NCBI GenBank assembly: GCA_026399835.1
Contig: JAPLQE010000011.1
Span: forward strand, 1 to 64,000
DNA: 64,000 bases
Reading direction: 5' to 3'
DNA from: Burkholderiales bacterium
Lineage (GTDB): Bacteria > Pseudomonadota > Gammaproteobacteria > Burkholderiales > Burkholderiaceae_E
The notes under the pieces are model-generated. The model saw nothing but the letters and a program-made list of their open reading frames with translations. It was not told the origin of the DNA and did not search any database. The position numbers and the translations under genes are program-made. Below are positions 1-64,000 of this stretch, piece after piece (position 1 is the first letter of the stretch; each line of letters starts with the position of its first letter).

Positions 1-883
1 GAGCGTAGGTCTCGCCGGCGACGACGCCGAAGCTCGCGGTGCCGAAGAAGTCCTGCGTGACCGAGCGCCACAGGTCCCAGATCGGCTTGATCGTGGTGTG
101 CTTCTCGCGCTCGATGAACGGCTCGGGGTCGAGGCCGAGGATCTCGCCGAGCGCGCGCAGGAACTTGGTGGTCGCGTGCAGCCCGATCGGGGCCTGCAGC
201 CAGGGGCGCTCGAGCGCCTCGCACAGCGACTGCCCGAACTCGCGGTACATGCAGACGTTGGCATCGGAGTCGGCGAGCTTCTGCACGTCGGCGAGGTGGC
301 TGCCGAGCGGGAAGCTCATGTTGACTTCGGCACCGATGCCCTCGACCAGGCGACGGATCTCGGCCAGGTCGCTCGGCATGTTGAAGGTGCCGTAGCACGG
401 CCCGATCAGGTTCACGCGCGGCTTGACGCCCTCGGCGCGCGGCTTGCGCTCGGGCACGTGACGCAGGCCGTACTCGTTCCAGAGCCAGAGCATCGCGCGG
501 TTGGCGCACTGCCACTGGTCTTCGTCGATGGTGCGCGGCAGGAAGCGCATCAGCGTCGTGCCCTCGGGCGTGACGCCGCCGCCGATCATCTCGGCGATCG
601 AGCCGGTGACCACCACCGAGGGCAGGTCGGGATCGAGCACCGCATGGGCGCGCTTCATCGCGCCTTCGGTGCCTTCGCGTCCGAGCTGCTCTTCGGCGAG
701 GCCGGTGACGACGATCGGCAGCTCGTGCGGCGGCAGCGCGTCGCTGTAATGCAGCACCGAGGTGACCGGAAGATTCTCGCAGCCCACCGGGCCGTCGATG
801 ACGACCTGCAGGCCCTTGATCGCGGTGAAGACATACACCGCGCCCCAGTAGCCGCCCGCGCGGTCGTGGTCGAGGACCAGCAT
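1..883 (-). CDS. bchZ: Chlorophyllide reductase subunit Z, C-terminus beyond window
   Basis: This is the third subunit of chlorophyllide a reductase (BchXYZ), the nitrogenase-like enzyme that reduces ring B of chlorophyllide a in bacteriochlorophyll synthesis. The reading frame opens at ATG 883 with [19 protein letters not shown] and runs without a stop to the left edge, giving about 294 residues of an expected 480-490. It contains nitrogenase-component-like stretches such as [18 protein letters not shown] and [14 protein letters not shown]. It follows bchY by 75 bp, and that gap holds a palindromic repeat. The order bchC-X-Y-Z matches purple bacteria, where puf genes usually follow; these would lie outside the window. 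Confidence 0.95.
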
Positions 884-889
884 TTCAGC

Positions 890-957
890 GCCGCCCGGCC
901 GCCCGAAGGCGCTGAAGCGCCCCCGCGGGGGGCAGCGAACGGAGTGAGCGTGGGGGC
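890..957. repeat. Palindromic intergenic repeat between bchY and bchZ
   Basis: The gap has a 12-bp perfect palindrome, CCCCCGCGGGGG, flanked by the arms GGCGCTGAAGCGCC and AGCGAACGGAGTGAGCGTG. The whole block closely resembles an intergenic repeat I recall as common in Comamonadaceae and Rubrivivax-like genomes. It can fold into stable hairpins in the bchY-bchZ transcript. I found no second copy in the window. Whether it affects mRNA stability or processing is inference. Confidence 0.55.
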
Positions 958-958
958 C

Positions 959-2485
959 TCATACCATCTCCTCGGCCTTGCGGCGCTTGATGAGCTTGAT
1001 GACCTGGCGGCGGGTGAAGTCGCGGAACTCGGGACGCGCCTGCGGCGTCTCGCTCCAGATCCCCGCGGCGTCGCCGTGACCGGTCTCGCCGAAGAAGTCC
1101 TTCATCGTGTCGAAGCGGGCCTTGTTCGCGATCGCCGAGTTGATCACGGTCGCGAGCGAGCCCGCACCGGCCGGACCCATCAGCGGACGCGCCGAGATCA
1201 GGTTCGTGAAGTACAGCGATGGGATGCTGGCTTCCTTGCCGGCCTGCACGACCGGCGTGGTGCCGATGGCGAGGTCGGGGCGGAACTCGTGCATCGCGGC
1301 GATGTCCTGCTCGAGCGAGGCGCGGAACTGCACGTGCACGCCGCGGGCCTCGAGCCACTGGCGGTCGGCATCGTTCCAAGGGGTGCGCGGGCAGGCGCTG
1401 CCGACGTAGCGCAGGTCGGCGCCGCTCTCGACGAGCAGTCGCCCGACCAGCAGCTCCGAGCCTTCGTAGCCGCTCATCGTGATGCGGCCCTTGATCGGCA
1501 TCGCGGAGAGCGCGCCCCGGATCGCGGGCAGGATGCGGTTCTTGGCGGCATCGATGCGGGCCTGCGGCACGCCGGCAGCGGTGCCGATCGACTGCAGCCA
1601 GGCCTCGGTGCCATCGTGGCCGACCGGCGCGGAGCCGACGACCGGGCGACCGGCGGCCTCGAACTCGCGGACCGACGCGGTGTAGAACGGGTGCAGCGCT
1701 GCGACCGCGACGCAGTCGAGCGCGGCGTAGAGCTCGCGCCACTCGCGGGTCGGCACGATGGGGCCTGCGGCCAGACCCATCGGCTCGAGCATCATGCCGA
1801 TGCCGACCGGGTCGGCGGGGAACACCTCGCCGAGCAGCGTCACCGTCGGGCGCTCGGAGCGGCCGTTGCGGGGCGCGGCGACCGGGCCCGACTGCACCTC
1901 GTTGCGGGCGTAGCGCAGCATCGCGCCGGCCAGCACGTCCTTGGCTTCCGCATGCGTGGGCACGCCGAAGCCGGGCACGTCGATGCCGATCACGCGCACG
2001 CCGTTGATGGACTTGGGCAGCAGCTGCAGCGGCACGCCCGAGGCGGTGGGCACGCACAGGTTGATGACGACGATCGCGTCGAGCTTGGCCGGATCGGCCT
2101 GGGCGTGGACGGATTCGCGGATGTCCTCGAACAGCTTGCCGGTGACCAGCGTCTCGCTGTTGAACGGCACGTAGCCGACGCTGCGGCGCGCGCCGTAGAA
2201 GTGCGAGGTGAAGGTCAGGCCGTACACGCAGCAGGCCGAGCCCGACAGGATCGTCTGGGTGCGGCGCATGCGCAGTCCGACGCGAAGCGAGCCGAACGCC
2301 GGGCACATGCTCTGCGGCTGGTCGTGCGGGCCCTTCGGATAGTCGGCGGCGTACTGCTCGAGTACCTCTGCCTTGCCGGCCGAGGCGGCGGCTTCGAGCA
2401 TCGCATCGCGGCCCGAGTGGCAGCCGACGCCGTCGCCCTTCAGGGCTTCGGGGTTGGCCACCGGGGCGGGAGTGGGTGCGTCCAT
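959..2485 (-). CDS. bchY: Chlorophyllide reductase subunit Y
   Basis: BchY is one of the two catalytic-component subunits of chlorophyllide a reductase. The 508-residue product has the expected length. The N-terminal third carries the Cys-containing motifs expected for cluster ligation (GVGCHSGRD near residue 20, SMCPAFGSLRVGL near 60, GSACCVYGLTFTSHFYGARRSVGYVPFNSE near 85). The ATG at 2485 lies 10 bp after the bchX stop, indicating one operon. The sequence is collinear with the family throughout and shows no disruption. Confidence 0.97.
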   Translation of the reverse strand: MDAPTPAPVANPEALKGDGVGCHSGRDAMLEAAASAGKAEVLEQYAADYPKGPHDQPQSMCPAFGSLRVGLRMRRTQTILSGSACCVYGLTFTSHFYGARRSVGYVPFNSETLVTGKLFEDIRESVHAQADPAKLDAIVVINLCVPTASGVPLQLLPKSINGVRVIGIDVPGFGVPTHAEAKDVLAGAMLRYARNEVQSGPVAAPRNGRSERPTVTLLGEVFPADPVGIGMMLEPMGLAAGPIVPTREWRELYAALDCVAVAALHPFYTASVREFEAAGRPVVGSAPVGHDGTEAWLQSIGTAAGVPQARIDAAKNRILPAIRGALSAMPIKGRITMSGYEGSELLVGRLLVESGADLRYVGSACPRTPWNDADRQWLEARGVHVQFRASLEQDIAAMHEFRPDLAIGTTPVVQAGKEASIPSLYFTNLISARPLMGPAGAGSLATVINSAIANKARFDTMKDFFGETGHGDAAGIWSETPQARPEFRDFTRRQVIKLIKRRKAEEMV

Positions 2486-2495
2486 GGTGCCAGGC

Positions 2496-3515
2496 TCAGG
2501 CGGCGTCGTCGTAGACGACTTCGAGGGTCGGCTTCGTGGTGTCGGTGCGGCCGACCATGTCGAAGATCGTGGCGGGCTCGAGGACCACGTTGCGGCCGGT
2601 CACGTCGCTGGAGAACAGCCCGAGGAGCTGGTCCTGGGTCAGCGGTTTCGGACGGACCGGGGGCGCCTCGCCGACGTTGGTGGCCAGCGTCTCGAAGAGC
2701 GGTGCCCACTGCGTGCCGGGGCGGCCGATGATCTCGTAGCTCGCGCTCTTGCGACGGATGTCCTCGTGCGCGGGAATCGCGGCGAGCACCGGGATGCCGG
2801 CGCGTTCCGCGAAGGCCGCGGCCTCGCCGGTGCCGTCGTCCTTGTTGATCACCATGCCGGCGACGCCGACGTTGCCGCCGAGCTTGCGGAAGTACTCGAC
2901 CGCGCTGCACACGTTGTTGGCGACGTACAGCGACTGCAGGTCGTTGGAGCCGACGACGATGACCTTCTGGCACATGTCGCGGGCGATCGGCAGACCGAAG
3001 CCGCCGCAGACCACGTCGCCGAGGAAGTCGAGCAGCACGTAGTCGAAGCCCCACTCGTGGAAGCCGAGCTTCTCGAGGGTCTCGAAGCCGTGGATGATCC
3101 CGCGCCCGCCGCAGCCGCGACCGACCTCGGGCCCGCCGAGCTCCATCGCGTAGACGCCGTCGCGCTTGAAGCAGACGTCGCCGATGGCGACCGCCTCGCC
3201 GGCGGCCTTCTTGCGCGACGAGGTCTCGATGATGGTCGGGCAGGCCTTGCCGCCGAACAGCAGCGAGGTGGTGTCGCTCTTCGGGTCGCAGCCGATCAGC
3301 AGGACCTTCTTGCCCTGCTGGGCCATCATGTACGACAGGTTGGCGAGCGTGAAGCTCTTGCCGATGCCGCCCTTGCCGTAGATCGCGATGATCTGGGTCT
3401 CTTTCGTGACCGGGCCGGTCGACGGCGCGTCGGGCTCGATCGCGGCTTCGGCGCGCAGCCGCTCTTTTTGGATGAACTGTACGGTGGCCGTGCTCGGGAT
3501 GCTGCTCGTGCTCAT
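2496..3515 (-). CDS. bchX: Chlorophyllide reductase iron protein subunit X
   Basis: BchX is the NifH/BchL-like ATPase that delivers electrons to BchYZ. The P-loop YGKGGIGKSF and the two cysteines expected to bind a shared 4Fe-4S cluster (GRGCGGRG and DVVCGGFG) are present. The frame is open upstream to 3686, but the true start is taken as ATG 3515 (MSTSSIPSTATVQF), giving 339 residues. That ATG overlaps the bchC stop as ATGA, a typical translational coupling. A longer product would run through the bchC gene in another frame. Confidence 0.96.
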   Translation of the reverse strand: MSTSSIPSTATVQFIQKERLRAEAAIEPDAPSTGPVTKETQIIAIYGKGGIGKSFTLANLSYMMAQQGKKVLLIGCDPKSDTTSLLFGGKACPTIIETSSRKKAAGEAVAIGDVCFKRDGVYAMELGGPEVGRGCGGRGIIHGFETLEKLGFHEWGFDYVLLDFLGDVVCGGFGLPIARDMCQKVIVVGSNDLQSLYVANNVCSAVEYFRKLGGNVGVAGMVINKDDGTGEAAAFAERAGIPVLAAIPAHEDIRRKSASYEIIGRPGTQWAPLFETLATNVGEAPPVRPKPLTQDQLLGLFSSDVTGRNVVLEPATIFDMVGRTDTTKPTLEVVYDDAA

Positions 3516-4465
3516 GCGCAATGTCTCCAGTCCAGAACCATCTTCAGGCAGTCGGCGTCTTCGAACGCGACCGGATAGGCGCCGGGTGCCCCGGTCGCCT
3601 CGCAGCGGTGCGTGATCAGGCCGTCGAGGGACAGGTGTCCGGTCTCGATCAGCCAGCGCACCGCAAGCAGGTCGGGCTTCTTCCACTCGGCCGCGCAGCG
3701 GATCGTCGCCTCGCGCATGAACGCGGGCGCGAAGGCGAACGCGAGCGGCTGGGTGTAGAAGCCCGCCAGCACGATCTCGCCCCCGGGGGCGAGTCGCATC
3801 ACCAGCGAGTCGAGCAGCGACGCATCGCCGCTGACATCGAAGATCGCCTTGTAGTCGCGGCGGTCGTCGTCCTTGGGGTCGACGACGGCGTAGCCGGCGG
3901 CACCGCCGGCGCGTTGCGGGTTGGTCTCCCAGACCACCGGCGCGGGGTGCCCGCCGAGCACCGTCAGACGCGCCAGCAGGCGGCCGAGCACGCCGTGGCC
4001 GACGATCAGGTCGGGCGGGACGATCCGGTCGCGCTGGCCGCCGCCTGCGACCGAGTGGTAGGCGGTGGCGGCGAGCGCCAGCAGCGTGCCCTGCTCGCCG
4101 AGCGAGTCGCTGATCGGCACGGCCTTCTCGCCGGCGACCACGAGGCGCGAGGCGGAGCCGCCGAACAGGCCGCGGATCTCGCCGAAGCAGCGCGCGCCGG
4201 GGACGTACACCGACTCGCCGCCGACGAAGCCTGATTTCGGTCCCGCGTGCAGCACGCGGCCGACCGACTCGTAGCCCGGCACCAGCGGGTAGCCCATGCC
4301 GGGGAAGGTCGGCATGCGGCCGGTGTAGAGCAGCTTCTCGGTGCCGGTGCTGATGCCGCTGTGGTCGACCTGCACGACCACGTCGGACTCGCCCGGCTCG
4401 GCCAGCACGACGTCGTTGACGCGGATGCGGCCGGGTTGCTCGAGGACAACCGCTCTCGAGTTCAT
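3512..4465 (-). CDS. bchC: Bacteriochlorophyllide a dehydrogenase
   Basis: BchC oxidises the C3 hydroxyethyl group of the bacteriochlorophyllide precursor to acetyl. The 317-residue protein is a medium-chain dehydrogenase-like enzyme. Diagnostic BchC stretches are SGISTGTEKLLYTGRMP, GYPLVPGYESVGRV and VPGARCFGEIRGLFGG. It is the first gene of bchCXYZ, with a PpsR-type tandem operator and a good sigma-70 promoter about 100 bp upstream. Its stop codon overlaps the bchX start. Confidence 0.95.
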   Translation of the reverse strand: MNSRAVVLEQPGRIRVNDVVLAEPGESDVVVQVDHSGISTGTEKLLYTGRMPTFPGMGYPLVPGYESVGRVLHAGPKSGFVGGESVYVPGARCFGEIRGLFGGSASRLVVAGEKAVPISDSLGEQGTLLALAATAYHSVAGGGQRDRIVPPDLIVGHGVLGRLLARLTVLGGHPAPVVWETNPQRAGGAAGYAVVDPKDDDRRDYKAIFDVSGDASLLDSLVMRLAPGGEIVLAGFYTQPLAFAFAPAFMREATIRCAAEWKKPDLLAVRWLIETGHLSLDGLITHRCEATGAPGAYPVAFEDADCLKMVLDWRHCA

Positions 4466-4558
4466 CGGGCGGCTCCGTGCAGCGATGCCGCCTGGGGATG
4501 TGGATTCAAGGTGTCTGAAGCTGAGTCGTTCGAGGGCATGTCAATGCTCCCTTGGGAA

Positions 4559-4602
4559 TGTCATCTTAGGCTTACTTGAGGATGTGTCAAGCAAAATGGA
4601 CA
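4559..4602 (-). promoter_or_regulatory. bchCXYZ promoter with tandem PpsR/CrtJ-type sites
   Basis: On the minus strand there is TTGACA (4590-4585), a 16-bp spacer and TAAGAT (4568-4563), a strong sigma-70 match. Two TGT-N12-ACA-like elements lie over it: 4585-4602 (exact TGT/ACA) and 4559-4576 (TGT/ACT). They are separated by exactly 8 bp, the arrangement described for PpsR/CrtJ aerobic repression in purple bacteria. One site covers the -35 box and the other covers the -10 box, so bound protein would block polymerase. Confidence 0.8.
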
Positions 4603-4653
4603 GTCCGATGCGATTCGGGGCGTCGCGGACAGCACGCGTATCGAAATCCGAGT

Positions 4654-5868
4654 TCAGGGACGTGCGCGCAGCACGCGGGTCTGCAGCGGCAGGCGGGTCG
4701 GCAGCAGGTCGACCGAGGTGAAGCCGGCGTCGTGCAGCAGCGACTCGATTCGCGCAGGGGTGCGCGAGCGGCCCTTGCCCATCGCCAGCAGGTACAGGCC
4801 GTAGTACGCGTCGCCGATCGCCTCGGCGCCCGGCGTGCCGGACATCGGCTCGCAGACCAGCAGCGTGCCGTGCTCGGGCAGCGCGGCGCGGGCGGCGCGC
4901 AGGATCGCGAGCACGCGCTCGTCCGGGTGGTCGAACAGCACGCGCACCAGGGTGATCACGTCGGCGCCGGTGGGCAGCGGGTCGGTGAGGAAGCTGCCGC
5001 CGTGAGCCTGCGCGCGGTGCGAGAGCCCGGCGCGTGCGAAGCGCGCCTGCGCGCGCTCGGCGACCGCAGGCAGGTCGAAGAGCATCAGCTCGAGCGCGGG
5101 GGCGCGCTCGGCGACCTTCATCAGGAACGCGCCGTCGCCGCCGCCGACGTCGAGCAGGCGGCGGTGGCGCGCCAGCGGATAGGCGTCGAGCACCTGCTCG
5201 GCGACCATCGGCTGCGTGACCGCCATCAGCTCCGAGTACTCGGCCACGCGCGAGGTCTCGAGGCGCTCGGGGACCGCGCCGGGCGCGGTGTCGGCATAGG
5301 GCCAGTAGCCGGACATCGAGGTGTCGCGCTCGCCGCGCAGCAGCGCCACCGGGTCGCTCAGGTCCTGGTAGAGCGTCGCGTGGTGCTCGACCATCGCGGC
5401 GACCGAGGGCAGCGCGACGATCGGCGCGCCCAGGCGCCCGAGGCCCCAGCGGCCGTCGTCGCGGGCCTCCATGAGGTGCAGCGACGCGGCGGCGGCGAAC
5501 AGGCGCGCGGCGCCGTCGGCGGGCAGGCCGATGCGGCGCGCGAGCTCGTCGGCGGCGAGCGGCCCGTCGGCGAGGATGTCGAACACGCGCAGCCGCACGC
5601 AGGCGAGCAGCACCTGCGAGTAGGTGAAGCCGGCGACCACATCGAAGAGCGCGCGCGCATCGCTGCGCACGAACGGGCGCGTCAGCGGGAACGCGGCGGC
5701 GCGGCGGTGGAAGGCCGGGCTGGTGAGCAGCCGGTCGCGCAGCGCGCGCCAGCGGTCACGCAGCGTCGGTCGGGCCGGTGGGCTCAGGCGTGGGCCTGCG
5801 TCCGGGCCCGGCGTGCCGCTGCGTCCTCGCACCACGCGCGCGGCACCAGCCGTTCGGATTCCATCCAT
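4654..5868 (-). CDS. crtF: Hydroxyneurosporene O-methyltransferase
   Basis: CrtF methylates the tertiary hydroxyl of hydroxylated carotenoids in the spheroidene/spirilloxanthin pathways. The C-terminal half is a class I SAM methyltransferase with LLDVGGGDGAF at residues 238-248; the N-terminal half is the dimerisation/winged-helix domain of this O-methyltransferase family (SQVLLACVRLRVFDILADG). The ORF start at 5868 overlaps crtE by 85 bp, and the first 35 residues (Arg/Gly/Pro-rich) do not look conserved. The true start is probably further in, at a non-ATG codon I cannot fix. Confidence 0.9.
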   Translation of the reverse strand: MDGIRTAGAARVVRGRSGTPGPDAGPRLSPPARPTLRDRWRALRDRLLTSPAFHRRAAAFPLTRPFVRSDARALFDVVAGFTYSQVLLACVRLRVFDILADGPLAADELARRIGLPADGAARLFAAAASLHLMEARDDGRWGLGRLGAPIVALPSVAAMVEHHATLYQDLSDPVALLRGERDTSMSGYWPYADTAPGAVPERLETSRVAEYSELMAVTQPMVAEQVLDAYPLARHRRLLDVGGGDGAFLMKVAERAPALELMLFDLPAVAERAQARFARAGLSHRAQAHGGSFLTDPLPTGADVITLVRVLFDHPDERVLAILRAARAALPEHGTLLVCEPMSGTPGAEAIGDAYYGLYLLAMGKGRSRTPARIESLLHDAGFTSVDLLPTRLPLQTRVLRARP

Positions 5869-6683
5869 ACCAGGGCTCGCAGGCGGGGGGCACCCGCACA
5901 GTCGGGAATCGCCGCGATCGCCTGCGCGACCAGCGACTCGAAGTGGAAGATCGCGCCGTCGAGGCCGAGCTCGCGGGCGGAGCTGGGGCGTCCGAGCAGC
6001 ACGTCCTGGCCGATCGGCTTGCCGAGCACGGCCGGGTCGGAGAGCACGTCGCGGATGTCGTCGGCGACCTGATAGGCCTCGCCGAGCCGGTCGCCCAGCC
6101 CGCGCCAGATGCGGCCCTCGGCGCCCGCGGCCTCGGCGCCGGCGGCGGTGGCGGCGGCGAACAGCGCCCCGGTCTTGGCGCGCTGGTAGTCCGACAGCGT
6201 GACGCGCGGCTCGGCCTCCCAGGCCTGGCCGGCGACGATGCCGAAGGGGGTGCCGGTGCCGCTCGCGATGGTCGCCAGCAGCGGTCCGAGGCGCCGGGGC
6301 GAGGACGTCGCCGCCTCGCCGAGGACCTGGAACGCGCGCACGATCATCGCGTCGCCGGCCAGCACGGCGAGCGGCTCGCCGAAGGCGGCCTGCACCGAGG
6401 GCCGGCCGCGGCGGGTGGCGGCGTCGTCGAAGCAGGGCAGGTCGTCGTGGACGAGCGATGCGCAGTGCATCAGTTCGAGCGCGACCGCCGCGGCGTCGGC
6501 CAGCCCCGGCTCGTCGTCGCCGCAGGCGCGGGCAACGGCGATGCAGAGCTGCGGGCGGATGCGGGCGCCACCGGGGAAGACCGCATGGCGGATCGCCGCG
6601 GCGAGCTTCGGCGGGGCGCCGGGGATCTCGTGCTGCGCGAGCGCGGTATCCAGGGCCTGCTCGATCCGGGCGAGGATGTCCAT
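5784..6683 (-). CDS. crtE: Geranylgeranyl diphosphate synthase
   Basis: CrtE makes GGPP for carotenoids and for the bacteriochlorophyll side chain. The 299-residue protein has both Asp-rich prenyl-diphosphate binding motifs: DDLPCFDD (residues 80-87) and DDIRD (208-212). ATG 6683 opens the conserved N-terminus. It overlaps the 5' part of crtF, giving a crtE-crtF pair ahead of bchC as in other purple bacteria. A PpsR-type element lies 59-76 bp upstream. Confidence 0.95.
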   Translation of the reverse strand: MDILARIEQALDTALAQHEIPGAPPKLAAAIRHAVFPGGARIRPQLCIAVARACGDDEPGLADAAAVALELMHCASLVHDDLPCFDDAATRRGRPSVQAAFGEPLAVLAGDAMIVRAFQVLGEAATSSPRRLGPLLATIASGTGTPFGIVAGQAWEAEPRVTLSDYQRAKTGALFAAATAAGAEAAGAEGRIWRGLGDRLGEAYQVADDIRDVLSDPAVLGKPIGQDVLLGRPSSARELGLDGAIFHFESLVAQAIAAIPDCAGAPRLRALVWMESERLVPRAWCEDAAARRARTQAHA

Positions 6684-6715
6684 GCGAAGTCGTCCCGTGT
6701 GATGGACCGCGCGAG

Positions 6716-6759
6716 TGTCAACTCGGCCTGTCCGTTGTGTGTGTCAAGCACAATAGACA
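6716..6759 (-). promoter_or_regulatory. crtE upstream PpsR/CrtJ-type site
   Basis: An exact TGT-N12-ACA element occupies 6742-6759 and starts with the same TGTCAAGCA as the bchC site. Its minus-strand form contains TTGACA, a possible -35 box, but the -10 region is weak. A TGTCAA half-site at 6716 sits where a tandem partner with 8-bp spacing would begin; its right half (TCC) does not match. I read this as one strong site plus a half-site regulating crtEF. Confidence 0.65.
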
Positions 6760-6806
6760 CTTCGCGTGTCAGCGTCAACGGGCGACGACGCGCCCGTCGA
6801 TCACAT

Positions 6807-7931
6807 TCAGGAAACGACGGTCCGGTCGCGCTGCGCCTGGGCGCGCATCGCCCGGCGCTCGAGGAGCTCGATCACGCGGACGGTGCGCTCGCCGCCCGGC
6901 ATGTCCTCGTCGGATGACGCGGCCGGGGCGCCGGGTTCGGCGCGCGTGGCGGCCTGCACCAGGTAGCGCACCGCGTCCAGCACCGGCAGCGCCTTGCCGG
7001 ACGGCCGGGGCGCGAGCGCGCCGGTGGCCAGCGCCTGCAGCAGCAGCACGGCCTTGCGGCCGCGGGGCACGACCGCGCGCTGCGACACCGAGTCGCAGCC
7101 GCGGCGCGCGACCTCGTGGCCGATCTCCGCGTACAGCACGCGAGCGGCCTGGATGCCCGGGCGGCAGGTGGGCGGCAGCAGGCCGATGCCGGCTTCGGCG
7201 CGCAGGTAGAGCACGTCGGCCGCGTTGAGCAGCCGGCGCACGACCGAGGCGATCCGTGCGTCGAAGACCGGGTTCGCCAGCCAGGCGTCGGGGTCGACGC
7301 CGGCCTCGCGCAGCCAGGCGAGCGGCAGGTAGATGCGGCCGCGGCGCGCGTCCTCGCCGACGTCGCGGGCGATGTTCGAGAGCTGCATCGCGACGCCGAG
7401 GTCGCAGGCGCGGGCGACGGCCTCGGCGGAGCTGCGGCCCATCAGCACGGCCATCATCGCGCCCACCGTGCCGGCCACCCGGGCACCGTAGTCGTAGAGC
7501 GCTTCGATCGTCTCGTAGCGCCGGCCGCGGGCGTCCCACTCGAAGCCGTCGAGCAGGGCCTCGGGCAGTTCGCGCGGCAGGCCGTGACGCACGACGACGC
7601 GCGCCATCGCGCGGTCGGCGGGGGTGGGCATCGGGTCGCCGGCGTACATGCGCGCCAGGCGCACGCGCAGGCGTCCGACCGCGGCCAGCTCGTCGACGGT
7701 GTCGAGGTCGACCGCGTCGTCGGCGCTGCGGCAGAACGCGTACAGCGCGCAGGCCGAGTCACGCACGCGCCGCGGCAGCAGCTTCGAGGCCGCGAGGAAG
7801 GTCCGCGAGCCGTCGCGCAGCTGCTCGCGGCAGGCCTCGAGGTCTTCGTCGGCGAGCACGCGGGCGAGGGCTTCCGGCGTCTGCGCGACGCGATCGGACA
7901 GGCGGGACGGGGACGGTGCGATCGCGGACAT
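6807..7931 (-). CDS. crtB: Phytoene synthase
   Basis: CrtB condenses two GGPP to phytoene, the committed carotenoid step. The start is ATG 7931 (MSAIAPSPSR), giving 374 residues; the frame is open upstream but only through antisense of bchO. The first Asp-rich motif, SADDAVDLD, is at residues 69-77, and the second, NIARDVGEDARRGRIYLP, is near 200. The C-terminal 60 residues are a longer, low-complexity tail (PGAPAASSDEDMPGGERTV). The usual partner crtI is not adjacent. Confidence 0.93.
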   Translation of the reverse strand: MSAIAPSPSRLSDRVAQTPEALARVLADEDLEACREQLRDGSRTFLAASKLLPRRVRDSACALYAFCRSADDAVDLDTVDELAAVGRLRVRLARMYAGDPMPTPADRAMARVVVRHGLPRELPEALLDGFEWDARGRRYETIEALYDYGARVAGTVGAMMAVLMGRSSAEAVARACDLGVAMQLSNIARDVGEDARRGRIYLPLAWLREAGVDPDAWLANPVFDARIASVVRRLLNAADVLYLRAEAGIGLLPPTCRPGIQAARVLYAEIGHEVARRGCDSVSQRAVVPRGRKAVLLLQALATGALAPRPSGKALPVLDAVRYLVQAATRAEPGAPAASSDEDMPGGERTVRVIELLERRAMRAQAQRDRTVVS

Positions 7932-7963
7932 GGGGAACGGCCTCGGAGCGGGTCGGCCGGGCC

Positions 7964-8017
7964 ATGGTAGCCGTGTAAGGCTGGCTAGACAATCGATACT
8001 GTCACGACGAATGTACG
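7964..8017 (-). promoter_or_regulatory. crtB promoter with tandem PpsR/CrtJ-type sites
   Basis: Two elements stand 8 bp apart: TGT-N12-ACA at 7974-7991 (exact) and TGT-N12-ACG at 8000-8017 (one mismatch). A minus-strand sigma-70-like promoter TTGTCT (7992-7987), 17-bp spacer, TACCAT (7969-7964) overlaps the first site, ending 33 bp before the crtB ATG. The layout repeats that upstream of bchC, which makes chance unlikely. Confidence 0.7.
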
Positions 8018-8050
8018 TCGCGGCCGGCGACGGCCGGGCGCTGGCCCCGT

Positions 8051-8974
8051 TCAGCCCGGTGCCGGCGGTGTCGTGATGCCGATCCGGGCCGCGAAGGCCG
8101 TGATCCGGTCGGCGACCTGATCGGGCCGCTCCTCGTGGGCGAGGTGGCCGAGGCCGGCCAGCGTCTCGACCGTCGACCCCGGCACGCGGCGCTGCACGCC
8201 AAGCGCCTGCTCGGGCGGCACGGTGGTGTCGCGGGCGCCGACGATCATCAGCAGCGGACAGGGCAGCCGGGGCAGTTCGCGCTCGAGCGGGCGCAGATCC
8301 CAGTGGGCCATCATGCCGAGCGCGCCGGCGACATGGCCGGCGTTGGCGACCAGCTTGGCGTAGCCGCGTCGCCCGTCGTCGCCGATCTCCGAGCCGGTGC
8401 CGCGCAGCAGCCGCTCGAGCACCGCCGGCGATTCGCCGAGCCGCGCGAAGAGCCTGGGTGCAGCCGACAGTCCGCCGAGCCAGCGCGCCGCGGGCAGGAA
8501 CAGCTGGCCGGGCAGGCCGCCGAACGGCCGGAACGCCGGGTTCAGCCCGACCAGCCCGCGCGGGGCGGCATGGCTGTCGAGCACCAGACGGGCCGCGATG
8601 GCGGCCCCGGCCGAATGGCCGACGATCAGGTCGGGCGCGGTGCCGGTCGCGGCCAGCAGCGCGGCGACCGCCTCGGCCATGCCGGGCAGCGACAGGCCGC
8701 GCGGGCCCGGCAGGCCGGTGAAGCCGTGGCCGGGCAGGTCGGGCGCGAGCACGCGGAAGGTCGCGCTCAGCCGGGGGGCGAGACCGCGCCACGAATGGGT
8801 GGCGGCGCCGGTGCCGTGCAGCAGCAGCAGGCTCGGCGCGTCATGCATCGCGCCGAACGACTGCACGTGCCAGCGCAGGCCGCCGGCCTCCACGAAGCGG
8901 CTGGCCGCGCGGTTCGGCCAGTCGCGGCCGTCGCGCTCCCAGTCGAGCCGGTCGCCGCGGGCGTCAGCGGACAC
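8051..8974 (-). CDS. bchO: Mg-chelatase-associated alpha/beta hydrolase BchO
   Basis: This is an alpha/beta-hydrolase fold protein of the bchIDO operon whose precise role in bacteriochlorophyll synthesis is unsettled. The oxyanion-type motif LLLLHGTGAATHSW is near residues 49-62 and the nucleophile elbow VGHSAGAA is near 125; a late His lies in LAGLGHLAHEERP. GTG 8974 (VSADARGDRLDWERDG) is preferred, giving 307 residues with 11 bp overlap into bchD. The frame is open further upstream, but that part is a proline/arginine-rich shadow of bchD. Confidence 0.9.
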   Translation of the reverse strand: MSADARGDRLDWERDGRDWPNRAASRFVEAGGLRWHVQSFGAMHDAPSLLLLHGTGAATHSWRGLAPRLSATFRVLAPDLPGHGFTGLPGPRGLSLPGMAEAVAALLAATGTAPDLIVGHSAGAAIAARLVLDSHAAPRGLVGLNPAFRPFGGLPGQLFLPAARWLGGLSAAPRLFARLGESPAVLERLLRGTGSEIGDDGRRGYAKLVANAGHVAGALGMMAHWDLRPLERELPRLPCPLLMIVGARDTTVPPEQALGVQRRVPGSTVETLAGLGHLAHEERPDQVADRITAFAARIGITTPPAPG

Positions 8975-10988
8975 GGCCGGGAGCGCGGCGGGCGCTGAGC
9001 CCGGCCGCGGCGCGCACCGGTGCCGCGATCGAGGCGGCGTCCGCACGCGGCAGCGGCACGTAGGCCGCGGCCATGGTGGCGGCCAGCAGCTGTGCGGCGG
9101 GGGCCGGCTGAGGGGACGTGTCGAGCAGGAGCGTCGCGTGGCCGGCGACGCGCAGGCGTCGGGCGGCGTCGCGGGCGTCCTCGTCGGCGCGGGCGCGACC
9201 GCCGGCGCCGTCACGCGCGACGTTCGCGCGGCCGTCGGTCAGGAACACCAGCACCGACGAGCCGCCGCGCCGCGAGACCCCTTCCGCCAGCCCGGCGACC
9301 GCGTCGATGCCGGCGGCCAGCGGCGTGCCGCCGCCGCCCGGCAGACTGGCGAGACTGCGCTTGGCACGCACCAGCGAGCGGGTCGGCGGCAACAGCACCT
9401 CGGCCGCGCGGCCCCGGAAGGCGACCACGGCGACGCGGTCACGGCGCACGTAGCAGTCCGCCAGCAGCAGCTCGACCGCGCCCTTGGCCTCGGCGAGCCG
9501 GTGCAGTGCCGACGAGCCGGACGCATCGATCGCGAAGATCGTCGTGGTCTCGGTGCGCTCGCGCAGGCGGGCGACACGCAGGTCCGAGGCGCGCAGGGAC
9601 AGTCGCGGGGCGGCCGACGGGGCAGCAGGCCGGGCGCCGGACGCGGCGCCGGACGCGGTGCCGGACGCGGTGCCGGGGGCCGGCGCGCGCGCGGCCGATG
9701 CCGCCATCGCGGCCGCCCGCGCCGATTCGGCCTCGCGGCGCCGCAGCGGCTGCCACGGCGCGGCCGCGCGCAGGGTGTCCACCAGCGCGAGCCGGGCGCC
9801 GTCGCGCGGCGTGCCCGGCCGGGTGCCGGCGGGACGGCCCCGCAGCTTGGTCGCCCGCATCACGCCGGCCCGACTGGCGCCCGAACCCGCCGCGGCGTTC
9901 GCGGCCAGCATCAGGCTGGCGAGCAGTCCGGGCGGGATCGCGGCCTTCGCCGCCTCGAGCACCACCTCGTCGAGCGGCTGCTGCGGATCGGACACGGCGT
10001 CGTCCTCGACCGCCTCGGGCGGCGGCGGGGGCGGCGGATCGTCGGCCGGATGCTCGGGCGACTCGGGCGGCGGCGATTCGGGTTCGGTCGGCTCGGGCGG
10101 AGGCGGCTTGGGCGGCGTCGCGTCCTGCGGCGCCGGCCACTGCGTCGCCCTCGGCGCCAGCACCAGGCGTGCAGCCAGCGAGGCGTCGTCCGCGCTCACC
10201 CGGTCGCGCCCGTCGAGCGCCGCCGCGGCCCGCGCCGCGCGCAGCGCCATCAGCGACGCCCGTGCCGAGGACACCCCGAGGGCGGCGGCCGTCGCACACA
10301 GCGCATTCAGGGTCTCCTCGTCGACCTCGACCGTGGCCATCCGAGTCCGGGCCGTCGCGACCGCTGCGGCATCGGCCCCCCCGTCGTCCGGCCCGCCGAA
10401 GGCGTCGGCCACGCCCACCGGCACCTCGGCCAGGTCGATCCGGAAGGCCAGCCGCTCGAGCAGGGCGGCGGCCGGCGGCGGGTCGTCGCCCACGCCCTCG
10501 TCCAGCGCGATCACGCCGAACCGCGCCGGCCGGGCCGACGCGAGCCCGTCGCGGGCGAGCGCGCACTCGCCGGTGTCGAGCGCCGCGCACAGGCGCGACG
10601 CGGTGGTGCCCGACACCCGCTCGGCCATCGCCAGCAGCAGCATGCCGCCGTCGGCCTCGGCGAGCAGGCCGGTCTGCGCGACCGGCCGGCCCGCGGCCAG
10701 CGTCGCCGTCAGGTCGAGGCCGCCCAGCAGGCGCTCGTCGCCGGCGTGGATCGGCACGCGTCGCCACGGGGCATCCCGTGGGCAGAGGCTTCGGACGATA
10801 GCGAGCAATCGCTCACGTACGGGGCCATGACCGGCCTTGAGCGCGACGCCCCCGAAACCCCACGGGTCGACCGCCAGCAGCGAGGCGGCGCGCAGCGCGT
10901 CCGCCCAGCGCAGGACCGCCGGGTCGACGCCGCCTGCGTCGTCCCTCGGCGGGGCCCCGGCAGGGGGGGGCGAACCGGCCGCGTCCAT
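8964..10988 (-). CDS. bchD: Magnesium chelatase subunit D
   Basis: BchD works with BchI and BchH to insert Mg into protoporphyrin IX. The start ATG 10988 (MDAAGSPPPAG) lies 4 bp after the bchI stop and gives 674 residues. An AAA+-like N-terminal half with degenerate Walker motifs is followed by a Pro/Glu-rich linker (about residues 300-345) and a C-terminal von Willebrand A integrin-I domain with MIDAS DASGSS at 488-493. The domain order is that expected for BchD, and the family is normally 550-700 residues. Confidence 0.95.
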   Translation of the reverse strand: MDAAGSPPPAGAPPRDDAGGVDPAVLRWADALRAASLLAVDPWGFGGVALKAGHGPVRERLLAIVRSLCPRDAPWRRVPIHAGDERLLGGLDLTATLAAGRPVAQTGLLAEADGGMLLLAMAERVSGTTASRLCAALDTGECALARDGLASARPARFGVIALDEGVGDDPPPAAALLERLAFRIDLAEVPVGVADAFGGPDDGGADAAAVATARTRMATVEVDEETLNALCATAAALGVSSARASLMALRAARAAAALDGRDRVSADDASLAARLVLAPRATQWPAPQDATPPKPPPPEPTEPESPPPESPEHPADDPPPPPPPEAVEDDAVSDPQQPLDEVVLEAAKAAIPPGLLASLMLAANAAAGSGASRAGVMRATKLRGRPAGTRPGTPRDGARLALVDTLRAAAPWQPLRRREAESARAAAMAASAARAPAPGTASGTASGAASGARPAAPSAAPRLSLRASDLRVARLRERTETTTIFAIDASGSSALHRLAEAKGAVELLLADCYVRRDRVAVVAFRGRAAEVLLPPTRSLVRAKRSLASLPGGGGTPLAAGIDAVAGLAEGVSRRGGSSVLVFLTDGRANVARDGAGGRARADEDARDAARRLRVAGHATLLLDTSPQPAPAAQLLAATMAAAYVPLPRADAASIAAPVRAAAGLSARRAPGRVR

Positions 10989-10992
10989 TGCC

Positions 10993-12030
10993 TCAGGCAG
11001 GGATCTGTTCGGCGACCACACGTTCGACGCGAGCGCCCGAGCCGGTGTCGTCGAGCGGGTCGCGGCGCAGCCGGTGGCGCAGTGCCGATGGCGCGATGCT
11101 GCGCAGGTGCTCGACCCCGACCACCGCATCGCCCTGGAGCGCGGCCAGCGCCCGAGCCGCCCGCATCAGCGTCAGTTCGCCGCGGAGCCCGTCGGTACCC
11201 AGGGCGATGCACAGGCGGGCTGCGCGCTCGAGCACCGCGTCGGGCACCTCGATGGCGCCCACGCGGTCCCGCGCCTTCAGGATCCGCCTGCGGACCTTCT
11301 CGTCCTCCGGATGCCAGCGTGCCGAGAAGCCCTGCGGGTCGCGCTCGAAGGCGTCGCGCCGCTTGACCACCTCGATCCGGTCGGCGAGCTCGGTCGGCGT
11401 CGACACCTCGACCGACAGCCCGAAGCGATCGAGCAGCTGGGGCCGCAGCTCGCCCTCCTCCGGATTGCCGCTGCCGACCAGCACGAAGCGCGCCGGATGC
11501 CGCACGCTCAGCCCCTCGCGCTCGACGACGTTCTCGCCCGAGGCCGCGACGTCGATCAGCAGGTCGACCAGATGGTCCTCCAGCAGGTTGACCTCGTCGA
11601 CATACAGGAAGCCGCGGTGCGCCCGAGCCAGCAAGCCAGGCTCGAAGGACTTCACGCCGGCAGTGAGTGCACGCTCCAGGTCCAGGGCGCCGACCACGCG
11701 GTCCTCGGTCGCGCCCAGCGGCAGGTCGACGACCGGCACCGGGACCAGGTGCGACTTGACCTTCTTCCCGCCGGCCTTGAGCGCGTCGCACTCCGCGCAG
11801 GCGCCCGCGGGCGCCGCCGGATCGCAGGCGTAGCGGCAGCCCAGCGTCGCCTTCATCTTCGGCAGCAGCGCCGCCAGCGCACGCACGGCGGTCGACTTGC
11901 CGGTGCCGCGGTCCCCCAGCACCAGCACGCCCCCGACCGACGGGTCGACTGCGGCGATGAGGATGGCCCGCTTCATCTCGTCCTGGCCGACGATGGCGGA
12001 AAACGGGAAGGCGAGGGCCATGTACGGCAT
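10993..12030 (-). CDS. bchI: Magnesium chelatase ATPase subunit I
   Basis: BchI is the AAA+ ring-forming ATPase of Mg-chelatase. Walker [10 protein letters not shown] is at residues 39-47 and Walker [11 protein letters not shown] at 141-150; a sensor/arginine-finger region [20 protein letters not shown] follows. A Cys group (C64, C69, C78, C81) in the insertion loop resembles that of other BchI proteins. The start could be ATG 12030 or ATG 12021; neither has an obvious Shine-Dalgarno sequence. It is the first gene of bchIDO and borders unrelated, divergently transcribed genes. Confidence 0.96.
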
Positions 12031-12170
12031 CCGTGACGGAGGTGTCTGTCAACCGGATTCTAGACCGGCGAGCGTCCGGCCGGCGCCCGCCGTGTCGCCG
12101 CGGGCGTTCCGGAGCCGGTGCGCTCGCGCCGCCGACCCTCCTATACTCGTCGGTCCAGGAGGAGCACGAC

Positions 12171-13595
12171 ATGATCGAACGCAAGCAGCTCTACATCGGC
12201 GGCCGCTGGGTCGCGCCGTCTTCGACCCAGACCCTCGAGGTCACCGATTCCAACACCGGCGAGCCGTGGGCCACCATCCCCTCGGGCACCGCCGCCGACG
12301 CCGATGCGGCGGTCGCCGCCGCGCGCGCCGCCTTCGACGGCTGGTCGCAGACGCCCGCCGCCGAGCGCGCCGACATCGTCCAGAAGATCGCCGACGGCCT
12401 GAAGGCGCGCAGCGAGGAACTGGCGCGCACGATCGCCACCGAGGTCGGCATGCCGATCAAGCTGTCGACGATGGTGCAGGTGGGCGGTCCGGTCGCCGCC
12501 TGGTCGAACTACGCGAAGCTCGCCCGCGAGTTCCAGTACGACGAGAAGGTCGGCCACTCGGTCGTCACCCGCGAGCCGGTCGGCGTGGTCGCCGCGATCA
12601 CGCCGTGGAACTACCCGCTGAACCAGATCACGCTGAAGGTCGCGCCGGCCCTGGCCGCCGGCTGCACGGTGGTCCTCAAGCCGTCCGAGGTCGCGCCGAT
12701 CAACGCGTTCATCCTCGCCGACGTGATCCACGAGTCGGGCCTGCCGCCCGGCGTCTTCAACCTGGTGACCGGCCTCGGCCCGGTGGTCGGCGAGGCGCTC
12801 GCCGCGCACCCCGAGGTCGACATGGTGTCGTTCACCGGCTCCACGCGCGCCGGCAAGCGCGTCTCCGAGGTGGGCGCGCAGACCGTCAAGCGGATCGCGC
12901 TCGAGCTCGGCGGCAAGAGCGCCTCGGTGGTGCTCGACGACGCCGACTTCGAGAAGGCGGTGAAGAGCTCGGTGGCCAACTGCTACATGAACTCCGGCCA
13001 GACCTGCGCCGCGTGGACGCGCCTGCTGGTGCCGCGCTCGCGGCTGGACGAGGCCCGCGCGATCGCCAAGGCGGCGGCCGAGTCGTTCACGGTGGGCAGC
13101 GCGTTCGGCGAGGGCGTGAAGCTCGGACCGCTGGTGTCGGCGCTGCAGCGCGACCGCGTGCTGGGCTACATCCGTCGCGGCATCGAGGAGGGCTCGGAGC
13201 TGGTCACCGGCGGGGCCGACGCGCCCGAGGGCGTGGGCGGCGGCTATTTCGTGAAGCCGACGGTGTTCGTCGTGGCCGACTCGAAGGCGACGCTCGCCCA
13301 GGAGGAGGTCTTCGGCCCGGTGCTGGCCATCATCCCCTACGACACCGAGGCCGACGCGATCCGCATCGCCAACGACTCGATCTACGGGCTGTCGGGCGCG
13401 GTCTGGGCGGGCAGCGACGAGCGCGCGATGCAGGTGGCCCGCAAGCTGCGCACCGGCCAGGTCGACCTCAACGGCGGCCGCTGGAATCCGCAGGCGCCCT
13501 TCGGCGGCTACAAGCAGTCGGGCCGCGGTCGGGAGAACGGCGTCTATGGCCTCGAGGAGTTCCTCGAGTACAAGGCGATGCAGCTGAAAGCGTAG
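12171..13595 (+). CDS. NAD(P)-dependent aldehyde dehydrogenase
   Basis: The 474-residue product belongs to the ALDH superfamily and oxidises an aldehyde, substrate unknown, to the acid. The general base is E245 in LELGGKSAS and the catalytic Cys is C279 in [18 protein letters not shown] and FTGSTRAGK mark the cofactor-binding half. ATG 12171 has the strong ribosome site AGGAGG 10 bp upstream and a TATACT box at 12142. It is divergent from bchI and is not known to act in photopigment synthesis. Confidence 0.93.
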
Positions 13596-13660
13596 CGGAA
13601 GCCGCGAATACACCTACTGCGCGTCCCGATTCGACGACTGCGGTGCTCGCCGGGGAGCCT

Positions 13661-13708
13661 CGCGCCTGCAGGCGCGAATCGTTCGGCCGGCACGGCGCGT
13701 GCGCCGTG
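13661..13708. terminator. Two strong hairpins between convergent genes
   Basis: CGCGCCTGCAGGCGCG at 13661-13676 is a perfect 16-bp palindrome. CACGGCGC-GT-GCGCCGTG at 13691-13708 is a perfect 8-bp stem. They lie between convergent aldehyde dehydrogenase and RidA genes, so a two-way termination role is plausible. Neither has a T tract, so factor-independent termination is uncertain. Confidence 0.35.
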
Positions 13709-13767
13709 AAACCCCGGCCTCACCGCCAGGACGGCTCCGCTCCTCGTCGCCGACTCGGGCCTGCTCG

Positions 13768-14193
13768 CTACGGTGTCTTCGCGACTTCGACAACGGGCTG
13801 AGGTCGCCGTGCCAGCATGTCGATCTCGATCCGGGCCCCGCGCGCCAGGCCGCTCACGCCGATGCAGGTGCGCGCTGGGCGCCGCCCTTCGGGGAAGTAG
13901 GTCGCATAGACCGCGTTCATGCGGACGTAGTCCTCGTCGAAGTGCAGCAGGTAGATCCGCACGCTGGCCACGTCGGCGAGCGTCAGGCTGCAGCCGGTGA
14001 GCACGGTCTGCAGGTTCGCCATCGTCTGGCGGGTCTGGTCCTCGATCGTCTCCGGATAGTCGGAGGTGTTCGAGGTGCCGGTGAAGGGCATCTGCCCGGT
14101 GAGCATGACCCAGCCGTCGGCCTCGACGGCGTGGCTGAACGGCGCGACCGGATCGGGCGCGCCGCCGATCATGTGGAACGCGAGAGCGGACAT
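13768..14193 (-). CDS. RidA/YjgF/TdcF family protein
   Basis: This is a 141-residue member of the RidA (reactive intermediate deaminase) superfamily, which hydrolyses reactive enamines/imines and forms trimers. Conserved stretches are FSHAVEADGWVMLTGQMPFTG near the N-terminus, the helix TRQTMANLQTVLTGCSLTLADV, and RPARTCIGVSGLARGARIEIDMLA with the active-site Arg. ATG 14193 is chosen, although an in-frame upstream Met exists. Its physiological substrate cannot be read from context. Confidence 0.88.
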   Translation of the reverse strand: MSALAFHMIGGAPDPVAPFSHAVEADGWVMLTGQMPFTGTSNTSDYPETIEDQTRQTMANLQTVLTGCSLTLADVASVRIYLLHFDEDYVRMNAVYATYFPEGRRPARTCIGVSGLARGARIEIDMLARRPQPVVEVAKTP

Positions 14194-14295
14194 CGGCGGA
14201 ACCTCGTCGAGAATCGGGAGAGCATCGGGAACTGGGGCCGACGATAGCCGATCCGGGCGCCGCCCGGCCGATGCGCACCCCTCCCGGAGACCGCG

Positions 14296-15474
14296 ATGAC
14301 GACACCGACGAGCGCCCCCGTTCCGTTCCGCCTGCACGTGCCCGACGAGGACCTCGCCGACCTGCACGAGCGGCTGGCGCGCACGCGGTTCCCCGAGACC
14401 CCGCCGGGCGAGCCCTGGGCCACCGGCACCGACACCGCCTTCCTGCGCGAGGCTGTCGCGCACTGGAAGGACGGCTTCGACTGGCGCGCGCAGGAGGCGC
14501 GGCTCAACGCCTTCCCGCAGTACACCGTGCCGATCTCGGGCATCGACCTGCACTTCCTGCACGTGCCCGGCGTGCGCGCGCCCGGCGCCCCCGAGCCGAT
14601 GCCGCTGCTGCTGTCGCACGGCTGGCCGGGCTCGGTGCTCGAGTTCCTGGACCTGATCCCGCGCCTGACCGATCCGGCGCGCTTCGGCGGCGATCCGGCC
14701 GACGCGTTCACCGTGGTCGCGCCCTCGCTGCCCGGCTACACGCTGTCGTACCGGCCCGGCCAGCCGCGCTTCGCGCTCCCGGACATCGCCCGCACCTTCC
14801 ACGAACTGATGACCGAGGTGCTGGGCTACCCGCGCTACGGCGCGCAGGGCGGCGACTGGGGCTCGTTCGTCACCGCGGTCCTCGGCGCCGAGCATGCCGA
14901 CGCGGTGCTCGGCATCCACCTGAACATGATGCCGGTGCGCCGCGACGCGCTGACCGTCGCCGCGCCCACCCCCGAGGAGAAGCGCTGGCTCGAGGAGCTG
15001 GCGCTGTTCCTGAAGGAGGAGACCGGCTACCAGTGGATCCAGGGCACGCGGCCGCACACCCTGGGCGCCGCGCTGACCGACTCGCCCGCCGGCCTCGCCG
15101 CCTGGCTGTTCGAGAAGTTCCAGCGCTGGACCGACAACCGCGGCGATCCGCGCGACGCGCTGTCGATGGACGCCATGCTCGCCGACATCGCGCTCTACTG
15201 GTTCACCGGCGCCATCGGCAGCTCGTTCTGGCCCTACTACGCGCGGATGCACGGCCCCTGGCCGATCCGCGACGGCGGGGTCGGCGCGCCCTGCGGCTAT
15301 GCGGCCTTCCCGCGCGAGATCCTGCGCCCGCCGCGCTCGGTCTGCGAGCGGGCGTTCACCGACATCCGCCGCTGGACCGAGATGCCGCGCGGCGGGCACT
15401 TCGCGGCGATGGAGCAGCCCGAGGCGCTGGCGCACGAGATCGTCGAATTCTTCAGGCCGCTGCGGGTGGGGTGA
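14296..15474 (+). CDS. Epoxide hydrolase, EHN-type alpha/beta hydrolase
   Basis: The 392-residue protein has an N-terminal epoxide-hydrolase domain (FRLHVPDEDLADLHERLARTRFPE, residues 12-35, to about 110) followed by an alpha/beta hydrolase core. The oxyanion motif is SHGWPGS, the nucleophile is D187 in GGDWGS, and the base is H368 in RGGHFAAMEQP. It probably converts epoxides to diols in the cytoplasm. There is no signal peptide. It is divergent from RidA across 102 bp. Confidence 0.9.
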   Translation: MTTPTSAPVPFRLHVPDEDLADLHERLARTRFPETPPGEPWATGTDTAFLREAVAHWKDGFDWRAQEARLNAFPQYTVPISGIDLHFLHVPGVRAPGAPEPMPLLLSHGWPGSVLEFLDLIPRLTDPARFGGDPADAFTVVAPSLPGYTLSYRPGQPRFALPDIARTFHELMTEVLGYPRYGAQGGDWGSFVTAVLGAEHADAVLGIHLNMMPVRRDALTVAAPTPEEKRWLEELALFLKEETGYQWIQGTRPHTLGAALTDSPAGLAAWLFEKFQRWTDNRGDPRDALSMDAMLADIALYWFTGAIGSSFWPYYARMHGPWPIRDGGVGAPCGYAAFPREILRPPRSVCERAFTDIRRWTEMPRGGHFAAMEQPEALAHEIVEFFRPLRVG

Positions 15475-15502
15475 GGGGGCGTCCGCCTTCGCCGAGCCGC
15501 CC

Positions 15503-15766
15503 GTGCCGACCTACCGCATCACCGAGACCGCGTCCGGCGACCAGCGCGTCGTGGATCAGCCGACCGACTGGGACGCCTGGATGGACTACCGGTTCACGCG
15601 CCGGGTGGAGGCGGGCGGCGGGCCGATGCCCTTCGACGCCCATTTGCGCGAGACCGGGACGCCCGCGCGCCACGACTACGCGGTCGAGCAAATCGACCCG
15701 GATACCGGGGCGGTGATCGAAGGCACGTACCTGACGGTGTTCCGGGGCGTACCGGGCGGCGACTAG
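15503..15766 (+). CDS. Small hypothetical protein
   Basis: This frame codes for about 87 residues from GTG 15503, starting 28 bp after the epoxide hydrolase stop. The translation (VPTYRITETASGDQRVVDQ...) is hydrophilic and not low-complexity, and codon use matches neighbouring genes. I do not recognise a family. An alternative is that it is non-coding sequence downstream of the hydrolase. Confidence 0.45.
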   Translation: MPTYRITETASGDQRVVDQPTDWDAWMDYRFTRRVEAGGGPMPFDAHLRETGTPARHDYAVEQIDPDTGAVIEGTYLTVFRGVPGGD

Positions 15767-15828
15767 AGCCGGCCGTGCGATCGGAACCACGCGACGGGTC
15801 CGCTCGTCGCGTCGCCGGCGCCTCTGCA

Positions 15829-17286
15829 TCACAGGATCGTCCACGCCCCCAGACACGCGAGGACGGCCGTGCTGGCGATGGCATAGGCAACGAGTCCCGA
15901 ATAGACCTGCCGCTCCTTGCCTTGTCCGTCCGCCAGTGATGCCGCGATCGCCATGCGTACGGGCGAGAACAGGCTCATGCTCGACGTCGCCACGTGCTGG
16001 AGTGCAGCCGTGGCGGGCACGGACAGGTTCGCCTGGGCGGCCATCGCGACCTGCGACGACATGAACAGGCTGTTGCCCGCGCTGCCGCTGTTGGTCAGCA
16101 CACCCAGGCCGATGGACATCAGCGGGGCGGCCAGCACGCCGAGCGCGCCCAGGTTCGCGAAGAGGCCCGCCGCGATGGCCGCGGAGATGCCTGCCGCAGC
16201 CAGGACCTCCGCGAGCATGGCGAACACGAACACGGTCACGACGGGCGTCCTGGCCGTCTTCCACGCGCCGCGCAGTTCCTGGCGCAGCTGCGCGACGTGC
16301 CCCCGGGCGAGCGCGACCCCGAGCGCGCCGGCCATCAGCCACGAGCCGGCGTGGAAGAGCGGCGCCCAGACGGGCAGGTCGGGATACGGCGCGATCGCGC
16401 CGAACGACGCCAGCGCATCCCGCAGGGACGGCACACTTCGGGTCAGGGTCAGGATGCCGACCAGGGCGAGATAGGGCCAGACCCGGACGGTCGCCAGCCG
16501 AACCGCTTCGGCCGTCGGCCGGGCGTCGATCAGGTGGCGCGCGATGATGAGCGGGCCGAACGCGGACAGCATGGCGATCTCGGGCCCGACGAGGGCGGTC
16601 GCGACGCCCAGCGTGCCGAGACTCGCGATGATCCAGCCGACTTCGCTCAGATGCTCGGTCGCGGTCGCGGACACGCCCGCTTTCCGGGCGGTCACCCAGA
16701 ACAGCGTGAGCCAGACCCCCATGAGCGAGGCGATGGGCAGCAGCGAGGCACCGGCGAGCGCCGAGGCCGGCATCTTGGCGTAGGCCGAGGCGAGCAGGGT
16801 GCCGCTGCCCATCGCGCCCCACGGGATGAACGTCTGGCTCAGCAGGGCGAACACCATCAGGTGCGCAGGCGCGATCCCCATGTGCCTGAGCAGCGCGATG
16901 GTGCCCAGCATCCCGACGCCGAATCCGGTGGCGGACTCCGCGAACGGACCGACCAGGAAGCACGCGAAGAACAGCAGGCGCCGCTGCGCGCGCCGATCGA
17001 CCGCGACGGGGCGCGCTGACTCGGCCGCCATGGCGGTCGGCCGCGAGGCGAGCTGCCAGAACAGCAGGCCGCCCAGGATGTACGGGGCGATGGTGGCGCC
17101 GATCCAGGCGCCGCGTGCCAGTGCGCTCGCGAGCGCCGCGGATCCGAACGGAATCGGCGCCGTGGCGAACGCGACCGGCACAGCGGTCGCCAGGCCGAGG
17201 AGCGACGCGACAGGGGGCGAGCACCGGCCGCTGAGGACGGCCAGCGCCAGGACGATCGTGGGCAGGAACCAGAAGAACGCAGTCAT
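15829..17286 (-). CDS. L-lactate permease (LctP) family transporter
   Basis: This polytopic inner-membrane protein has 485 residues and roughly a dozen hydrophobic segments. GPFAESATGFGVGMLGTIALLRHMG near residue 115 corresponds to the conserved GPF-E-ATGFG signature of LctP-type proton/lactate (glycolate) permeases, and LTNSGSAGNSLFMSSQ near 405 to the second conserved motif. It is shorter than E. coli LldP (551). The substrate is likely a small hydroxyacid but is not proven. A promoter lies about 95 bp upstream. Confidence 0.82.
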   Translation of the reverse strand: MTAFFWFLPTIVLALAVLSGRCSPPVASLLGLATAVPVAFATAPIPFGSAALASALARGAWIGATIAPYILGGLLFWQLASRPTAMAAESARPVAVDRRAQRRLLFFACFLVGPFAESATGFGVGMLGTIALLRHMGIAPAHLMVFALLSQTFIPWGAMGSGTLLASAYAKMPASALAGASLLPIASLMGVWLTLFWVTARKAGVSATATEHLSEVGWIIASLGTLGVATALVGPEIAMLSAFGPLIIARHLIDARPTAEAVRLATVRVWPYLALVGILTLTRSVPSLRDALASFGAIAPYPDLPVWAPLFHAGSWLMAGALGVALARGHVAQLRQELRGAWKTARTPVVTVFVFAMLAEVLAAAGISAAIAAGLFANLGALGVLAAPLMSIGLGVLTNSGSAGNSLFMSSQVAMAAQANLSVPATAALQHVATSSMSLFSPVRMAIAASLADGQGKERQVYSGLVAYAIASTAVLACLGAWTIL

Positions 17287-17379
17287 CGGAGGCGGGCGGG
17301 CCCGCGCGGTCGGCCGTTAGGAGATCTGTCGGCCCGACTGCCGTGTCCGCGTTGTGCGCGAACGCCTGGCCGACTTCCA

Positions 17380-17408
17380 GACATAACGGTCAGGGCATGA
17401 GCCGTCAA
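17380..17408 (-). promoter_or_regulatory. Sigma-70-type promoter for the LctP-like gene
   Basis: On the minus strand there is TTGACG (17408-17403), a 17-bp spacer and TATGTC (17385-17380). The 14-bp block around the -35 box, TCGGCCTTGACGGC, is repeated exactly at the toxin-antitoxin promoter 540 bp away. Confidence 0.6.
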
Positions 17409-17500
17409 GGCCGACCGACCGTCGAGCGTGGGCTGCCCTCAGTCGTGAACGTCCCTGTACGCCAGCATCCGGAGGAGCGGCTGTGCCTTGTCGATCCCGC

Positions 17501-17788
17501 TCATCGAGCCACCGGCTCGAGCACGATGCGCAGCCGGCTGCCCGTTGCGGCCGCGATGCGCCGAAGCGTGGAGGTCGACGGCAGATGTCCGCCCTCGATC
17601 CGCGCGATCGCCGGCTGCTGCGTCCCGATCCGTTCGGCGAGCTGCGCCTGGGTCAGGCCGGCGCGGATGCGGGCCTCGATCACGACCGCGGCGACGTCGA
17701 ACTCGTCCGCGAGTGCCTCGTAGGCATCGCGATACTCCGGCTGAGTGCTCCAGTCGGCGTGCTTGTCACGAATGCGAGTCACGATCAC
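17501..17788 (-). CDS. HigA-like XRE-family antitoxin (orphan)
   Basis: The 95-residue helix-turn-helix protein (LTQAQLAERIGTQQPAIARIEGGHLPS, residues 43-69) has a short N-terminal arm typical of antitoxins encoded after a Gp49/RelE-type toxin. GTG 17788 overlaps the stop of the upstream toxin relic as GTGA and has an AGAGGTGAG ribosome site; GTG 17782 is an alternative. Because the partner toxin gene is destroyed, this is probably a solitary antitoxin that now only represses its own promoter. Confidence 0.85.
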   Translation of the reverse strand: MIVTRIRDKHADWSTQPEYRDAYEALADEFDVAAVVIEARIRAGLTQAQLAERIGTQQPAIARIEGGHLPSTSTLRRIAAATGSRLRIVLEPVAR

Positions 17789-17909
17789 CTCACCTCTTTG
17801 CTGCGGGCCAGGGCCAGATCCAGTTCCCGAGCGACGCCCGCATGTCGGCCGGCAATCGCTCGATCTCCGCATCGACCGTGGCATTCAGGGTTTCGACGAT
17901 TTACGCCAT
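17785..17909 (-). pseudogene. HigB/Gp49-like toxin relic
   Basis: From ATG 17909 the code reads Met-Ala-stop and then continues as IVETLNATVDAEIERLPADM, the usual N-terminus of HigB/Gp49-type RNase toxins (normally M-x-W-IVETLNATVDAE). About 24 residues in, it jumps to another frame encoding ELDLALARSKEVR-stop, the usual C-terminus. The catalytic middle (roughly 70 residues) is gone. So there is both a nonsense codon and a frame-shifting internal deletion. Promoter and antitoxin are intact. Confidence 0.75.
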
Positions 17910-17923
17910 GGATCCCACAGTCG

Positions 17924-17952
17924 ATTATAACGTTTATGTTATGTGCCGTCAA
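17924..17952 (-). promoter_or_regulatory. Toxin-antitoxin promoter and operator
   Basis: Minus-strand TTGACG (17952-17947), a 17-bp spacer and TATAAT (17929-17924) form a near-consensus sigma-70 promoter. Inside it an inverted repeat ATAAC-N6-GTTAT (17927-17942) overlaps the -10 box, a plausible antitoxin binding site. This is one of the few AT-rich patches in the window. Confidence 0.7.
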
Positions 17953-18094
17953 GGCCGAAACGCCTCGTCGGACTTGGCGTCATGCCTGTGCACAGAGCTT
18001 GACCCGCGGTGTCCCTGCCTGCCATTGCACCGACCGCCTAAGCCATCGGGTTCATCCGGCCTGTCAGGTTCACCCGGCCCGGCCGACCCTGCCC

Positions 18095-18155
18095 TTGACA
18101 CAAGTCAAACGTTTGTTTTAAATCCAACGCTCGTTCCAATTGAAACGAACGTTCG
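18095..18155 (+). promoter_or_regulatory. Promoter and palindromic operators of tetR-RND operon
   Basis: TTGACA (18095-18100), 17 bp, TTAAAT (18118-18123) form a plus-strand promoter. A perfect 10-bp palindrome CAAACGTTTG (18106-18115) lies in the spacer and a related one, CGAACGTTCG (18146-18155), lies in the leader. Their shared core (AACGTT) suggests two binding sites for the TetR-type regulator encoded just downstream. Confidence 0.7.
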
Positions 18156-18194
18156 CCCCATTTGCGGTCCGCCCGCATCCAGAGCCCGCCACCC

Positions 18195-18759
18195 ATGTCG
18201 TCCGCCGAACCTCACCGCCCCGTCCGCGCCGACGGCATCGACGCCCGCCAGCGCCTGCTCGGGGCGGGCCTGAAGCTGTTCGCCGAGCACGGCTTCGAGA
18301 AGACCTCCGTCCGGGCACTCGCGCAGGAGGCGCAGGTCAACCTCGGGGCGATCAGCTACTACTTCGGCGACAAGGAGGGCCTGTACCGCGCGGTCTTCAC
18401 CGATCCGTCGATCTGCGGCGCGCCCGAGGACCTGGTCGCCTTCGCCGACCCCGGGCGGCCGCTCGCGGCGGCGCTGCGGATCTTCTACGTCGAGTTCCTC
18501 GCGCCGCTCAAGCGCGGCGCTGCTGGTGCGCGAGCTCGGCATGAAGCGCGCGGACCTCGACCTGCACCGCCTCGCGCTGTCGATCGCCGGCCTCGGGGTG
18601 CACTTCTTCGCCTTCCATGACGGCGTGCAGACGCTGTCGCCGTCGGTGCTCGCCACGCCCCGCGCGATCGACACGCTGGCCGAGCGGCTGGCCGGCTACG
18701 CGGTCTCGATGGTCGAGGGCGAGCGCGCGCGCCGCGCCGCCGGCCGCACGGAGGACTGA
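18195..18759 (+). pseudogene. TetR/CecR-type repressor gene, internally deleted and frameshifted
   Basis: ATG 18195 opens a TetR DNA-binding domain (ARQRLLGAGLKLFAEHGFEKTSVRALAQEAQ, then NLGAISYYFGDKEGLYRAV), followed by FYVEFLAPLKRG of the DUF1956/CecR-like ligand domain. After residue 112 the frame is wrong and stops at 18620. The rest of the domain resumes in another frame from about 18517 (ALLVRELGMKRADLDLHRLALSIAGLG...) to 18759. Against CecR-type proteins about 40-50 residues are missing. The DNA-binding part may still be made, but not a normal dimer. Confidence 0.78.
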
Positions 18760-18761
18760 CG

Positions 18762-20237
18762 ATGCGTGCGCTCGCCACGTTCGCGCTGGTCGGTGTGCTC
18801 GCCGGCTGCGGTGCCTTCACGGTCGGGCCGGACTATGCCGGCGCGCCCGCCGCGCGCTCGCTGTCGCAGGCCGAGGCGGGTCGTGCCGCGGCGACCGGCG
18901 TCACGCCCGCCGCGCGCCCCGCCGCCGACGACGGCTGGCAGGCCCGCCTGCCCCACGGCGGCGCTCCGGCCGACCTCGCCACCTGGTGGTCGCAGTTCGA
19001 CGACCCGGCGCTCGACGCGCTGCTGGCCGCCGCGCAGCGCGAGAGCGGCTCGCTCGCGCAGGCCGCCGCCCGCATCGAGCAGGCCCGCGCCGCCGCGGTC
19101 GCCGCAGGCGCGGCCGGGCTGCCGACGCTGGACCTGAACCTGGCCAACAGCCGCGGCACGATCAACATCGGCACGACCATCCTGCTCGCCACGCAGAACC
19201 GCGCGACGGTGCAGGCGGGCTGGGAGATCGACCTGTTCGGTCGCATCGCCCGCGAGCGCGAGGCCTCGCTCGCGCGGCTCGACGCGCGCACGGCCGACTG
19301 GCACGAGGCCCGCGTCTCGGTCGCGGCCGAGACCGCCGCGCAGTACCTGCAGTTCCGCTACTGCGAGGCGCTGGTCGCGATCGCGCAGGCCGATGCGGCC
19401 TCGCGCACCGAGACCGCCACCGTCACCGACCGCGCCGCGGCCGCCGGATTCCAGGCCCCCGCCGCGGCGGCGCTGACCCGTGCGAGCGCGGCCGAGGCCG
19501 CGGGCCGTCTGACCGGCCAGCGTGCGGAGTGCGACCTGACGGTGAAGGCGCTGGTCGCGCTGACCGGCCTGGCCGAGCCCGAGGTGCGCACGCGGCTCGC
19601 CGCCACGCAGGGCCGTCTGCCCGCGCCGCGCGCCTTCGAGGTGAAGGCCGTGCCCGCCGGCCTGCTCGCGCAGCGCCCGGACCTCGCCGCCGCCGAGCGC
19701 GCGCTCGCCGCGGCCAGCGCCGACATCGGTGCCGCCGAGGGCGACCGCTACCCGCGGCTGTCGCTCGCAGGCTCGGTCGGGCCGCTGCGCATCGACGCGG
19801 GGCAGCTCGGCGCGACGCTGTCGACCTGGTCGATCGGCCCGTCGCTGTCACTCCCCATCTTCGACGGCGGCCGCCGCCGCGCGAACGTCGAGTCGGCGCG
19901 CGCCGCCTACGTCGCCGCCGAGGCCGACTACCGCAGCCGTGCCCGGCAGGCGGTCCGCGAGGTCGAGGAGGCGCTGGTGCGGCTGCAGAGCGCGGCCGAC
20001 CGCGAGGCCGACGCGCGCACCGCCGCCGAGGGCTACCGCCGTGCCTTCGAGGCCGCGCAGGTCCGCTGGAAGGGCGGCCTGGGCAGTCTGCTCGAGCTCG
20101 AGGAGTCGCGCCGCTACACGCTGACCGCCGACTCGACGCTCGCCGGCGTGCAGCGCGATCGCGTCGCCGCCTGGGTCTCGCTGTACCGCGCGCTCGGCGG
20201 CGGATGGACGAACACGAACGAGGATTCCCGCAAATGA
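18762..20237 (+). CDS. RND efflux outer-membrane lipoprotein, NodT/OprM type
   Basis: The 491-residue TolC-like channel has a lipoprotein signal peptide with lipobox LAGC (Cys16). Two OEP repeats follow, with typical phrases AAARIEQARAAAVAAGAAGLP, NRATVQAGWEIDLFGR, QRPDLAAAERALAAASADIGAAEGDRYPRLSLAGSVG and SIGPSLSLPIFDGG. It begins 2 bp after the broken tetR gene and ends in an ATGA overlap with the adaptor gene. It is the outer-membrane exit duct of the pump. Confidence 0.93.
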   Translation: MRALATFALVGVLAGCGAFTVGPDYAGAPAARSLSQAEAGRAAATGVTPAARPAADDGWQARLPHGGAPADLATWWSQFDDPALDALLAAAQRESGSLAQAAARIEQARAAAVAAGAAGLPTLDLNLANSRGTINIGTTILLATQNRATVQAGWEIDLFGRIAREREASLARLDARTADWHEARVSVAAETAAQYLQFRYCEALVAIAQADAASRTETATVTDRAAAAGFQAPAAAALTRASAAEAAGRLTGQRAECDLTVKALVALTGLAEPEVRTRLAATQGRLPAPRAFEVKAVPAGLLAQRPDLAAAERALAAASADIGAAEGDRYPRLSLAGSVGPLRIDAGQLGATLSTWSIGPSLSLPIFDGGRRRANVESARAAYVAAEADYRSRARQAVREVEEALVRLQSAADREADARTAAEGYRRAFEAAQVRWKGGLGSLLELEESRRYTLTADSTLAGVQRDRVAAWVSLYRALGGGWTNTNEDSRK

Positions 20238-21523
20238 CGCGCAGCTCGACGATGCGGCCCGCCGGCCGCCACCCGACGGCACTGGCCGTGATGCTCGCCG
20301 CCGCCCTGGTGCTCGCCGCCTGCGGTGCCCGCGAGTCGGCCCCTGCGGCCGGTGCCGCGCCCGCAGGCGGCACCGCACCCGCCGCCGCACCGGGAACCGC
20401 GCAGCAGGGCACCCCATCGGCCGCCTCACCGGCCGGCGCGTCGGCCCCCGCCGCACCGCCCGCCGCCGCCGGCAAGTCCGGTCCGCGCCCCGCCCTCGTC
20501 GTCACCGTCGTGCGCCCCGAGCGCGCCGAGCTCGCCGACACGCTGTCGGCCAACGGCAGCGTCGCCGCCTGGCAGGAGGCCTCGGTGGGCGCCGAGGTCA
20601 ACGGGCTGCGGATCGCCGAGGTGCGCGCGCAGGTGGGCGACACGGTCAAGCGTGGGCAGGTGCTCGCCGTCTTCGCGGCCGACACGGTCCGTGCCGACGT
20701 CGCGAACGCACAGGCCGCGCTGGCCGAGACGCGCGCGGCGGTCGGCGAGGCGCAGGCCTCGGCCGCCGACGCGCAGTCCAACGCCGAGCGCGCGCGCCAG
20801 GTCGAGGCGAGCGGCGCGCTGTCGGCGCAGCAGATCGCGCAGTACCAGACCGCCGCCCAGACCGCGCAGGCCCGCCTCGCCTCGGCGCAGGCCCGCGTGC
20901 AGTCGGCGCAGGCGCAGCTGCAGTCGCAGGACCTGCGCTTGCGGATGACGCAGGTGCTGGCGCCGGATGACGGCGTGATCTCGGCGCGTGCGGCCACCGT
21001 CGGCGCCGTGGTGCCCGCCGGCCAGGAGCTGTTCCGGCTGGTGCGCGGCAACCGCCTCGAGTGGCGCGCCGAGGTCACCGCGACCGAGCTCGCGCGGCTC
21101 GCGCCGAAGCAGGCCGTGCGCGTGCTGCCGGCCTCGGGCGGCGAGATCGCCGGCACGGTGCGCACCATCGGACCGGTGGTCGACGCGCAGACCCGCAACG
21201 CACTCGTCTATGTCGACCTGCCCGCGGGCAGTGCGGCGCGCGCGGGCATGTTCGCCCGCGGCGAGTTCCGGCTCGGCGGCAGCACGGCGCTGGTCGTGCC
21301 CCAGCAGGCGGTCGTCGTGCGCGACGGCTTCTCGTACGTGTTCCGCGTCGAGGGCGGGCGCGCCGTCCAGCAGAAGGTGCGCACCGGCCGGCGCGACGGC
21401 GAGCGCCTCGAGGTGCTCGAGGGCGTGACGCCCGAGGCCGCGCTGGTCGCGCGCGGCGCGGGCTTCCTCAACGACGGCGACGTGGTGCAGGTCGTCGACG
21501 GCGTCGCCGGAGGCGCGAAGTGA
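20234..21523 (+). CDS. RND efflux periplasmic adaptor lipoprotein (HlyD/MFP)
   Basis: The 429-residue membrane fusion protein has lipobox LAAC (Cys30), followed by a 45-residue Ala/Pro/Gly linker. The lipoyl-like domain (EVNGLRIAEVRAQVGDTVKRGQ), a long alpha-hairpin rich in Ala/Gln (about residues 150-235) and beta-barrel segments come next. It starts at ATG 20234 inside the stop of the channel gene and ends in a GTGA overlap with the pump gene. It links pump and channel across the periplasm. Confidence 0.93.
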   Translation: MTRSSTMRPAGRHPTALAVMLAAALVLAACGARESAPAAGAAPAGGTAPAAAPGTAQQGTPSAASPAGASAPAAPPAAAGKSGPRPALVVTVVRPERAELADTLSANGSVAAWQEASVGAEVNGLRIAEVRAQVGDTVKRGQVLAVFAADTVRADVANAQAALAETRAAVGEAQASAADAQSNAERARQVEASGALSAQQIAQYQTAAQTAQARLASAQARVQSAQAQLQSQDLRLRMTQVLAPDDGVISARAATVGAVVPAGQELFRLVRGNRLEWRAEVTATELARLAPKQAVRVLPASGGEIAGTVRTIGPVVDAQTRNALVYVDLPAGSAARAGMFARGEFRLGGSTALVVPQQAVVVRDGFSYVFRVEGGRAVQQKVRTGRRDGERLEVLEGVTPEAALVARGAGFLNDGDVVQVVDGVAGGAK

Positions 21524-24500
21524 ACTTCTCGTCGCTGTCGATCCGCAACCCCATCCCGGCGGTCCTGCTGTTCATCCTGCTCACGCTCGCGGGCGTGCTG
21601 AGCTTTCGCGCGATGGGCGTGCAGGACTTCCCCGACATCGAGCTGCCGATCGTCACCGTCGACGCGAGCCTGCCGGGCGCGGCACCCGCGCAGCTCGAGA
21701 CCGAGGTGGCGCGCAAGCTCGAGAACGCGGTCGCCACGCTGCAGGGCGTGAAGAACCTCTACACGAAGATCCTCGACGGCCAGGTCAACGTGACGATCGA
21801 GTTCGTCCTCGAGAAGAACACGTCCGACGCGGTCAACGAGGTGCGAGACGCGATCAGCCGCGTGCGCGCCGACCTGCCCGCGGACCTGCGCGACCCGGCG
21901 GTCTCCAAGGCGACGACCGCCGGCCGGCCGGTGGTCACCTATACCGTCGCCAGCAGCAAGATCGACGAGGAGGCGCTGTCCTGGTTCGTCGACAACACCG
22001 TCGCCAAGCGCCTGCTCAACGTGCAGGGCGTGGGCCAGGTCAAGCGGCTGGGCGGCGTGACCCGCGAGGTGCGCATCGAGCTCGACGCGGCGCGGATGGC
22101 AGCGCTCGACGTGGCCGCGATCGACGTCTCGCGACGGCTCAAGCTCGTGCAGCAGGAGGCACCGGGCGGGCGCGGCGACGTGGGCGGTGCCGAGCAGGCG
22201 GTGCGCACCATCGCCACCGTCGCGAGCGCCGCCGAGCTCGAGCGGCTCGAGCTGCCGATGGCCGACGGCCGGCGCATCCGGCTCGGGCAGGTGGCCACGG
22301 TCACCGACACCATCGCCGAGCGCCGCGCGCTCGCGCTGCTCGACGGCCGGCCGGCGGTCGCCGTCGAGATCATGCGGACCCGGGGCGCGAGCGAGCTGGC
22401 GATCGCCGACGGCGTACAGGCCGCGGTCGAGGCGCTCGCCGCCGCGCATCCGAACGTCGCGTTCACCAAGGCGATCGACAACGCCGCGCCCGTGCGCGAA
22501 GACTTCGATGCGTCGATGCAGCTCCTCTACGAGGGCGGTCTGCTCGCGGTGATCGTGGTGTGGGCGTTCCTGCGCGACTGGCGCGCCACGCTGATCAGCG
22601 CCGCCGCGCTGCCGCTGTCGGTCATCCCGGCGTTCCTCGGCATCCACCTGTTCGGCTTCACGCTGAACACGGTGACGCTGCTGTCGATGGCGCTGGTGGT
22701 CGGCATCCTGGTCGACGATGCGATCGTCGAGATCGAGAACATCGAGCGCCACCTGCACATGGGCAAGAGCCCGTACCAGGCGGCGATGGAGGCGGCCGAC
22801 GAGATCGGGCTGGCGGTGGTGGCGACCACCTTCGCGCTGGTGGCGGTGTTCCTGCCCACCGCCTTCATGGCCGGCATCCCGGGCAAGTTCTTCAAGCAGT
22901 TCGGCTGGACGGCGGTGCTCGCGATCCTCGCGTCGCTGGTGGTCGCCCGGCTGCTCACGCCGATGATGGCCGCCTACATGCTCAAGCCGAAGGTCGCGCG
23001 GGCGCGTGCGGCGGCGGGTGCGGCGCTGCCCGCGCCGGTCGGTACGGCCGTGCCCTCGAACGCGGCCGGCGCCACGGCGTCCGCCATGGCGAGCGCCCGC
23101 ACCGACGCGATCGGCCCCACTGCCGTCTCGCCCATCGACGAGTCGGACGACGGCGTCGTGATGCGCACCTACCTGCGGATGGTCCGCTGGTGCCTGCGCC
23201 ACCGGCTGGTCACCGCGGTGCTGTCGTTCGCGTTCTTCGCGGGCTCGATCGCGCTCGTGCCGCTGTTGCCCACCGGCTTCGTGCCGCCGGCCGATCGCGC
23301 GCAGACGCTGGTCAGCGTCGAGCTGCCCCCGGGCAGCACGCTGCAGGAGACCTTCGACGCCGCCGAGCGCGTGCGCACGCTGCTGGCCGGCGTGCCCGAG
23401 GTCAAGCGGGTCTTCAGCTCGATCGGCGGCGGCGCCTCCGGCGACGTGTTCGCGGTGGGCGCCGCGCCCGAGGCGCGCAAGGCGGTGATGACGGTCGTGC
23501 TCGCGCACCGCAGCGAGCGCCCGGGCACGCAGCAGACGATCGAGGCGTCGATCCGCACGCGGCTCGCCGAGGTGCCGGGCGTGCGCCTGACGGTCGGCCC
23601 GCAGGACACCGGCGTGAAGATGCAGCTGGTGCTGCGCAGCGAGGACCCGGCGGCGCTCGCGGTCGCCGCGCGCGACGTCGAGCGCGACCTGCGCACGATT
23701 CCCGGCGTCGGCAACGTCAGCTCGTCGGCGAGCCTGGTGCGGCCCGAGATCATCGTGCGGCCCGACTTCGCGCGGGCCGCCGACCTCGGCGTGACCGCCG
23801 CCGGCATCGCCGAGACCGTGCGCGTGGCGACCGCGGGCGACTACGACGTCGGCCTGCCCAAGCTCAACCTGTCCGAGCGCCAGGTGCCGATCCGCGTGAA
23901 GCTGCCGGATACGGTGCGCGCCGACCTCGCTGCGATCGAGCGCCTCACCGTGCCCGGACGCAACGGCCCGGTGATGCTCGGCAACGTCGCCTCGGTCGGC
24001 ATCGACAGCGGCCCGGCGCAGATCGACCGGCTCAACCGCAGCCGCAACGTCACGCTCGACGTCGAGCTCGCGGGGCGTCAGCTCGGCGAGGTCTACGAGG
24101 CCGCGATGAAGCTGCCTTCGCTGAACAACCTGCCGCCCGGCGTGCGGATCGCCGAGCAGGGCGACGCGCAGGAGATGCAGGCGCTGTTCGGCAGCTTCGC
24201 GCTCGCGATGGGCATCGGCGTGCTCTGCATCTACATGGTGCTGGTGCTGCTCTTCAAGGACTTCCTGCAGCCGCTGACCATCCTCGCCGCGCTGCCGCTG
24301 TCGATCGGCGGCGCCTTCGTGCTGCTGCTGGTGACCGGCAAGAGCTTCTCGATGCCTTCGCTGATCGGCCTGCTGATGCTGATGGGCATCGTGACCAAGA
24401 ACTCCATCCTGCTGGTCGAGTACGCGATCGTCGCGCGGCGCGAGGGGATGAGCCGCTTCGACGCGCTGGTCGACGCGTGCCACAAGCGCGCGCGCCCGAT

Positions 24501-24747
24501 CGTGATGACGACGATCGCGATGGGCGCCGGCATGCTGCCGATCGCGCTCGGCTTCGCGGGCGATCCGAGCTTCCGCGCACCGATGGCGATCGCGGTGATC
24601 GGCGGGCTGGTGACCTCGACGCTGCTGTCGCTGCTGGTGGTGCCGGCGGTGTTCACCTACGTCGACGATGTCGAGCGCATCGGGCGGAGGATGATGCGCC
24701 GCTCGCGCCGCGCCGACGCGCGCGCGCCGGGGCAGGCCCGCGCGTGA
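21520..24747 (+). CDS. RND multidrug/drug-proton antiporter (AcrB-like)
   Basis: The 1075-residue inner-membrane pump starts at GTG 21520, overlapping the adaptor stop. The N-terminus (SSLSIRNPIPAVLLFILLTLAGVLSFRAMGVQDFPDIELPIVTV) and the TM4 acidic pair D399-D400 in LVVGILVDDAIVEIENIERH are typical of RND proton relays. A 50-residue Ala-rich insert (about 490-545) separates the two halves. With the upstream genes it forms a complete tripartite pump. Substrates cannot be inferred. Confidence 0.94.
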   Translation: MNFSSLSIRNPIPAVLLFILLTLAGVLSFRAMGVQDFPDIELPIVTVDASLPGAAPAQLETEVARKLENAVATLQGVKNLYTKILDGQVNVTIEFVLEKNTSDAVNEVRDAISRVRADLPADLRDPAVSKATTAGRPVVTYTVASSKIDEEALSWFVDNTVAKRLLNVQGVGQVKRLGGVTREVRIELDAARMAALDVAAIDVSRRLKLVQQEAPGGRGDVGGAEQAVRTIATVASAAELERLELPMADGRRIRLGQVATVTDTIAERRALALLDGRPAVAVEIMRTRGASELAIADGVQAAVEALAAAHPNVAFTKAIDNAAPVREDFDASMQLLYEGGLLAVIVVWAFLRDWRATLISAAALPLSVIPAFLGIHLFGFTLNTVTLLSMALVVGILVDDAIVEIENIERHLHMGKSPYQAAMEAADEIGLAVVATTFALVAVFLPTAFMAGIPGKFFKQFGWTAVLAILASLVVARLLTPMMAAYMLKPKVARARAAAGAALPAPVGTAVPSNAAGATASAMASARTDAIGPTAVSPIDESDDGVVMRTYLRMVRWCLRHRLVTAVLSFAFFAGSIALVPLLPTGFVPPADRAQTLVSVELPPGSTLQETFDAAERVRTLLAGVPEVKRVFSSIGGGASGDVFAVGAAPEARKAVMTVVLAHRSERPGTQQTIEASIRTRLAEVPGVRLTVGPQDTGVKMQLVLRSEDPAALAVAARDVERDLRTIPGVGNVSSSASLVRPEIIVRPDFARAADLGVTAAGIAETVRVATAGDYDVGLPKLNLSERQVPIRVKLPDTVRADLAAIERLTVPGRNGPVMLGNVASVGIDSGPAQIDRLNRSRNVTLDVELAGRQLGEVYEAAMKLPSLNNLPPGVRIAEQGDAQEMQALFGSFALAMGIGVLCIYMVLVLLFKDFLQPLTILAALPLSIGGAFVLLLVTGKSFSMPSLIGLLMLMGIVTKNSILLVEYAIVARREGMSRFDALVDACHKRARPIVMTTIAMGAGMLPIALGFAGDPSFRAPMAIAVIGGLVTSTLLSLLVVPAVFTYVDDVERIGRRMMRRSRRADARAPGQARA

Positions 24748-24900
24748 AATAGGCGCGCCGGCGTGTCGGACCCGGCCGCGTCCTGTCTACGGGATTGCGC
24801 CGCATCAACCGGGCGCCCGCCGACCGCGCCGACCATCGGCGCTCCCGGGCTCGACCGCGGCGTACCGCGGCATCGGCCGGTCCTCAGAGGAGCGCAGACG

Positions 24901-25227
24901 ATGAAGCAGATCGTGATCTCGGTTCTCGCCGCCGCGGCGCTCGCCGCCGCGACCCCCGCCTTCGCCAGCCGACAGCTCGCCGCCGAGCGCGGCTGCCTCG
25001 AATGCCACGCCGTCGACAAGGAGGTGTGGGGACCGTCCTTCCGGCAGGTGGCGAAGTACTACCGGCCCTTGTCCGACGGGCGCGACCGCATTGCGAAGCG
25101 GATCCTCGCGGGCGGCGCCGAGCACTGGGGTCCCGATCGATCCATGCCCGCGCAGGCGACCAAGACGTACCTGATGGACGAGGCCGACGCGAAGCGGCTC
25201 GCCGACTGGATCCTCAAGCAGCGGTGA
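24901..25227 (+). CDS. Small periplasmic class I cytochrome c
   Basis: The 108-residue protein has a signal peptide (cleavage near AFA, residue 23), one haem-binding motif CLECH (C32, C35, H36) and a likely axial Met82 in SMPAQ. It resembles cytochrome c551/c552-type electron carriers. ATG 24901 is preceded by a GGAG ribosome site. It could serve respiration or act as a donor to the photosynthetic reaction centre; nothing in the sequence decides. Confidence 0.88.
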   Translation: MKQIVISVLAAAALAAATPAFASRQLAAERGCLECHAVDKEVWGPSFRQVAKYYRPLSDGRDRIAKRILAGGAEHWGPDRSMPAQATKTYLMDEADAKRLADWILKQR

Positions 25228-25508
25228 TGCGCGGGCGCGGGCGGTCGGTGCCGACCTCTCGCACCGGTAACGGCGGGTAAGGCGTTCGGCGCATCCGAGG
25301 GCGCCGGTTCCCGCCCGCTGGGGGCTGGCGTAGGATCGGCTCACCCTCCGATGCCACGGCCGCCGTCATCACGCCCGATCCTGCCCGCCGACGCGCCGTC
25401 GCCGCACTCGCCGCCGCCCCGCTTCTCGCGGCCGGCTGTGCGGGTCCGTCCCCGGAGTCCGCTCCCGGCTCCGCAGCGCGTGGCGCGCCGCGACCGCCCG
25501 CCGCGCCG

Positions 25509-26999
25509 ATGCCCGCGGCCGAGGCCACCGCACTGCTCGACCGTCTGGCCTGGGGCGCATCGCCATCCTCGGTACGTCACCTCTCGGCCGCGGGTGAGGC
25601 CCGCTGGATCGCCGGGCAGCTGCGCCCGCCCGCCGCCACGTCGCTGCCCGACGAGGTCGCCGCGCGGATCGCCGCGATGACGATCTCGCAGCGGCCGATC
25701 ACCGAGCTCGTGCCCGAGCTCGAGCGCCAGCGCCGCGCCGCCGACGCGCTCGCCGACGACGCCGCGAAGACGGCGGCGCGCCAGGCCTACCAGCAGGCGC
25801 TGACGCGGCTCGCGCGCGAGGCCGCGTCGCGCTCGGTGCTGCTCGCGCTCCATTCCCCCGACCAGCTGCGCGAGCAGATGACCTGGTTCTGGACGAACCA
25901 CTTCAACGTGTTCCAGGGCAAGGCGAACCTGCGCGCGATGGTCGGCGACTACGAGGACCGCGCGATCCGCCCGCATGCGCTCGGGCGCTTTCGCGACCTG
26001 CTCGGCGCGGCGACCCGCCATCCGGCGATGCTGCGCTACCTCGACAACGAGCAGAACGCGGCGGGCCGCCTGAACGAGAACCATGCGCGCGAGCTGCTCG
26101 AGCTGCACACGCTCGGCGTCGACGGCGGCTACACGCAGGCCGATGTCCAGGAACTCGCGCGCGTGCTCACCGGCGTCGGCGTGAACTTCGGCGACTCGCC
26201 GCGGATGCGGCCCGCGCTGCAGGCCGCGCATGTGCGCGAGGGCGGCTTCGAGTTCAATCCGAACCGCCACGATTTCGCCGACAAGCGCGTGCTCGGGCGC
26301 CCGATCGCCGGCCGCGGGCTGGCCGAGCTCGACGAGGTGCTCGACCTGCTGGCCCGGCATCCGTCGACCGCGATCCACGTCTGTCGCCGCCTCGCGCGCT
26401 GGCTCGTCGCCGACGAGCCGGCTCCGGCGCTGGTCGCGCAGCTCGCGTCGGTCTTCGCGCGCAGCGACGGCGACATCGCGGCGGTGCTCGAATCGCTGTT
26501 CGCCATGCCGGCGTTTCGCGCCTCGCTCTGCACGAAGTTCAAGGACCCGGTCCACTACGTGGTGTCGGCGGTGCGCCTGGCCTACGACGATCGCCCGGTG
26601 ATCAACGCCGCGCCGATGCTCGGCTGGATCGCCCGGTTGGGCCAGCCGCTGTACGGCCGCCAGACGCCCGACGGGTATCCGCTCGACGAGGCCGCGTGGT
26701 CGGGTTCGGGCCAGATGACCGCGCGCTTCGAGATCGCACGTGCGATCGGCTCGGGCACGCCGGCGCTGTTCCGTGCCGAGGCTGCGGTGCCCGCTGCGGC
26801 CAGCCCGACCATGACACCGCCCGCCGTCTCGACCGCCCTCGCCGAGCGCCCCCCCACGCCCATGCTCGCCAACGTCGTCTGGGACCGCTCGATGCGCGAC
26901 CGGATCGCGCCGCCCACGCGCCGGGCGCTCGAGCAGGCCGCATCGCCGCAGGAGTGGAACGCCTTCCTGCTGTCCTCGCCAGAGTTCATGCGCCGATAG
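25509..26999 (+). CDS. DUF1800 family protein, start uncertain
   Basis: From ATG 25509 this gives 496 residues of the DUF1800 family (LDRLAWGASPSSVRHL, EQMTWFWTNHFNVFQGK, NENHARELLELHTLGVDGGYTQADVQELARVLTG). In the same frame upstream, 25371-25508 encodes a clear export signal, RRRAVAALAAAPLLAAGC, with a lipobox. No ATG, GTG or TTG occurs in that frame before the stop at 25278, so the native start is missing or frameshifted (ATG 25351 is in another frame). DUF1800 genes usually pair with DUF1501, as here; the function of the pair is unknown. Confidence 0.88.
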   Translation: MPAAEATALLDRLAWGASPSSVRHLSAAGEARWIAGQLRPPAATSLPDEVAARIAAMTISQRPITELVPELERQRRAADALADDAAKTAARQAYQQALTRLAREAASRSVLLALHSPDQLREQMTWFWTNHFNVFQGKANLRAMVGDYEDRAIRPHALGRFRDLLGAATRHPAMLRYLDNEQNAAGRLNENHARELLELHTLGVDGGYTQADVQELARVLTGVGVNFGDSPRMRPALQAAHVREGGFEFNPNRHDFADKRVLGRPIAGRGLAELDEVLDLLARHPSTAIHVCRRLARWLVADEPAPALVAQLASVFARSDGDIAAVLESLFAMPAFRASLCTKFKDPVHYVVSAVRLAYDDRPVINAAPMLGWIARLGQPLYGRQTPDGYPLDEAAWSGSGQMTARFEIARAIGSGTPALFRAEAAVPAAASPTMTPPAVSTALAERPPTPMLANVVWDRSMRDRIAPPTRRALEQAASPQEWNAFLLSSPEFMRR

Positions 27000-27030
27000 C
27001 TTCGGCATGCACCGACCCGAGAGGCTCATG

Positions 27031-28224
27031 ATGAACCGTCGCCACCTGCTGCGCGCCGCACTCGCCGCGCCCCTCGCCGCCAGCGCCGGCGGCGTGCTCG
27101 CCGCGCCCGGCACCGACACGAAGCTGCTCTTCGTCTTCCTGCGCGGCGGCTACGATGCCGCGAACCTGCTGGTGCCGGCCGCGAGCCCGTTCTACTACGA
27201 GTCGCGTCCGAACATCGCGATCGCGCGGCCCGGCAGCGGCGCCGACGCGGGCCTGGCGCTCGACGCGGACTGGGCGCTGCACCCGGCGCTGCGCGACACG
27301 GTGTTCCCGCTGTGGGAAACCGGGCAGGCGACCTTCGTGCCCTTCGCCGGCACTGGCGACACCTCGCGCAGCCACTTCGAGACGCAGGACGGCATCGAGT
27401 ACGGACAGGCCATCGGCCGCGGCGTCCCCTACGGTTCGGGCTTCCTCAACCGGCTGGCCGTCGCGCTCGGCGGCCCCGCCTCGATCGCCTTCACCGAGCG
27501 GCTGCCGATCGTCTTCAGCGGCACGCAGCCGGTGCCCAACCTGTCGCTGCGGGCTGCGCTGCGGCCTGCGGTCGACGCGCGCCAGAGCGCGATCATCGGC
27601 GCGATGTACGGCGAGACGCCGCTCGGGCGCACCGTCGCCGAGGGCTTCGCGGTCCGCGACGACGCGATGCGCCAGGCGGGCGCGATGTCCGCCGAGATGC
27701 AGGCGGCGAACCGCGAGGCGGTGAGCACGCGCGGCTTCGAGCAGGAGGCGCGCCGCATCGCGCGGCTCATGCGCGAGCGCTACGCGCTCGGCTTCGTCGA
27801 CGTCGGCGGCTGGGACACGCATGTCGGCGAAGGGGGCGCGAAGGGCGCGCTCGCCAACCGGCTCGAGGAGCTCGGCCGCGGCCTCGCGGGCGTCGCCGAC
27901 GAGATGGGGCCCGCGTGGTCGCGCACGGTGGTGGTGGTGGCGAGCGAATTCGGCCGCACCTTCCGCGAGAACGGCAACCGCGGCACCGACCACGGCCACG
28001 GCAGCGCGTGGTGGCTGCTCGGCGGCGCGGTGCGCGGCGGGCGCATCGCCGGCGAACAGGTGCGCATCGAGCGCGCGACGCTGCACCAGGACCGCGACTG
28101 GCCGGTGCTCAACGAGTACCGGGCGATGCTGGGCGGGGTGTTCGCGCGGCTCTACGGGCTCGACGCGGCGCGTCTCGACGCGGTGTTCCCCGGCGCGCGT
28201 GCGCGCGAGCTCGGGCTGGTCTGA
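27031..28224 (+). CDS. DUF1501 family protein with Tat-like signal
   Basis: The 397-residue DUF1501 protein belongs to the sulfatase/alkaline-phosphatase-like fold. The N-terminus MNRRHLLRAALAAPLAASAGGVLA is a Tat-type signal. Conserved stretches are LLFVFLRGGYDAANLLVP, ADWALHPALRD, SRSHFETQDGIEYG, DVGGWDTH and TDHGHGSAWWLLGG. ATG 27031 is chosen over 27007 and 27028 because GAGAGG lies 6 bp upstream. It follows the DUF1800 gene by 31 bp, a widespread pair of exported proteins. Confidence 0.92.
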   Translation: MNRRHLLRAALAAPLAASAGGVLAAPGTDTKLLFVFLRGGYDAANLLVPAASPFYYESRPNIAIARPGSGADAGLALDADWALHPALRDTVFPLWETGQATFVPFAGTGDTSRSHFETQDGIEYGQAIGRGVPYGSGFLNRLAVALGGPASIAFTERLPIVFSGTQPVPNLSLRAALRPAVDARQSAIIGAMYGETPLGRTVAEGFAVRDDAMRQAGAMSAEMQAANREAVSTRGFEQEARRIARLMRERYALGFVDVGGWDTHVGEGGAKGALANRLEELGRGLAGVADEMGPAWSRTVVVVASEFGRTFRENGNRGTDHGHGSAWWLLGGAVRGGRIAGEQVRIERATLHQDRDWPVLNEYRAMLGGVFARLYGLDAARLDAVFPGARARELGLV

Positions 28225-28263
28225 GCGGCATCGCCCGCCGCCGCGCGGCAGCGGGCACGATGC

Positions 28264-28284
28264 GCGCGGCCGGGCAGGCCGCGC
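28264..28284. terminator. GC-rich hairpin between convergent genes
   Basis: GCGCGGCC-GGGCA-GGCCGCGC is a perfect 8-bp stem with a 5-nt loop between the convergent DUF1501 and FAH genes. There is no T run, so its strength as a terminator is uncertain. Confidence 0.35.
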
Positions 28285-28296
28285 GTACCGCTCCGA

Positions 28297-29139
28297 TCAG
28301 GCCGGGTCGGCCGCGATCGGATTGCGCAGCACGCCCACCCGATCGATCTCGATCTCGACCACGTCGCCGGCCTTCATCCAGACCGGCGGCGTGCGCCGCG
28401 CGCCGACACCGCCCGGCGTGCCGGTGACGATCACGTCGCCCGGCTCGAGCGGCGCCACCGTCGACACGTACGCGATCTGCTTGGCGATCGTGTGGATCAT
28501 CATCTCGGTGGTCGCGCGCTGCATCTCGGCGCCGTTCAGTCGCGTGATCAGCGTCATCGAGGTGCCGAACGGGATCTCGTCGGCGGTGACCATCCACGGC
28601 CCGAACGCGCCGCTGTGCCAGAAGTTCTTGCCCGGCGCGAACTGCGAGGTGTGGCGCTGCCAGTCGCGGATGCTGCCGTCGTTGAAGCAGGCGTAGCCGG
28701 CGATGTGCCGGCCCGCGTCGGCCTCGGCGATGCGCCGGCCGCCGCGGCCGATCACCACCGCGATCTCGCCCTCGTAGTCGAACTGGATCGACTCGCGCGG
28801 GATCATCATGGGCTGATCGTGCCCGACCTGCGCGTCGGCCCAGCGCGTGAAGAAGGTCGGCTGCTCGGTGACCTCGCGGCCGGTCTCGCGCACGTGCTCG
28901 CCGTAGTTCAGGCCGCAGCACCAGACCTTGCCCGGGTCGGGGACCACCGGCTGCAGCGCGACCCCGTCGAGCGCGGCGTCCGGCTTGCGGCCGGCGGCCC
29001 AGGCCGCCACGCGCGCGATGCCGTCGGCCGCGAGGGCGGCCTTGAGCGTCGGGTACTGCGAGGTCGCGTCGACCACGCCGCCATCGACCACCGCGCCCCA
29101 TGCGGGACGGCCGTTCAGGGTGAAGCTCGCCAGTTTCAT
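28297..29139 (-). CDS. Fumarylacetoacetate hydrolase family protein
   Basis: The 280-residue FAH-family enzyme likely hydrolyses or decarboxylates a 2-oxo acid from aromatic ring cleavage. Metal-site phrases are QFDYEGEIAVVIGRGGRRI and FNDGSIRDWQ; PGDVIVTGTPGGVG and WMKAGDVVEIEIDRVGVLRN form the C-terminal core. Start ATG 29139 (MKLASFTLNGRPAWG). It follows the Bug receptor gene by 16 bp on the same strand. A near-identical relic of its C-terminus occurs at 43319-43446. Confidence 0.92.
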   Translation of the reverse strand: MKLASFTLNGRPAWGAVVDGGVVDATSQYPTLKAALAADGIARVAAWAAGRKPDAALDGVALQPVVPDPGKVWCCGLNYGEHVRETGREVTEQPTFFTRWADAQVGHDQPMMIPRESIQFDYEGEIAVVIGRGGRRIAEADAGRHIAGYACFNDGSIRDWQRHTSQFAPGKNFWHSGAFGPWMVTADEIPFGTSMTLITRLNGAEMQRATTEMMIHTIAKQIAYVSTVAPLEPGDVIVTGTPGGVGARRTPPVWMKAGDVVEIEIDRVGVLRNPIAADPA

Positions 29140-29155
29140 CGTCCGTGTTCTCCGT

Positions 29156-30136
29156 TCAATCGAGCTTGACGCCCGCCTGCCTGACCACCGCGCTCCAGCG
29201 CGCCTGGTCGGCCTTGATGAAGGCCTTGAACTCGGCGGGCGTGCTGCCCACCGGGTCCCCGCCGAAGCTGCGCCATTGCTCGACGAAGTCGGGCGCCTTG
29301 GCACCCGCGGCCACCGCGGCCGCGAGTCTCTCCTGGATCGCCGCCGGTGTCCCCGCGGGCGCGAACAATCCGATCCACGCGATCGGCTGGTAGTCGGGCA
29401 GGCCGAGCTCGGCGAAGGTCGGCACGTCGGGCAGCGACGGATGCCGGCCGGTGCCGGTGACCGCGAGCACCTTGAGCTTGCCGCCGCGGATGTTGCCGAT
29501 GGCCGCGGGCATGCCGTCGAACATCAGCTGCATCGTGCCCGCGAGCAGGTCCGCGTACGGGCTCGAGGTGTTGTACGGCACGAAGCGCATCTTCGCGCCA
29601 GTGGCGGCGGTGAACCATTCGCCGGCCAGGTGCGAGTAGGTGCCGATGCCCTGGGTGGCCGCATTGAACGCGTCCGGGCTCGCCTTCGCGGCCGCCACCA
29701 GCTCGCGCATGTCGGCGGCCTTCACCGACGGATGCGCGAGCAGGCCGCTGCGCAGCGTGCCCACCAGGCTGACCGGTTCGAAGTCGCGCTCGGCGTTGTA
29801 GGGCAGCTTCGAGAAGACGTAGGGCTGGATCGAGATCGTGCTGGTGAAGCCCATGTACAGCGTGTAGCCGTCGGGCGCGGACTTGGCCGCGGCATCGGTG
29901 CCGATCTGGCCGGCCGCGCCGGGCCGGTTCTCCACGACGATCGACTGGCCGAGCAGCGGCTGCATCTTCGCGACGATCTGGCGCGCGTTGGTGTCGGGCC
30001 CGGTGCCCGCGGGGAAGGGCACGATGATCCGCACCGGCCTGTTCGGATACTCCTGCGCGTGCGCGCCGGACGTCCAGGCCGCCGCCGCGGGCAGCGCGAG
30101 CAGTCCGGCGGCGAGCCGGCGTCGGATCGGGGTCAT
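29156..30136 (-). CDS. Bug/TctC-family periplasmic solute receptor
   Basis: The 326-residue tripartite-tricarboxylate-transporter-type binding protein has a signal peptide ending at GAHAQ. Typical phrases: YPNRPVRIIVPFPAGTGPDTNARQ, VVENRPGAAGQIGTDAAAKSAPDGYTL and LPDVPTFAELGLPDYQ. No TctA/TctB membrane genes are nearby, as is common for the expanded Bug family of Burkholderiales. With the FAH gene downstream it likely binds the carboxylate or aromatic acid degraded by this cluster. Confidence 0.93.
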   Translation of the reverse strand: MTPIRRRLAAGLLALPAAAAWTSGAHAQEYPNRPVRIIVPFPAGTGPDTNARQIVAKMQPLLGQSIVVENRPGAAGQIGTDAAAKSAPDGYTLYMGFTSTISIQPYVFSKLPYNAERDFEPVSLVGTLRSGLLAHPSVKAADMRELVAAAKASPDAFNAATQGIGTYSHLAGEWFTAATGAKMRFVPYNTSSPYADLLAGTMQLMFDGMPAAIGNIRGGKLKVLAVTGTGRHPSLPDVPTFAELGLPDYQPIAWIGLFAPAGTPAAIQERLAAAVAAGAKAPDFVEQWRSFGGDPVGSTPAEFKAFIKADQARWSAVVRQAGVKLD

Positions 30137-30258
30137 CGTCTCGTCTCCTCCTGGGCCGTCGCGCGGGGCGAGGGCGGGTTCGAATCGAAGCGCCGCGCGC
30201 CCGGTCCGGGCAGAGCGACGACGGGAGGCAGTCTGGTCGGAGGGCATGTAATTGTCAA

Positions 30259-30278
30259 CATGCGAGAATTCATGCGAG
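30259..30278. promoter_or_regulatory. Direct repeat in divergent promoter region
   Basis: CATGCGAG occurs twice, at 30259-30266 and 30271-30278, with AATT between. It lies in the 207-bp gap between the Bug receptor (minus) and VOC (plus) genes. It may be an activator site, perhaps for the IclR-type regulator at the end of the cluster; this is inference. Confidence 0.4.
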
Positions 30279-30343
30279 GATTGAACCGATCCGACCGGGT
30301 GCTCCAATCGCGCCGATCGAAATACGACACCAGGAGACTCCCG

Positions 30344-30889
30344 ATGACCGAGGCACCGCCCGACCTGCGCTTCAGCCACTTCGGCTTCTACGTCCGCGAC
30401 ATGGCCGCGATGCAGGCCTTCTACTCGGACGTGCTGGGCCTCACGGTCACCGACCGCGGGCAGCTCGGCCCGGTCGAGCTGGTCTTCCTGAGCCGCGACC
30501 CCGAGGAGCACCACCAGATCGTGCTGGCGAGCGGCCGGCCCGAGGGCGCGGCCTTCAACCCGATCAACCAGATCTCGTTCCGCGTGCCCGACGTCGCGGC
30601 GCTGCGCGCGCTGAGCCGCCGGCTGCGCGCGGCCGAGGCCGCCGACCTGGTCGCGGTCACGCACGGCAATGCCATCTCGATCTACTTCCGCGATCCCGAG
30701 GGCAACCGCCTCGAGGTGTTCTTCGACACGCCCTGGTACTGCGAGCAGCCGCTGCGCGAGCCGGTCGACCTCGAGCAGCCGGACGATGCGCTGATGGCGC
30801 AGTCCGAGGCGATGGCGCGCGCGCGGCCCGGCTTCAAGCCGCGCGCGCAGTGGGTCGCCGAGATGCGCGAGCGCATGCGCAGGAGCTGA
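30344..30889 (+). CDS. VOC-superfamily (extradiol-dioxygenase-like) protein
   Basis: The 181-residue vicinal-oxygen-chelate protein has candidate metal ligands H12 (SHFGFYV), H57 (EEHHQIVLA) and E124 (NRLEVFFD), as in one-module extradiol dioxygenases and glyoxalases. AGGAG precedes ATG 30344. The stop is 1 bp before the GTG of the FAD monooxygenase gene, so the two are co-translated. A ring-cleavage role after the hydroxylase step is plausible. Confidence 0.88.
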   Translation: MTEAPPDLRFSHFGFYVRDMAAMQAFYSDVLGLTVTDRGQLGPVELVFLSRDPEEHHQIVLASGRPEGAAFNPINQISFRVPDVAALRALSRRLRAAEAADLVAVTHGNAISIYFRDPEGNRLEVFFDTPWYCEQPLREPVDLEQPDDALMAQSEAMARARPGFKPRAQWVAEMRERMRRS

Positions 30890-30890
30890 G

Positions 30891-32396
30891 GTGGACTGCG
30901 ACGTCGCCATCCTCGGCTGCGGCCCCGTCGGGGCGACGCTGGCCAACCAGCTCGGCGCGGCCGGCCTCGACGTGGTGGTGATCGAGCGCGATGCGCGGGT
31001 GTTCCCGCTGCCGCGCGCGATCCACTTCGACGGCGAGACGATGCGGGTTTTCCAGTCGCTCGGGCTGCGCGCCGAGGTCGAGTCGATCTCGCGCCCGGGC
31101 ACCAAGGGCATGCACTTCGTCAACGCCGAGGACCGTGTGCTGATGGTGCGCGCGGGCACGGCGGCGGAAGGGCCGCAGGGCGGCGCGAACAACCACTACT
31201 TCCATCAGCCGGAGCTCGAGGTGGTGCTGCGTGCGGGGCTGGCGCGGTATCCGAACGTGCGGCTGCTGGCCGGGCGCGAGGCGACCGCGGTGGAGGCGGA
31301 TGCCGCGGGCGTGCGCATCGTGCTCGACGACGGCCTGCATGGCGGGATAGTCACGTCCGTTACGAACAGGCCCGACGCCGCCGGCCCGACCGAGGTCCGC
31401 GCCCGCTGGCTGGTCGGCTGCGACGGCGGCCGCTCGATGGTCCGTCGCGCGATCGGCTCGACGAACGAGGACCTCGGCCTGCACCAGCCCTGGCTGGTGT
31501 TCGACGCGATCCTCGAGCGGGAGCTCGACCTGCCCGACTACACGGTGCAGCGCTGCGACCCGGCGCGCCCGATGACGATGTGCTGCGTCACCGGGCAGCG
31601 CCGGCGCTGGGAGATCATGCTGATGCCGGGCGACGACCCCGAGGCGATCGCGCGGCCCGAGAACGTCTGGCCGCTGATCTCGCGCTGGGTCACGCCGGCC
31701 GATGCGCGGCTCGAGCGCAGCGCGGTCTACACCTTCCATTCGGTGATCGCGCACGGCTGGCGCCGGGGCCGGCTGCTGATCGCCGGCGACGCCGCGCACC
31801 AGACGCCGCCCTTTCTCGGCCAGGGCCTGTGCGCCGGCATCCGCGACTGCGCGAACCTCGCCTGGAAGCTCGTGCGCGTGGCGCGCGGCACGGCGCCCGA
31901 GTCGCTGCTCGACACCTACGAGCGCGAGCGCCGGCCGCACGTGCAGGCCTTCATCGAGCTGGCAGTGCGGCTGGGCGCGGTGATCCAGGCGACCGATCCG
32001 GCGGTGGCGGCCGAGCGCGACGCGCGCTTCCTGCAGGGCGAGGCGCAGGTCTTCGAGTACCCGCAGCCGGGGCTCGGGCCGGGGCTGCACGCGGGCGGGT
32101 TCGGCGGCGTGCTGTTCCCGCAGCCGCGCCTGCCCGACGGGCGCCGCCTCGACGAGGCGCTGGGCAATGCGTATGCGGTGCTGGGTGAGGCCGCTGCGAT
32201 CGACGCGGCCGATGCGGCCACGCGCGAGCGCTGGCGCGCGGCGGGGGCGGTCGTCCTGCGCGACCCGGGCGAGGCGGTGGCCGCGTGGTGGCGCGCGCGG
32301 GGCCTGACGGCGGTGGTGCTGCGCCCCGATCGCTACCTGCTGGGCGCGGCCCGCGATGCACACGAGCTCGCGTCGGTCAGCGCGCTGATGGCCTGA
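30891..32396 (+). CDS. FAD-dependent aromatic hydroxylase (MhpA-like)
   Basis: The 501-residue flavoprotein monooxygenase starts at GTG 30891. It has the Rossmann motif ILGCGPVGATLANQLG at the N-terminus, the DG motif GCDGGRSMVRRAIG and the FAD-binding GDAAHQTPPFLGQGLCAGIRDCANLAWKL. It is closest in pattern to 3-(3-hydroxyphenyl)propionate hydroxylases. Upstream dioxygenase, FAH hydrolase and receptor genes suggest a meta-type pathway for a phenolic acid. Exact substrate unknown. Confidence 0.92.
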   Translation: MDCDVAILGCGPVGATLANQLGAAGLDVVVIERDARVFPLPRAIHFDGETMRVFQSLGLRAEVESISRPGTKGMHFVNAEDRVLMVRAGTAAEGPQGGANNHYFHQPELEVVLRAGLARYPNVRLLAGREATAVEADAAGVRIVLDDGLHGGIVTSVTNRPDAAGPTEVRARWLVGCDGGRSMVRRAIGSTNEDLGLHQPWLVFDAILERELDLPDYTVQRCDPARPMTMCCVTGQRRRWEIMLMPGDDPEAIARPENVWPLISRWVTPADARLERSAVYTFHSVIAHGWRRGRLLIAGDAAHQTPPFLGQGLCAGIRDCANLAWKLVRVARGTAPESLLDTYERERRPHVQAFIELAVRLGAVIQATDPAVAAERDARFLQGEAQVFEYPQPGLGPGLHAGGFGGVLFPQPRLPDGRRLDEALGNAYAVLGEAAAIDAADAATRERWRAAGAVVLRDPGEAVAAWWRARGLTAVVLRPDRYLLGAARDAHELASVSALMA

Positions 32397-32401
32397 CGAC
32401 C

Positions 32402-33154
32402 GTGTCGAGCCTCGTGCGCATGCTCTCCGTGCTCGACCTCTTCACCGAGGCCGAGCCCGCGTGGACGCCCGACGCGATCGCGCAGCGCCTGGCCTGCTCG
32501 CTGCCGACCACGTATCGCTACGTGCGCGCGCTGATACAGGCGGGGCTGCTGCGCCGCGCGGCCGCGGGCACCTACGTGCTCGGCACGCGGCTGGCCGAGC
32601 TCGACTTCCAGATGCGCCGCACCGATCCGCTGCTGCGCGACGGCGACGGCGCGCTGCGCGCGCTCTGCGAGGACACCGGCTGCGACGTCGTGGTCGCCGA
32701 GGTGCTGGGCGACCGGCTGATCACCGTGCAGCAGCTCCACGGCTCGGAGGGCGTCTCGGCGAGCTTCGGCCGGGGCCGGCGGATGCCGCCGTTCCGCGGC
32801 ATGCTGTCGAAGACGCTGCTCGCCGGGCTGACCCGGCCGGCGCTGCGCCGGCTGCATGCCGCGCATGCCGCCGAGGCCGCGGCCGAGCCGTTCGCGGCCG
32901 ACTTCGACACGCTGGTGGCGAACCTGCGGCGCATCCGCGCCGACGGCTATGCGGTGTCGGTCGGCGAGCTCGACCCCGGGCTGGCCGGCATCGCGGTGCC
33001 GCTGCCGCGCCCCGGCGATGGCGGCACCGCGGCGCTCGGGGTGATCCTCGCGAAGCGGCGCTTCTCGACCACCGATGTCGACGCGATGGTGCGGCGGCTG
33101 CGGCGCGCGGCCGAGGATGTGGTGCGCGAGGTCGAGGCGCGCGCGGCGGGCTGA
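32402..33154 (+). CDS. IclR-family transcriptional regulator
   Basis: The 250-residue regulator has an N-terminal winged helix (WTPDAIAQRLACSLPTTYRYVRALIQAGLLRR) and a C-terminal effector domain (RLITVQQLHGSEGVSASFGRGRRMPPFRGMLSKTLLAGL, RADGYAVSVGELDPGLAGIAVPL). GTG 32402 starts 5 bp after the hydroxylase stop. It probably controls the aromatic cluster in response to its substrate. Confidence 0.9.
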   Translation: MSSLVRMLSVLDLFTEAEPAWTPDAIAQRLACSLPTTYRYVRALIQAGLLRRAAAGTYVLGTRLAELDFQMRRTDPLLRDGDGALRALCEDTGCDVVVAEVLGDRLITVQQLHGSEGVSASFGRGRRMPPFRGMLSKTLLAGLTRPALRRLHAAHAAEAAAEPFAADFDTLVANLRRIRADGYAVSVGELDPGLAGIAVPLPRPGDGGTAALGVILAKRRFSTTDVDAMVRRLRRAAEDVVREVEARAAG

Positions 33155-33329
33155 GGCCACGGCGGCTCGGCCGTCCTGCCGCAGCCTGTGGGCTGCGCTG
33201 CGCCGTGCCCGGGGCGCAGAGCCGGGTGGCGACGCGGGCGGATCGGATGCAGTCGATGGTCGGCCGGCGGCCCTCGCAGATCAGTCACCAGGGATACCTG
33301 CGGGCCTTCGGGACCGCCCCTTCTCTGCC

Positions 33330-33539
33330 TCAAGGGGCAATGACATCCAGCGTCGGGAAATAGGTCCGGAAACGGCTGGCGTCCCGAGTCAGCACGGGCC
33401 AGCCCTCGACGACCGCGTGGGCGCCGATGAAGAAGCCGGGCAGCACCTGCGCCTTGCTGCCGCCGCGCCGGCGGTACCAGTCGGCCCACTGAGGATCGTT
33501 CTGCAGCACGTCCACCAGGACGTTGGTGTCCACCAGCAC
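33330..33539 (-). pseudogene. PIN-domain toxin relic with internal deletion
   Basis: The frame encodes 69 residues: VLVDTNVLVDVLQNDPQWADW (N-terminus of a PIN nuclease with the first catalytic Asp) joined in frame to YRRRGGSKAQVLPGFFIGAHA and TRDASRFRTYFPTLDVIAP (normal C-terminus). Against full PIN proteins (about 130-140 residues) the middle, including the catalytic Glu, is lost. The 5' side is fused to the sulfatase relic at about 33545. It is not expected to be active. Confidence 0.72.
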
Positions 33540-33545
33540 GGCGAG

Positions 33546-34052
33546 CCGACCGCGTGGTACTCGCTGAACCCCACCCGCGACGGGTCGTCCGCCTCGCACG
33601 CGATCGACAGCAGCGAGCGTCCGGGCAGATCGGGCGGCGCGGCAACGCCGCCCACATCCAGCACGGTCGGCGCGATATCCACGAGATTGACCAGCGTCGA
33701 GCACACGCGACCCTGCGGCACGCCCGGTCCGGCCAGGATCATCGGCACCTCGGTCGACTCCCGGTAGAGCATCGACTTGTTCCACAGGCCGCGCACGCCC
33801 TGGTTGTCACCGTGGTCGCTGCTGAAGAACACCAGGACCAGCCCGTAGTAGCAGGCCAGCGCCAGCCGGCGGCGCGCGTCGGTGCCGAGCTCGGCGTCGG
33901 CGTCGCTGAAGTCCACGAAGCGCTGCACCCACGGGTGTCGTGCATGACCGTCGCGCCGCGCTCGTGGAGCCAGCGTGCCGCCTGCTCGCGCGAGGCGGCG
34001 TCGTAGCGGTTGTAGCGCGACTCGCCCGGCCCGAGCTCCCGGAACAGGCGCG
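33546..34052 (-). pseudogene. Choline-sulfatase-like arylsulfatase relic
   Basis: Pieces of one sulfatase appear in order but in different frames: RLFRELGPGESRYNRYD...ARWLHERGA (33940-34052), then RFVDFSDADAELGTDARRRLALACYYGLV, then directly FFSSDHGDNQGVRGLWNKSMLYRESTEVPMILAGPG and DPSRVGFSEYHAVGSP, where it breaks into the PIN relic. The N-terminus with the sulfatase Cys/Ser motif, a segment before SDHGDN, and the C-terminus are missing. At least three deletions are needed to explain this. Confidence 0.68.
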
Positions 34053-34211
34053 AGGGCCGCGGCTCGCTGGGCAGGGGATCGCGGTCAGGCTGTGCGCCAC
34101 GGTGAACGCTGGTGTCGCGACCGAGGCTGCACCTGATCCGGTGCCACGGGGTGCCGGCGCCCACCGAGTCGCGGTCCGCGGTGCGTCCCCGGCCCCGACG
34201 GGGCCCGCGCG

Positions 34212-35105
34212 TCAGACCGGCACCGGCCCCAGGATCCCCGAGCGGTGCAGCCGACGCGGCAACGCGCCGTAGTCGAACACCGCGAGGTGCTGCACCGCGC
34301 AGTTGTCCCACACGATCAGGTCGCCCGGGCGCCAGGAGTGCCGGTACTGGAACGCGGGCTGCTGCACGTGCCGGTTCAGCCGTTCGAGCAGGGCCTGCCC
34401 TTCGCCCTCGGGCAGCCCCACGATCTCGGCGGTGTGCCCTTCCGTGACGAACAGTCCGCGCCGGCCGGTGACCGGATGGGTCCGCACCACCGGATGATCG
34501 ACGTCGGGCAATGCCGCCTTCTGCTCGGCACTGAGCGGCGCGCGCTTCAACTGGCCCTTCGCGCGCTTCTTCTCGATGTGACGCTCGAAGCTGTGGATCG
34601 CGCGCAGCCCGTCGATCCGCGCACGCTCGGCGTCGGGCAGGGCCTCGTACGCATGCGTGGCGCTGGCGAACACGGTGTCGCCGAGGGCACGGCCGTCGCG
34701 CTCCGGGATCTGGATCCCGTAGAGCACGGTGTACAGGTCCGGCGTCTTCAGGTACGAACCGTCGGTGTGCCACAGCATGCCGGCGTCGGCGATGCCGATC
34801 GCCTCGCCGTTCTCGGTGATGTTCGACACGATCGACAGCTCGGGCTGGCCGGGGACCGCGTACCGGTTGTAGAACGACACGCGCGGCTCGCCGATCTGCT
34901 TGGCAAACGTGGTCTGCTGGGCCGGTGTCAGGTGCTGGTCGCGGATCACGATCACCGCGTGCCGGTGCAGCGCGTCGCGCACGAAGGCGAGCGCCGCATC
35001 GTCGAGGCCGGCGGCGACGTCCAGTCCGGTGAGCTCGGCGCCGATCGGCGCGTCCATCGGGATCACGGCACGGCGTGCGTCGGCAACGGAGGCGGTCTGG
35101 GTCAT
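34212..35105 (-). CDS. TauD/TfdA-family Fe(II)/2-oxoglutarate dioxygenase
   Basis: The 297-residue dioxygenase has iron ligands H113 and D115 in LWHTDGSY and distal H273 in WDNCAVQHLAVFDY; an Arg of PRRLHR binds 2-oxoglutarate. It is the last gene of the operon TauD-aldolase-Bug-TauD. Such enzymes hydroxylate sulfonates, aryloxyacids or related carboxylates and release the side group. The specific substrate is not evident; having two different paralogs in one operon is notable. Confidence 0.92.
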   Translation of the reverse strand: MTQTASVADARRAVIPMDAPIGAELTGLDVAAGLDDAALAFVRDALHRHAVIVIRDQHLTPAQQTTFAKQIGEPRVSFYNRYAVPGQPELSIVSNITENGEAIGIADAGMLWHTDGSYLKTPDLYTVLYGIQIPERDGRALGDTVFASATHAYEALPDAERARIDGLRAIHSFERHIEKKRAKGQLKRAPLSAEQKAALPDVDHPVVRTHPVTGRRGLFVTEGHTAEIVGLPEGEGQALLERLNRHVQQPAFQYRHSWRPGDLIVWDNCAVQHLAVFDYGALPRRLHRSGILGPVPV

Positions 35106-35137
35106 TTCGGGGGTCCTGTAGGCAGGGATGAGGGCGA

Positions 35138-36118
35138 TCAGTCCGACTTCGCGCCCGAGACGCGCACGATCTCGGCCCAGCGGGTGCGCTCGCTGCGGAT
35201 CGTCGAGGCGAACTGCTCGGGGGTGTTCGCCACCGCTTCGCTGCCGCCGGCGGCGAGCTTGCCCTGAACCGCCTCGCGTGCGGCGATCTTCACGATCGCC
35301 GCGTGCAGTCGGGTGACGACCTCGCGCGGCATCCCGGCCGGACCGACCAGGCCGGCCCAGGTCTCGGCGACGTAGTCGGAGACCCCGCCCTCGCCGATCG
35401 TCGGCACGTCCGGAAATGCCGCGGACCGCTTCGCGGAGGTGACCGCGATCGCCCGGACCCGACCGTCGCGGATCATCGGCGTCGCCGTGCTGAGCGTGTC
35501 GAACATCACCTGGATGTGGCCGGCGATGACGTCGTTGGTGGCGAGCGACGTGCCCTTGTAGGGCACGTGGACGACATCGATGCCGGTGCGCACCTTCAGC
35601 ATCTCGGTCGACAGGTGGGCGAGCGTGCCGTTGCCGCCGCTACCGAAGTTCAGCTTGCCGGGATTCGCCTTCGCGTAGGCCACCAGTTCCGGGATCGTGC
35701 GGAACGGCATCGCCGGGTTCGACTGAAGCACCAGCGGGCCCGACGACACGATCGAGATCGGCGTGAGGTCCTTCTCGGGATCGAACGGCATCTTTCCGTA
35801 GAGCGCCGGGTTGATCGTCAGCGTGCCCGCCGAGACCATCGCGAGCGTATAGCCGTCGGGCGCGGTGCGCGCGACCTGGTCGGTGCCGGTGTTGCCGTTG
35901 GCGCCGGGCCGGTTGTCGATCACGAACGGCTGGCCGAACTCTTCGGCCAGCGCCTGGGCGAACAGCCGCGCGGTCAGGTCGAGGTTGCCGCCGACCACGT
36001 ACGGCACCACGATGCGCACCGGCCTGTCGGGGTAGCGCTGCGCCTGAGCGGCGGCGAACGGCGCCAGGCACAGCGCCGCGAACGCGGTGAGCAGGGCGAG
36101 CGGTCGAAGGCGATTCAT
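35138..36118 (-). CDS. Bug/TctC-family periplasmic solute receptor
   Basis: The 326-residue binding protein has a signal peptide ending near AAAQAQ. Family phrases: RYPDRPVRIVVPYVVGGNLDLTARL, VIDNRPGANGNTGTDQVARTAPDGYTL, FGSGGNGTLAHLSTEMLKVRTGIDVVHVPYKGTS and FPDVPTIGEGGVSDY. ATG 36118 is chosen; the upstream in-frame region is a shadow of the aldolase gene. It lies 31 bp after the aldolase stop, in the TauD operon, and likely captures that operon's substrate. Confidence 0.93.
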   Translation of the reverse strand: MNRLRPLALLTAFAALCLAPFAAAQAQRYPDRPVRIVVPYVVGGNLDLTARLFAQALAEEFGQPFVIDNRPGANGNTGTDQVARTAPDGYTLAMVSAGTLTINPALYGKMPFDPEKDLTPISIVSSGPLVLQSNPAMPFRTIPELVAYAKANPGKLNFGSGGNGTLAHLSTEMLKVRTGIDVVHVPYKGTSLATNDVIAGHIQVMFDTLSTATPMIRDGRVRAIAVTSAKRSAAFPDVPTIGEGGVSDYVAETWAGLVGPAGMPREVVTRLHAAIVKIAAREAVQGKLAAGGSEAVANTPEQFASTIRSERTRWAEIVRVSGAKSD

Positions 36119-36149
36119 GGTGGGCGTGCCTCGGAGTCGTCGGTGGAGG

Positions 36150-36842
36150 TCAGGACGTCGTGTCGGTGGTGGCCAGTTGCGCGCGGTAATGCTTCGCGCC
36201 GTCGGCGAGCAATTCGCTGGCCCGGCACAGCAGCAGCCGTGCGCCGGCCGACTGCAGCGCGAGCGCATCGCCGCCGGTGGTGAGCGTGCCGCCGATGCGC
36301 CCGGCCGCATGGATCGCGTGCAGCGCGCCGGCGACCGCCGCGCGGACTTCCGGGCGCGAGGCCTGTCCGGGCATCCCCATCCGGTGCGCGAGATCGTTCG
36401 GGCCGATGAACCACACGTCCACCCCTTCGACCGCGAGCAGCTCGGGCAGGCGGGCGATCGCCTCGGGCGACTCGATCATCGCGATCACCAGCTTCTCGGC
36501 GTGGTCCTTCCAGCGCGCGTACCGCACCGCCTCGACGATGGCGCGGGCGGCCTGCGGCGTCTCGACTCCGGCCACCATCACCCCGTCCGCGCCGAGATCG
36601 AGGTATCGGCTGATCAGCCCCGGGTCGGGCGTCCACGGACGCACGAGGGTGGCGATGCCTGCCGCGCGTCCCGCCCGGCACATCTCCTCGATCCGTTCGA
36701 CGGTCGCACCGCCCTTCTCGCAGTCGATCATCGCGAGATCGAAGCCGAGCGCGCCGAGGTGTTCGATCAGCGACGGGTGGGGCCAGCTCACCATCACCAT
36801 CGACGCGGTCCGGCCGTCCGCCAGCAGTTGCTTGACCTTCAT
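36150..36842 (-). CDS. HpcH/HpaI-family aldolase/lyase
   Basis: The 230-residue protein is a class II pyruvate-type aldolase fold. Metal ligands are the Glu in AMIESPEAI and the Asp in FIGPNDLAHRMG, and the Arg of LVRPW binds pyruvate. The HpaI catalytic His position (usually D-x-E-H-G) reads DCEKGG, so Lys replaces His. ATG 36842 (MKVKQLLADGR) has the ribosome site GAGGTGG, 7 bp after the upstream TauD stop. It would cleave or condense a 2-oxo acid in the pathway. Confidence 0.86.
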   Translation of the reverse strand: MKVKQLLADGRTASMVMVSWPHPSLIEHLGALGFDLAMIDCEKGGATVERIEEMCRAGRAAGIATLVRPWTPDPGLISRYLDLGADGVMVAGVETPQAARAIVEAVRYARWKDHAEKLVIAMIESPEAIARLPELLAVEGVDVWFIGPNDLAHRMGMPGQASRPEVRAAVAGALHAIHAAGRIGGTLTTGGDALALQSAGARLLLCRASELLADGAKHYRAQLATTDTTS

Positions 36843-36849
36843 CGCCACC

Positions 36850-37722
36850 TCAATGGGGCCGGCTGCCGCCGACCGTGGCACGGTGCATCAGCCGGCGTTG
36901 CGGCAACGCGTAGTCGCCGATCGCGAGGTGCTGACTCCCGCAGTTGTCCCACATCAGCAGGTCGCCTTCCTGCCAGCGGTGGGTGTGGACGAACGCGTCG
37001 CGCACGATCCAGGCGGACAGTTCGTCGATGAGGGCGTCGCTCTCCGACGGCGGCCACCCGACGATCCGCAGCGTTGCCGCGCGGCTCACGTACAGGCATT
37101 TCTCGCCGGTCGAGGGATGCGTGCGCACCAACGGGTGCTCGACCTCGCGCTTCTGGGCGTCGGTGAGCGGCGCGCGTCGGGTGGCAAGGTTCGAGCGTTG
37201 CAGCGTCGCGTAGACGGCGGCGAGCGAATTGACGGCGAGCAGTCCGTCGATGCGTCGGCGCGTCGACTCCGGCAAGGACGCGTACGCATGCGCGGTGCTC
37301 GCGAAGCAGGTCGCGCCGAGCGGCGCGCCGTGCTCGTCGCGAGGCACCTCGAGCGCATACAGCATCGAGTACAGGTTCGGAAGCTCGAGGAACTGGCCGT
37401 CGCTGTGCCACACGCGCCCCGCATCGATCAGGCCGATCGGCTCGCCGCGGTCATCGAGGACGTTGGAGACCCGGACCAGATCGGCGTGTCCCGGCACGAG
37501 GTACTGCGGCAGCACGTGCGGCTCGAGCCGGCCGAAGCGACCGCAGAACGTCGCCTGCATCGCCGGTGTCAGCCGCTGGTCGCGCAGCACGACCACCTTG
37601 TGGCGGTGCAGCGCGTCGTGGACGATCCGTAGCGTGTCGGCGTCGATGCCGGCCGCGATGTCCACGCCCCGGATCTCGGCGCCCAGGGGCGCATCGGACG
37701 GCACGACGGTCGGGCGGGTCAT
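36850..37722 (-). CDS. TauD/TfdA-family Fe(II)/2-oxoglutarate dioxygenase
   Basis: This is the first gene of the operon, 290 residues. Iron ligands H106 and D108 sit in RVWHSDGQF, distal H265 in WDNCGSQHLAIGDY, and the 2-oxoglutarate Arg in PQRRLMHR. It is clearly homologous to but diverged from the second TauD at 34212. It is transcribed divergently from the LysR gene over a 77-bp gap that holds a perfect palindrome. Confidence 0.92.
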   Translation of the reverse strand: MTRPTVVPSDAPLGAEIRGVDIAAGIDADTLRIVHDALHRHKVVVLRDQRLTPAMQATFCGRFGRLEPHVLPQYLVPGHADLVRVSNVLDDRGEPIGLIDAGRVWHSDGQFLELPNLYSMLYALEVPRDEHGAPLGATCFASTAHAYASLPESTRRRIDGLLAVNSLAAVYATLQRSNLATRRAPLTDAQKREVEHPLVRTHPSTGEKCLYVSRAATLRIVGWPPSESDALIDELSAWIVRDAFVHTHRWQEGDLLMWDNCGSQHLAIGDYALPQRRLMHRATVGGSRPH

Positions 37723-37772
37723 CAGCGGTCTCCCCCGTGGCGCCGCGTTCCGGTCGCCTTCGGATCATCAGG

Positions 37773-37787
37773 TTATAGTCACTATAA
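37773..37787. promoter_or_regulatory. Palindromic operator between TauD operon and LysR gene
   Basis: TTATAGT-C-ACTATAA is a perfect inverted repeat with 7-bp arms. It contains the T-N11-A core expected for LysR-type regulators and lies 13 bp before the LysR ATG and 51 bp before the TauD start. It is AT-rich amid very GC-rich DNA and probably serves both autoregulation and control of the divergent operon. Confidence 0.75.
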
Positions 37788-37799
37788 GCAACCCATCGC

Positions 37800-38903
37800 A
37801 TGTCCGCAACGTCCCGAACGCCCCGCCCGACGCCGGTTGCCGAGCACGAACCCGCTCCGGCATCGACGCCCGCATCCGTGCCGGCCTCGGCTGCGTCTTC
37901 GCTCCCGGCCTCGCCGCCCGCGCGCGCGAACCTGCGCGGGCTCGAGGTCTTCGCGGCAGTCGCCGCGTGCGGCACGATGAGCGCGGCCGCCGAGCGGCTG
38001 CGGATCAGCCAGGCCGCGGTTTCGCAGGCGGTGACCCAGCTCGAGACGTCGCTGGGCGTGCTGCTGTTCGACCGGTCGGTCCGCCCGCCGGCGCTGACCC
38101 TGGTCGGGCGCTCGGTGCTCCGGTGCGCGAACGAGGCGCTCGCCAAGCTGCGCGAACTCGACGACACGGTCCGCCATGCCGCTTCGGGCCGCATGCCGCT
38201 GCTGCGCATCGGCATGCTCGACAGCTTCACCTCGACGGCCGGCGCCGCAGTGCTCGACCGGCTGCGCGACGTCGCGGACGAGTGGACCGTCGCCTCCGGC
38301 TTCCAGGCGACGACCTTCCAGGCCCTCTCGGAACGGCGGGTCGACGCGATCATCACCTCCGACGAGCGGCCGATCCCGGAGGGCATCGAGGCGGTGACGC
38401 TCGCCACCGAGCGCTTCCTGCTCGCGGTGCCCGCGAGCCGACGCGAGGACTTCGCCGACATGGCCGAGGTGGTCGCCGCGCTCGACTACATCCGCTACGG
38501 GCGCGATGCCCACATGGAGGCGGTCATCGACGGGTTCCTGCGGGCCTGTGGTGTCGAGCCCGTGCCGCGCTACCGGTTCGACACCACCGACGCGGTCTTG
38601 AGGATGGTCGCCGCCGGCTTCGGTTGGACGATCGTCACGCCGCTGATCTTCCTGAAGTCGATGGTGCCGGCGAGGACGGTGCGGCTCGCGCCGCTGCCCG
38701 GGCCCGCGCTCGAGCGGCGCCTGCGCGTGGCGATGCGACGCGGCGAGAGCCCGTGGATCCTGCAGCGGATCGCCGACGCGTCACGGCAGGCGTTGCGCGA
38801 GGTGGTCGAGCCCGCTATCCGGCCGCTGGTGCGAGGAGCGCCGACGTCGTTCGTCGTGGGGGCGGCGGGGTCGAGCAGTGCCAGGCCGAAGCGTTCGAGC
38901 TGA
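37800..38903 (+). CDS. LysR-family transcriptional regulator
   Basis: The 367-residue protein has the winged helix at about residues 46-105 (LRGLEVFAAVAACGTMSAAAERLRISQAAVSQAVTQLETSLGVLLFDR) and a C-terminal effector-binding domain. A 45-residue Ala/Pro/Ser-rich N-terminal extension before the helix is unusual and may be untranslated if a later non-ATG start is used. It is divergent from the TauD-aldolase-Bug-TauD operon and is its likely regulator. Confidence 0.9.
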   Translation: MSATSRTPRPTPVAEHEPAPASTPASVPASAASSLPASPPARANLRGLEVFAAVAACGTMSAAAERLRISQAAVSQAVTQLETSLGVLLFDRSVRPPALTLVGRSVLRCANEALAKLRELDDTVRHAASGRMPLLRIGMLDSFTSTAGAAVLDRLRDVADEWTVASGFQATTFQALSERRVDAIITSDERPIPEGIEAVTLATERFLLAVPASRREDFADMAEVVAALDYIRYGRDAHMEAVIDGFLRACGVEPVPRYRFDTTDAVLRMVAAGFGWTIVTPLIFLKSMVPARTVRLAPLPGPALERRLRVAMRRGESPWILQRIADASRQALREVVEPAIRPLVRGAPTSFVVGAAGSSSARPKRSS

Positions 38904-39024
38904 ATGCCGGAGGACGGACTCGTCGACGAGATGCGGTCCGAGGGCCTGACCCGCGTCGAGGCCGAGCGGGCGAGGCAGCCCCCGAGCCCTCGTGCCGACC
39001 CGGGCGCTGGCGCTGCCCTCGCGC

Positions 39025-39318
39025 TCAGGATCCAGGGCCCGGCGGCACCCCGCGCAGCCTGAAGACGGGAAGCTGGAACCCCGTCTCGAGCGCCAGGAAG
39101 GCGACCTGGACCGGGTCGTCGATCTTCAGCCCGGACAATGCCTCGCCGACGATGTTGGTGAGCATCAGCGGCCCCTCGTCGAGCTCGACGTACGCCACCA
39201 CGGTGCGTGACGGGTCGCGCTGCAAGCTCGTGCAGGCGTGGATGCGCCCGGTTCCCAGGGCGGTCCGCCAGCGAACCTGCTCACCGTGGCAGAAGGGGCA
39301 GAAGCTGCGCGGATAGCT
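39025..39318 (-). pseudogene. DUF35 OB-fold (acyl-CoA-associated) protein relic
   Basis: The frame encodes about 97 residues of a zinc-ribbon/OB-fold DUF35 protein: SYPRSFCPFCHGEQVRWRTALGTGRIHACTSLQRDPSRTVVAYVELDEGPLMLTNIVG. The first CxxC of the zinc ribbon and everything before it are missing, with the thiolase relic joined out of frame at about 39320. DUF35 genes normally follow thiolase-like genes, so the pair has collapsed by one deletion. Confidence 0.7.
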
Positions 39319-39978
39319 GCATCGGGACCATCACCGTGAAGTTGTCGTAGATGGAGGCGTAGCGGATGTCGGCGGGCGCCACGCCGGCCTGCTCGAAGGC
39401 GGTGGCCCCGGATGCCGAGGCGCCCGAGGTCGTCAGGTCGAAGCGGCCGCCGGACGAGCCGTACAAGGTGTGCCCCGCGCCGATCAGGCGAACGCCGGGC
39501 CGCCGGAGGGAGCGCGCGATCTCGGGGCGGGTGACCACGATCGCGCCACCGCCATCGCTGATCACGCAACAGTCCAGCCGACGCAGCGGCGGCGCCACCA
39601 TCGGCGACGCGAGCACGTCCTCGACGGTGACCGGCTCCCGGAACATCGCGTTCGGGTTGTGCTGCGCGTGCCGCGACATGCTCACCCGCACCCAGGCCAG
39701 CTGCTCGGGGGTGGTCCCGTGCAGGTGCATGTGCCGGGCGGTCATCATCGCGTACTGGGTCGTGATGGTCTGCCGGTACGGGACCTCCCAGGGGGAGTCA
39801 GGCCGCTCGGGCTCTCCGGGGCGCGGCGCCGTGCCGGTACGCATGCCCTCGCTGCGGGGACGTCCCGCCAGCGTGATGAGCGCGACGTTGCAACGCCCGC
39901 TGGCGAGCGCATCGGCGGCATGCGCCAGGTGCGCCAGTGGCGAGCAGCCTCCGGTGTCGGTCGAATCGATGAGCGCCT
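39281..39978 (-). pseudogene. Thiolase-like acyl-CoA protein relic, both ends lost
   Basis: The frame encodes [40 protein letters not shown]-like TTQYAMMTARHMHLHGTTPEQLAWV, LDCCVISDGGGAIVVTRPE and IRYASIYDNFTVMV, the middle of a thiolase of the SCPx/lipid-transfer type. The N-terminal part (catalytic Cys region) and the C-terminal third are absent. It runs directly into DUF35 coding sequence in another frame, and its 5' side abuts the chemoreceptor stop at 39982. Confidence 0.72.
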
Positions 39979-39981
39979 GAT

Positions 39982-41670
39982 TCAGGCAGGGGCGGTCGTC
40001 GTCCCCGCGACGCGGAACACCGACACTGCCTGGACCAGTTGCTGCGACTGTCGGGAGAGCTCCTCGGTGGACGCCGCGCTCTGCTCGACCAGCGCCGTGT
40101 TCTGCTGGACCGCCTGGTCCATCTGGCTGACCGCCTCGCCGACCTGATCGACCCCGGCGCTCTGCTCCGAGCTCGCGACGCTGATCTCCCGGACGATGTC
40201 GCTCACCCGGCGGATCGATCCCACCACCTCGCCCATCGTCGTGCCGGCCTCGCCGACCAGGGCGCTGCCGCGCTCGACGCGGTCGACGCTGTCGCCGATC
40301 AGCTTCTTGATCTCCTTGGCGGCGTCCGCCGAGCGCGCGGCCAGGCTGCGGACCTCGGAGGCCACCACCGCGAACCCGCGGCCCTGTTCGCCGGCCCGTG
40401 CGGCCTCCACTGCGGCGTTCAGAGCGAGGATATTGGTCTGGAACGCGATCCCGTCGATGACGGTGATGATCTCCGAAATCCGCCGCGAGCTCTCGTCGAT
40501 GCCCTCCATGACCTGCACCACGCGCTGCACCACGTCACCGGCACGACTGGCGACGCCGCTCGCCTCGGTGGCGAGCCGGTCTGCCTCCTTCGAGTTCTCG
40601 GCGTTGCGGCGCACGTTGACGCCGAGCTGCTCCATCGACGACGCGGTCTGCTGCAGCGCGGCCGCCTGCTCCTCCGTGCGATGGGACAGGTCGCCGTTGC
40701 CTTCGGCGATCTCGCGGCTCGACAGCGCCACCGAGTCGGCACCGGAGCGGACGGCGTTCACCGCGTCGGACAAGCGGTCGGACATGTCGGCAAGCGCCGC
40801 CATCACGCTGCCTGTCGAAGACTGCCCGTGCAGCCGGGCCTGGGCGAGGTCACCCCGCGCGACGGCGCCGACCACCTCGAGGACCTCCGTGGGCTCGGCG
40901 CCGAGGCGGGCGATCGTCCAGCGCCCCGCGTAGACGAGCGCCGCGATTGCGGCCAGAGCGAGCGCGAGCCCCGTCGCGGCCATCGCCACGTACCAGCGGG
41001 TGCGCGATGCCTCGGCGATCACGACCGCCGAGGTGGTCCGCTCGTCGAGCATCATGAAGAACTCGTCGAGCGGCTTCATGATCTTCGCCTTGAAGCGGTG
41101 GTACTGCAGGTCGTGCATCATCTCCGCGGCCTTCGCGCGGTCGGGCGCGCCCTTGACGGTGAAGCCGCCCTTGTCGTCGGCGTAGAGGCCCTTCACCATG
41201 TTCATCGCGATCGTCTCGGTGCGCACCAGGTCGTCCGAGTTGCCGGCGGCCTCCTTGAGCTTCTGGAATTCGGCGTCGGTGAACCCGGCCTGCTTCATGC
41301 GCTCGAGCAGCGCCACCTGGGTCGGCGTGCCCTGCCGGGCCGGCCCGTCGCCCACCGCGCGGAAATCCCAGTAGATCTTCTCGTAGTGCGGCGGTCGGGG
41401 AGCCTTGCCGTTGCGGATGTCCAGGATCTCGAAGTACTGGCGTTCCCACTTCTCGTCGCCGGAGACCACGAAGGTGCGCGCGAGGCGGGTCAGGTCGTCC
41501 GAGCTCTGGCGCAGTTCGTCGGCGAGCAGCGCGGACACGTAGCGCGTCTCGTTCGCGGCGACGACCCCCTGGTTGGCGAGACCGACCTGCCAGATCGCCA
41601 CGAGCATGAGCGTCGCAGCGATCGCGACGAATGCGATCGACATTCCGAACAGTCCCTTCAGGGTCTTCAT
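39982..41670 (-). CDS. Methyl-accepting chemotaxis protein
   Basis: The 562-residue chemoreceptor has TM1 at about residues 8-28, a 4-helix-bundle-like periplasmic sensor, TM2 near 215-235, a HAMP-like segment, and a signalling domain with the conserved hairpin tip [34 protein letters not shown] (about 405-440). ATG 41670 follows a GGGAGG ribosome site. Ligand unknown. It probably feeds a CheA/CheW array encoded elsewhere. Confidence 0.93.
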
Positions 41671-42027
41671 CTTCGTTTTCCTCCCACGGACGGGTGAGAT
41701 GTGACGGGAATGGGGCGAACGGCGACTCCGGCCGCCTGCCTTCGCCCGCACCATCGCCCGCGGCACGCGAGGGGCGTAAGACTGCGCGGGGTATGCGGAT
41801 AGCCGGCGCCGATGGGCGGAGCTTCTGCTGATCCGGCTGCCTCCACGGGCGGATCGGCCGTCGTCCTGATCCGCGCCGAGACCGCGCCGCTGGTGATGAA
41901 GCTGCCCCGGGTGCGCGAGGCGGGGCACGAGGGCGCCGCCCGAGTTGCGGGTGCCCTGGAGGGCACATGCCCTGTGGACTGCAGCGCCACCGCGCAGCCG
42001 GGGGTGGCGCTGCGCGCGCCGCCCGCG
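41671..42027. other. Intergenic region without recognised gene
   Basis: This stretch is about 357 bp between the chemoreceptor start and the small lipoprotein stop. Open frames exist on both strands but give low-complexity Arg/Pro/Ala-rich translations and I recognise none. Besides the chemoreceptor ribosome site I see no clear promoter, repeat or hairpin. Confidence 0.5.
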
Positions 42028-42381
42028 TCAGTCGCGCAGCTTGTAGGTCCAGCCGGCCGCGCGCACGCAGCTGTCGCTCGCCTCGCTGCGCCGGTTCTCG
42101 TTGGTGTCGTAGGTGATGTAGGTCGGCGGCACCTCTCGCGGCGGGTAGTTGACGCAGTTCGTCGTGTTGCCGGTGGTGGTGCAGCTCGAGCGGCCCGGCT
42201 CGATGTAGCCGGGCTTGTCGATCCGCTGGGCGAGCGCGACCGGGAAGCGGGCGATCGCCGACGCGTTGCACTGGTTCCGGTCGACGTCGTAGGCCGCGGC
42301 GGGCTTGGTCGGATGGGTCCAGGTGCCGCAGCCGGTCAGGGCGGTGGCGACCAGGACGGCGGCGAAGGGCGGGCGTGACAT
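42028..42381 (-). CDS. Small hypothetical lipoprotein
   Basis: The 117-residue product of ATG 42381 has a lipoprotein signal with lipobox LTGC (Cys18). The mature part has four further cysteines (NQCNAS, SSCTTT, TNCVNY, DSCVRA), which suggests two disulfides. Its family is not known to me. It is envelope-located and of unknown role. Confidence 0.75.
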   Translation of the reverse strand: MSRPPFAAVLVATALTGCGTWTHPTKPAAAYDVDRNQCNASAIARFPVALAQRIDKPGYIEPGRSSCTTTGNTTNCVNYPPREVPPTYITYDTNENRRSEASDSCVRAAGWTYKLRD

Positions 42382-42793
42382 CGCGCCGACTCGGACGGAA
42401 GGCGGGGAGCCGATCCTGCGGGGCGACCGTACTGTGCAGAGCCTCGCGGCGACGTTCGGACGGTGTTCGCCGACCTCCGGAGCCGCCGGCATCCCAGCCT
42501 GCCTCCGTGAGGGGGCCGTGCCCGGGATCGTAGCGCGAGCCCGAGGGTGGCCACAGTCGGCCCGCGCCGCGTCGGACCCTCGATGCCGATCGCCACCACG
42601 CCGGCACGCGGGGGTGTCCTGCGGGTCGCGACACCGGACTCTGACCGTCCGTCCTCGTTGAGCGAGATCAATGCAGCCTTCCGCCGCGCGCGTAGGGTGC
42701 ACTCATGAGGTCGGGCGTCGCCTGTCTCGCAGGTGCACGATCGGCCGATCGGCCGCGGCGCCGGGCAGCCGCATCCAACGCACGGAGTCGAAG
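42382..42793. other. Intergenic region without recognised gene
   Basis: This stretch is about 412 bp between two divergent small envelope-protein genes. Long antisense frames cross it but look like shadows of GC-rich sequence. I see no convincing promoter hexamers, RNA gene or repeat. Confidence 0.5.
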
Positions 42794-43300
42794 ATGGAAC
42801 ATCGAGGCAAGCTCCGCCCCGCCGCGGTCCGCGGCATGCTGCGTGTCGCCATGCTCGCTGCCGCGGCGACACTGTCGACCGCCTGGTCGGCGGAGGTCGC
42901 CTACGACATCACGGTGTGCACGCATGGCCGCACCGCCATGCTGGAATCGAACCCGGAGATCACGGCCTTCGGCGTCGAGAGCTGGGGCATCGTGACGAAC
43001 GCCAGCGTTCCTCAGTGGGAGAAGGCGACGACGCACTGCGTCGGCTACACGCGGGTGGTCAACGGCAAGGGCTCGGGCAAGGGCGTGTGCAAGTGGGTGT
43101 TCGCGAATGGCGACACCGGCGTCGGCGAGTGGGAGATTCCGGCGGTCGGCGAGCCGGCGTGGACGTGGCTGATGGGAAGCGCAGGCATGAAGGGCGTCCA
43201 GGGCGGAGGCACCTTCCGCACCGTCTTCAGCGGCAAGCCCGTCGAGCCGGGCACCAGCCAGGCCTGCCGGCGGGACTGGGGCAAGTACACGCTGCCCTGA
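42794..43300 (+). CDS. Small secreted hypothetical protein
   Basis: ATG 42794 gives 168 residues with a signal peptide (MLRVAMLAAAATLSTAWSA) and a beta-rich mature part (YDITVCTHGRTAMLES, GKGVCKWVFANGDTGVGEWEIP, GTFRTVFSGKPVEPGTSQACRRDWGKYTLP). Three conserved-looking Cys are present. I do not recognise a family. It is likely periplasmic or secreted. Confidence 0.72.
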   Translation: MEHRGKLRPAAVRGMLRVAMLAAAATLSTAWSAEVAYDITVCTHGRTAMLESNPEITAFGVESWGIVTNASVPQWEKATTHCVGYTRVVNGKGSGKGVCKWVFANGDTGVGEWEIPAVGEPAWTWLMGSAGMKGVQGGGTFRTVFSGKPVEPGTSQACRRDWGKYTLP

Positions 43301-43318
43301 GCCCCTGCCGGCGATCGA

Positions 43319-43446
43319 TCAGCCCGCGGCGATCGGATCGCGCAGCACGCCCATGCGGTCGATCTCGATCTCCACCACGTCGCCCGCCTTCATCCACAGC
43401 GGCGGCGTGCGTCGCGCGCTGCACCTCGGTGGCGTTGAGCCGCGCT
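43319..43446 (-). pseudogene. FAH-family hydrolase relic (C-terminus)
   Basis: The minus strand reads RLNATEVQRA joined directly to ARRTPPLWMKAGDVVEIEID and then RMGVLRDPIAAG-stop. In the intact FAH gene at 28297 the matching segments (RLNGAEMQRA and ARRTPPVWMKAGDVVEIEID) are about 35 residues apart. Both sides of the intact gene carry a GCGCGC run at this point, as does the junction. Upstream coding sequence is gone. Confidence 0.75.
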
Positions 43447-43576
43447 GTCCCGCCAACGCGCGTGAAGAGATCAACCCGTGCGTGGCGAGGATCCGGCCCG
43501 GAGCCCAGCACGACAACCGCCATTCGAAAGGCCCGGGCACGGCCCCTGGTCAGCCTGAAGCGACTTCCGGCCGCCG

Positions 43577-43750
43577 TCATGCGGCGATCGGTCTGCCCTC
43601 CCCGACCAGCGTCACACGGTGCATGATGCGGCGGACCGTCGCGTTGTCGAACGGCTCCACCGAATGCATCGTGCATCGGTTGTCCCACAAGACGACGTCG
43701 TCCTTCGTCCATTCGTGACGGTAGACGTACTTCGGCTGGATCGCATGCAT
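43577..43750 (-). pseudogene. TauD/TfdA dioxygenase relic (C-terminus)
   Basis: 57 residues remain: YVYRHEWTKDDVVLWDNRCTMHSVEPFDNATVRRIMHRVTLVGE..., the C-terminal part of a TauD-family enzyme with the distal iron His (CTMH) and the 2-oxoglutarate Arg. The N-terminal two thirds, including the HxD motif, are absent. It lies 7 bp after the nitroreductase stop. Together with the FAH relic it may be what is left of another catabolic cluster. Confidence 0.75.
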
Positions 43751-43757
43751 GCCCGTC

Positions 43758-44435
43758 TCACTCCTCGAACCCCAGGAACCTCACCGCCTCCTCCACGCCC
43801 TTCCTGCGCGACACCACCGCATTCGCCGGAAACGCCTCGTCCGGCCACCCGATCGCCACGCAGGTCTGGATCACCTCGTCCTCGGGAATCCGCGCCTCCG
43901 CCCGCACCACCGGCGACTGCATGATCCCCTGGCTGTTGATCACGCAGCCCAGTCCGCGCGACCACGCCGCGTTCACCAGGCAATTGACCACGGCCCCGCA
44001 GTCGAACGGCGGGATGTCGCTGCCGTGCAGCGCGCGGTCGTAGGTGACGATGATCGAGGCGGGCGCGTCGAACTGACGGAAGCCGCGCAGCACCCAGTCC
44101 TGGCGCGCCTGCTTGTCGTCGCGGGCGATGCCCATCGCGCCGAAGAGCTGCTTGGCGATGTCCACCTGCCGCTGGCGATGGTCGCCCGCGTACTCCGGCC
44201 CGAGGCGGAACTCGCGCGAGTGCGGGATGCCGGCGAGGGTGCGCTCGACGTTGCCGGCCCGGATCCGGTCGAGCACCGCGCCCGCCACGACGTGGAAGTG
44301 CCAGGGCTGGGTGTTCATCGAGCTCGGCGCACGCATCGCGAGCTCGAGGATTGCCTCGATCAGGGCCCGGGGCACCGGCTTGTCGAGGAAGCCGCGGATG
44401 CTGCGGCGGCTGCGGATGACGTCGTCGAATTCCAT
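43758..44435 (-). CDS. Nitroreductase-family protein
   Basis: The 225-residue FMN-dependent nitroreductase-like enzyme has the N-terminal FMN-binding RSRRSIRGFLDKPVP, the AMRAPSSMNTQPWHFHVV motif and the C-terminal GWPDEAFPANAVVSRRKGVEE. ATG 44435 is chosen; longer in-frame starts read through the divergent DUF1428 promoter. It reduces nitro compounds, quinones or enones with NAD(P)H. Exact substrate unknown. Confidence 0.9.
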   Translation of the reverse strand: MEFDDVIRSRRSIRGFLDKPVPRALIEAILELAMRAPSSMNTQPWHFHVVAGAVLDRIRAGNVERTLAGIPHSREFRLGPEYAGDHRQRQVDIAKQLFGAMGIARDDKQARQDWVLRGFRQFDAPASIIVTYDRALHGSDIPPFDCGAVVNCLVNAAWSRGLGCVINSQGIMQSPVVRAEARIPEDEVIQTCVAIGWPDEAFPANAVVSRRKGVEEAVRFLGFEE

Positions 44436-44636
44436 CTTCAGGTCTCGGTCGTGGCGAAGCGGGCGGGACCTCATCATCCTCCGTCGAAGCGCGGCCGACG
44501 GCACGGAAACGTGCCGGATTCGAACGTCCGCCCGTGGGCGCGTCGACGGCACCGCATGCATCATCGGGGTCTTCGGCACGGTGCGAGCAGCACCCGGGCG
44601 GATGCCTCGACCGGCCGACACCCCAGGAGCCAGGCC

Positions 44637-45005
44637 ATGTCCTACATCGACGGGTTCGTGATCGCGGTGCCCACCGCCAACAGGCAGCGGTTCATCGACC
44701 ACGCGAGTCACTTCGACCCGATGTTCCTCGAGCTCGGCGCGACCCGCGTGGTGGAGTGCTGGGGCGACGACGTCCCCGACGGCACGCTCACCGACTTCCG
44801 CCGCGCCGTGCAGGCGACGGCCGAGGAAACGGTGGCCTTCGCCTGGGTCGAATGGCCGGACAAGGCCACGCGCGATGCCGGGATGAAGAAGATGATGGAG
44901 GACCCGCGCATGGATCCGTCCACGCCCGGCAATCCGCCGATGCCCTTCGACGGCAAGCGGATGATCTTCGGCGGCTTCGAACGGGTGGTCGAAGTCAAGG
45001 CGTGA
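44637..45005 (+). CDS. DUF1428 family protein
   Basis: The 122-residue cytoplasmic protein of the DUF1428 (YbaA-like) family, an alpha/beta-barrel dimer fold, carries MSYIDGFVIAVPTANRQRFIDHA, ATRVVECWGDDVPDGTLTDFRRAVQATAEETVAFAWVEWPDKATRDAGMKKMMEDPRM and MPFDGKRMIFGGFERVV. It is complete and divergent from the nitroreductase gene. Function unknown in the family. Confidence 0.9.
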   Translation: MSYIDGFVIAVPTANRQRFIDHASHFDPMFLELGATRVVECWGDDVPDGTLTDFRRAVQATAEETVAFAWVEWPDKATRDAGMKKMMEDPRMDPSTPGNPPMPFDGKRMIFGGFERVVEVKA

Positions 45006-45082
45006 GGGGCGAGGGCGCGGCTCGACCGGCATCGGGCTGCGCGCGCAGGCCGATGCCGCGAAGCGGCGCGGCGTTCACGCTG

Positions 45083-45397
45083 ATGCCGATGGTGCTGGCC
45101 AGCTTCCTGAGGCTCGTCACCAGTCCGAAGATCTTCCATCTGCCCACCCCGATCGAAGACGCCGTGGCGTTCGTCGATGCGCTGCTGGCTTCGCCGGGCG
45201 TGCGCTGCGCGCATCTGGGCGCGGAGTGGCCGTCGTTGCGTCGCCTCTGTCTCGACCGGCAACTCGGCGGCAACGACGTGCCCGATGCATGGCTGGCGGC
45301 AGCCGTGTCGCACAGGGGCGAGCACCTCGTCAGCTTCGATCGAGACTTCAGGAAGCGGCTCCCGCGCGGCCAGTTCACGCTGCTCAAGGGCGTGTAG
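45083..45397 (+). pseudogene. VapC/PIN-domain toxin relic, N-terminus lost
   Basis: The frame encodes MVLASFLRLVTSPKIFHLPTPIEDAVAFVDALLASPGV, GGNDVPDAWLAAAVSHRGEHLVSFDRDFRKRL, the C-terminal two thirds of a VapC-type PIN nuclease with two late catalytic acids. The initial VDANLL-like strand with the first Asp is missing and no ribosome site precedes ATG 45083. No antitoxin gene is adjacent. A decayed toxin gene is most likely. Confidence 0.68.
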
Positions 45398-45559
45398 GAG
45401 CTGCCGCGTCGGTCCAGGACCCTTCGACGTCCGACGGCGACCCACCATGCAGGAAACGAGGAATGGCCTCCGTTCGATCGATTGGAAGCAGCCGCTCGCC
45501 CGGTGATGCTGCCGCCGGTGCGGCCGACGTCCAGGATCCTGCCATCCTCAAGGGCTTCA

Positions 45560-45587
45560 TTGCCTTCTGCAGCGGCTGTCGTACACT
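45560..45587 (+). promoter_or_regulatory. TRAP operon promoter
   Basis: TTGCCT (45560-45565), 16-bp spacer, TACACT (45582-45587) match sigma-70 boxes and would start transcription about 60 bp before the dctP-like gene. Confidence 0.55.
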
Positions 45588-45656
45588 CGCCCTCCAGTGC
45601 CCGACGCGCCGTTCCGCCGCGCCGACGGGTCCACACGCCGTCAACAGGAGACCCCG

Positions 45657-46625
45657 ATGAAGCTCACCAAACTGCTGCTCGCCTTCGCGGGCGCCGCGCT
45701 GTTCTCGACCCAGGTCGGCGCGCAGACCCAGATGCGCATCAACATCTCGATCGGCCAGAACTCGCACTACGGCGTCGCCGTCGACACCTTCGCGCGCGAA
45801 GTCGAGAAGCGCACCGCCGGCCGCTACAAGGTCCAGGCGTTCTACGCCGGTGCCCTCGGCGCCGAGCGCGAGTCGATCGAGGCGATCCAGCTCGGCACGC
45901 ACGAGCTGACGATGACGTCCAGCGGACCGGTGCCGAACTTCGTGCCCGAGACCCGGATCCTCGACATCCCGTTCCTGTTCCGCGACAAGGCGCATGCGCG
46001 CGCGGTGCTCGACGGCCCGATCGGCCAGGACCTGCTCGCCAAGTTCGAGACCAAGGGCATCAAGGCGCTGGGCTGGGCGGAGAACGGCTTTCGCCACATG
46101 ACCAACAACAAGCGCCCGGTCAACGCGCCGGACGACCTGAAGGGTCTGAAGATGCGGACCATGGAGAACCCGGTCCACATCGCCGCCTACAAGGGCTTCG
46201 GCATCGTCCCGACCCCGATGGCGTTCACCGAGGTGTTCACCGCGCTGCAGCAGGGCACGGTCGACGGTCAGGAGAACCCGCTGTCGGTCATCACCGCGGC
46301 CAAGTTCGAGCAGGTCCAGAAGCACCTGTCGCTGACCGGCCACGTCTACTCGCCGGCCGTGATCCTGATGAGCAAGGCGGCGTTCGACAAGCTGTCGGCC
46401 GACGACAAGAAGCACTTCATGGACGCCGCGACCGAGGGCATCAAGGCCAACCGCGCGCGGGTCGACGATGACGACGCCAAGGGCGTGGCCGACCTGAAGT
46501 CCAAGGGCATGCAGGTCGTCGAGGTCGACAAGTCGAAGTTCCAGGCCGCGCTCACGCCGGTGTTCGCCGAGTTCAACAAGCAGTTCGGCCAGGCCAACAT
46601 CGACAAGATCCGCAACTTCAAGTGA
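45657..46625 (+). CDS. dctP: TRAP transporter substrate-binding protein DctP
   Basis: The 322-residue periplasmic receptor has a signal peptide ending at QVGAQ. Family phrases: PETRILDIPFLFRDKAHARAVLDGPIGQ, GIKALGWAENGFRHMTNNKRPVNAPDDLKGLKMRTMENPVH, PTPMAFTEVFTALQQGTVDGQENPLSVI. The conserved Arg of LKMRTM contacts the substrate carboxylate. Ribosome site AGGAGA precedes ATG 45657. First gene of dctPQM; ligand is probably a C4-dicarboxylate or other organic acid. Confidence 0.95.
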   Translation: MKLTKLLLAFAGAALFSTQVGAQTQMRINISIGQNSHYGVAVDTFAREVEKRTAGRYKVQAFYAGALGAERESIEAIQLGTHELTMTSSGPVPNFVPETRILDIPFLFRDKAHARAVLDGPIGQDLLAKFETKGIKALGWAENGFRHMTNNKRPVNAPDDLKGLKMRTMENPVHIAAYKGFGIVPTPMAFTEVFTALQQGTVDGQENPLSVITAAKFEQVQKHLSLTGHVYSPAVILMSKAAFDKLSADDKKHFMDAATEGIKANRARVDDDDAKGVADLKSKGMQVVEVDKSKFQAALTPVFAEFNKQFGQANIDKIRNFK

Positions 46626-46630
46626 CGACA

Positions 46631-46654
46631 ACGGCCCCTTGCGGGGCCGTCTTT
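46631..46654 (+). terminator. Intercistronic hairpin between dctP and dctQ
   Basis: ACGGCCCC-TTGC-GGGGCCGT is a perfect 8-bp stem with a TTGC loop, followed by CTTT and 2 bp later the dctQ ATG. It likely causes partial termination or protects the dctP mRNA, giving more receptor than membrane subunits. Confidence 0.65.
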
Positions 46655-46656
46655 CC

Positions 46657-47151
46657 ATGAAACGCACCTTTCTCGCCGTCGAGCGCGGCACGACCGCGTT
46701 CGCGCTCTACACGTCGTGCGCGATGCTCGCGATCGCCGCCGGCCTCGGCTTCTGGCAGATCGTGACCCGCTTCGTGCTGGAGCAGCCGTCCGAATGGACC
46801 GAGGTGCTGATCCGGTTCGCGCTCGTGTGGATGGTGTTCATGGGCATCGCGGCTGCGTTCCGCCAGGGTGCGATGGTCTGCGTCGACGTGCTGTACCGGT
46901 GGAGCCGGCCCGGCATGCGGCGCTTCCTCGATTGGGCGGTCGCGGCGGCGAGCCTGGTGCTGCTGGTGCTGATCGTCTGGATCGGCTGGGACTACGCGCA
47001 GCGCGGCAAGGTGCAGTCGGTCGCGGGTCTGGAGGACATATCGATGTTCTGGGCGTACCTGGCGATGCCTGTGGGCGGTGTGTTCGCGATCCTCGGCGTG
47101 ATCGGCAACGCGCTCGATCCGAGGCGCGAAGACCTCGAGATGGCTCAGTGA
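46657..47151 (+). CDS. dctQ: TRAP transporter small membrane subunit DctQ
   Basis: The 164-residue protein has four hydrophobic segments typical of DctQ (about 15-37, 48-66, 90-112, 130-150), with TRFVLEQPSEWTEVLIRFALVWMVFMGIAAAFRQGAMVCVDVL as the conserved core. ATG 46657 lies just after the hairpin. It pairs with DctM, whose gene starts 10 bp after its stop. Confidence 0.92.
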   Translation: MKRTFLAVERGTTAFALYTSCAMLAIAAGLGFWQIVTRFVLEQPSEWTEVLIRFALVWMVFMGIAAAFRQGAMVCVDVLYRWSRPGMRRFLDWAVAAASLVLLVLIVWIGWDYAQRGKVQSVAGLEDISMFWAYLAMPVGGVFAILGVIGNALDPRREDLEMAQ

Positions 47152-47161
47152 GGGGCATGCG

Positions 47162-48436
47162 ATGACGTCCATCATGCTGCTCACGATGCTGCTGTGCTTC
47201 GCGCTGACGGTGTCGGTCGCGGTGTCGATCGGGCTGTCGGCGGTGCTCGGCATCCAGATCACCGGCGCGAACAACCTCCTGATCGTCAAGGAGATGTTCG
47301 GCTCGATCAACAAGTTCCCGCTCGCCGCCATCCCGTTCTTCATCCTGGCCGGCAACCTGATGGAGGGCGGCGGCATCTCGCGGCGACTGGTCGAGTTCGC
47401 GCGCTCGATCGTCGGCGGCGTGCAGGGCGGCCTGCCGATGACCTGCGTGCTGACCTGCATGATCTTCGCGGCGGTGTCGGGCTCGTCGGTGGCCACCACC
47501 TTCGCGATCGGCGCGATCCTGATCCCGGCGCTGGTGCGTCAGGGCTATCCGAACAACTACGCGGCCGCGCTGCAGGCCACCAGCGCCGAGCTCGGCGTGA
47601 TCATCCCGCCGTCCATCCCGATGATCCTGTACGGGGTGTCGGCCGAGGTGTCGATCGGCGAGCTGTTCATCGCCGGCTTCGGGCCGGGCCTGCTGATCGG
47701 CTTCGGGCTGATGCTCTTCGTCTGGGTCTACTGCAAGATCAAGGGCTGGGGCAAGCGCGACGGCGAAGGGCGCCTGTCGATCGGACCGGCGATCAGGCAG
47801 GCCGCCTGGGCGCTGCTGATGCCGGTGATCATCCTCGGCGGCATCTACGGCGGCATCTTCACGCCCACCGAGGCATCGGCGGTCGCGGTGGTCTACGCGC
47901 TCTTCGTCGGCATGGTCGTCTACCGCGAGATCAAGCCGTCCGACCTGATCCCGATCCTGAAGAAGTCGGCGATCTCCTCGTCGGTGATCCTGTTCATCAT
48001 CGCGAACGCGGGTCTCTTCGCCTTCCTGATCACGCGCGCCGGCGTGCCCGACGCGATCGGGCAGTGGCTGACCTCGGTGCTGCAGAGCCCGTTCTGGTTC
48101 CTGCTCGGCGTGAATGCCGCGCTGTTCCTGATCGGCATGTTCATCGAGACCTCGGCCTCGATCATCGTGCTCGCGCCGATCCTCGCGCCGGTGGCGGTGC
48201 ACTTCGGCATCGACCCGGTGCACTTCGGCATCATCATGGTGGTGAACCTCGCGCTCGGCATGATCACGCCGCCCTTCGGCGTGAACCTGTTCGCGGCCTG
48301 CACGGTGGCGAAGATATCGCTCGACCGGATCATTCCGTATCTGCTGCCCTTCGTGCTGGTGGTGCTGTCCTGCCTGATGGTCATCACCTACGTGCCGGTG
48401 ATCAGCCTCGGGCTCAGGGACCTGGTCTACCGCTGA
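47162..48436 (+). CDS. dctM: TRAP transporter large permease DctM
   Basis: The 424-residue sodium-coupled transport channel of the TRAP system has about 11-12 membrane spans. Signature stretches: FPLAAIPFFILAGNLMEGGGISRRLVEFARSIVGG, FAAVSGSSVATTFAIGAILIPALVRQGYPNNYAAALQATSAELGVIIPPSIPMILYGV and LALGMITPPFGVNLFAACTVA. Complete. It completes the dctPQM operon. Confidence 0.95.
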   Translation: MTSIMLLTMLLCFALTVSVAVSIGLSAVLGIQITGANNLLIVKEMFGSINKFPLAAIPFFILAGNLMEGGGISRRLVEFARSIVGGVQGGLPMTCVLTCMIFAAVSGSSVATTFAIGAILIPALVRQGYPNNYAAALQATSAELGVIIPPSIPMILYGVSAEVSIGELFIAGFGPGLLIGFGLMLFVWVYCKIKGWGKRDGEGRLSIGPAIRQAAWALLMPVIILGGIYGGIFTPTEASAVAVVYALFVGMVVYREIKPSDLIPILKKSAISSSVILFIIANAGLFAFLITRAGVPDAIGQWLTSVLQSPFWFLLGVNAALFLIGMFIETSASIIVLAPILAPVAVHFGIDPVHFGIIMVVNLALGMITPPFGVNLFAACTVAKISLDRIIPYLLPFVLVVLSCLMVITYVPVISLGLRDLVYR

Positions 48437-48957
48437 CCGCAGGCGTCGACCGGGCCCGCGAGCCCGGCGATGCGCTGCGCGACCGCGGCATTGGGCTCGA
48501 GCCGCTCGAAGGCGTCGGAGCCCAGCACCGGCAGCAGCAGCGCGGGCGCGGCCAGCGTGAGCGGTTCGCCCGAGGTGTCCATGCCCGCGGCCCGCAGCCA
48601 CAGCAGCGGCGCCGCGCTGCCCTGCACCGCAAGCCCCCGGTCCACGCGCAGCCTGAACATCGCATCGGTCTCGCCGCCCGGCGGCACGTCGGGCAGCAGC
48701 CAGCCGAGTTCGCCGGTGGGCGCGCCGATGCGCGGATGCGCGTGCAGCAGGCTCACCGAGACACCCGCACTCGGGCGTACGTAGAGGCGTATCGCACGCA
48801 GGCCGCCCGGGGGGCGGCGCGGCAAGCGCGGGTAGGGCGCCGGCGGTGCGATCAGCCGAACCCACAGCTCGACGGTGGCATCTCGCCCCGCGTGCAGTGC
48901 CGCGATCCGCGGCAGTGCAACGAGCCGCGGTGCTGCGCCATGATCGTCGACGTCCAT
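48427..48957 (-). CDS. Hypothetical beta-rich protein
   Basis: The 176-residue product from ATG 48957 overlaps the end of the dctM gene by 10 bp, tail to tail. It is rich in Leu/Arg/Pro with beta-strand-like segments (ATVELWVRLIAPP, GLRAIRLYVRPSAGVSVSLLHAHP, GGETDAMFRLRVDR). The style is like the beta-sandwich that follows VWA domains in some proteins, but I cannot assign a family. No signal peptide. Confidence 0.6.
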   Translation of the reverse strand: MDVDDHGAAPRLVALPRIAALHAGRDATVELWVRLIAPPAPYPRLPRRPPGGLRAIRLYVRPSAGVSVSLLHAHPRIGAPTGELGWLLPDVPPGGETDAMFRLRVDRGLAVQGSAAPLLWLRAAGMDTSGEPLTLAAPALLLPVLGSDAFERLEPNAAVAQRIAGLAGPVDACGQR

Positions 48958-49174
48958 CCCATTGCCTCCCGATCCGCGCCGCGGGGCGCGCGCCGCGAGG
49001 CGGATCGCCTGCGGTCGGCGCGGATGCGGCGATCGGGGAGAAGTCTGCGCAGCGCGGGGCTCAGGGGCTGAGCCCGGCGGCGCGGCGTTCGCGGACGCGG
49101 CCCGCGTCGCGCGCCGATCGGCCGCGACCCCTTGCGGGAGGCCGCGCGCCGGTGCGTCACGGCGTCGTGCGGCG

Positions 49175-49849
49175 CTACTCGGCGCGGATGTTGGCGGCCT
49201 TCACGATCCGCGCGTCCGTCTCGTGCTCGCGGCGCACCAGCGCGCCGAACTCCGCCGGCCCGAGCGCTGCAGGCACGTTGTCGGTGTCGAGCAGGCGCTG
49301 GCGCAACTCGGGCTGTGCGAGCAGCCGCGCGATCTCGTCGGCCACGCGCTGCACGACGGGCGCCGGCGTGGCGGCGGGCGCGAACAGGCCGAAGGTCGAG
49401 GTGAGGTTCGCCTCGGGCTGGCCGAGCTCGGCCAGCGTCGGCACGTCCGGATGCGAGTCGAGGCGCTTCGGCGCGCCGACCGCGAGCAGGCGCGGCGTGC
49501 CGCGGGCCACGAACTGATTCACCGCCGAGCTCGGGTTGGTGGTGAGCAGCTCGAACTGCCCGCCGACCGCATCGGTGATCACCTGCGCGCCGCCCTTGTT
49601 CTCGACGACGACCGGCGTGCCGAGCCGCTCGGCGAGCCGGGGTGCGAGCAGCCGCGCGACCGAGTCGCTCACGCCCCCGGTCGGATAGACGACGACCAGC
49701 CGGATCGGCTTCGACGGCCAGGCCTGCGCACGGGCGACGGGCATCGCGGACGCGGCGAGCGCAGCGGTGCCGACGGCGGCGAGCAGGCGGCGGCGCCCGG
49801 CACGGGCCGGTGCGGTGGCGGGGCGGATCGATGCGGCGGGGCGTGTCAT
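49175..49849 (-). pseudogene. Bug/TctC-type receptor with about 100-residue internal deletion
   Basis: ATG 49849 encodes 224 residues: a signal peptide (RRRLLAAVGTAALAASAMPVARAQ), the Bug N-terminus WPSKPIRLVVVYPTGGVSDSVARLLAPRLAERLGTPVVVENKGGAQ, then immediately VITDAVGGQFELLTTNPSS and the normal C-terminal half (SHPDVPTLAELGQPEANLTSTFGLFAPAATPAPVVQ). Compared with the two intact receptors in this window (326 residues), roughly 100 residues after the ENK-GA motif are missing in frame. Ligand binding is probably lost. Confidence 0.72.
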
Positions 49850-50045
49850 GGCGGGTCGGCGTGCGGAGCGGATCGCGGATGCTGACCCCGGGGCGCGCGG
49901 GCTGGCAAGCCGCGCGGGGTGCGCCATCGTGAGCCGATCGGCATGCCGCATCCGCGGGATTCGCACGACGGCGCGTCGGGCCTAAGGTGATCCCACGGTG
50001 CGACACATCCTCCGCCCGCCCCGATCCACACCCAGGGAGTCCCCC

Positions 50046-50420
50046 ATGACCGTCCGATCGATGCCCGCCGCCTTCGGCCTCGCCCTGTCCGTCCTCGCGG
50101 TCGCGCCCGCCCTCGCGCAGCAAGCCCCGGCGCCGCAGGTGCTCGCCGCCGTCGACGCATCGCGGGGCGCTGACCTCGCCGGTTTGCGCAGCCGTGCCTG
50201 GCGCGACGATGCCGGCGCACAGATGTCGCTGGCGATGCGCCTGGGCGATGCCCACCGGCGCGGCGCCGACGAGTCGTCGATGGTCGAGGCCGCGTACTGG
50301 GCGGGCCGGGCCTGGCAGGCGCCCGTGCCGGTATCGCCCGCCGTGCTCGCCGCCTTCGTGTCGGCGAACTGCGGCTCGGCGACGATCGCGAGCCACTGGG
50401 TCTGCACGGAGGCGGAATGA
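50046..50420 (+). CDS. Small secreted hypothetical protein
   Basis: ATG 50046 gives 124 residues with a signal peptide ending at ALAQQ. The mature part is Ala-rich and helical (QMSLAMRLGDAHRRGADESSMVEAAYWAGRAWQ), a little like a single Sel1/TPR-type unit, with two C-terminal cysteines. No family recognised. Its stop overlaps a possible 26-residue ORF as ATGA. Confidence 0.65.
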   Translation: MTVRSMPAAFGLALSVLAVAPALAQQAPAPQVLAAVDASRGADLAGLRSRAWRDDAGAQMSLAMRLGDAHRRGADESSMVEAAYWAGRAWQAPVPVSPAVLAAFVSANCGSATIASHWVCTEAE

Positions 50421-50497
50421 TCGGCGCGGCGGTCGCCGACATGCTCGCCGGCCTCGCTGCGGCGGGGTCCGCGATCGCGGCGTTCGCCCGCGCCTAG
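50417..50497 (+). CDS. Possible 26-residue hydrophobic peptide
   Basis: A short frame starts at ATG 50417 inside the stop of the preceding gene and encodes MIGAAVADMLAGLAAAGSAI plus six residues. It would form one short membrane helix. The ATGA coupling argues for translation, but the length and composition could arise by chance in this GC-rich DNA. Confidence 0.3.
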   Translation: MIGAAVADMLAGLAAAGSAIAAFARA

Positions 50498-50517
50498 CCT
50501 GGCCTGGCCTGGCCTGG
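50498..50517. repeat. CCTGG tandem repeat, four units
   Basis: Four perfect tandem copies of CCTGG follow the stop of the short ORF and lie before the end of the convergent diguanylate cyclase gene. Likely slippage product. Confidence 0.6.
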
Positions 50518-50532
50518 CCGGCCGGTCGTCGC

Positions 50533-51798
50533 TCAGCCGGCCCCGAGCGCCTTCGCCGGGCGGGGTGCCGACGGCAGCACGGCCGGTGCCTCGTACGCCG
50601 CGTCGTGCGGCGCTTCGGGCATCCGCTCGGTGTCCGGCGCCAGCGGATCGTCGGCGGCCACCACCCGGTCGCGCCCGCCCGCCTTCGCGCTGTACAGGCG
50701 CCGGTCGGCGGCCAGCAGCAGCGCCTCGAGCGTCCCGCCGTCCGCGGCGCTCGCCACGCCGATCGACACCGTGACCGGCATCGACGGCCCGAAGGACGTC
50801 GAGCGCACCGCGTCGCACAGCCGCTGCGCATGAGCCTGGCCTTCGTCGGGCGAGGCCTGCGGCAGCAGCAGGCAGAACTCCTCGCCGCCGTGACGCCCGA
50901 TCACCGAGCCCTCGGGGGAGTGCTCGCGCAGCAGACGCGCGAAGTGCACCAGCACGCGGTCGCCGCCGACGTGCCCGTGGCGGTCGTTGACCTGCTTGAA
51001 GCGGTCGAGGTCGAGCATCAGCAGCACCGGCTGGCCGCCCGCCTCGAGCATCCGGCGTGCCTCGTCGACGAAGCTGCGCCGCGTGCGCAGGCCGGTCAGG
51101 ACGTCGACCGTCGCGAGCCGCCACAGGTCGGCGGCGAGCCGGCCGTTGACCAGCCCGATCAGGATCATCGAGTAGACCATCGGGCCGAGCGCGAAGACCG
51201 TGGGCATCATCATCTGCAGCGGCCCCTCGACCATGCCGTCGACCGAGACATGCGCCCCGGCGATCGAGGTCACCCCCAACCGGAGCAGGTGTCCGACGAC
51301 GAACAGCACCATGAACCCTGTCGCCCAGCGCAGCGGCCCCGTCGCGTCGTCGCCGCCACGCAGCCGCCCGAGCAGCAGCGGCACCGAGGCCGCGGCGAAG
51401 ACCGCGTGCACCGCCGAGTTGAGCTGCAGCCGTGCCACCAGATGCGACGCATCGCTGCCGAGGCGCAGGTTCACCGCGAGCAGCGCGAGGTTCGTGCCGA
51501 CGGCGAGCCAGGGCAGCGGGCGCGCGCCGGTGAGGCGGCGCACGCCTTCGTAGGCGAGCGCGGCCGCGCCGGTGCCGAGCGTGTGGGCGATCTGGAAGGA
51601 CAGCAGGTCGGGGATCGCGCCGCGCAGCGCGACCCCGCCCAGCGCCAGGCCGAACATCAGCTGCGAGCCCGCCGCCCAGCGCAGCGCCACCTTCGAGGGC
51701 AGGTGAAGGCCGCGGCTCGACCACAGCATCACGGTGCAGGCGAGCGAGCTCAGGGACCCGACGAACAGCAGGGTCCGCACGTCGAAGACGAGCGTCAT
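50533..51798 (-). CDS. Membrane-bound diguanylate cyclase (GGDEF)
   Basis: The 421-residue protein has six or seven hydrophobic segments in the first 230 residues, then a GGDEF domain (ATVDVLTGLRTRRSFVDEARR, LMLDLDRFKQVNDRHGHVGGDRVL). The active-site signature is GGEEF at residues 304-308, a competent variant, so it should make cyclic di-GMP. The RxxD inhibitory site expected a few residues earlier is absent (SPEGSVIGRHGG), so product inhibition is unlikely. Confidence 0.92.
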   Translation of the reverse strand: MTLVFDVRTLLFVGSLSSLACTVMLWSSRGLHLPSKVALRWAAGSQLMFGLALGGVALRGAIPDLLSFQIAHTLGTGAAALAYEGVRRLTGARPLPWLAVGTNLALLAVNLRLGSDASHLVARLQLNSAVHAVFAAASVPLLLGRLRGGDDATGPLRWATGFMVLFVVGHLLRLGVTSIAGAHVSVDGMVEGPLQMMMPTVFALGPMVYSMILIGLVNGRLAADLWRLATVDVLTGLRTRRSFVDEARRMLEAGGQPVLLMLDLDRFKQVNDRHGHVGGDRVLVHFARLLREHSPEGSVIGRHGGEEFCLLLPQASPDEGQAHAQRLCDAVRSTSFGPSMPVTVSIGVASAADGGTLEALLLAADRRLYSAKAGGRDRVVAADDPLAPDTERMPEAPHDAAYEAPAVLPSAPRPAKALGAG

Positions 51799-51976
51799 CG
51801 ACGCATTGGGCCACGCCGCCGCCGCCGCCGCCCGGCGTGCGCGACGGTCAGCACTGACGGACCGACGGACGCGCGGTTCCGCGCCAGAGGGGGGCCGACG
51901 GGCGGCGGCCGCCCGGGCGCGCTACAGTGCCTGCCGACGGCGGACCGGACCCGGGCGCCGACGACAGGAGACACGC

Positions 51977-52213
51977 ATGGCGGCGGTGCGCACCGAGGTG
52001 GCGGGCAGCATCTGGAAGATCGAGGTGACGGTCGGCCAGCGCGTGGCCGCGGGTGACGCGCTGGTCATCGTGGAGTCGATGAAGATGGAGATCCCCATCG
52101 AGGCGCCGGCCGCCGGCACGGTGGCCGAGGTGCGCGTCGCCGAGGGCGAGCGGATCGCCGAAGGCGCGGTGGTCGTTGTGCTCGCGCAGGCGTCGGATCG
52201 GGACGCGCAGTAG
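51977..52213 (+). CDS. Stand-alone biotinyl (biotin/lipoyl) carrier protein
   Basis: The 78-residue domain has the biotinylation motif VIVESMKMEIPIEAP. It resembles the small acetyl-CoA carboxylase-type carrier proteins that serve acyl-CoA carboxylases. AGGAG precedes ATG 51977. No carboxylase gene is adjacent; partners must be elsewhere. Confidence 0.9.
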   Translation: MAAVRTEVAGSIWKIEVTVGQRVAAGDALVIVESMKMEIPIEAPAAGTVAEVRVAEGERIAEGAVVVVLAQASDRDAQ

Positions 52214-52219
52214 GTTTAT

Positions 52220-53008
52220 TCACGGCTTCACTTCGGTGCCGTCCCAGGCGAAGATCCGCCCGCTGTCGGCCGGGCCGAGCCGATCGAGCACCCCGAGCAG
52301 CCTCGCCGCCGAGTCGGCCGCCTCGAACAGCCGGCCCTCCGGGACGTTGGCCTGGAACGGCCGCGACAGCGCGCTGTCGACCGTGCCCGGATGCAGGCCC
52401 ACGCACACGCCCTCGCGCGCGGTGCGCGCCCACTCGATGGCCGCGGTGCGCAGCAGCATGTTCAGCGCCGCCTTCGAGGCACGGTAGCCGTACCAGCCGC
52501 CGAGCCGGTTGTCCGAGATCGAGCCGACCCGCGCCGACACCGCCGCGAACACCGCCCTGCCCTCGCGCGGCATCAGCGGCAGGAAGTGCTTGGCGACCAG
52601 CGCCGGGCCGGTGGCGTTGACCGCGAACAGCCGCGCCAGGCGCGCCCCGTCGAGCATGGCCAGCGACTTCTCGGGGCGCAGCCCGTCGGGCGCGTGCAGC
52701 AGTCCGGTCGCCACGATCACCCGGCGCGGCGGCGCCAGCGTGCGCGCGAGCGCGGCAGCCGCGGCGATGCTCGCCTCGTCGGTGAGGTCGATGCGCGCGT
52801 GCACGACGCGGGGCGCGCCCGGGCCGGCCACGGTCTCGCCCGACGGACCCGAGCGCGACAGCGCCAGCACCGTCGCGAACGTACCGCCCGCGACGAGTGC
52901 CTCGACGAAGGCCGCGCCCAGCCCCCCGGTGGCGCCGACGACCACCGCACCGACTGGATCGCGCACGCCGCCCGGCGCCTCCGCCCCGACCACGCCCGCC
53001 CCGCTCAC
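52220..53008 (-). CDS. Short-chain dehydrogenase/reductase (CsgA/C-factor-like)
   Basis: The 262-residue SDR has a nucleotide-binding VVVGATGGLGAAFVEAL (residues 22-38), NAT at 131-133, and active-site S158, Y175 and K179 (YGYRASK). The pattern resembles the C-factor subgroup. It is complete, unlike the adjacent SDR at 53019. Substrate unknown; 10 bp separate the two genes on the same strand. Confidence 0.88.
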   Translation of the reverse strand: MSGAGVVGAEAPGGVRDPVGAVVVGATGGLGAAFVEALVAGGTFATVLALSRSGPSGETVAGPGAPRVVHARIDLTDEASIAAAAALARTLAPPRRVIVATGLLHAPDGLRPEKSLAMLDGARLARLFAVNATGPALVAKHFLPLMPREGRAVFAAVSARVGSISDNRLGGWYGYRASKAALNMLLRTAAIEWARTAREGVCVGLHPGTVDSALSRPFQANVPEGRLFEAADSAARLLGVLDRLGPADSGRIFAWDGTEVKP

Positions 53009-53018
53009 GCCGGCCGTC

Positions 53019-53534
53019 TCACAGCGACGCCGAGAACCCGCCGTCGACCACGAGCGTGTGCCCGTTGACGAAGGCCGCCTCGTCCGACGCGAGATAGGCC
53101 GCCGCGGCGCCGATCTCCTCGGGGCGTCCCCAGCGGCCGGCCGGCTGCATCACCCGTGCGGCCTCCTTGCACAGCGCCCACACCGCGACGAGGTTGGTCT
53201 CGATGACGCGCCGGAAGTCCTCGATCGGGAAGTCGGCGATCGGGCTGCGGTGCTGGATGCCGGCGTTGGCCACCAGGATGTCGAGCCGCCCGTGACGCTC
53301 GACGGTGCGCGCGACCGCCGCCGCGCAGGCGGGCGTGTCGGTGACGTCGAAGACGGCGGCCTCGGCCTGGCCGCCTGCCGCCTCGATCTCGGCCACGCGG
53401 GCCTGGATCGCCGCCGCGTCGCGTGCGTTGAGCACCACCCGCGCGCCGTTGCGCGCCAGGGCCTGGGCCATCGCCCAGCCGAGCCCGCGCGATGCGCCGG
53501 TGACCAGTGCGACCTTGCCGTCGAGTCGGAACAC
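53019..53534 (-). pseudogene. SDR gene with in-frame deletion of the catalytic segment
   Basis: GTG 53534 (ribosome site GAGGAG) encodes 171 residues of a classical SDR (normally about 250): VALVTGASRGLGWAMAQAL, LDILVANAGIQHRSPIADF, CKEAARVMQPAG joined directly to RWGRPEEIGAAAAYLASDEA and FVNGHTLVVDGG. The Ser and Tyr-x-x-x-Lys catalytic residues are therefore missing. The junction reads QPAGRWGRPEE; intact enzymes have PAG at both flanks (the residue before is Q and T), so a short repeat probably mediated the loss. Confidence 0.78.
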
Positions 53535-53813
53535 GATGCCGTCTCCTCGTTGTGGAGGCGCAAGGATACCGGCCGGGCACGGTCGCGCGCGGCGAGGCCT
53601 GCCGTCCGAGCGCGGCGCCTCAGGCCGGCGCACGCGCGCGTAGGCGCCCGGCGCGAAGCGTGCGCGGCCCGATCGCTGGCCTGCGCCGGCGGCGATAGTG
53701 GCCTTTCGCGGAAGACGCGGCGAACCGGTCGGCGAGGAGGGTGCAGCGGACCTCCGTGACGCGCACGGCCCCGCCGTTCCGCGGCCCCTCCACGACTCAC
53801 GCCAGCACGCCCC

Positions 53814-55115
53814 ATGAACACCGTCATCGATGCCGAGCTGAGTGCCCGCCGCCAGGTCGCGGATCTCTCCCTGCGCGCACAGGCGTCCTTCCGATGCCGG
53901 TTCTGCGCGGCCCCGCTGTCGCGCCTCGTCGCCGACCTCGGCATGCAGCCGCTCTCCAACGCCTTCCCCACCGCCGAGCAGGCGCTCGCCGCCGAGGTCT
54001 TCCATCCGCTGCGCGCGCTGGTCTGCGACGCCTGCGGCCTGGTGCAGACGCAGCAGGTCGAGTCGGCCGACCACATCTTCACCTCCGGCTATCCGTACTT
54101 CTCGTCGACCTCGGCGCCCTGGCTCGAGCATGCGCGCCGCTACGCCGACATGGCGATCGGGCGCTTCGGGCTCGGCGCCTCGAGCCGTGTCGTCGAGGTC
54201 GCGAGCAACGACGGCTACCTGCTGCGCTGGTTCCGCGAGCGTGGTGTCCCTTCGCTCGGCATCGAGCCGACCGCGGGCACGGCGCTCGCCGCCGAGGCGC
54301 TCGGCATCGAGGTGCTGCAGGAGTTCTTCGGTACGGCGCTGGCCTGGCGGCTGCGCGAGCAGGGCATCGTCGCCGACCTCATGCCCGCCAACAACGTGGT
54401 GGCGCACGTGCCCGACCTGCTCGACTTCGTCGAGGGCTTCACCGTGCTGCTCGCGCCGCAGGGCGTGGCCACCTTCGAGTTCCACCACCTGCTGAACCTG
54501 CTGCAGCAGCGCCAGTTCGACACGATCTACCACGAGCACTTCTACTACCACTCGCTCACCACCTTCTCGCGGATCCTCGCCTCGCGCGGGCTGCAGGTCT
54601 TCGACGTCGAGGAGCTGCCCACGCACGGCGGCTCGCTGCGCGTGTACGCGCAGCCCGCCGCCACCGGCACGCAGCCGCGCAGTGTGCGGGTGACCGGGCT
54701 GCTCGAGCGCGAGTACGCCGCGGGCCTGCTCGAGGCGCAGACCTGGCGCTCGTTCGACGACGCCTGCTGCCGGATGAAGCGCGGCATGCTGGCCTTCCTG
54801 ATCCAGGCCCGCAACGAAGGCCGGTCGATCGCCGCCTGCGGCGCGGCCGCCAAGGGCAACACCTTGCTGAACTACGGCGGCGTGCGCACCGACTTCATCG
54901 ACTACGTGGTGGACGACACCCCGAGCAAGCAGGGCCGGATGCTGCCCGGCACGCACATCCCGGTGGTGGCCGCCGAGCGGCTCGCCGAGACCCGGCCCGA
55001 CTATCTGGTGATCCTGCCCTGGAACTGGCGCGACGAGTTCGTGCGCCGCTTCGCGCACATCCGCGAATGGGGCGGGCGCTTCGTCGTGCTCACGCCCGAG
55101 GTCGAGGTCTTTTGA
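53814..55115 (+). CDS. Class I SAM methyltransferase, sugar C-methyltransferase type
   Basis: The 433-residue three-domain protein has an N-terminal zinc-binding domain (CRFCAAPLSRLVADLG...CDACGLVQT), a SAM-binding core (VVEVASNDGYLLRWF near residue 125) and a C-terminal domain (GAAAKGNTLLNYGG, DDTPSKQGRMLPGTHIPVV). This layout is that of NDP-hexose C-methyltransferases. It overlaps the next gene as TTGA, so the two act together, perhaps on an envelope sugar. Confidence 0.9.
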   Translation: MNTVIDAELSARRQVADLSLRAQASFRCRFCAAPLSRLVADLGMQPLSNAFPTAEQALAAEVFHPLRALVCDACGLVQTQQVESADHIFTSGYPYFSSTSAPWLEHARRYADMAIGRFGLGASSRVVEVASNDGYLLRWFRERGVPSLGIEPTAGTALAAEALGIEVLQEFFGTALAWRLREQGIVADLMPANNVVAHVPDLLDFVEGFTVLLAPQGVATFEFHHLLNLLQQRQFDTIYHEHFYYHSLTTFSRILASRGLQVFDVEELPTHGGSLRVYAQPAATGTQPRSVRVTGLLEREYAAGLLEAQTWRSFDDACCRMKRGMLAFLIQARNEGRSIAACGAAAKGNTLLNYGGVRTDFIDYVVDDTPSKQGRMLPGTHIPVVAAERLAETRPDYLVILPWNWRDEFVRRFAHIREWGGRFVVLTPEVEVF

Positions 55116-56305
55116 GCCGGGCGCCGCTGGCCGACGGCCGGCCCGCGCGGATCGGCGTCGTCGGCACCGGCTTCATCTCGCGCAGCCTGGTGCGGGCGCT
55201 GCAGGGGCCGCGCTGCGCCGACCTCGAGGTGGTGCGCGTGCTCACGCGACGCGATCCGCACACCGTCGATCATCCCGCGGCCGATCGGCTGACCCGCTCG
55301 ATCGATGCGCTGGTCGAGGGCTGCGACCTCGTCTTCGAGTGCAGCGGCGATCCCTTCCACGCCACCGCGGTGGTGGCGCGCGCCTTCGAGGCTGGCCGCC
55401 CCGTGGTCACGCTCGATGCCGAGTTCCATGTCACCACCGGGCCGCACTTCGTCGGCCGCGGGCTGGTCACCGAGGCCGAGGGCGACCAGCCGGGCGTGCT
55501 GGCCGCCCTGCGCGAGCGGGTGCTGGACATGGGGTTCGAGCCGCTGGTCTACGGCAACATGAAAGGGTTCCTGAACCTCGATCCGACGCCGCACGAGATG
55601 GCGCACTGGGCGCGGCTGCAGGGCCTGAGCCTCGCGCAGACCGTGGCCGCCACCGACGGTACCAAGATCCAGATCGAGCAGGCGCTGGTGGCCAACGCGT
55701 TCGGCGCCACCGTGTCGTGTCGCGGCATGGAAGGCTGGGCGCGCGACGACACCGAGCGTGCCGCGCAGGACCTCGCCCGCCTCGCCGCCGTGCAGGTCGG
55801 CGCGCCGATCGCCGACTTCCTGGTCTCGCGTACCCAGGTGCCCGGCGTGTTCATCGCCGGCACGCACGATCCGGCCCAGGCCGAGGCGCTGCGCTACTAC
55901 AAGCTCGGCGAGGGCCCGTACTACGTGGTGACCAACCCCCACCACCTGGTCACGCTGGAGGCGGTGCGCACCGTGCGCCGGGTGCTGCGCGGCGAGGGCG
56001 CGCTGATCCACAACACCGCGCGCCCGACGGTGTCGGTGGCCGCGGTGGCCAAGCGCAGGCTCCTGCCCGGCACGCGGATCGAGCGCGGCATCGGCGGCTT
56101 CGAGGTGCGCGGCGAGGCGGTGCGCGTCGACGAGGCGCCCGGCCACGTGCCGATCGGCGTGCTGCAGCCGGCGGTGCTGCGCCGGACCGTCGAGGCCGGT
56201 GAGGTGCTGCAGTGGGACGATGTCGAACTGCCGGATTCGGCGGTGGTCGACATCGTCCGCGCGATCTATGCGCCCGCGCTCACCACGAGCGCGGCAGTGC
56301 CTTGA
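55112..56305 (+). CDS. NAD(P)-dependent oxidoreductase with SAF domain
   Basis: The 397-residue protein starts at TTG 55112 overlapping the methyltransferase stop. The N-terminal Rossmann domain (RIGVVGTGFISRSLVRAL) is of the homoserine-dehydrogenase/DRG3 type. Later phrases are YGNMKGFLNLDPTPHEM and ATDGTKIQIEQALVANAFGA. A C-terminal SAF domain (residues 315-385: RRLLPGTRIERGIGGFEVRG, AGEVLQWDDVELP) resembles sialic-acid-synthase-type SAF. Such proteins occur in sugar biosynthesis loci; the reaction is unproven. Confidence 0.85.
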   Translation: MSRAPLADGRPARIGVVGTGFISRSLVRALQGPRCADLEVVRVLTRRDPHTVDHPAADRLTRSIDALVEGCDLVFECSGDPFHATAVVARAFEAGRPVVTLDAEFHVTTGPHFVGRGLVTEAEGDQPGVLAALRERVLDMGFEPLVYGNMKGFLNLDPTPHEMAHWARLQGLSLAQTVAATDGTKIQIEQALVANAFGATVSCRGMEGWARDDTERAAQDLARLAAVQVGAPIADFLVSRTQVPGVFIAGTHDPAQAEALRYYKLGEGPYYVVTNPHHLVTLEAVRTVRRVLRGEGALIHNTARPTVSVAAVAKRRLLPGTRIERGIGGFEVRGEAVRVDEAPGHVPIGVLQPAVLRRTVEAGEVLQWDDVELPDSAVVDIVRAIYAPALTTSAAVP

Positions 56306-56957
56306 GCAGCACCAGGCGCCGGTCCTCCACGGCCACGTAGCCGCCCCCCGTCAGGTCCTTGAGCAGCCGGCTCACCATCTCGCGCGAGCAGCCGATCTCG
56401 CTGGCGAGCATCGCGTGCGTGGTGCGCTCCGGCACCCGGCGCCGCCCGGTGCCGTCGTCGACGGCGAGTGCCTCGAGCCGGCGCACCAGCCGCCCGTAGA
56501 CGTCGAGCGTGGCCATGCCGCGCGCCGACTCCGTGGCCAGCCGCGCGCGGCGGATCACCCGCGAGATCAGCAGCAGCGCCAGGTCCGGGTCGCGGGCGAT
56601 CTGCTCGCGCAGCGTCGCGCGGGTGATCACCGAGCAGGTGGCGGGCTCGACCGTGATCACGCTCGCCGAGCGCGGCCCGCCGTCGAGCGCCATCTCGCCC
56701 ACGCATTCGCCGGGGCCGTGGACGTTGAAGGTCACCTCCCGGTCGCGGGCGCCGCCGCCACCGCCACCGGAGGAGAACACCCGCAGCCGGCCGGTCAATA
56801 CGACGAACAGGGTATCGCCGGTGTCGCCTTCGTCGATGACGATGGTGCCTCGGCGGTAGCGGCGCACGACCCCGCGCTCGGCGAGGGCGCGCAGGGAGGG
56901 GTCGGTGACGGCGGCGAAGGGATCGGTGCCGGACTGCGCGGCGGCGGATCTAGGCAT
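56280..56957 (-). CDS. Crp/Fnr-family transcriptional regulator
   Basis: The 225-residue regulator has a cyclic-nucleotide-binding domain (YRRGTIVIDEGDTGDTLFVVLTGRLRVF, GECVGEMALDGGPRSASVIT) with a six-glycine loop near residue 70 and a winged helix (HAMLASEIGCSREMVSRLLKDLTGGGYV) whose recognition helix resembles that of CRP. No N-terminal FNR cysteines. It overlaps the oxidoreductase gene end by 26 bp and is divergent from a nucleotidyl cyclase gene, which fits cAMP sensing. Confidence 0.9.
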   Translation of the reverse strand: MPRSAAAQSGTDPFAAVTDPSLRALAERGVVRRYRRGTIVIDEGDTGDTLFVVLTGRLRVFSSGGGGGGARDREVTFNVHGPGECVGEMALDGGPRSASVITVEPATCSVITRATLREQIARDPDLALLLISRVIRRARLATESARGMATLDVYGRLVRRLEALAVDDGTGRRRVPERTTHAMLASEIGCSREMVSRLLKDLTGGGYVAVEDRRLVLLKALPRSW

Positions 56958-57119
56958 GGCGGTTGACCGGATCGGACGGGCGAGTGTGTGGACAGTGGGG
57001 CCGATGGTGTCAAGTCGTGACGGGGAAACTAGAATTGGTCGCGGCGGCAGCGTCCCGAGCTGGGCGAGCCTGCCCCCGTCCTCCAACTCTGCCGATCGCC
57101 CCGCGGTCGTCCCGCGACG

Positions 57120-58922
57120 ATGGAACGGTCCCCGCCTCCCGCCATGCTCGACGAGATCTTCGCCCCTTGGACGGGCCGCCGGCGCGGGACCATCGTGGTG
57201 GTCGACGTCGTCGAATCGGTGCGGCTCATCGAGCAGGACGAGGCGGGTGCGGTCGCGCGCTGGCAGGCCCTGGCCGAGGCCATCGTGCACCGCGTGCTGC
57301 CCGGTACGGGCGGGCGTCTCGTCAAGAGCCTCGGTGACGGGATGATGCTCGACTTCCCCGACACCCGGCGCGCGGTCGCCGCGGCCTTCGCGATCCAGCA
57401 GGCCTGCTCCGAAGTGAACGAGGGCGTCGCCGATCCGCGCCGCAGGATGTGGGTGCGGATCGGCGCCCATGTCGGCGAGCATCTCGTCGACGCGCTGGAC
57501 GTGTATGGCCACAGCGTCAACCTCGCCGCGCGCCTGACCACGGTCGCCGGTCCCGGCGAGATCGTCGTCAGCGCCGAGGTCCGTGACCAGGTCACCGATA
57601 CGCTCGACGCCCGGATCGAGGACCTGGGGGACTGCTGGCTCAAGCACGTCTCCGAGCCGGTGCGGGTGTACCGGCTCGGGCCGCCCGGGCCCGAGCCGAC
57701 CGTGGAGCCCGCTGCCGAGGCGCACGCGCTGCGTCCAACCATCGCGGTGATCCCGTTCGCGGCCCGGGCCTGCCACGCGGACGAGGCGGTGCTCGGCGAG
57801 ATCATCGCCGACGAGGTGATCGGCGCGCTCTCGCGCTCGACCGACGTCGACGTGATCTCGCGGCTCACCACCACCGCGCTCCGGGGGCGTGAGACATCGC
57901 CGGCCCTGCTCGCCGAGCGGCTGGGCGCGACCTATGTGCTGTACGGGCACTACCGCGTGTCGGGCGCGCGGGTGATCGTCACCGCCGAGCTGTGCCACGC
58001 ACGGAGCGGGAAGGTCGTCTGGAGCGACACGCTGCGCGCGAGCACCGCCTCGGTGATCTGGGGCGAAGCGCCGCTGTTCGAGCATCTGGTCGACGCGGTG
58101 AGGAGCGCGCTGGTCGCCACGGCGCTGCAGCGCGTGCAGACGCAGGCCCTGCCGACGCTCGAGAGCTTCAACCTGCTGATGGCCGCGATCGCGCTGATGC
58201 ACCGGCAGTCGCCGAGCGACTACGAGCGGGCGCGGCGGGCGCTCGAACTGGTGATCGACCGCGCGCCCCGCCAGGCCGTCCCGCGGGCGTGGCTCGCGAA
58301 GTGGCACGTGCTGCGGCTGATGCAGGGCTGGACATACGACCCGGCCGAGGACGGTCAGGCGGCGCTCGACGCGACCCGGCATGCGCTCGATCTCGACCCC
58401 GAGTGCTCGCTCGCGCTCGCGATCGACGGACTCGTGCAGACGCACTTCACCAAGCGGCTCGACGTCGCACGGCAGCGCTTCGAGGGCGCGCTCGCGGCGA
58501 ACCCGAACGACTCGCTCGCGTGGCTGCTCAAGGGGACGCTGCACGCGTTCCAGGGCGAGGGCCGCGACGCGCTGCACGACTCGCGCCGCGCGCTCAAGCT
58601 CTCGCCGCTGGATCCGCTGAAGTACTACTACGACTCGCTGGCGGCGAGCGCCGCGGTCGCGGGTGGCGAGCCGGTCCGTGCGATCGAGCTCGCGCAGCGC
58701 TCGCTGAGGGCCAACCGCCGTCACACGTCGACGCTACGGGCGCTCGCGATCGCGCAGTGGCAGGTCGAGCGCCACGACGACGCCCGTACGACGATCGCGG
58801 AGCTCAGACGGCTCGAGCCGGAGCTCACCGTGTCAAAGTGGCGTGTCCGATCACCGAGCGCCGGATTTTCGATCGGCGACGACTGGGCGAGAACGCTGAC
58901 CGAGGCAGGTCTGCCCCCCTGA
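57120..58922 (+). CDS. Class III nucleotidyl cyclase with TolB-like and TPR domains
   Basis: The 600-residue protein has a cyclase homology domain (residues 20-185) with metal-binding Asp29 (VVVDVVESVRL) and Asp73 (SLGDGMMLDF) and the transition-state stabilising pattern YGHSVNLAARL. A TolB-N-like segment follows (TIAVIPFAARACHADEAVLGEIIADEVIGALSR, 210-350). The C-terminal 220 residues are TPR-like helices (YERARRALELVIDRAPRQAVPRAWLAKW...). No signal or membrane segment. It should make cAMP for the divergent Crp-type regulator. Confidence 0.9.
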   Translation: MERSPPPAMLDEIFAPWTGRRRGTIVVVDVVESVRLIEQDEAGAVARWQALAEAIVHRVLPGTGGRLVKSLGDGMMLDFPDTRRAVAAAFAIQQACSEVNEGVADPRRRMWVRIGAHVGEHLVDALDVYGHSVNLAARLTTVAGPGEIVVSAEVRDQVTDTLDARIEDLGDCWLKHVSEPVRVYRLGPPGPEPTVEPAAEAHALRPTIAVIPFAARACHADEAVLGEIIADEVIGALSRSTDVDVISRLTTTALRGRETSPALLAERLGATYVLYGHYRVSGARVIVTAELCHARSGKVVWSDTLRASTASVIWGEAPLFEHLVDAVRSALVATALQRVQTQALPTLESFNLLMAAIALMHRQSPSDYERARRALELVIDRAPRQAVPRAWLAKWHVLRLMQGWTYDPAEDGQAALDATRHALDLDPECSLALAIDGLVQTHFTKRLDVARQRFEGALAANPNDSLAWLLKGTLHAFQGEGRDALHDSRRALKLSPLDPLKYYYDSLAASAAVAGGEPVRAIELAQRSLRANRRHTSTLRALAIAQWQVERHDDARTTIAELRRLEPELTVSKWRVRSPSAGFSIGDDWARTLTEAGLPP

Positions 58923-58993
58923 AGCGGATCCCCCGATCCTTCCCCACCACGAGACGGGGGCGGTGGCGCCCTCGCGTCCAAGGAGAACGAGCA

Positions 58994-60190
58994 GTGAGCG
59001 GCATCTCGGGCATCAGCGGCATCAGCGGCATCAGCGGCATCTCCGGCATCTCGGGGATCAGCGGCATCAGCGGCATTTCAGGCATTTCAGGCATCTCGGG
59101 CATCAGCGGCATCTCCGGATCGGGCCTGGGTGGCGCGCCGCTCGACGCCCTGATCCGACACCGTGAGGCGATCGCCGGGCCGTGGCTGGGTGTCACCTCC
59201 GGCGCGAACGAGCTGCTGCCCGACAGGGCCGAGCACCTCAGGCGCAGCCCGCCGGACATCCGTGCCTGGGCGCTCGACCAGGAGGTGCTGTCGAGCCTGC
59301 GGGTCACCTACGACGGATCGGGCGCCGCCGGGAATCCTGCGCGCCACGCATGCGTGGTGTGGCACGCCGAGGTCTCCCCGCCGTCGACCGACGCCACCGT
59401 CGCGAAGCTGGTCGAGATCGTCCGGCCGCCGTTCGCCACGTTCCAGGCGCAGCTCAAGCGGGTCGAGGAGTACGCCGATCTGCGCGAGGATCGGGCGCTC
59501 GAGATCGCCTCGCAGGTCGGCCCGCAGGCCGCCTACTGGGAGACGGTGCTGAACCTGCGCCCGTGGCAGCATCCGCGCACCCTCGAGCTCGCGCTGCTGA
59601 CGCTGCGCATCGCCAATGCCGTGGCGCAACGCACCAAGCTCATCCTCGCGTGCCGCCGTCCGGTCGAGCTGTCGGCCCAGATCCAGCCGATGCTGCCGAC
59701 GCCGGGCCACGGCGCGCTGCCGAGCGGCCATGCGAACGAGGCGTTCGCGGTCGCGACCGTGCTCGGTGCGCTGGCGTCGAACGCGGGCGCGAACGCCTCG
59801 TCGGCGAACCCCGGTGCCGCGATGATGCCGATGCTCTACCGGCAGGCCGCCCGGATCGCGACCAACCGGACGATCGCGGGACTGCATTTCCCGGTCGACC
59901 ATGCGGCCGGCCAGATGCTCGGCCTGTCGATCGCCGAGTACCTGCTCGCGCGCTGCGGCGCGGCGCCCGGCAACGGCCTCGCCACCTGGACCTTCGACGG
60001 CACGGCCTACCCGGCCGATCTCGAGCACGAGTACGACCGGCAGTTCGACGCCACGCTGAGCACGCGCCTCGCGCCCGGTGCCGCCGGCCTGCCCTCGTAC
60101 GTGAAGGGCGAGGCCCTCGGCGTCGCCGTGCCGCCCTCGCCGCTGCTGCAGTGGCTGTGGGCCGCGGCCAAGGCCGAATGGACCGCCTGA
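58994..60190 (+). CDS. PAP2/vanadium-haloperoxidase-like protein with SGI-repeat N-terminus
   Basis: The 398-residue protein starts at GTG 58994 (ribosome site AAGGAGAA). Residues 2-40 are thirteen Ser-Gly-Ile units. The rest is a vanadium-haloperoxidase-like PAP2 domain: K215-LILAC-RRP, PSGH at 243-246 and R292-TIAGLHFPVD with H298, the full vanadate/phosphate-binding set. The enzyme is therefore an acid phosphatase or haloperoxidase. No normal signal peptide is seen. It is followed 10 bp later by an S8 peptidase gene. Confidence 0.88.
   Translation: MSGISGISGISGISGISGISGISGISGISGISGISGISGISGSGLGGAPLDALIRHREAIAGPWLGVTSGANELLPDRAEHLRRSPPDIRAWALDQEVLSSLRVTYDGSGAAGNPARHACVVWHAEVSPPSTDATVAKLVEIVRPPFATFQAQLKRVEEYADLREDRALEIASQVGPQAAYWETVLNLRPWQHPRTLELALLTLRIANAVAQRTKLILACRRPVELSAQIQPMLPTPGHGALPSGHANEAFAVATVLGALASNAGANASSANPGAAMMPMLYRQAARIATNRTIAGLHFPVDHAAGQMLGLSIAEYLLARCGAAPGNGLATWTFDGTAYPADLEHEYDRQFDATLSTRLAPGAAGLPSYVKGEALGVAVPPSPLLQWLWAAAKAEWTA
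58997..59113 (+). repeat. (Ser-Gly-Ile)13 coding repeat
   Basis: A 9-bp coding unit is repeated 13 times. Serine is AGC, TCG, TCC or TCA; Gly is GGC or GGG; Ile is ATC or ATT. The synonymous variety shows the repeat is not a fresh slippage product and suggests that the tripeptide itself is maintained. Confidence 0.95.
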
Positions 60191-60200
60191 GGAGACCGTC

Positions 60201-62453
60201 ATGGCGCTCGACTGGCGCAACGTCACCGATGCCGCGGGCGACCCGAGGCGCGACGCCTACGGCCTGCCGCCGATCGCGGCGCGCATCGACCCGAACCTGA
60301 ACCGGGCCGTCCTGACCGGCTTCGCGGACTTTGAGGACGGGGCTGCGAAGCGCACCTGGTTCTCGATGCTGATCGAGCTCAAGCATGTGACCGCGAAGCA
60401 GTTCGCGCGCGGCGACTGGCAGGCGCACGCGGCCGTGCCCGCCGGCTGGCGCGGCTGGATGAAGATCCCGGCGTGGTATGCGGATCCGCCGGCCGGCCTC
60501 GACGGCACCTACTGGCTGACGGCTCGGGTCACCGACGAGTTCTTCCGGCAACTGCACGACCCCGACTCGGCGCTGTCGCGCTGCGTGCTGCGTTTCGGCT
60601 TCGGCTGGTCGCCCGATCGCGGCGACCTGCTCTGCGACGGCGATCCGGCGCCGGACCCCACGCCCGCCGCGCGGCGCTGGAAGCCGGGCGATCCCGTGAT
60701 CGTCGGCGTGATCGACGACGGCATCGCCTTCGCGCACCGGCGTTTCCGCCGTGCCGACGGCAGTTCGCGGGTCGAGCACTTCTGGGACCAGCGCGAGCGC
60801 CAGGGTGACGGGCCGATCGATGCCTCGAGCTGGAACAAGGCGGCGCCGGTTCCGTTCGGCGTCGAACTCGATGCGAGCGCCCCCGACGGCATCGACGCGC
60901 GCCTGCGTCGGGCGTCGAGCGCGGCGCGCGGTGCGGCCGGTCCGATCGCGGCCGGACTGCTCGACGAGGACCGGCTCTATCGCGACGCCGGGCAGCGCGA
61001 GGTCGGACGCCGGGCGCGGCACGGCACGCACGTGATGGACGTCGCCTGCGGGGCCGCGCCGGACGACGCGGCCGCGCCGCCGATCGTCGCGGTCCAGCTG
61101 CCGCGGCCGGTCGCGCTCGACACCACTGGCCACCTGCTGGCGCCGCACGTGATGGAGGGGCTGCGCTTCATCCTGGATCGGGCCGACCGGATGGGTGGCG
61201 CCGCCCGCGCGGAGGGACCTGTCGACCCCGATGCCACCGACCCCCGCGTGCCGGTCGTCGTGAACCTGAGCTACGGCACGATCGCCGGTCCGCAGGATGG
61301 CTCGTCGATGCTCGAGCAGGCCATGGACGAGCTGATCGCCCAGCGCACCGCGGCCGGCCATCCCTTCGCCATCGTGATGGGCGCGGGCAACCACCTGCTC
61401 GCCCGGGCGCATGCGACGGTGAGCCTGGGACTGGGCGAAGAGGCGATCCTGGAGTGGCGCGTGCCGGCCGATCACCCCGGCTCGGCCTTCATGGAGATCT
61501 GGCTGCCGATGCCGAGCCTCGACGTCCCGCAGCCGGAGATCGAGGTCTCGCTGCTGGCGCCGATCGAGGCCACGAACGCGGCGCAGGCCGTCAGGCGCGG
61601 CCGCGTGTGGGAGTGCGTCGAGACCTCGCCGCGTCCCGAGGGCTCGCCGGGCGACGCGGTGATCGCGACGGTCGACTACCGTAGCGCCGGGCTCCACATG
61701 AATCCGGAGCTCATGTCGTTCTGGTGCGATCGCGACATGGTGCTGCTGTCGGTCTCGCCGACGCGTCGCTCGGGCGGGCTGCGTTCGAGCGCGCCGTCGG
61801 GCACCTGGCGGGTGCTCGTGCGCAATGTCGGACGTCCGTGCACGGTCGACGCCTGGATCCAGCGCAACGACGCACCGTTCGGCTTCACGCGGCGCGGCGT
61901 GCCGTCCCGCTTCGAGGATCCGGCGTACGCGGTGCACGACCGTGTCGGCCGTCCGGTCGAGACCGATCCAGCGGTGCCGCTCGGCCCGGTGCGCCGGCGC
62001 AGCACGCTGAACGCGCTCGCGACAGGCCACCGGACGCTGGTGATCGGTGCCGCCCGGCGCAATGCCGCGCGGGTGGGCGATCGCCCCGCGTCCTATGCGA
62101 GCGCGGGCCCCGGGTTCGCGATGCAGCCGGCCGGCGCGCCGGACCGATGGGGACCGGACGCCGCTGCGGTCGCGGACGACGGCGCGGTGCATCGCGGCGT
62201 GATCGGTGCCGGCACGCGCAGCGCGGGCGTGGTCGCCCTGAACGGCAGCAGCGTCGCGGCGCCGCTGGCCACCCGCGCGGTCGCGCAGACGATGTCGAAG
62301 GGCTGGCCCGCCGATCGGCCCGCGCTCGCCGGTCTCGTCGAGGTCGAAGCGCAGGCGCTCGCCGACCTGCAGCGCGTCGGGCGCGGCGTCATCGACCTGC
62401 CGGTGCCCGGACGCGTCGAGCGGTTCGGGCGCTTCAGGCCGGAAAAGCCCTGA
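60201..62453 (+). CDS. S8-family subtilisin-like peptidase
   Basis: The 750-residue serine protease has catalytic D172 (GVIDDGIAFAHRRF), H274 (ARHGTHVMDVACG), oxyanion Asn in IVMGAGNHLL and S684 (LNGSSVAAPLATR; GSS-V-A replaces the usual GTS-M-A). A 160-residue N-terminal domain precedes the catalytic part and a roughly 200-residue beta-rich insert separates Asn and Ser. No signal peptide or membrane helix. GAGGAG precedes ATG 60201. It is the 3' partner of the SGI-PAP2 gene. Confidence 0.9.
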   Translation: MALDWRNVTDAAGDPRRDAYGLPPIAARIDPNLNRAVLTGFADFEDGAAKRTWFSMLIELKHVTAKQFARGDWQAHAAVPAGWRGWMKIPAWYADPPAGLDGTYWLTARVTDEFFRQLHDPDSALSRCVLRFGFGWSPDRGDLLCDGDPAPDPTPAARRWKPGDPVIVGVIDDGIAFAHRRFRRADGSSRVEHFWDQRERQGDGPIDASSWNKAAPVPFGVELDASAPDGIDARLRRASSAARGAAGPIAAGLLDEDRLYRDAGQREVGRRARHGTHVMDVACGAAPDDAAAPPIVAVQLPRPVALDTTGHLLAPHVMEGLRFILDRADRMGGAARAEGPVDPDATDPRVPVVVNLSYGTIAGPQDGSSMLEQAMDELIAQRTAAGHPFAIVMGAGNHLLARAHATVSLGLGEEAILEWRVPADHPGSAFMEIWLPMPSLDVPQPEIEVSLLAPIEATNAAQAVRRGRVWECVETSPRPEGSPGDAVIATVDYRSAGLHMNPELMSFWCDRDMVLLSVSPTRRSGGLRSSAPSGTWRVLVRNVGRPCTVDAWIQRNDAPFGFTRRGVPSRFEDPAYAVHDRVGRPVETDPAVPLGPVRRRSTLNALATGHRTLVIGAARRNAARVGDRPASYASAGPGFAMQPAGAPDRWGPDAAAVADDGAVHRGVIGAGTRSAGVVALNGSSVAAPLATRAVAQTMSKGWPADRPALAGLVEVEAQALADLQRVGRGVIDLPVPGRVERFGRFRPEKP

Positions 62454-62463
62454 CGCCTGCGCG

Positions 62464-63345
62464 TCAGGCTGCCGGCGGCCAGGCGAACTGCTTCGCGCAC
62501 AGCGCGGCCAGCGCGCTGCGGTCCATCGGCGGCGCGGCGCGCACGCAGCTGCTGCGCTTCGGGCGCGCCGGAAGGCTGTCGCGGGACGGCAGCGTGCTCG
62601 GCGGCGCGACCGTGCGCAGGGGCCCGTCGAGGCGTCGCGACGTGCCGCCTTCCGGCGGCGAGCCGTGGGGGCGCGGCGCGAGCGATAGCGCTGCGTGCCC
62701 GGGCATCGGCGGCAGGTGCAGCGCCTCCACCACCAGCTCCCTCATGCTGTGCGTGCCGGTCTTCTCCAGCAGCGACTTGATCTGGCTGCGCACCGTGCCC
62801 TCGCTCGAGCCGCGGCGCGCGGCGATCTGCGGCGGGCGGTCGCCGAGCACGAGCTGCTGCATCACGTCGGTCTCGCCCTCGGTGAGCCGGCGCTCGCGGG
62901 CGTAGGCGCGCAGCGCGGGCCAATGCTGGCGCTCGCCGGTCTGCAGCGTGGCCAGCAGCACCGCGCTGCCGTCGGCCTCGCGGCGCCAGCGCACCAGCGC
63001 CAGCTTCGTGCCGGGCACGCCGCCGCCCAGGCAGAGCATCCGCGGCCGGTCGTCGGCCACCTCGGCGAGCGCACGCAGGAACGCCCGCTGCTGCTGGGGG
63101 CCGTGGAGCGTGAGCCGGTCCTCGGTGAGGCCGAGCACGTCGTTCGCGCCCAGCGCGACGCGCGCGGGCCGGTTGGCGTAGCGCACGCGGCCGTCGGTCT
63201 CGAGCAGCATCACGCCGAAGTCGAGCGCGTCGACGAGCTGGTGCAGCAGCGCCGGCGGGATCTCGGCGTCAAGCCCGGCCAGAGGGTCGGGCCGGGGGGC
63301 GGGGAGCGGATCGGAAAGCGAATCGGGGCGGGTCGAACGGTCCAT
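62464..63345 (-). CDS. PAS-like/LuxR-type transcriptional regulator
   Basis: The 293-residue regulator has a PAS-like sensor (about 30-130: LVDALDFGVMLLETDGRVRYANRPAR) and a LuxR/GerE helix-turn-helix (ERRLTEGETDVMQQLVLGDRPPQIAARRGSSEGTVRSQIKSLLEKTG, 158-205). An unusual 80-residue Pro/Arg/Ser-rich tail follows the HTH, which is normally C-terminal. It is convergent with the S8 peptidase gene (10 bp gap) and may respond to a small ligand or redox cue. Confidence 0.88.
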   Translation of the reverse strand: MDRSTRPDSLSDPLPAPRPDPLAGLDAEIPPALLHQLVDALDFGVMLLETDGRVRYANRPARVALGANDVLGLTEDRLTLHGPQQQRAFLRALAEVADDRPRMLCLGGGVPGTKLALVRWRREADGSAVLLATLQTGERQHWPALRAYARERRLTEGETDVMQQLVLGDRPPQIAARRGSSEGTVRSQIKSLLEKTGTHSMRELVVEALHLPPMPGHAALSLAPRPHGSPPEGGTSRRLDGPLRTVAPPSTLPSRDSLPARPKRSSCVRAAPPMDRSALAALCAKQFAWPPAA

Positions 63346-63465
63346 CGTGGCCTCCGCAGGCGGGTGTGTCGCACTGCAAAACAGGCTACGGATCGACCCT
63401 GAGCTCAGGCGGTACCTATTGCCGCCGTTCTTGTGAGGTATTCACCTTTCCGTGCGTGGCGCGGA

Positions 63466-63481
63466 CGTTCCCGCGGGAACG
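63466..63481. promoter_or_regulatory. Perfect 16-bp palindrome
   Basis: CGTTCCCGCGGGAACG is fully self-complementary and lies between the stop of the membrane-protein gene (63483) and the LuxR start (63345), both minus strand. It could be a regulator site or a hairpin ending the upstream gene; no T run is present. Confidence 0.4.
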
Positions 63482-63482
63482 G

Positions 63483-64000
63483 TCAGGCGGTCCGCCCGCT
63501 GAGCCCCGCGGCCATCAGCACCACCCAGCCGGCGACGTACACGACGATGCCGGCGACGAGCCCGATGCGCGCACCACGCGGCGCGATCGAGGCGAGCGCC
63601 GCGCCCGCCAGCGGCAGCACCTGGTGCGCATGCAGCCCGACGAAATGCGCGGGGCGCAGGTCGCCCGCGGCGTGCCAGCCGGTCAGCGGCATCCCGCCGC
63701 CCGAGGGCGGCTGCATGCCGCCGAGCATCATCCCCGATACGGTGCCCAGCACGAAGGTCAGCGACAGGCCCCAGAGCACCGACGTGCGCCACGCGCTGCC
63801 GCGCACGAGGCCGCCGTGCCGCGCGATCTGCCAGGCGATCACCGGCTGGGTCGCGGTCATCGCGATCGCGCCGACGGCCATCGCGGAGTAGAGCGCCGCA
63901 TGCACCGGGTCGCCGACGTTGTAGTGCGAGCCCGCGCCGAGCGCCGCCTGCAGCACGATGTAGACGATCTCGAAGCTGCCCGCGGCGATCAGCGTCCAGA
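63483..64000 (-). CDS. Polytopic membrane protein, N-terminus beyond window
   Basis: The frame is open from the right edge (WTLIAAGSFEIVYIVLQAALGAGSHYN) to the stop at 63483, about 172 residues. It contains at least four hydrophobic helices, including SAMAVGAIAMTATQPVIAWQIA, VLWGLSLTFVLGTVSGMMLGG, and IGLVAGIVVYVAGWVVLMAAG. His residues in HFVGLHAHQVLP and HAALY are in or near helices, as in haem-binding membrane proteins, but no family is recognised. Confidence 0.7.
   Translation of the reverse strand, partial: WTLIAAGSFEIVYIVLQAALGAGSHYNVGDPVHAALYSAMAVGAIAMTATQPVIAWQIARHGGLVRGSAWRTSVLWGLSLTFVLGTVSGMMLGGMQPPSGGGMPLTGWHAAGDLRPAHFVGLHAHQVLPLAGAALASIAPRGARIGLVAGIVVYVAGWVVLMAAGLSGRTA

Follow-up and report, generated by a model that had tools for sequence, protein, structure and literature searches.

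A tandem tripeptide array on a bacterial PAP2 phosphatase varies in step with the TPR domain of a co-encoded nucleotide cyclase

The (Ser-Gly-Ile)13 array that opens a PAP2 protein in the window, the whole 64,000-nucleotide stretch of Burkholderiales DNA analysed here, is probably a disordered, polyvalent docking tail. Judged from sequence comparison, it would be read by the TPR groove of a nucleotide cyclase protein from the same operon and would tie the phosphatase to the cyclase. Arrays of this kind are nearly universal among relatives, the choice of unit is free, selection acts at the protein level, the operon is conserved, and the unit covaries with the TPR domain. The word and the binding groove of the cyclase protein change together, so that the array looks like a coded docking tail. 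From these patterns we infer direct binding, its stoichiometry, an effect on cyclase or phosphatase, and a role for the protease of the operon. The features referred to below are as follows.

57120-58922, forward strand: class III nucleotide cyclase–TolB-like–TPR protein (600 aa; PF00211 at residues 24-175, several TPR families)
58146-58919, forward strand: TPR domain of the cyclase protein (matches to TPR families), the proposed array reader
58431-58433, forward strand: codon of Leu438, position 9 of helix A in TPR3, the top unit-associated position (association and tree co-change)
58728-58763, forward strand: helix A positions 2-13 of TPR6 (Ser537 to Gln548), with period and Microvirga associations
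58980-58985, forward strand: Shine-Dalgarno-like AAGGAG in the sequence, 8 nt 5' of the GTG
58994-60190, forward strand: array-PAP2 protein gene (398 aa)
58997-59113, forward strand: (Ser-Gly-Ile)13 array (TRF, translation, codon count)
59591-59935, forward strand: PAP2 domain with the full catalytic signature (PF01569, invariant residues, acid phosphatase fold)
60201-62453, forward strand: cytoplasmic-looking Csp-like S8 serine protease, third operon gene (750 aa; PF00082)
56280-56957, reverse strand: CRP/FNR regulator gene, divergent from the cyclase gene; its product has a cNMP-binding domain (PF00027, PF13545; accessory)

The forward translation of 58994-60190 reads V/M(SGI)13-SGSGLGG-PAP2-stop, with a GTG start at 58994. 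All 39 array residues are exact and follow the start codon directly, as the initial annotation had stated. TRF calls the DNA array at 58997-59118, and its top scores fall at periods 36 and 45, meaning that the DNA copies are imperfect. Serine is encoded by AGC seven times and by TCN six times, glycine by GGC or GGG and isoleucine by ATC or ATT. Since the AGY and TCN serine families lie more than one synonymous step apart, the uniformity of the array is held at the protein level. Structure prediction with AlphaFold2 gives residues 1-49 as disordered (pLDDT below 50) and the PAP2 domain as confidently folded. No obvious signal peptide was seen by eye in the cyclase protein, the PAP2 protein or the S8 protease. 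Three PAP2 proteins of the same genome from outside the array family carry no array, and no further SGI arrays were found in its likely coding frames. Three arrays of 9-nt period lie in unrelated genes of the same genome (RecB-like, AAA-type and helicase-like; L002, L003 and L004), in different frames.

The array leads into a catalytically complete PAP2 domain, which bears out the earlier reading of the sequence. The domain clears the PF01569 cut-off of 27.2 bits with a score of 39.1, and all 67 homologs compared retain K215, R222, S244, G245, H246, R292, H298 and D302; it looks catalytically active. The proposal that the enzyme is vanadium-haloperoxidase-like fared worse. Foldseek against the PDB places class A acid phosphatases first (7f17, 1iw8; E 8e-5). 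Haloperoxidases trail them by a wide margin, with E-values near 0.65 or worse (iodoperoxidase 4usz, E 0.65), so the label is without specific support. With phmmer, too, acid phosphatases come top and vanadium haloperoxidases are absent from the list. The class A enzymes have the same fold and the KX6RP-PSGH-[SN]RX5HX3D signature. The array protein differs from them in lacking a signal peptide (judged by eye) and carrying the array in its place, in its extra N- and C-terminal regions, and in its operon with a cyclase-TPR protein and a protease.

The gene encoded next is an S8 protease, as first annotated. Its residues D172, H274 and N397 are present in 66 of 66 homologs and S684 in 65 of 66, the exception being an alignment gap; by sequence, catalytic residues are thus conserved in both phosphatase and protease. 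Foldseek gives CspB and CspA as the closest folds (E 4e-22). The operon enzyme has the subtilase triad in common with these germination subtilases; it differs from them in sitting in a Gram-negative operon, with no spores, and in being replaceable by a G1 peptidase. Identity with TPPII, and tripeptidyl-peptidase trimming of the array, were considered and rejected, as phmmer and Foldseek both return Csp proteases and array periods of 2 and 4 exist. The first gene encodes the cyclase protein, whose TolB-like region was named from weak matches and from its position.

A GTDB genome scan yielded at least 529 relatives, of which 80 were kept, and whole-genome sampling with operon extraction enlarged the set to 154 loci, a few genomes being counted twice. 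Almost all of the 80 loci keep the order cyclase-TolB-TPR, array-PAP2, S8. It is broken at contig ends and where a lineage has another regulator as first gene, for example a winged-helix protein in Phaeobacter; a few lineages have the TolB-TPR gene swapped out or relocated. At L093 and other Rhodobacteraceae and Bradyrhizobium loci the first gene can be a winged-helix gene or an opposite-strand TPR gene, with no cyclase, so the output domain seems exchangeable. Some distant members encode a different S8 protease, others a G1/A4 glutamic peptidase (PF01828, E 3e-23). The G1/A4 enzyme stands in place of S8 at L129, L130, L163, L164 and L170, and Asn occurs in the unit of each of the five linked arrays (AGN, TGN, TGN, TSN and NTG). 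No fourth operon gene is generally conserved across the 80 loci.

Searching the starts of related PAP2 proteins for arrays, as the initial annotation had suggested, gave a clear N-terminal tandem array in 148 of 154 loci. Every intact N-terminus among the 80 loci begins with one, that of L063 being an imperfect six-residue repeat and that of L033 partly masked. Two of the six loci without a clear array are cut by the contig end; the others are L063, L171, which has a GL array further out, and L248 and L251, whose operons have only a degenerate AHRT/AHGD tail. PAP2 proteins outside the array family lack arrays, and several distant ones start with what look by eye like signal-peptide sequences. 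The arrays are thus present in nearly every same-operon homolog with an intact N-terminus, far beyond chance.

The word itself is far less constant and differs between almost all lineages. There are 73 distinct units, with a period of 3 in 126 arrays, 4 in 20, 2 in one and 6 in one. They include GGA, GGV, GGL, SSY, SAY, SGE, SGD, TAM, DGM, QQT, AGR, DAR, AEN and AN, as well as SGI, NGI, SSD and SGGV. The closest relatives within the family carry (SGI)10, (NGI)7, (GAV)11-12 and (GGS)n. Sister species with 97% identity have 13 and 10 SGI copies, and relatives with 80-87% identity in the PAP2 domain can carry different units. Eight genomes have two systems, and the two words differ in all eight; this fits insulation but would also be expected of divergent paralogs.

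The neighbouring genes differ in how far the unit follows them. Once PAP2 similarity is controlled, unit similarity and S8 are not associated (partial r -0.04 to -0.07). This result, and the replacement of S8 by unrelated peptidases in some lineages, tell against the suggestion that the array serves as a contact site for that protease. With the cyclase protein the unit is associated, and in the full set most strongly with its TPR part (partial r 0.48, p 0.0005). For the 3-mers alone the global matrix test gives p=0.19 for the TPR part and p=0.001 for the cyclase domain, and we therefore do not rely on this test. Among close relatives with the same unit, mean TPR identity exceeds that of the cyclase domain by 0.06; where the units differ, it falls short by 0.10 (within-clade permutation p=0.0006). 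The Polaromonas clade supplies much of the different-unit contrast. Its loci L033 and L076 have 96% identity in S8 and 97% in the cyclase domain, and only 60% in the TPR part; their units are GGL, in a frame read beside the masked stretch, and GGY. Loci L057 and L073, both with SGI, have 91% TPR identity. One pair, SSY and SAL, runs opposite to the trend.

Within the TPR domain, whose repeats were numbered by hand, one position stands out. Among the 1332 columns of the three proteins, the strongest association with the unit is that of position 9 of helix A in TPR3, a concave position (p=3.7e-12). It is Phe in 51 of 51 proteins with GGX units, in 15 of 46 with one-Gly units and in 0 of 7 with 3-mers that have no Gly; here it is Leu438, which goes with SGI. 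On a PAP2 plus S8 tree, with the cyclase protein left out, this column shares 9 of 11 switches between GGX and non-GGX units; the runner-up shares 5. It is the sole outlier of 1249 columns, and the 988 columns with a similar amount of change mostly share 0-2 switches. Post hoc, Gly before a small residue (GGX, GAF, GSL) goes with Phe at this position, and a side chain there (SGI, NGI, TGL, AGV) mostly goes with Leu, Val, Met or Ile.

Array period points to the same protein. Six columns share all three switches between periods 4 and 3, and all six lie within the cyclase protein. Those of the six with the fewest other changes are the concave positions 2 (Pro) and 13 (Glu) of TPR6, which mark period-4 arrays. 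In Microvirga, GGV arrays go with Ile and GGI arrays with Val at position 9 of TPR6. Concave TPR positions as a class are no more discriminating than the rest (p=0.25). A motif at PAP2 residues ~84-90 (59243-59263), RWEPWVRA in many GGX proteins, is also tied to unit class. This region, after the array, may be a second contact.

In the mechanism we propose, the TPR groove of the co-encoded cyclase-TolB-TPR protein would recognise the repeated word, and the array tail would tether the PAP2 phosphatase to the cyclase. With about 4-16 identical sites, one tail could bind two or more cyclase chains at once, or allow the cyclase to slide along it. The repeat would stay uniform because every unit must fit the same groove. 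The word could drift freely provided that the groove follows, which would give an orthogonal code for each lineage or paralog. The protease, nearly always the third gene, probably cuts the tail or its partner, so that the assembly would be released or reset. Class III cyclases act as dimers, and tail-driven clustering would therefore be a natural switch. Such recognition is physically feasible, since designed repeat proteins bind tripeptide repeats with one unit per repeat (PMC10115654). A bolder version is plausible, if somewhat less likely than not: a natural repeat-reading code in which the TPR superhelix would bind the word in register, orthogonally in each lineage or paralog. The tails would then be species or system addresses through which phosphatase and protease gate cyclic-nucleotide signalling.

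The array could instead be a multi-copy substrate or peptide precursor, cut at each unit by the operon protease to activate the phosphatase or to free short peptides sensed by the TPR protein, a cytoplasmic analogue of Kex2-processed repeat precursors or RRNPP peptide receptors. The third gene does almost always encode a protease, drawn from interchangeable unrelated families (Csp-like S8, other S8 and G1/A4), and the S8 enzyme has a Csp fold, that of proteases that cut N-terminal propeptides. Uniform copies and lineage-specific words resemble multi-copy precursors, and a peptide sensor would also be compatible with the covariation of unit and TPR domain. All five G1-linked arrays contain Asn units, but these cases may represent a single lineage. 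Against a precursor, unit similarity has no residual link to S8, neither an exporter nor any other fourth gene is conserved, GGA, GAA and similar words would be poor, non-specific signals, and the array is joined to an enzyme whose catalytic residues are conserved. We consider this reading unlikely.

The docking tail also has to be weighed against roles in which the array needs no reader. In one, it would form a helix or ladder (polyglycine II, collagen-like, silk GGX or an amyloid-like stack) that joins phosphatase molecules. Period 3 is dominant, many units are GGX, and there are weak collagen-type matches, with PF01391 below its cut-off. SGI does place Gly at every third residue, but SSY, SSD, QQT, TAM and SGGV break that rule, and a collagen or silk structure was rejected on account of the Gly-free units. 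Gly-free units (SSY, SSD, QQT, TAM, DAR), charged units, periods 2 and 4 and the predicted disorder all weigh against self-assembly, which also leaves the covariation with the neighbour's TPR domain unexplained; we give it very little credence. The charged words SGE, SGD, DAR, AGR and AEN and the predicted disorder of the SGI array likewise make a polymerising segment, as first suggested, unlikely as a general role. They also tell against the beta-stacking in an earlier proposal of a beta-stacking tether; the tether itself comes close to the docking tail.

Predicted disorder would equally suit a linker for solubility or protection from degradation, with no specific partner, and the array occupies the place of the signal peptide in secreted relatives. 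Such a linker requires neither perfect copies nor covariation with a TPR domain, and it seems to us similarly improbable.

Selection on the protein repeat is visible in its codons. Between adjacent units in perfect arrays, 76% of synonymous sites differ, compared with 2% of nonsynonymous sites, although picking such arrays by amino-acid identity biases the nonsynonymous value and leaves the synonymous value unaffected. When the region is widened to stray copies, the figures are 75% and 12%. The window's (SGI)13 array is less diverged between units than most. With units uniform in amino acids and synonymous codons saturated, selection acts on the protein repeat, and the protein-level retention noted in the first reading of the array holds. 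Neighbouring units share identical codons 605 times, against 692 ± 17.5 in shuffles of the same arrays and 819 predicted from the codon usage of the gene, statistics drawn from related and hence non-independent sequences. DNA-level repetition thus appears to be selected against inside a selected protein repeat, an outcome we regard as notable. A functionless microsatellite made by slippage would account for the 13 and 10 SGI units of sister species and for other 9-nt arrays in the genome, but it is scarcely credible given saturated synonymous change with almost no amino-acid change between units, diversified neighbouring codons, arrays in nearly all homologs and none in the genome's other PAP2 proteins.

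Several known systems resemble parts of the operon. RRNPP/TPR receptors (Rap, NprR, PlcR, AimR) use a TPR domain to read a short, lineage-specific peptide word. In the operon the TPR domain covaries with the word, but neither a free peptide nor export is seen. The word is instead carried as a tandem array on an enzyme, and the output module, a cyclase or winged helix, sits behind a TolB-like domain. Another parallel is the pairing of a repeat protein with tandem tripeptides in designed superhelical-matching proteins (PMC10115654). They are artificial, with one repeat per unit, whereas the operon is natural, its TPRs are non-identical, and one-to-one matching is hypothetical. The cyclase weakly matches the PycC profile of Pycsar (E 5e-6), but there is no Pycsar effector match, the other genes are unmatched and the TPR domain is fused to the cyclase. 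An anti-phage system was rejected, as PADLOC gave only weak PycC matches, viral contigs contained only distant PAP2 proteins and PHROGs matched the array only to collagen-like tail proteins.

We found no published account of the operon or array in the literature searched, which covered few subscription journals, and a three-gene system linking cyclic-nucleotide synthesis, a phosphatase and a protease seems undescribed. We know of no described natural parallel for strong selection on the regularity of a repeat combined with freedom in its wording. The operon makes repeat-repeat recognition and its co-evolution accessible to study, with natural codes that number in the dozens and one identified specificity position that can be swapped, and array/TPR pairs could supply orthogonal peptide tags and readers.

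The system is patchy in distribution, occurring in 49 of 401 sampled genomes of one family within the order. A CRP/FNR gene lies near 17 of the 80 operons, either upstream or downstream. In the window, a PAS-LuxR regulator gene at 62464-63345 on the reverse strand is convergent with the S8 gene and without sign of operon membership. At L071, the cyclase and S8 frames of a Hydrogenophaga-like operon are both split, and its array is of the 3-mer type although its clade has 4-mers, possibly through decay of the operon or sequencing error.
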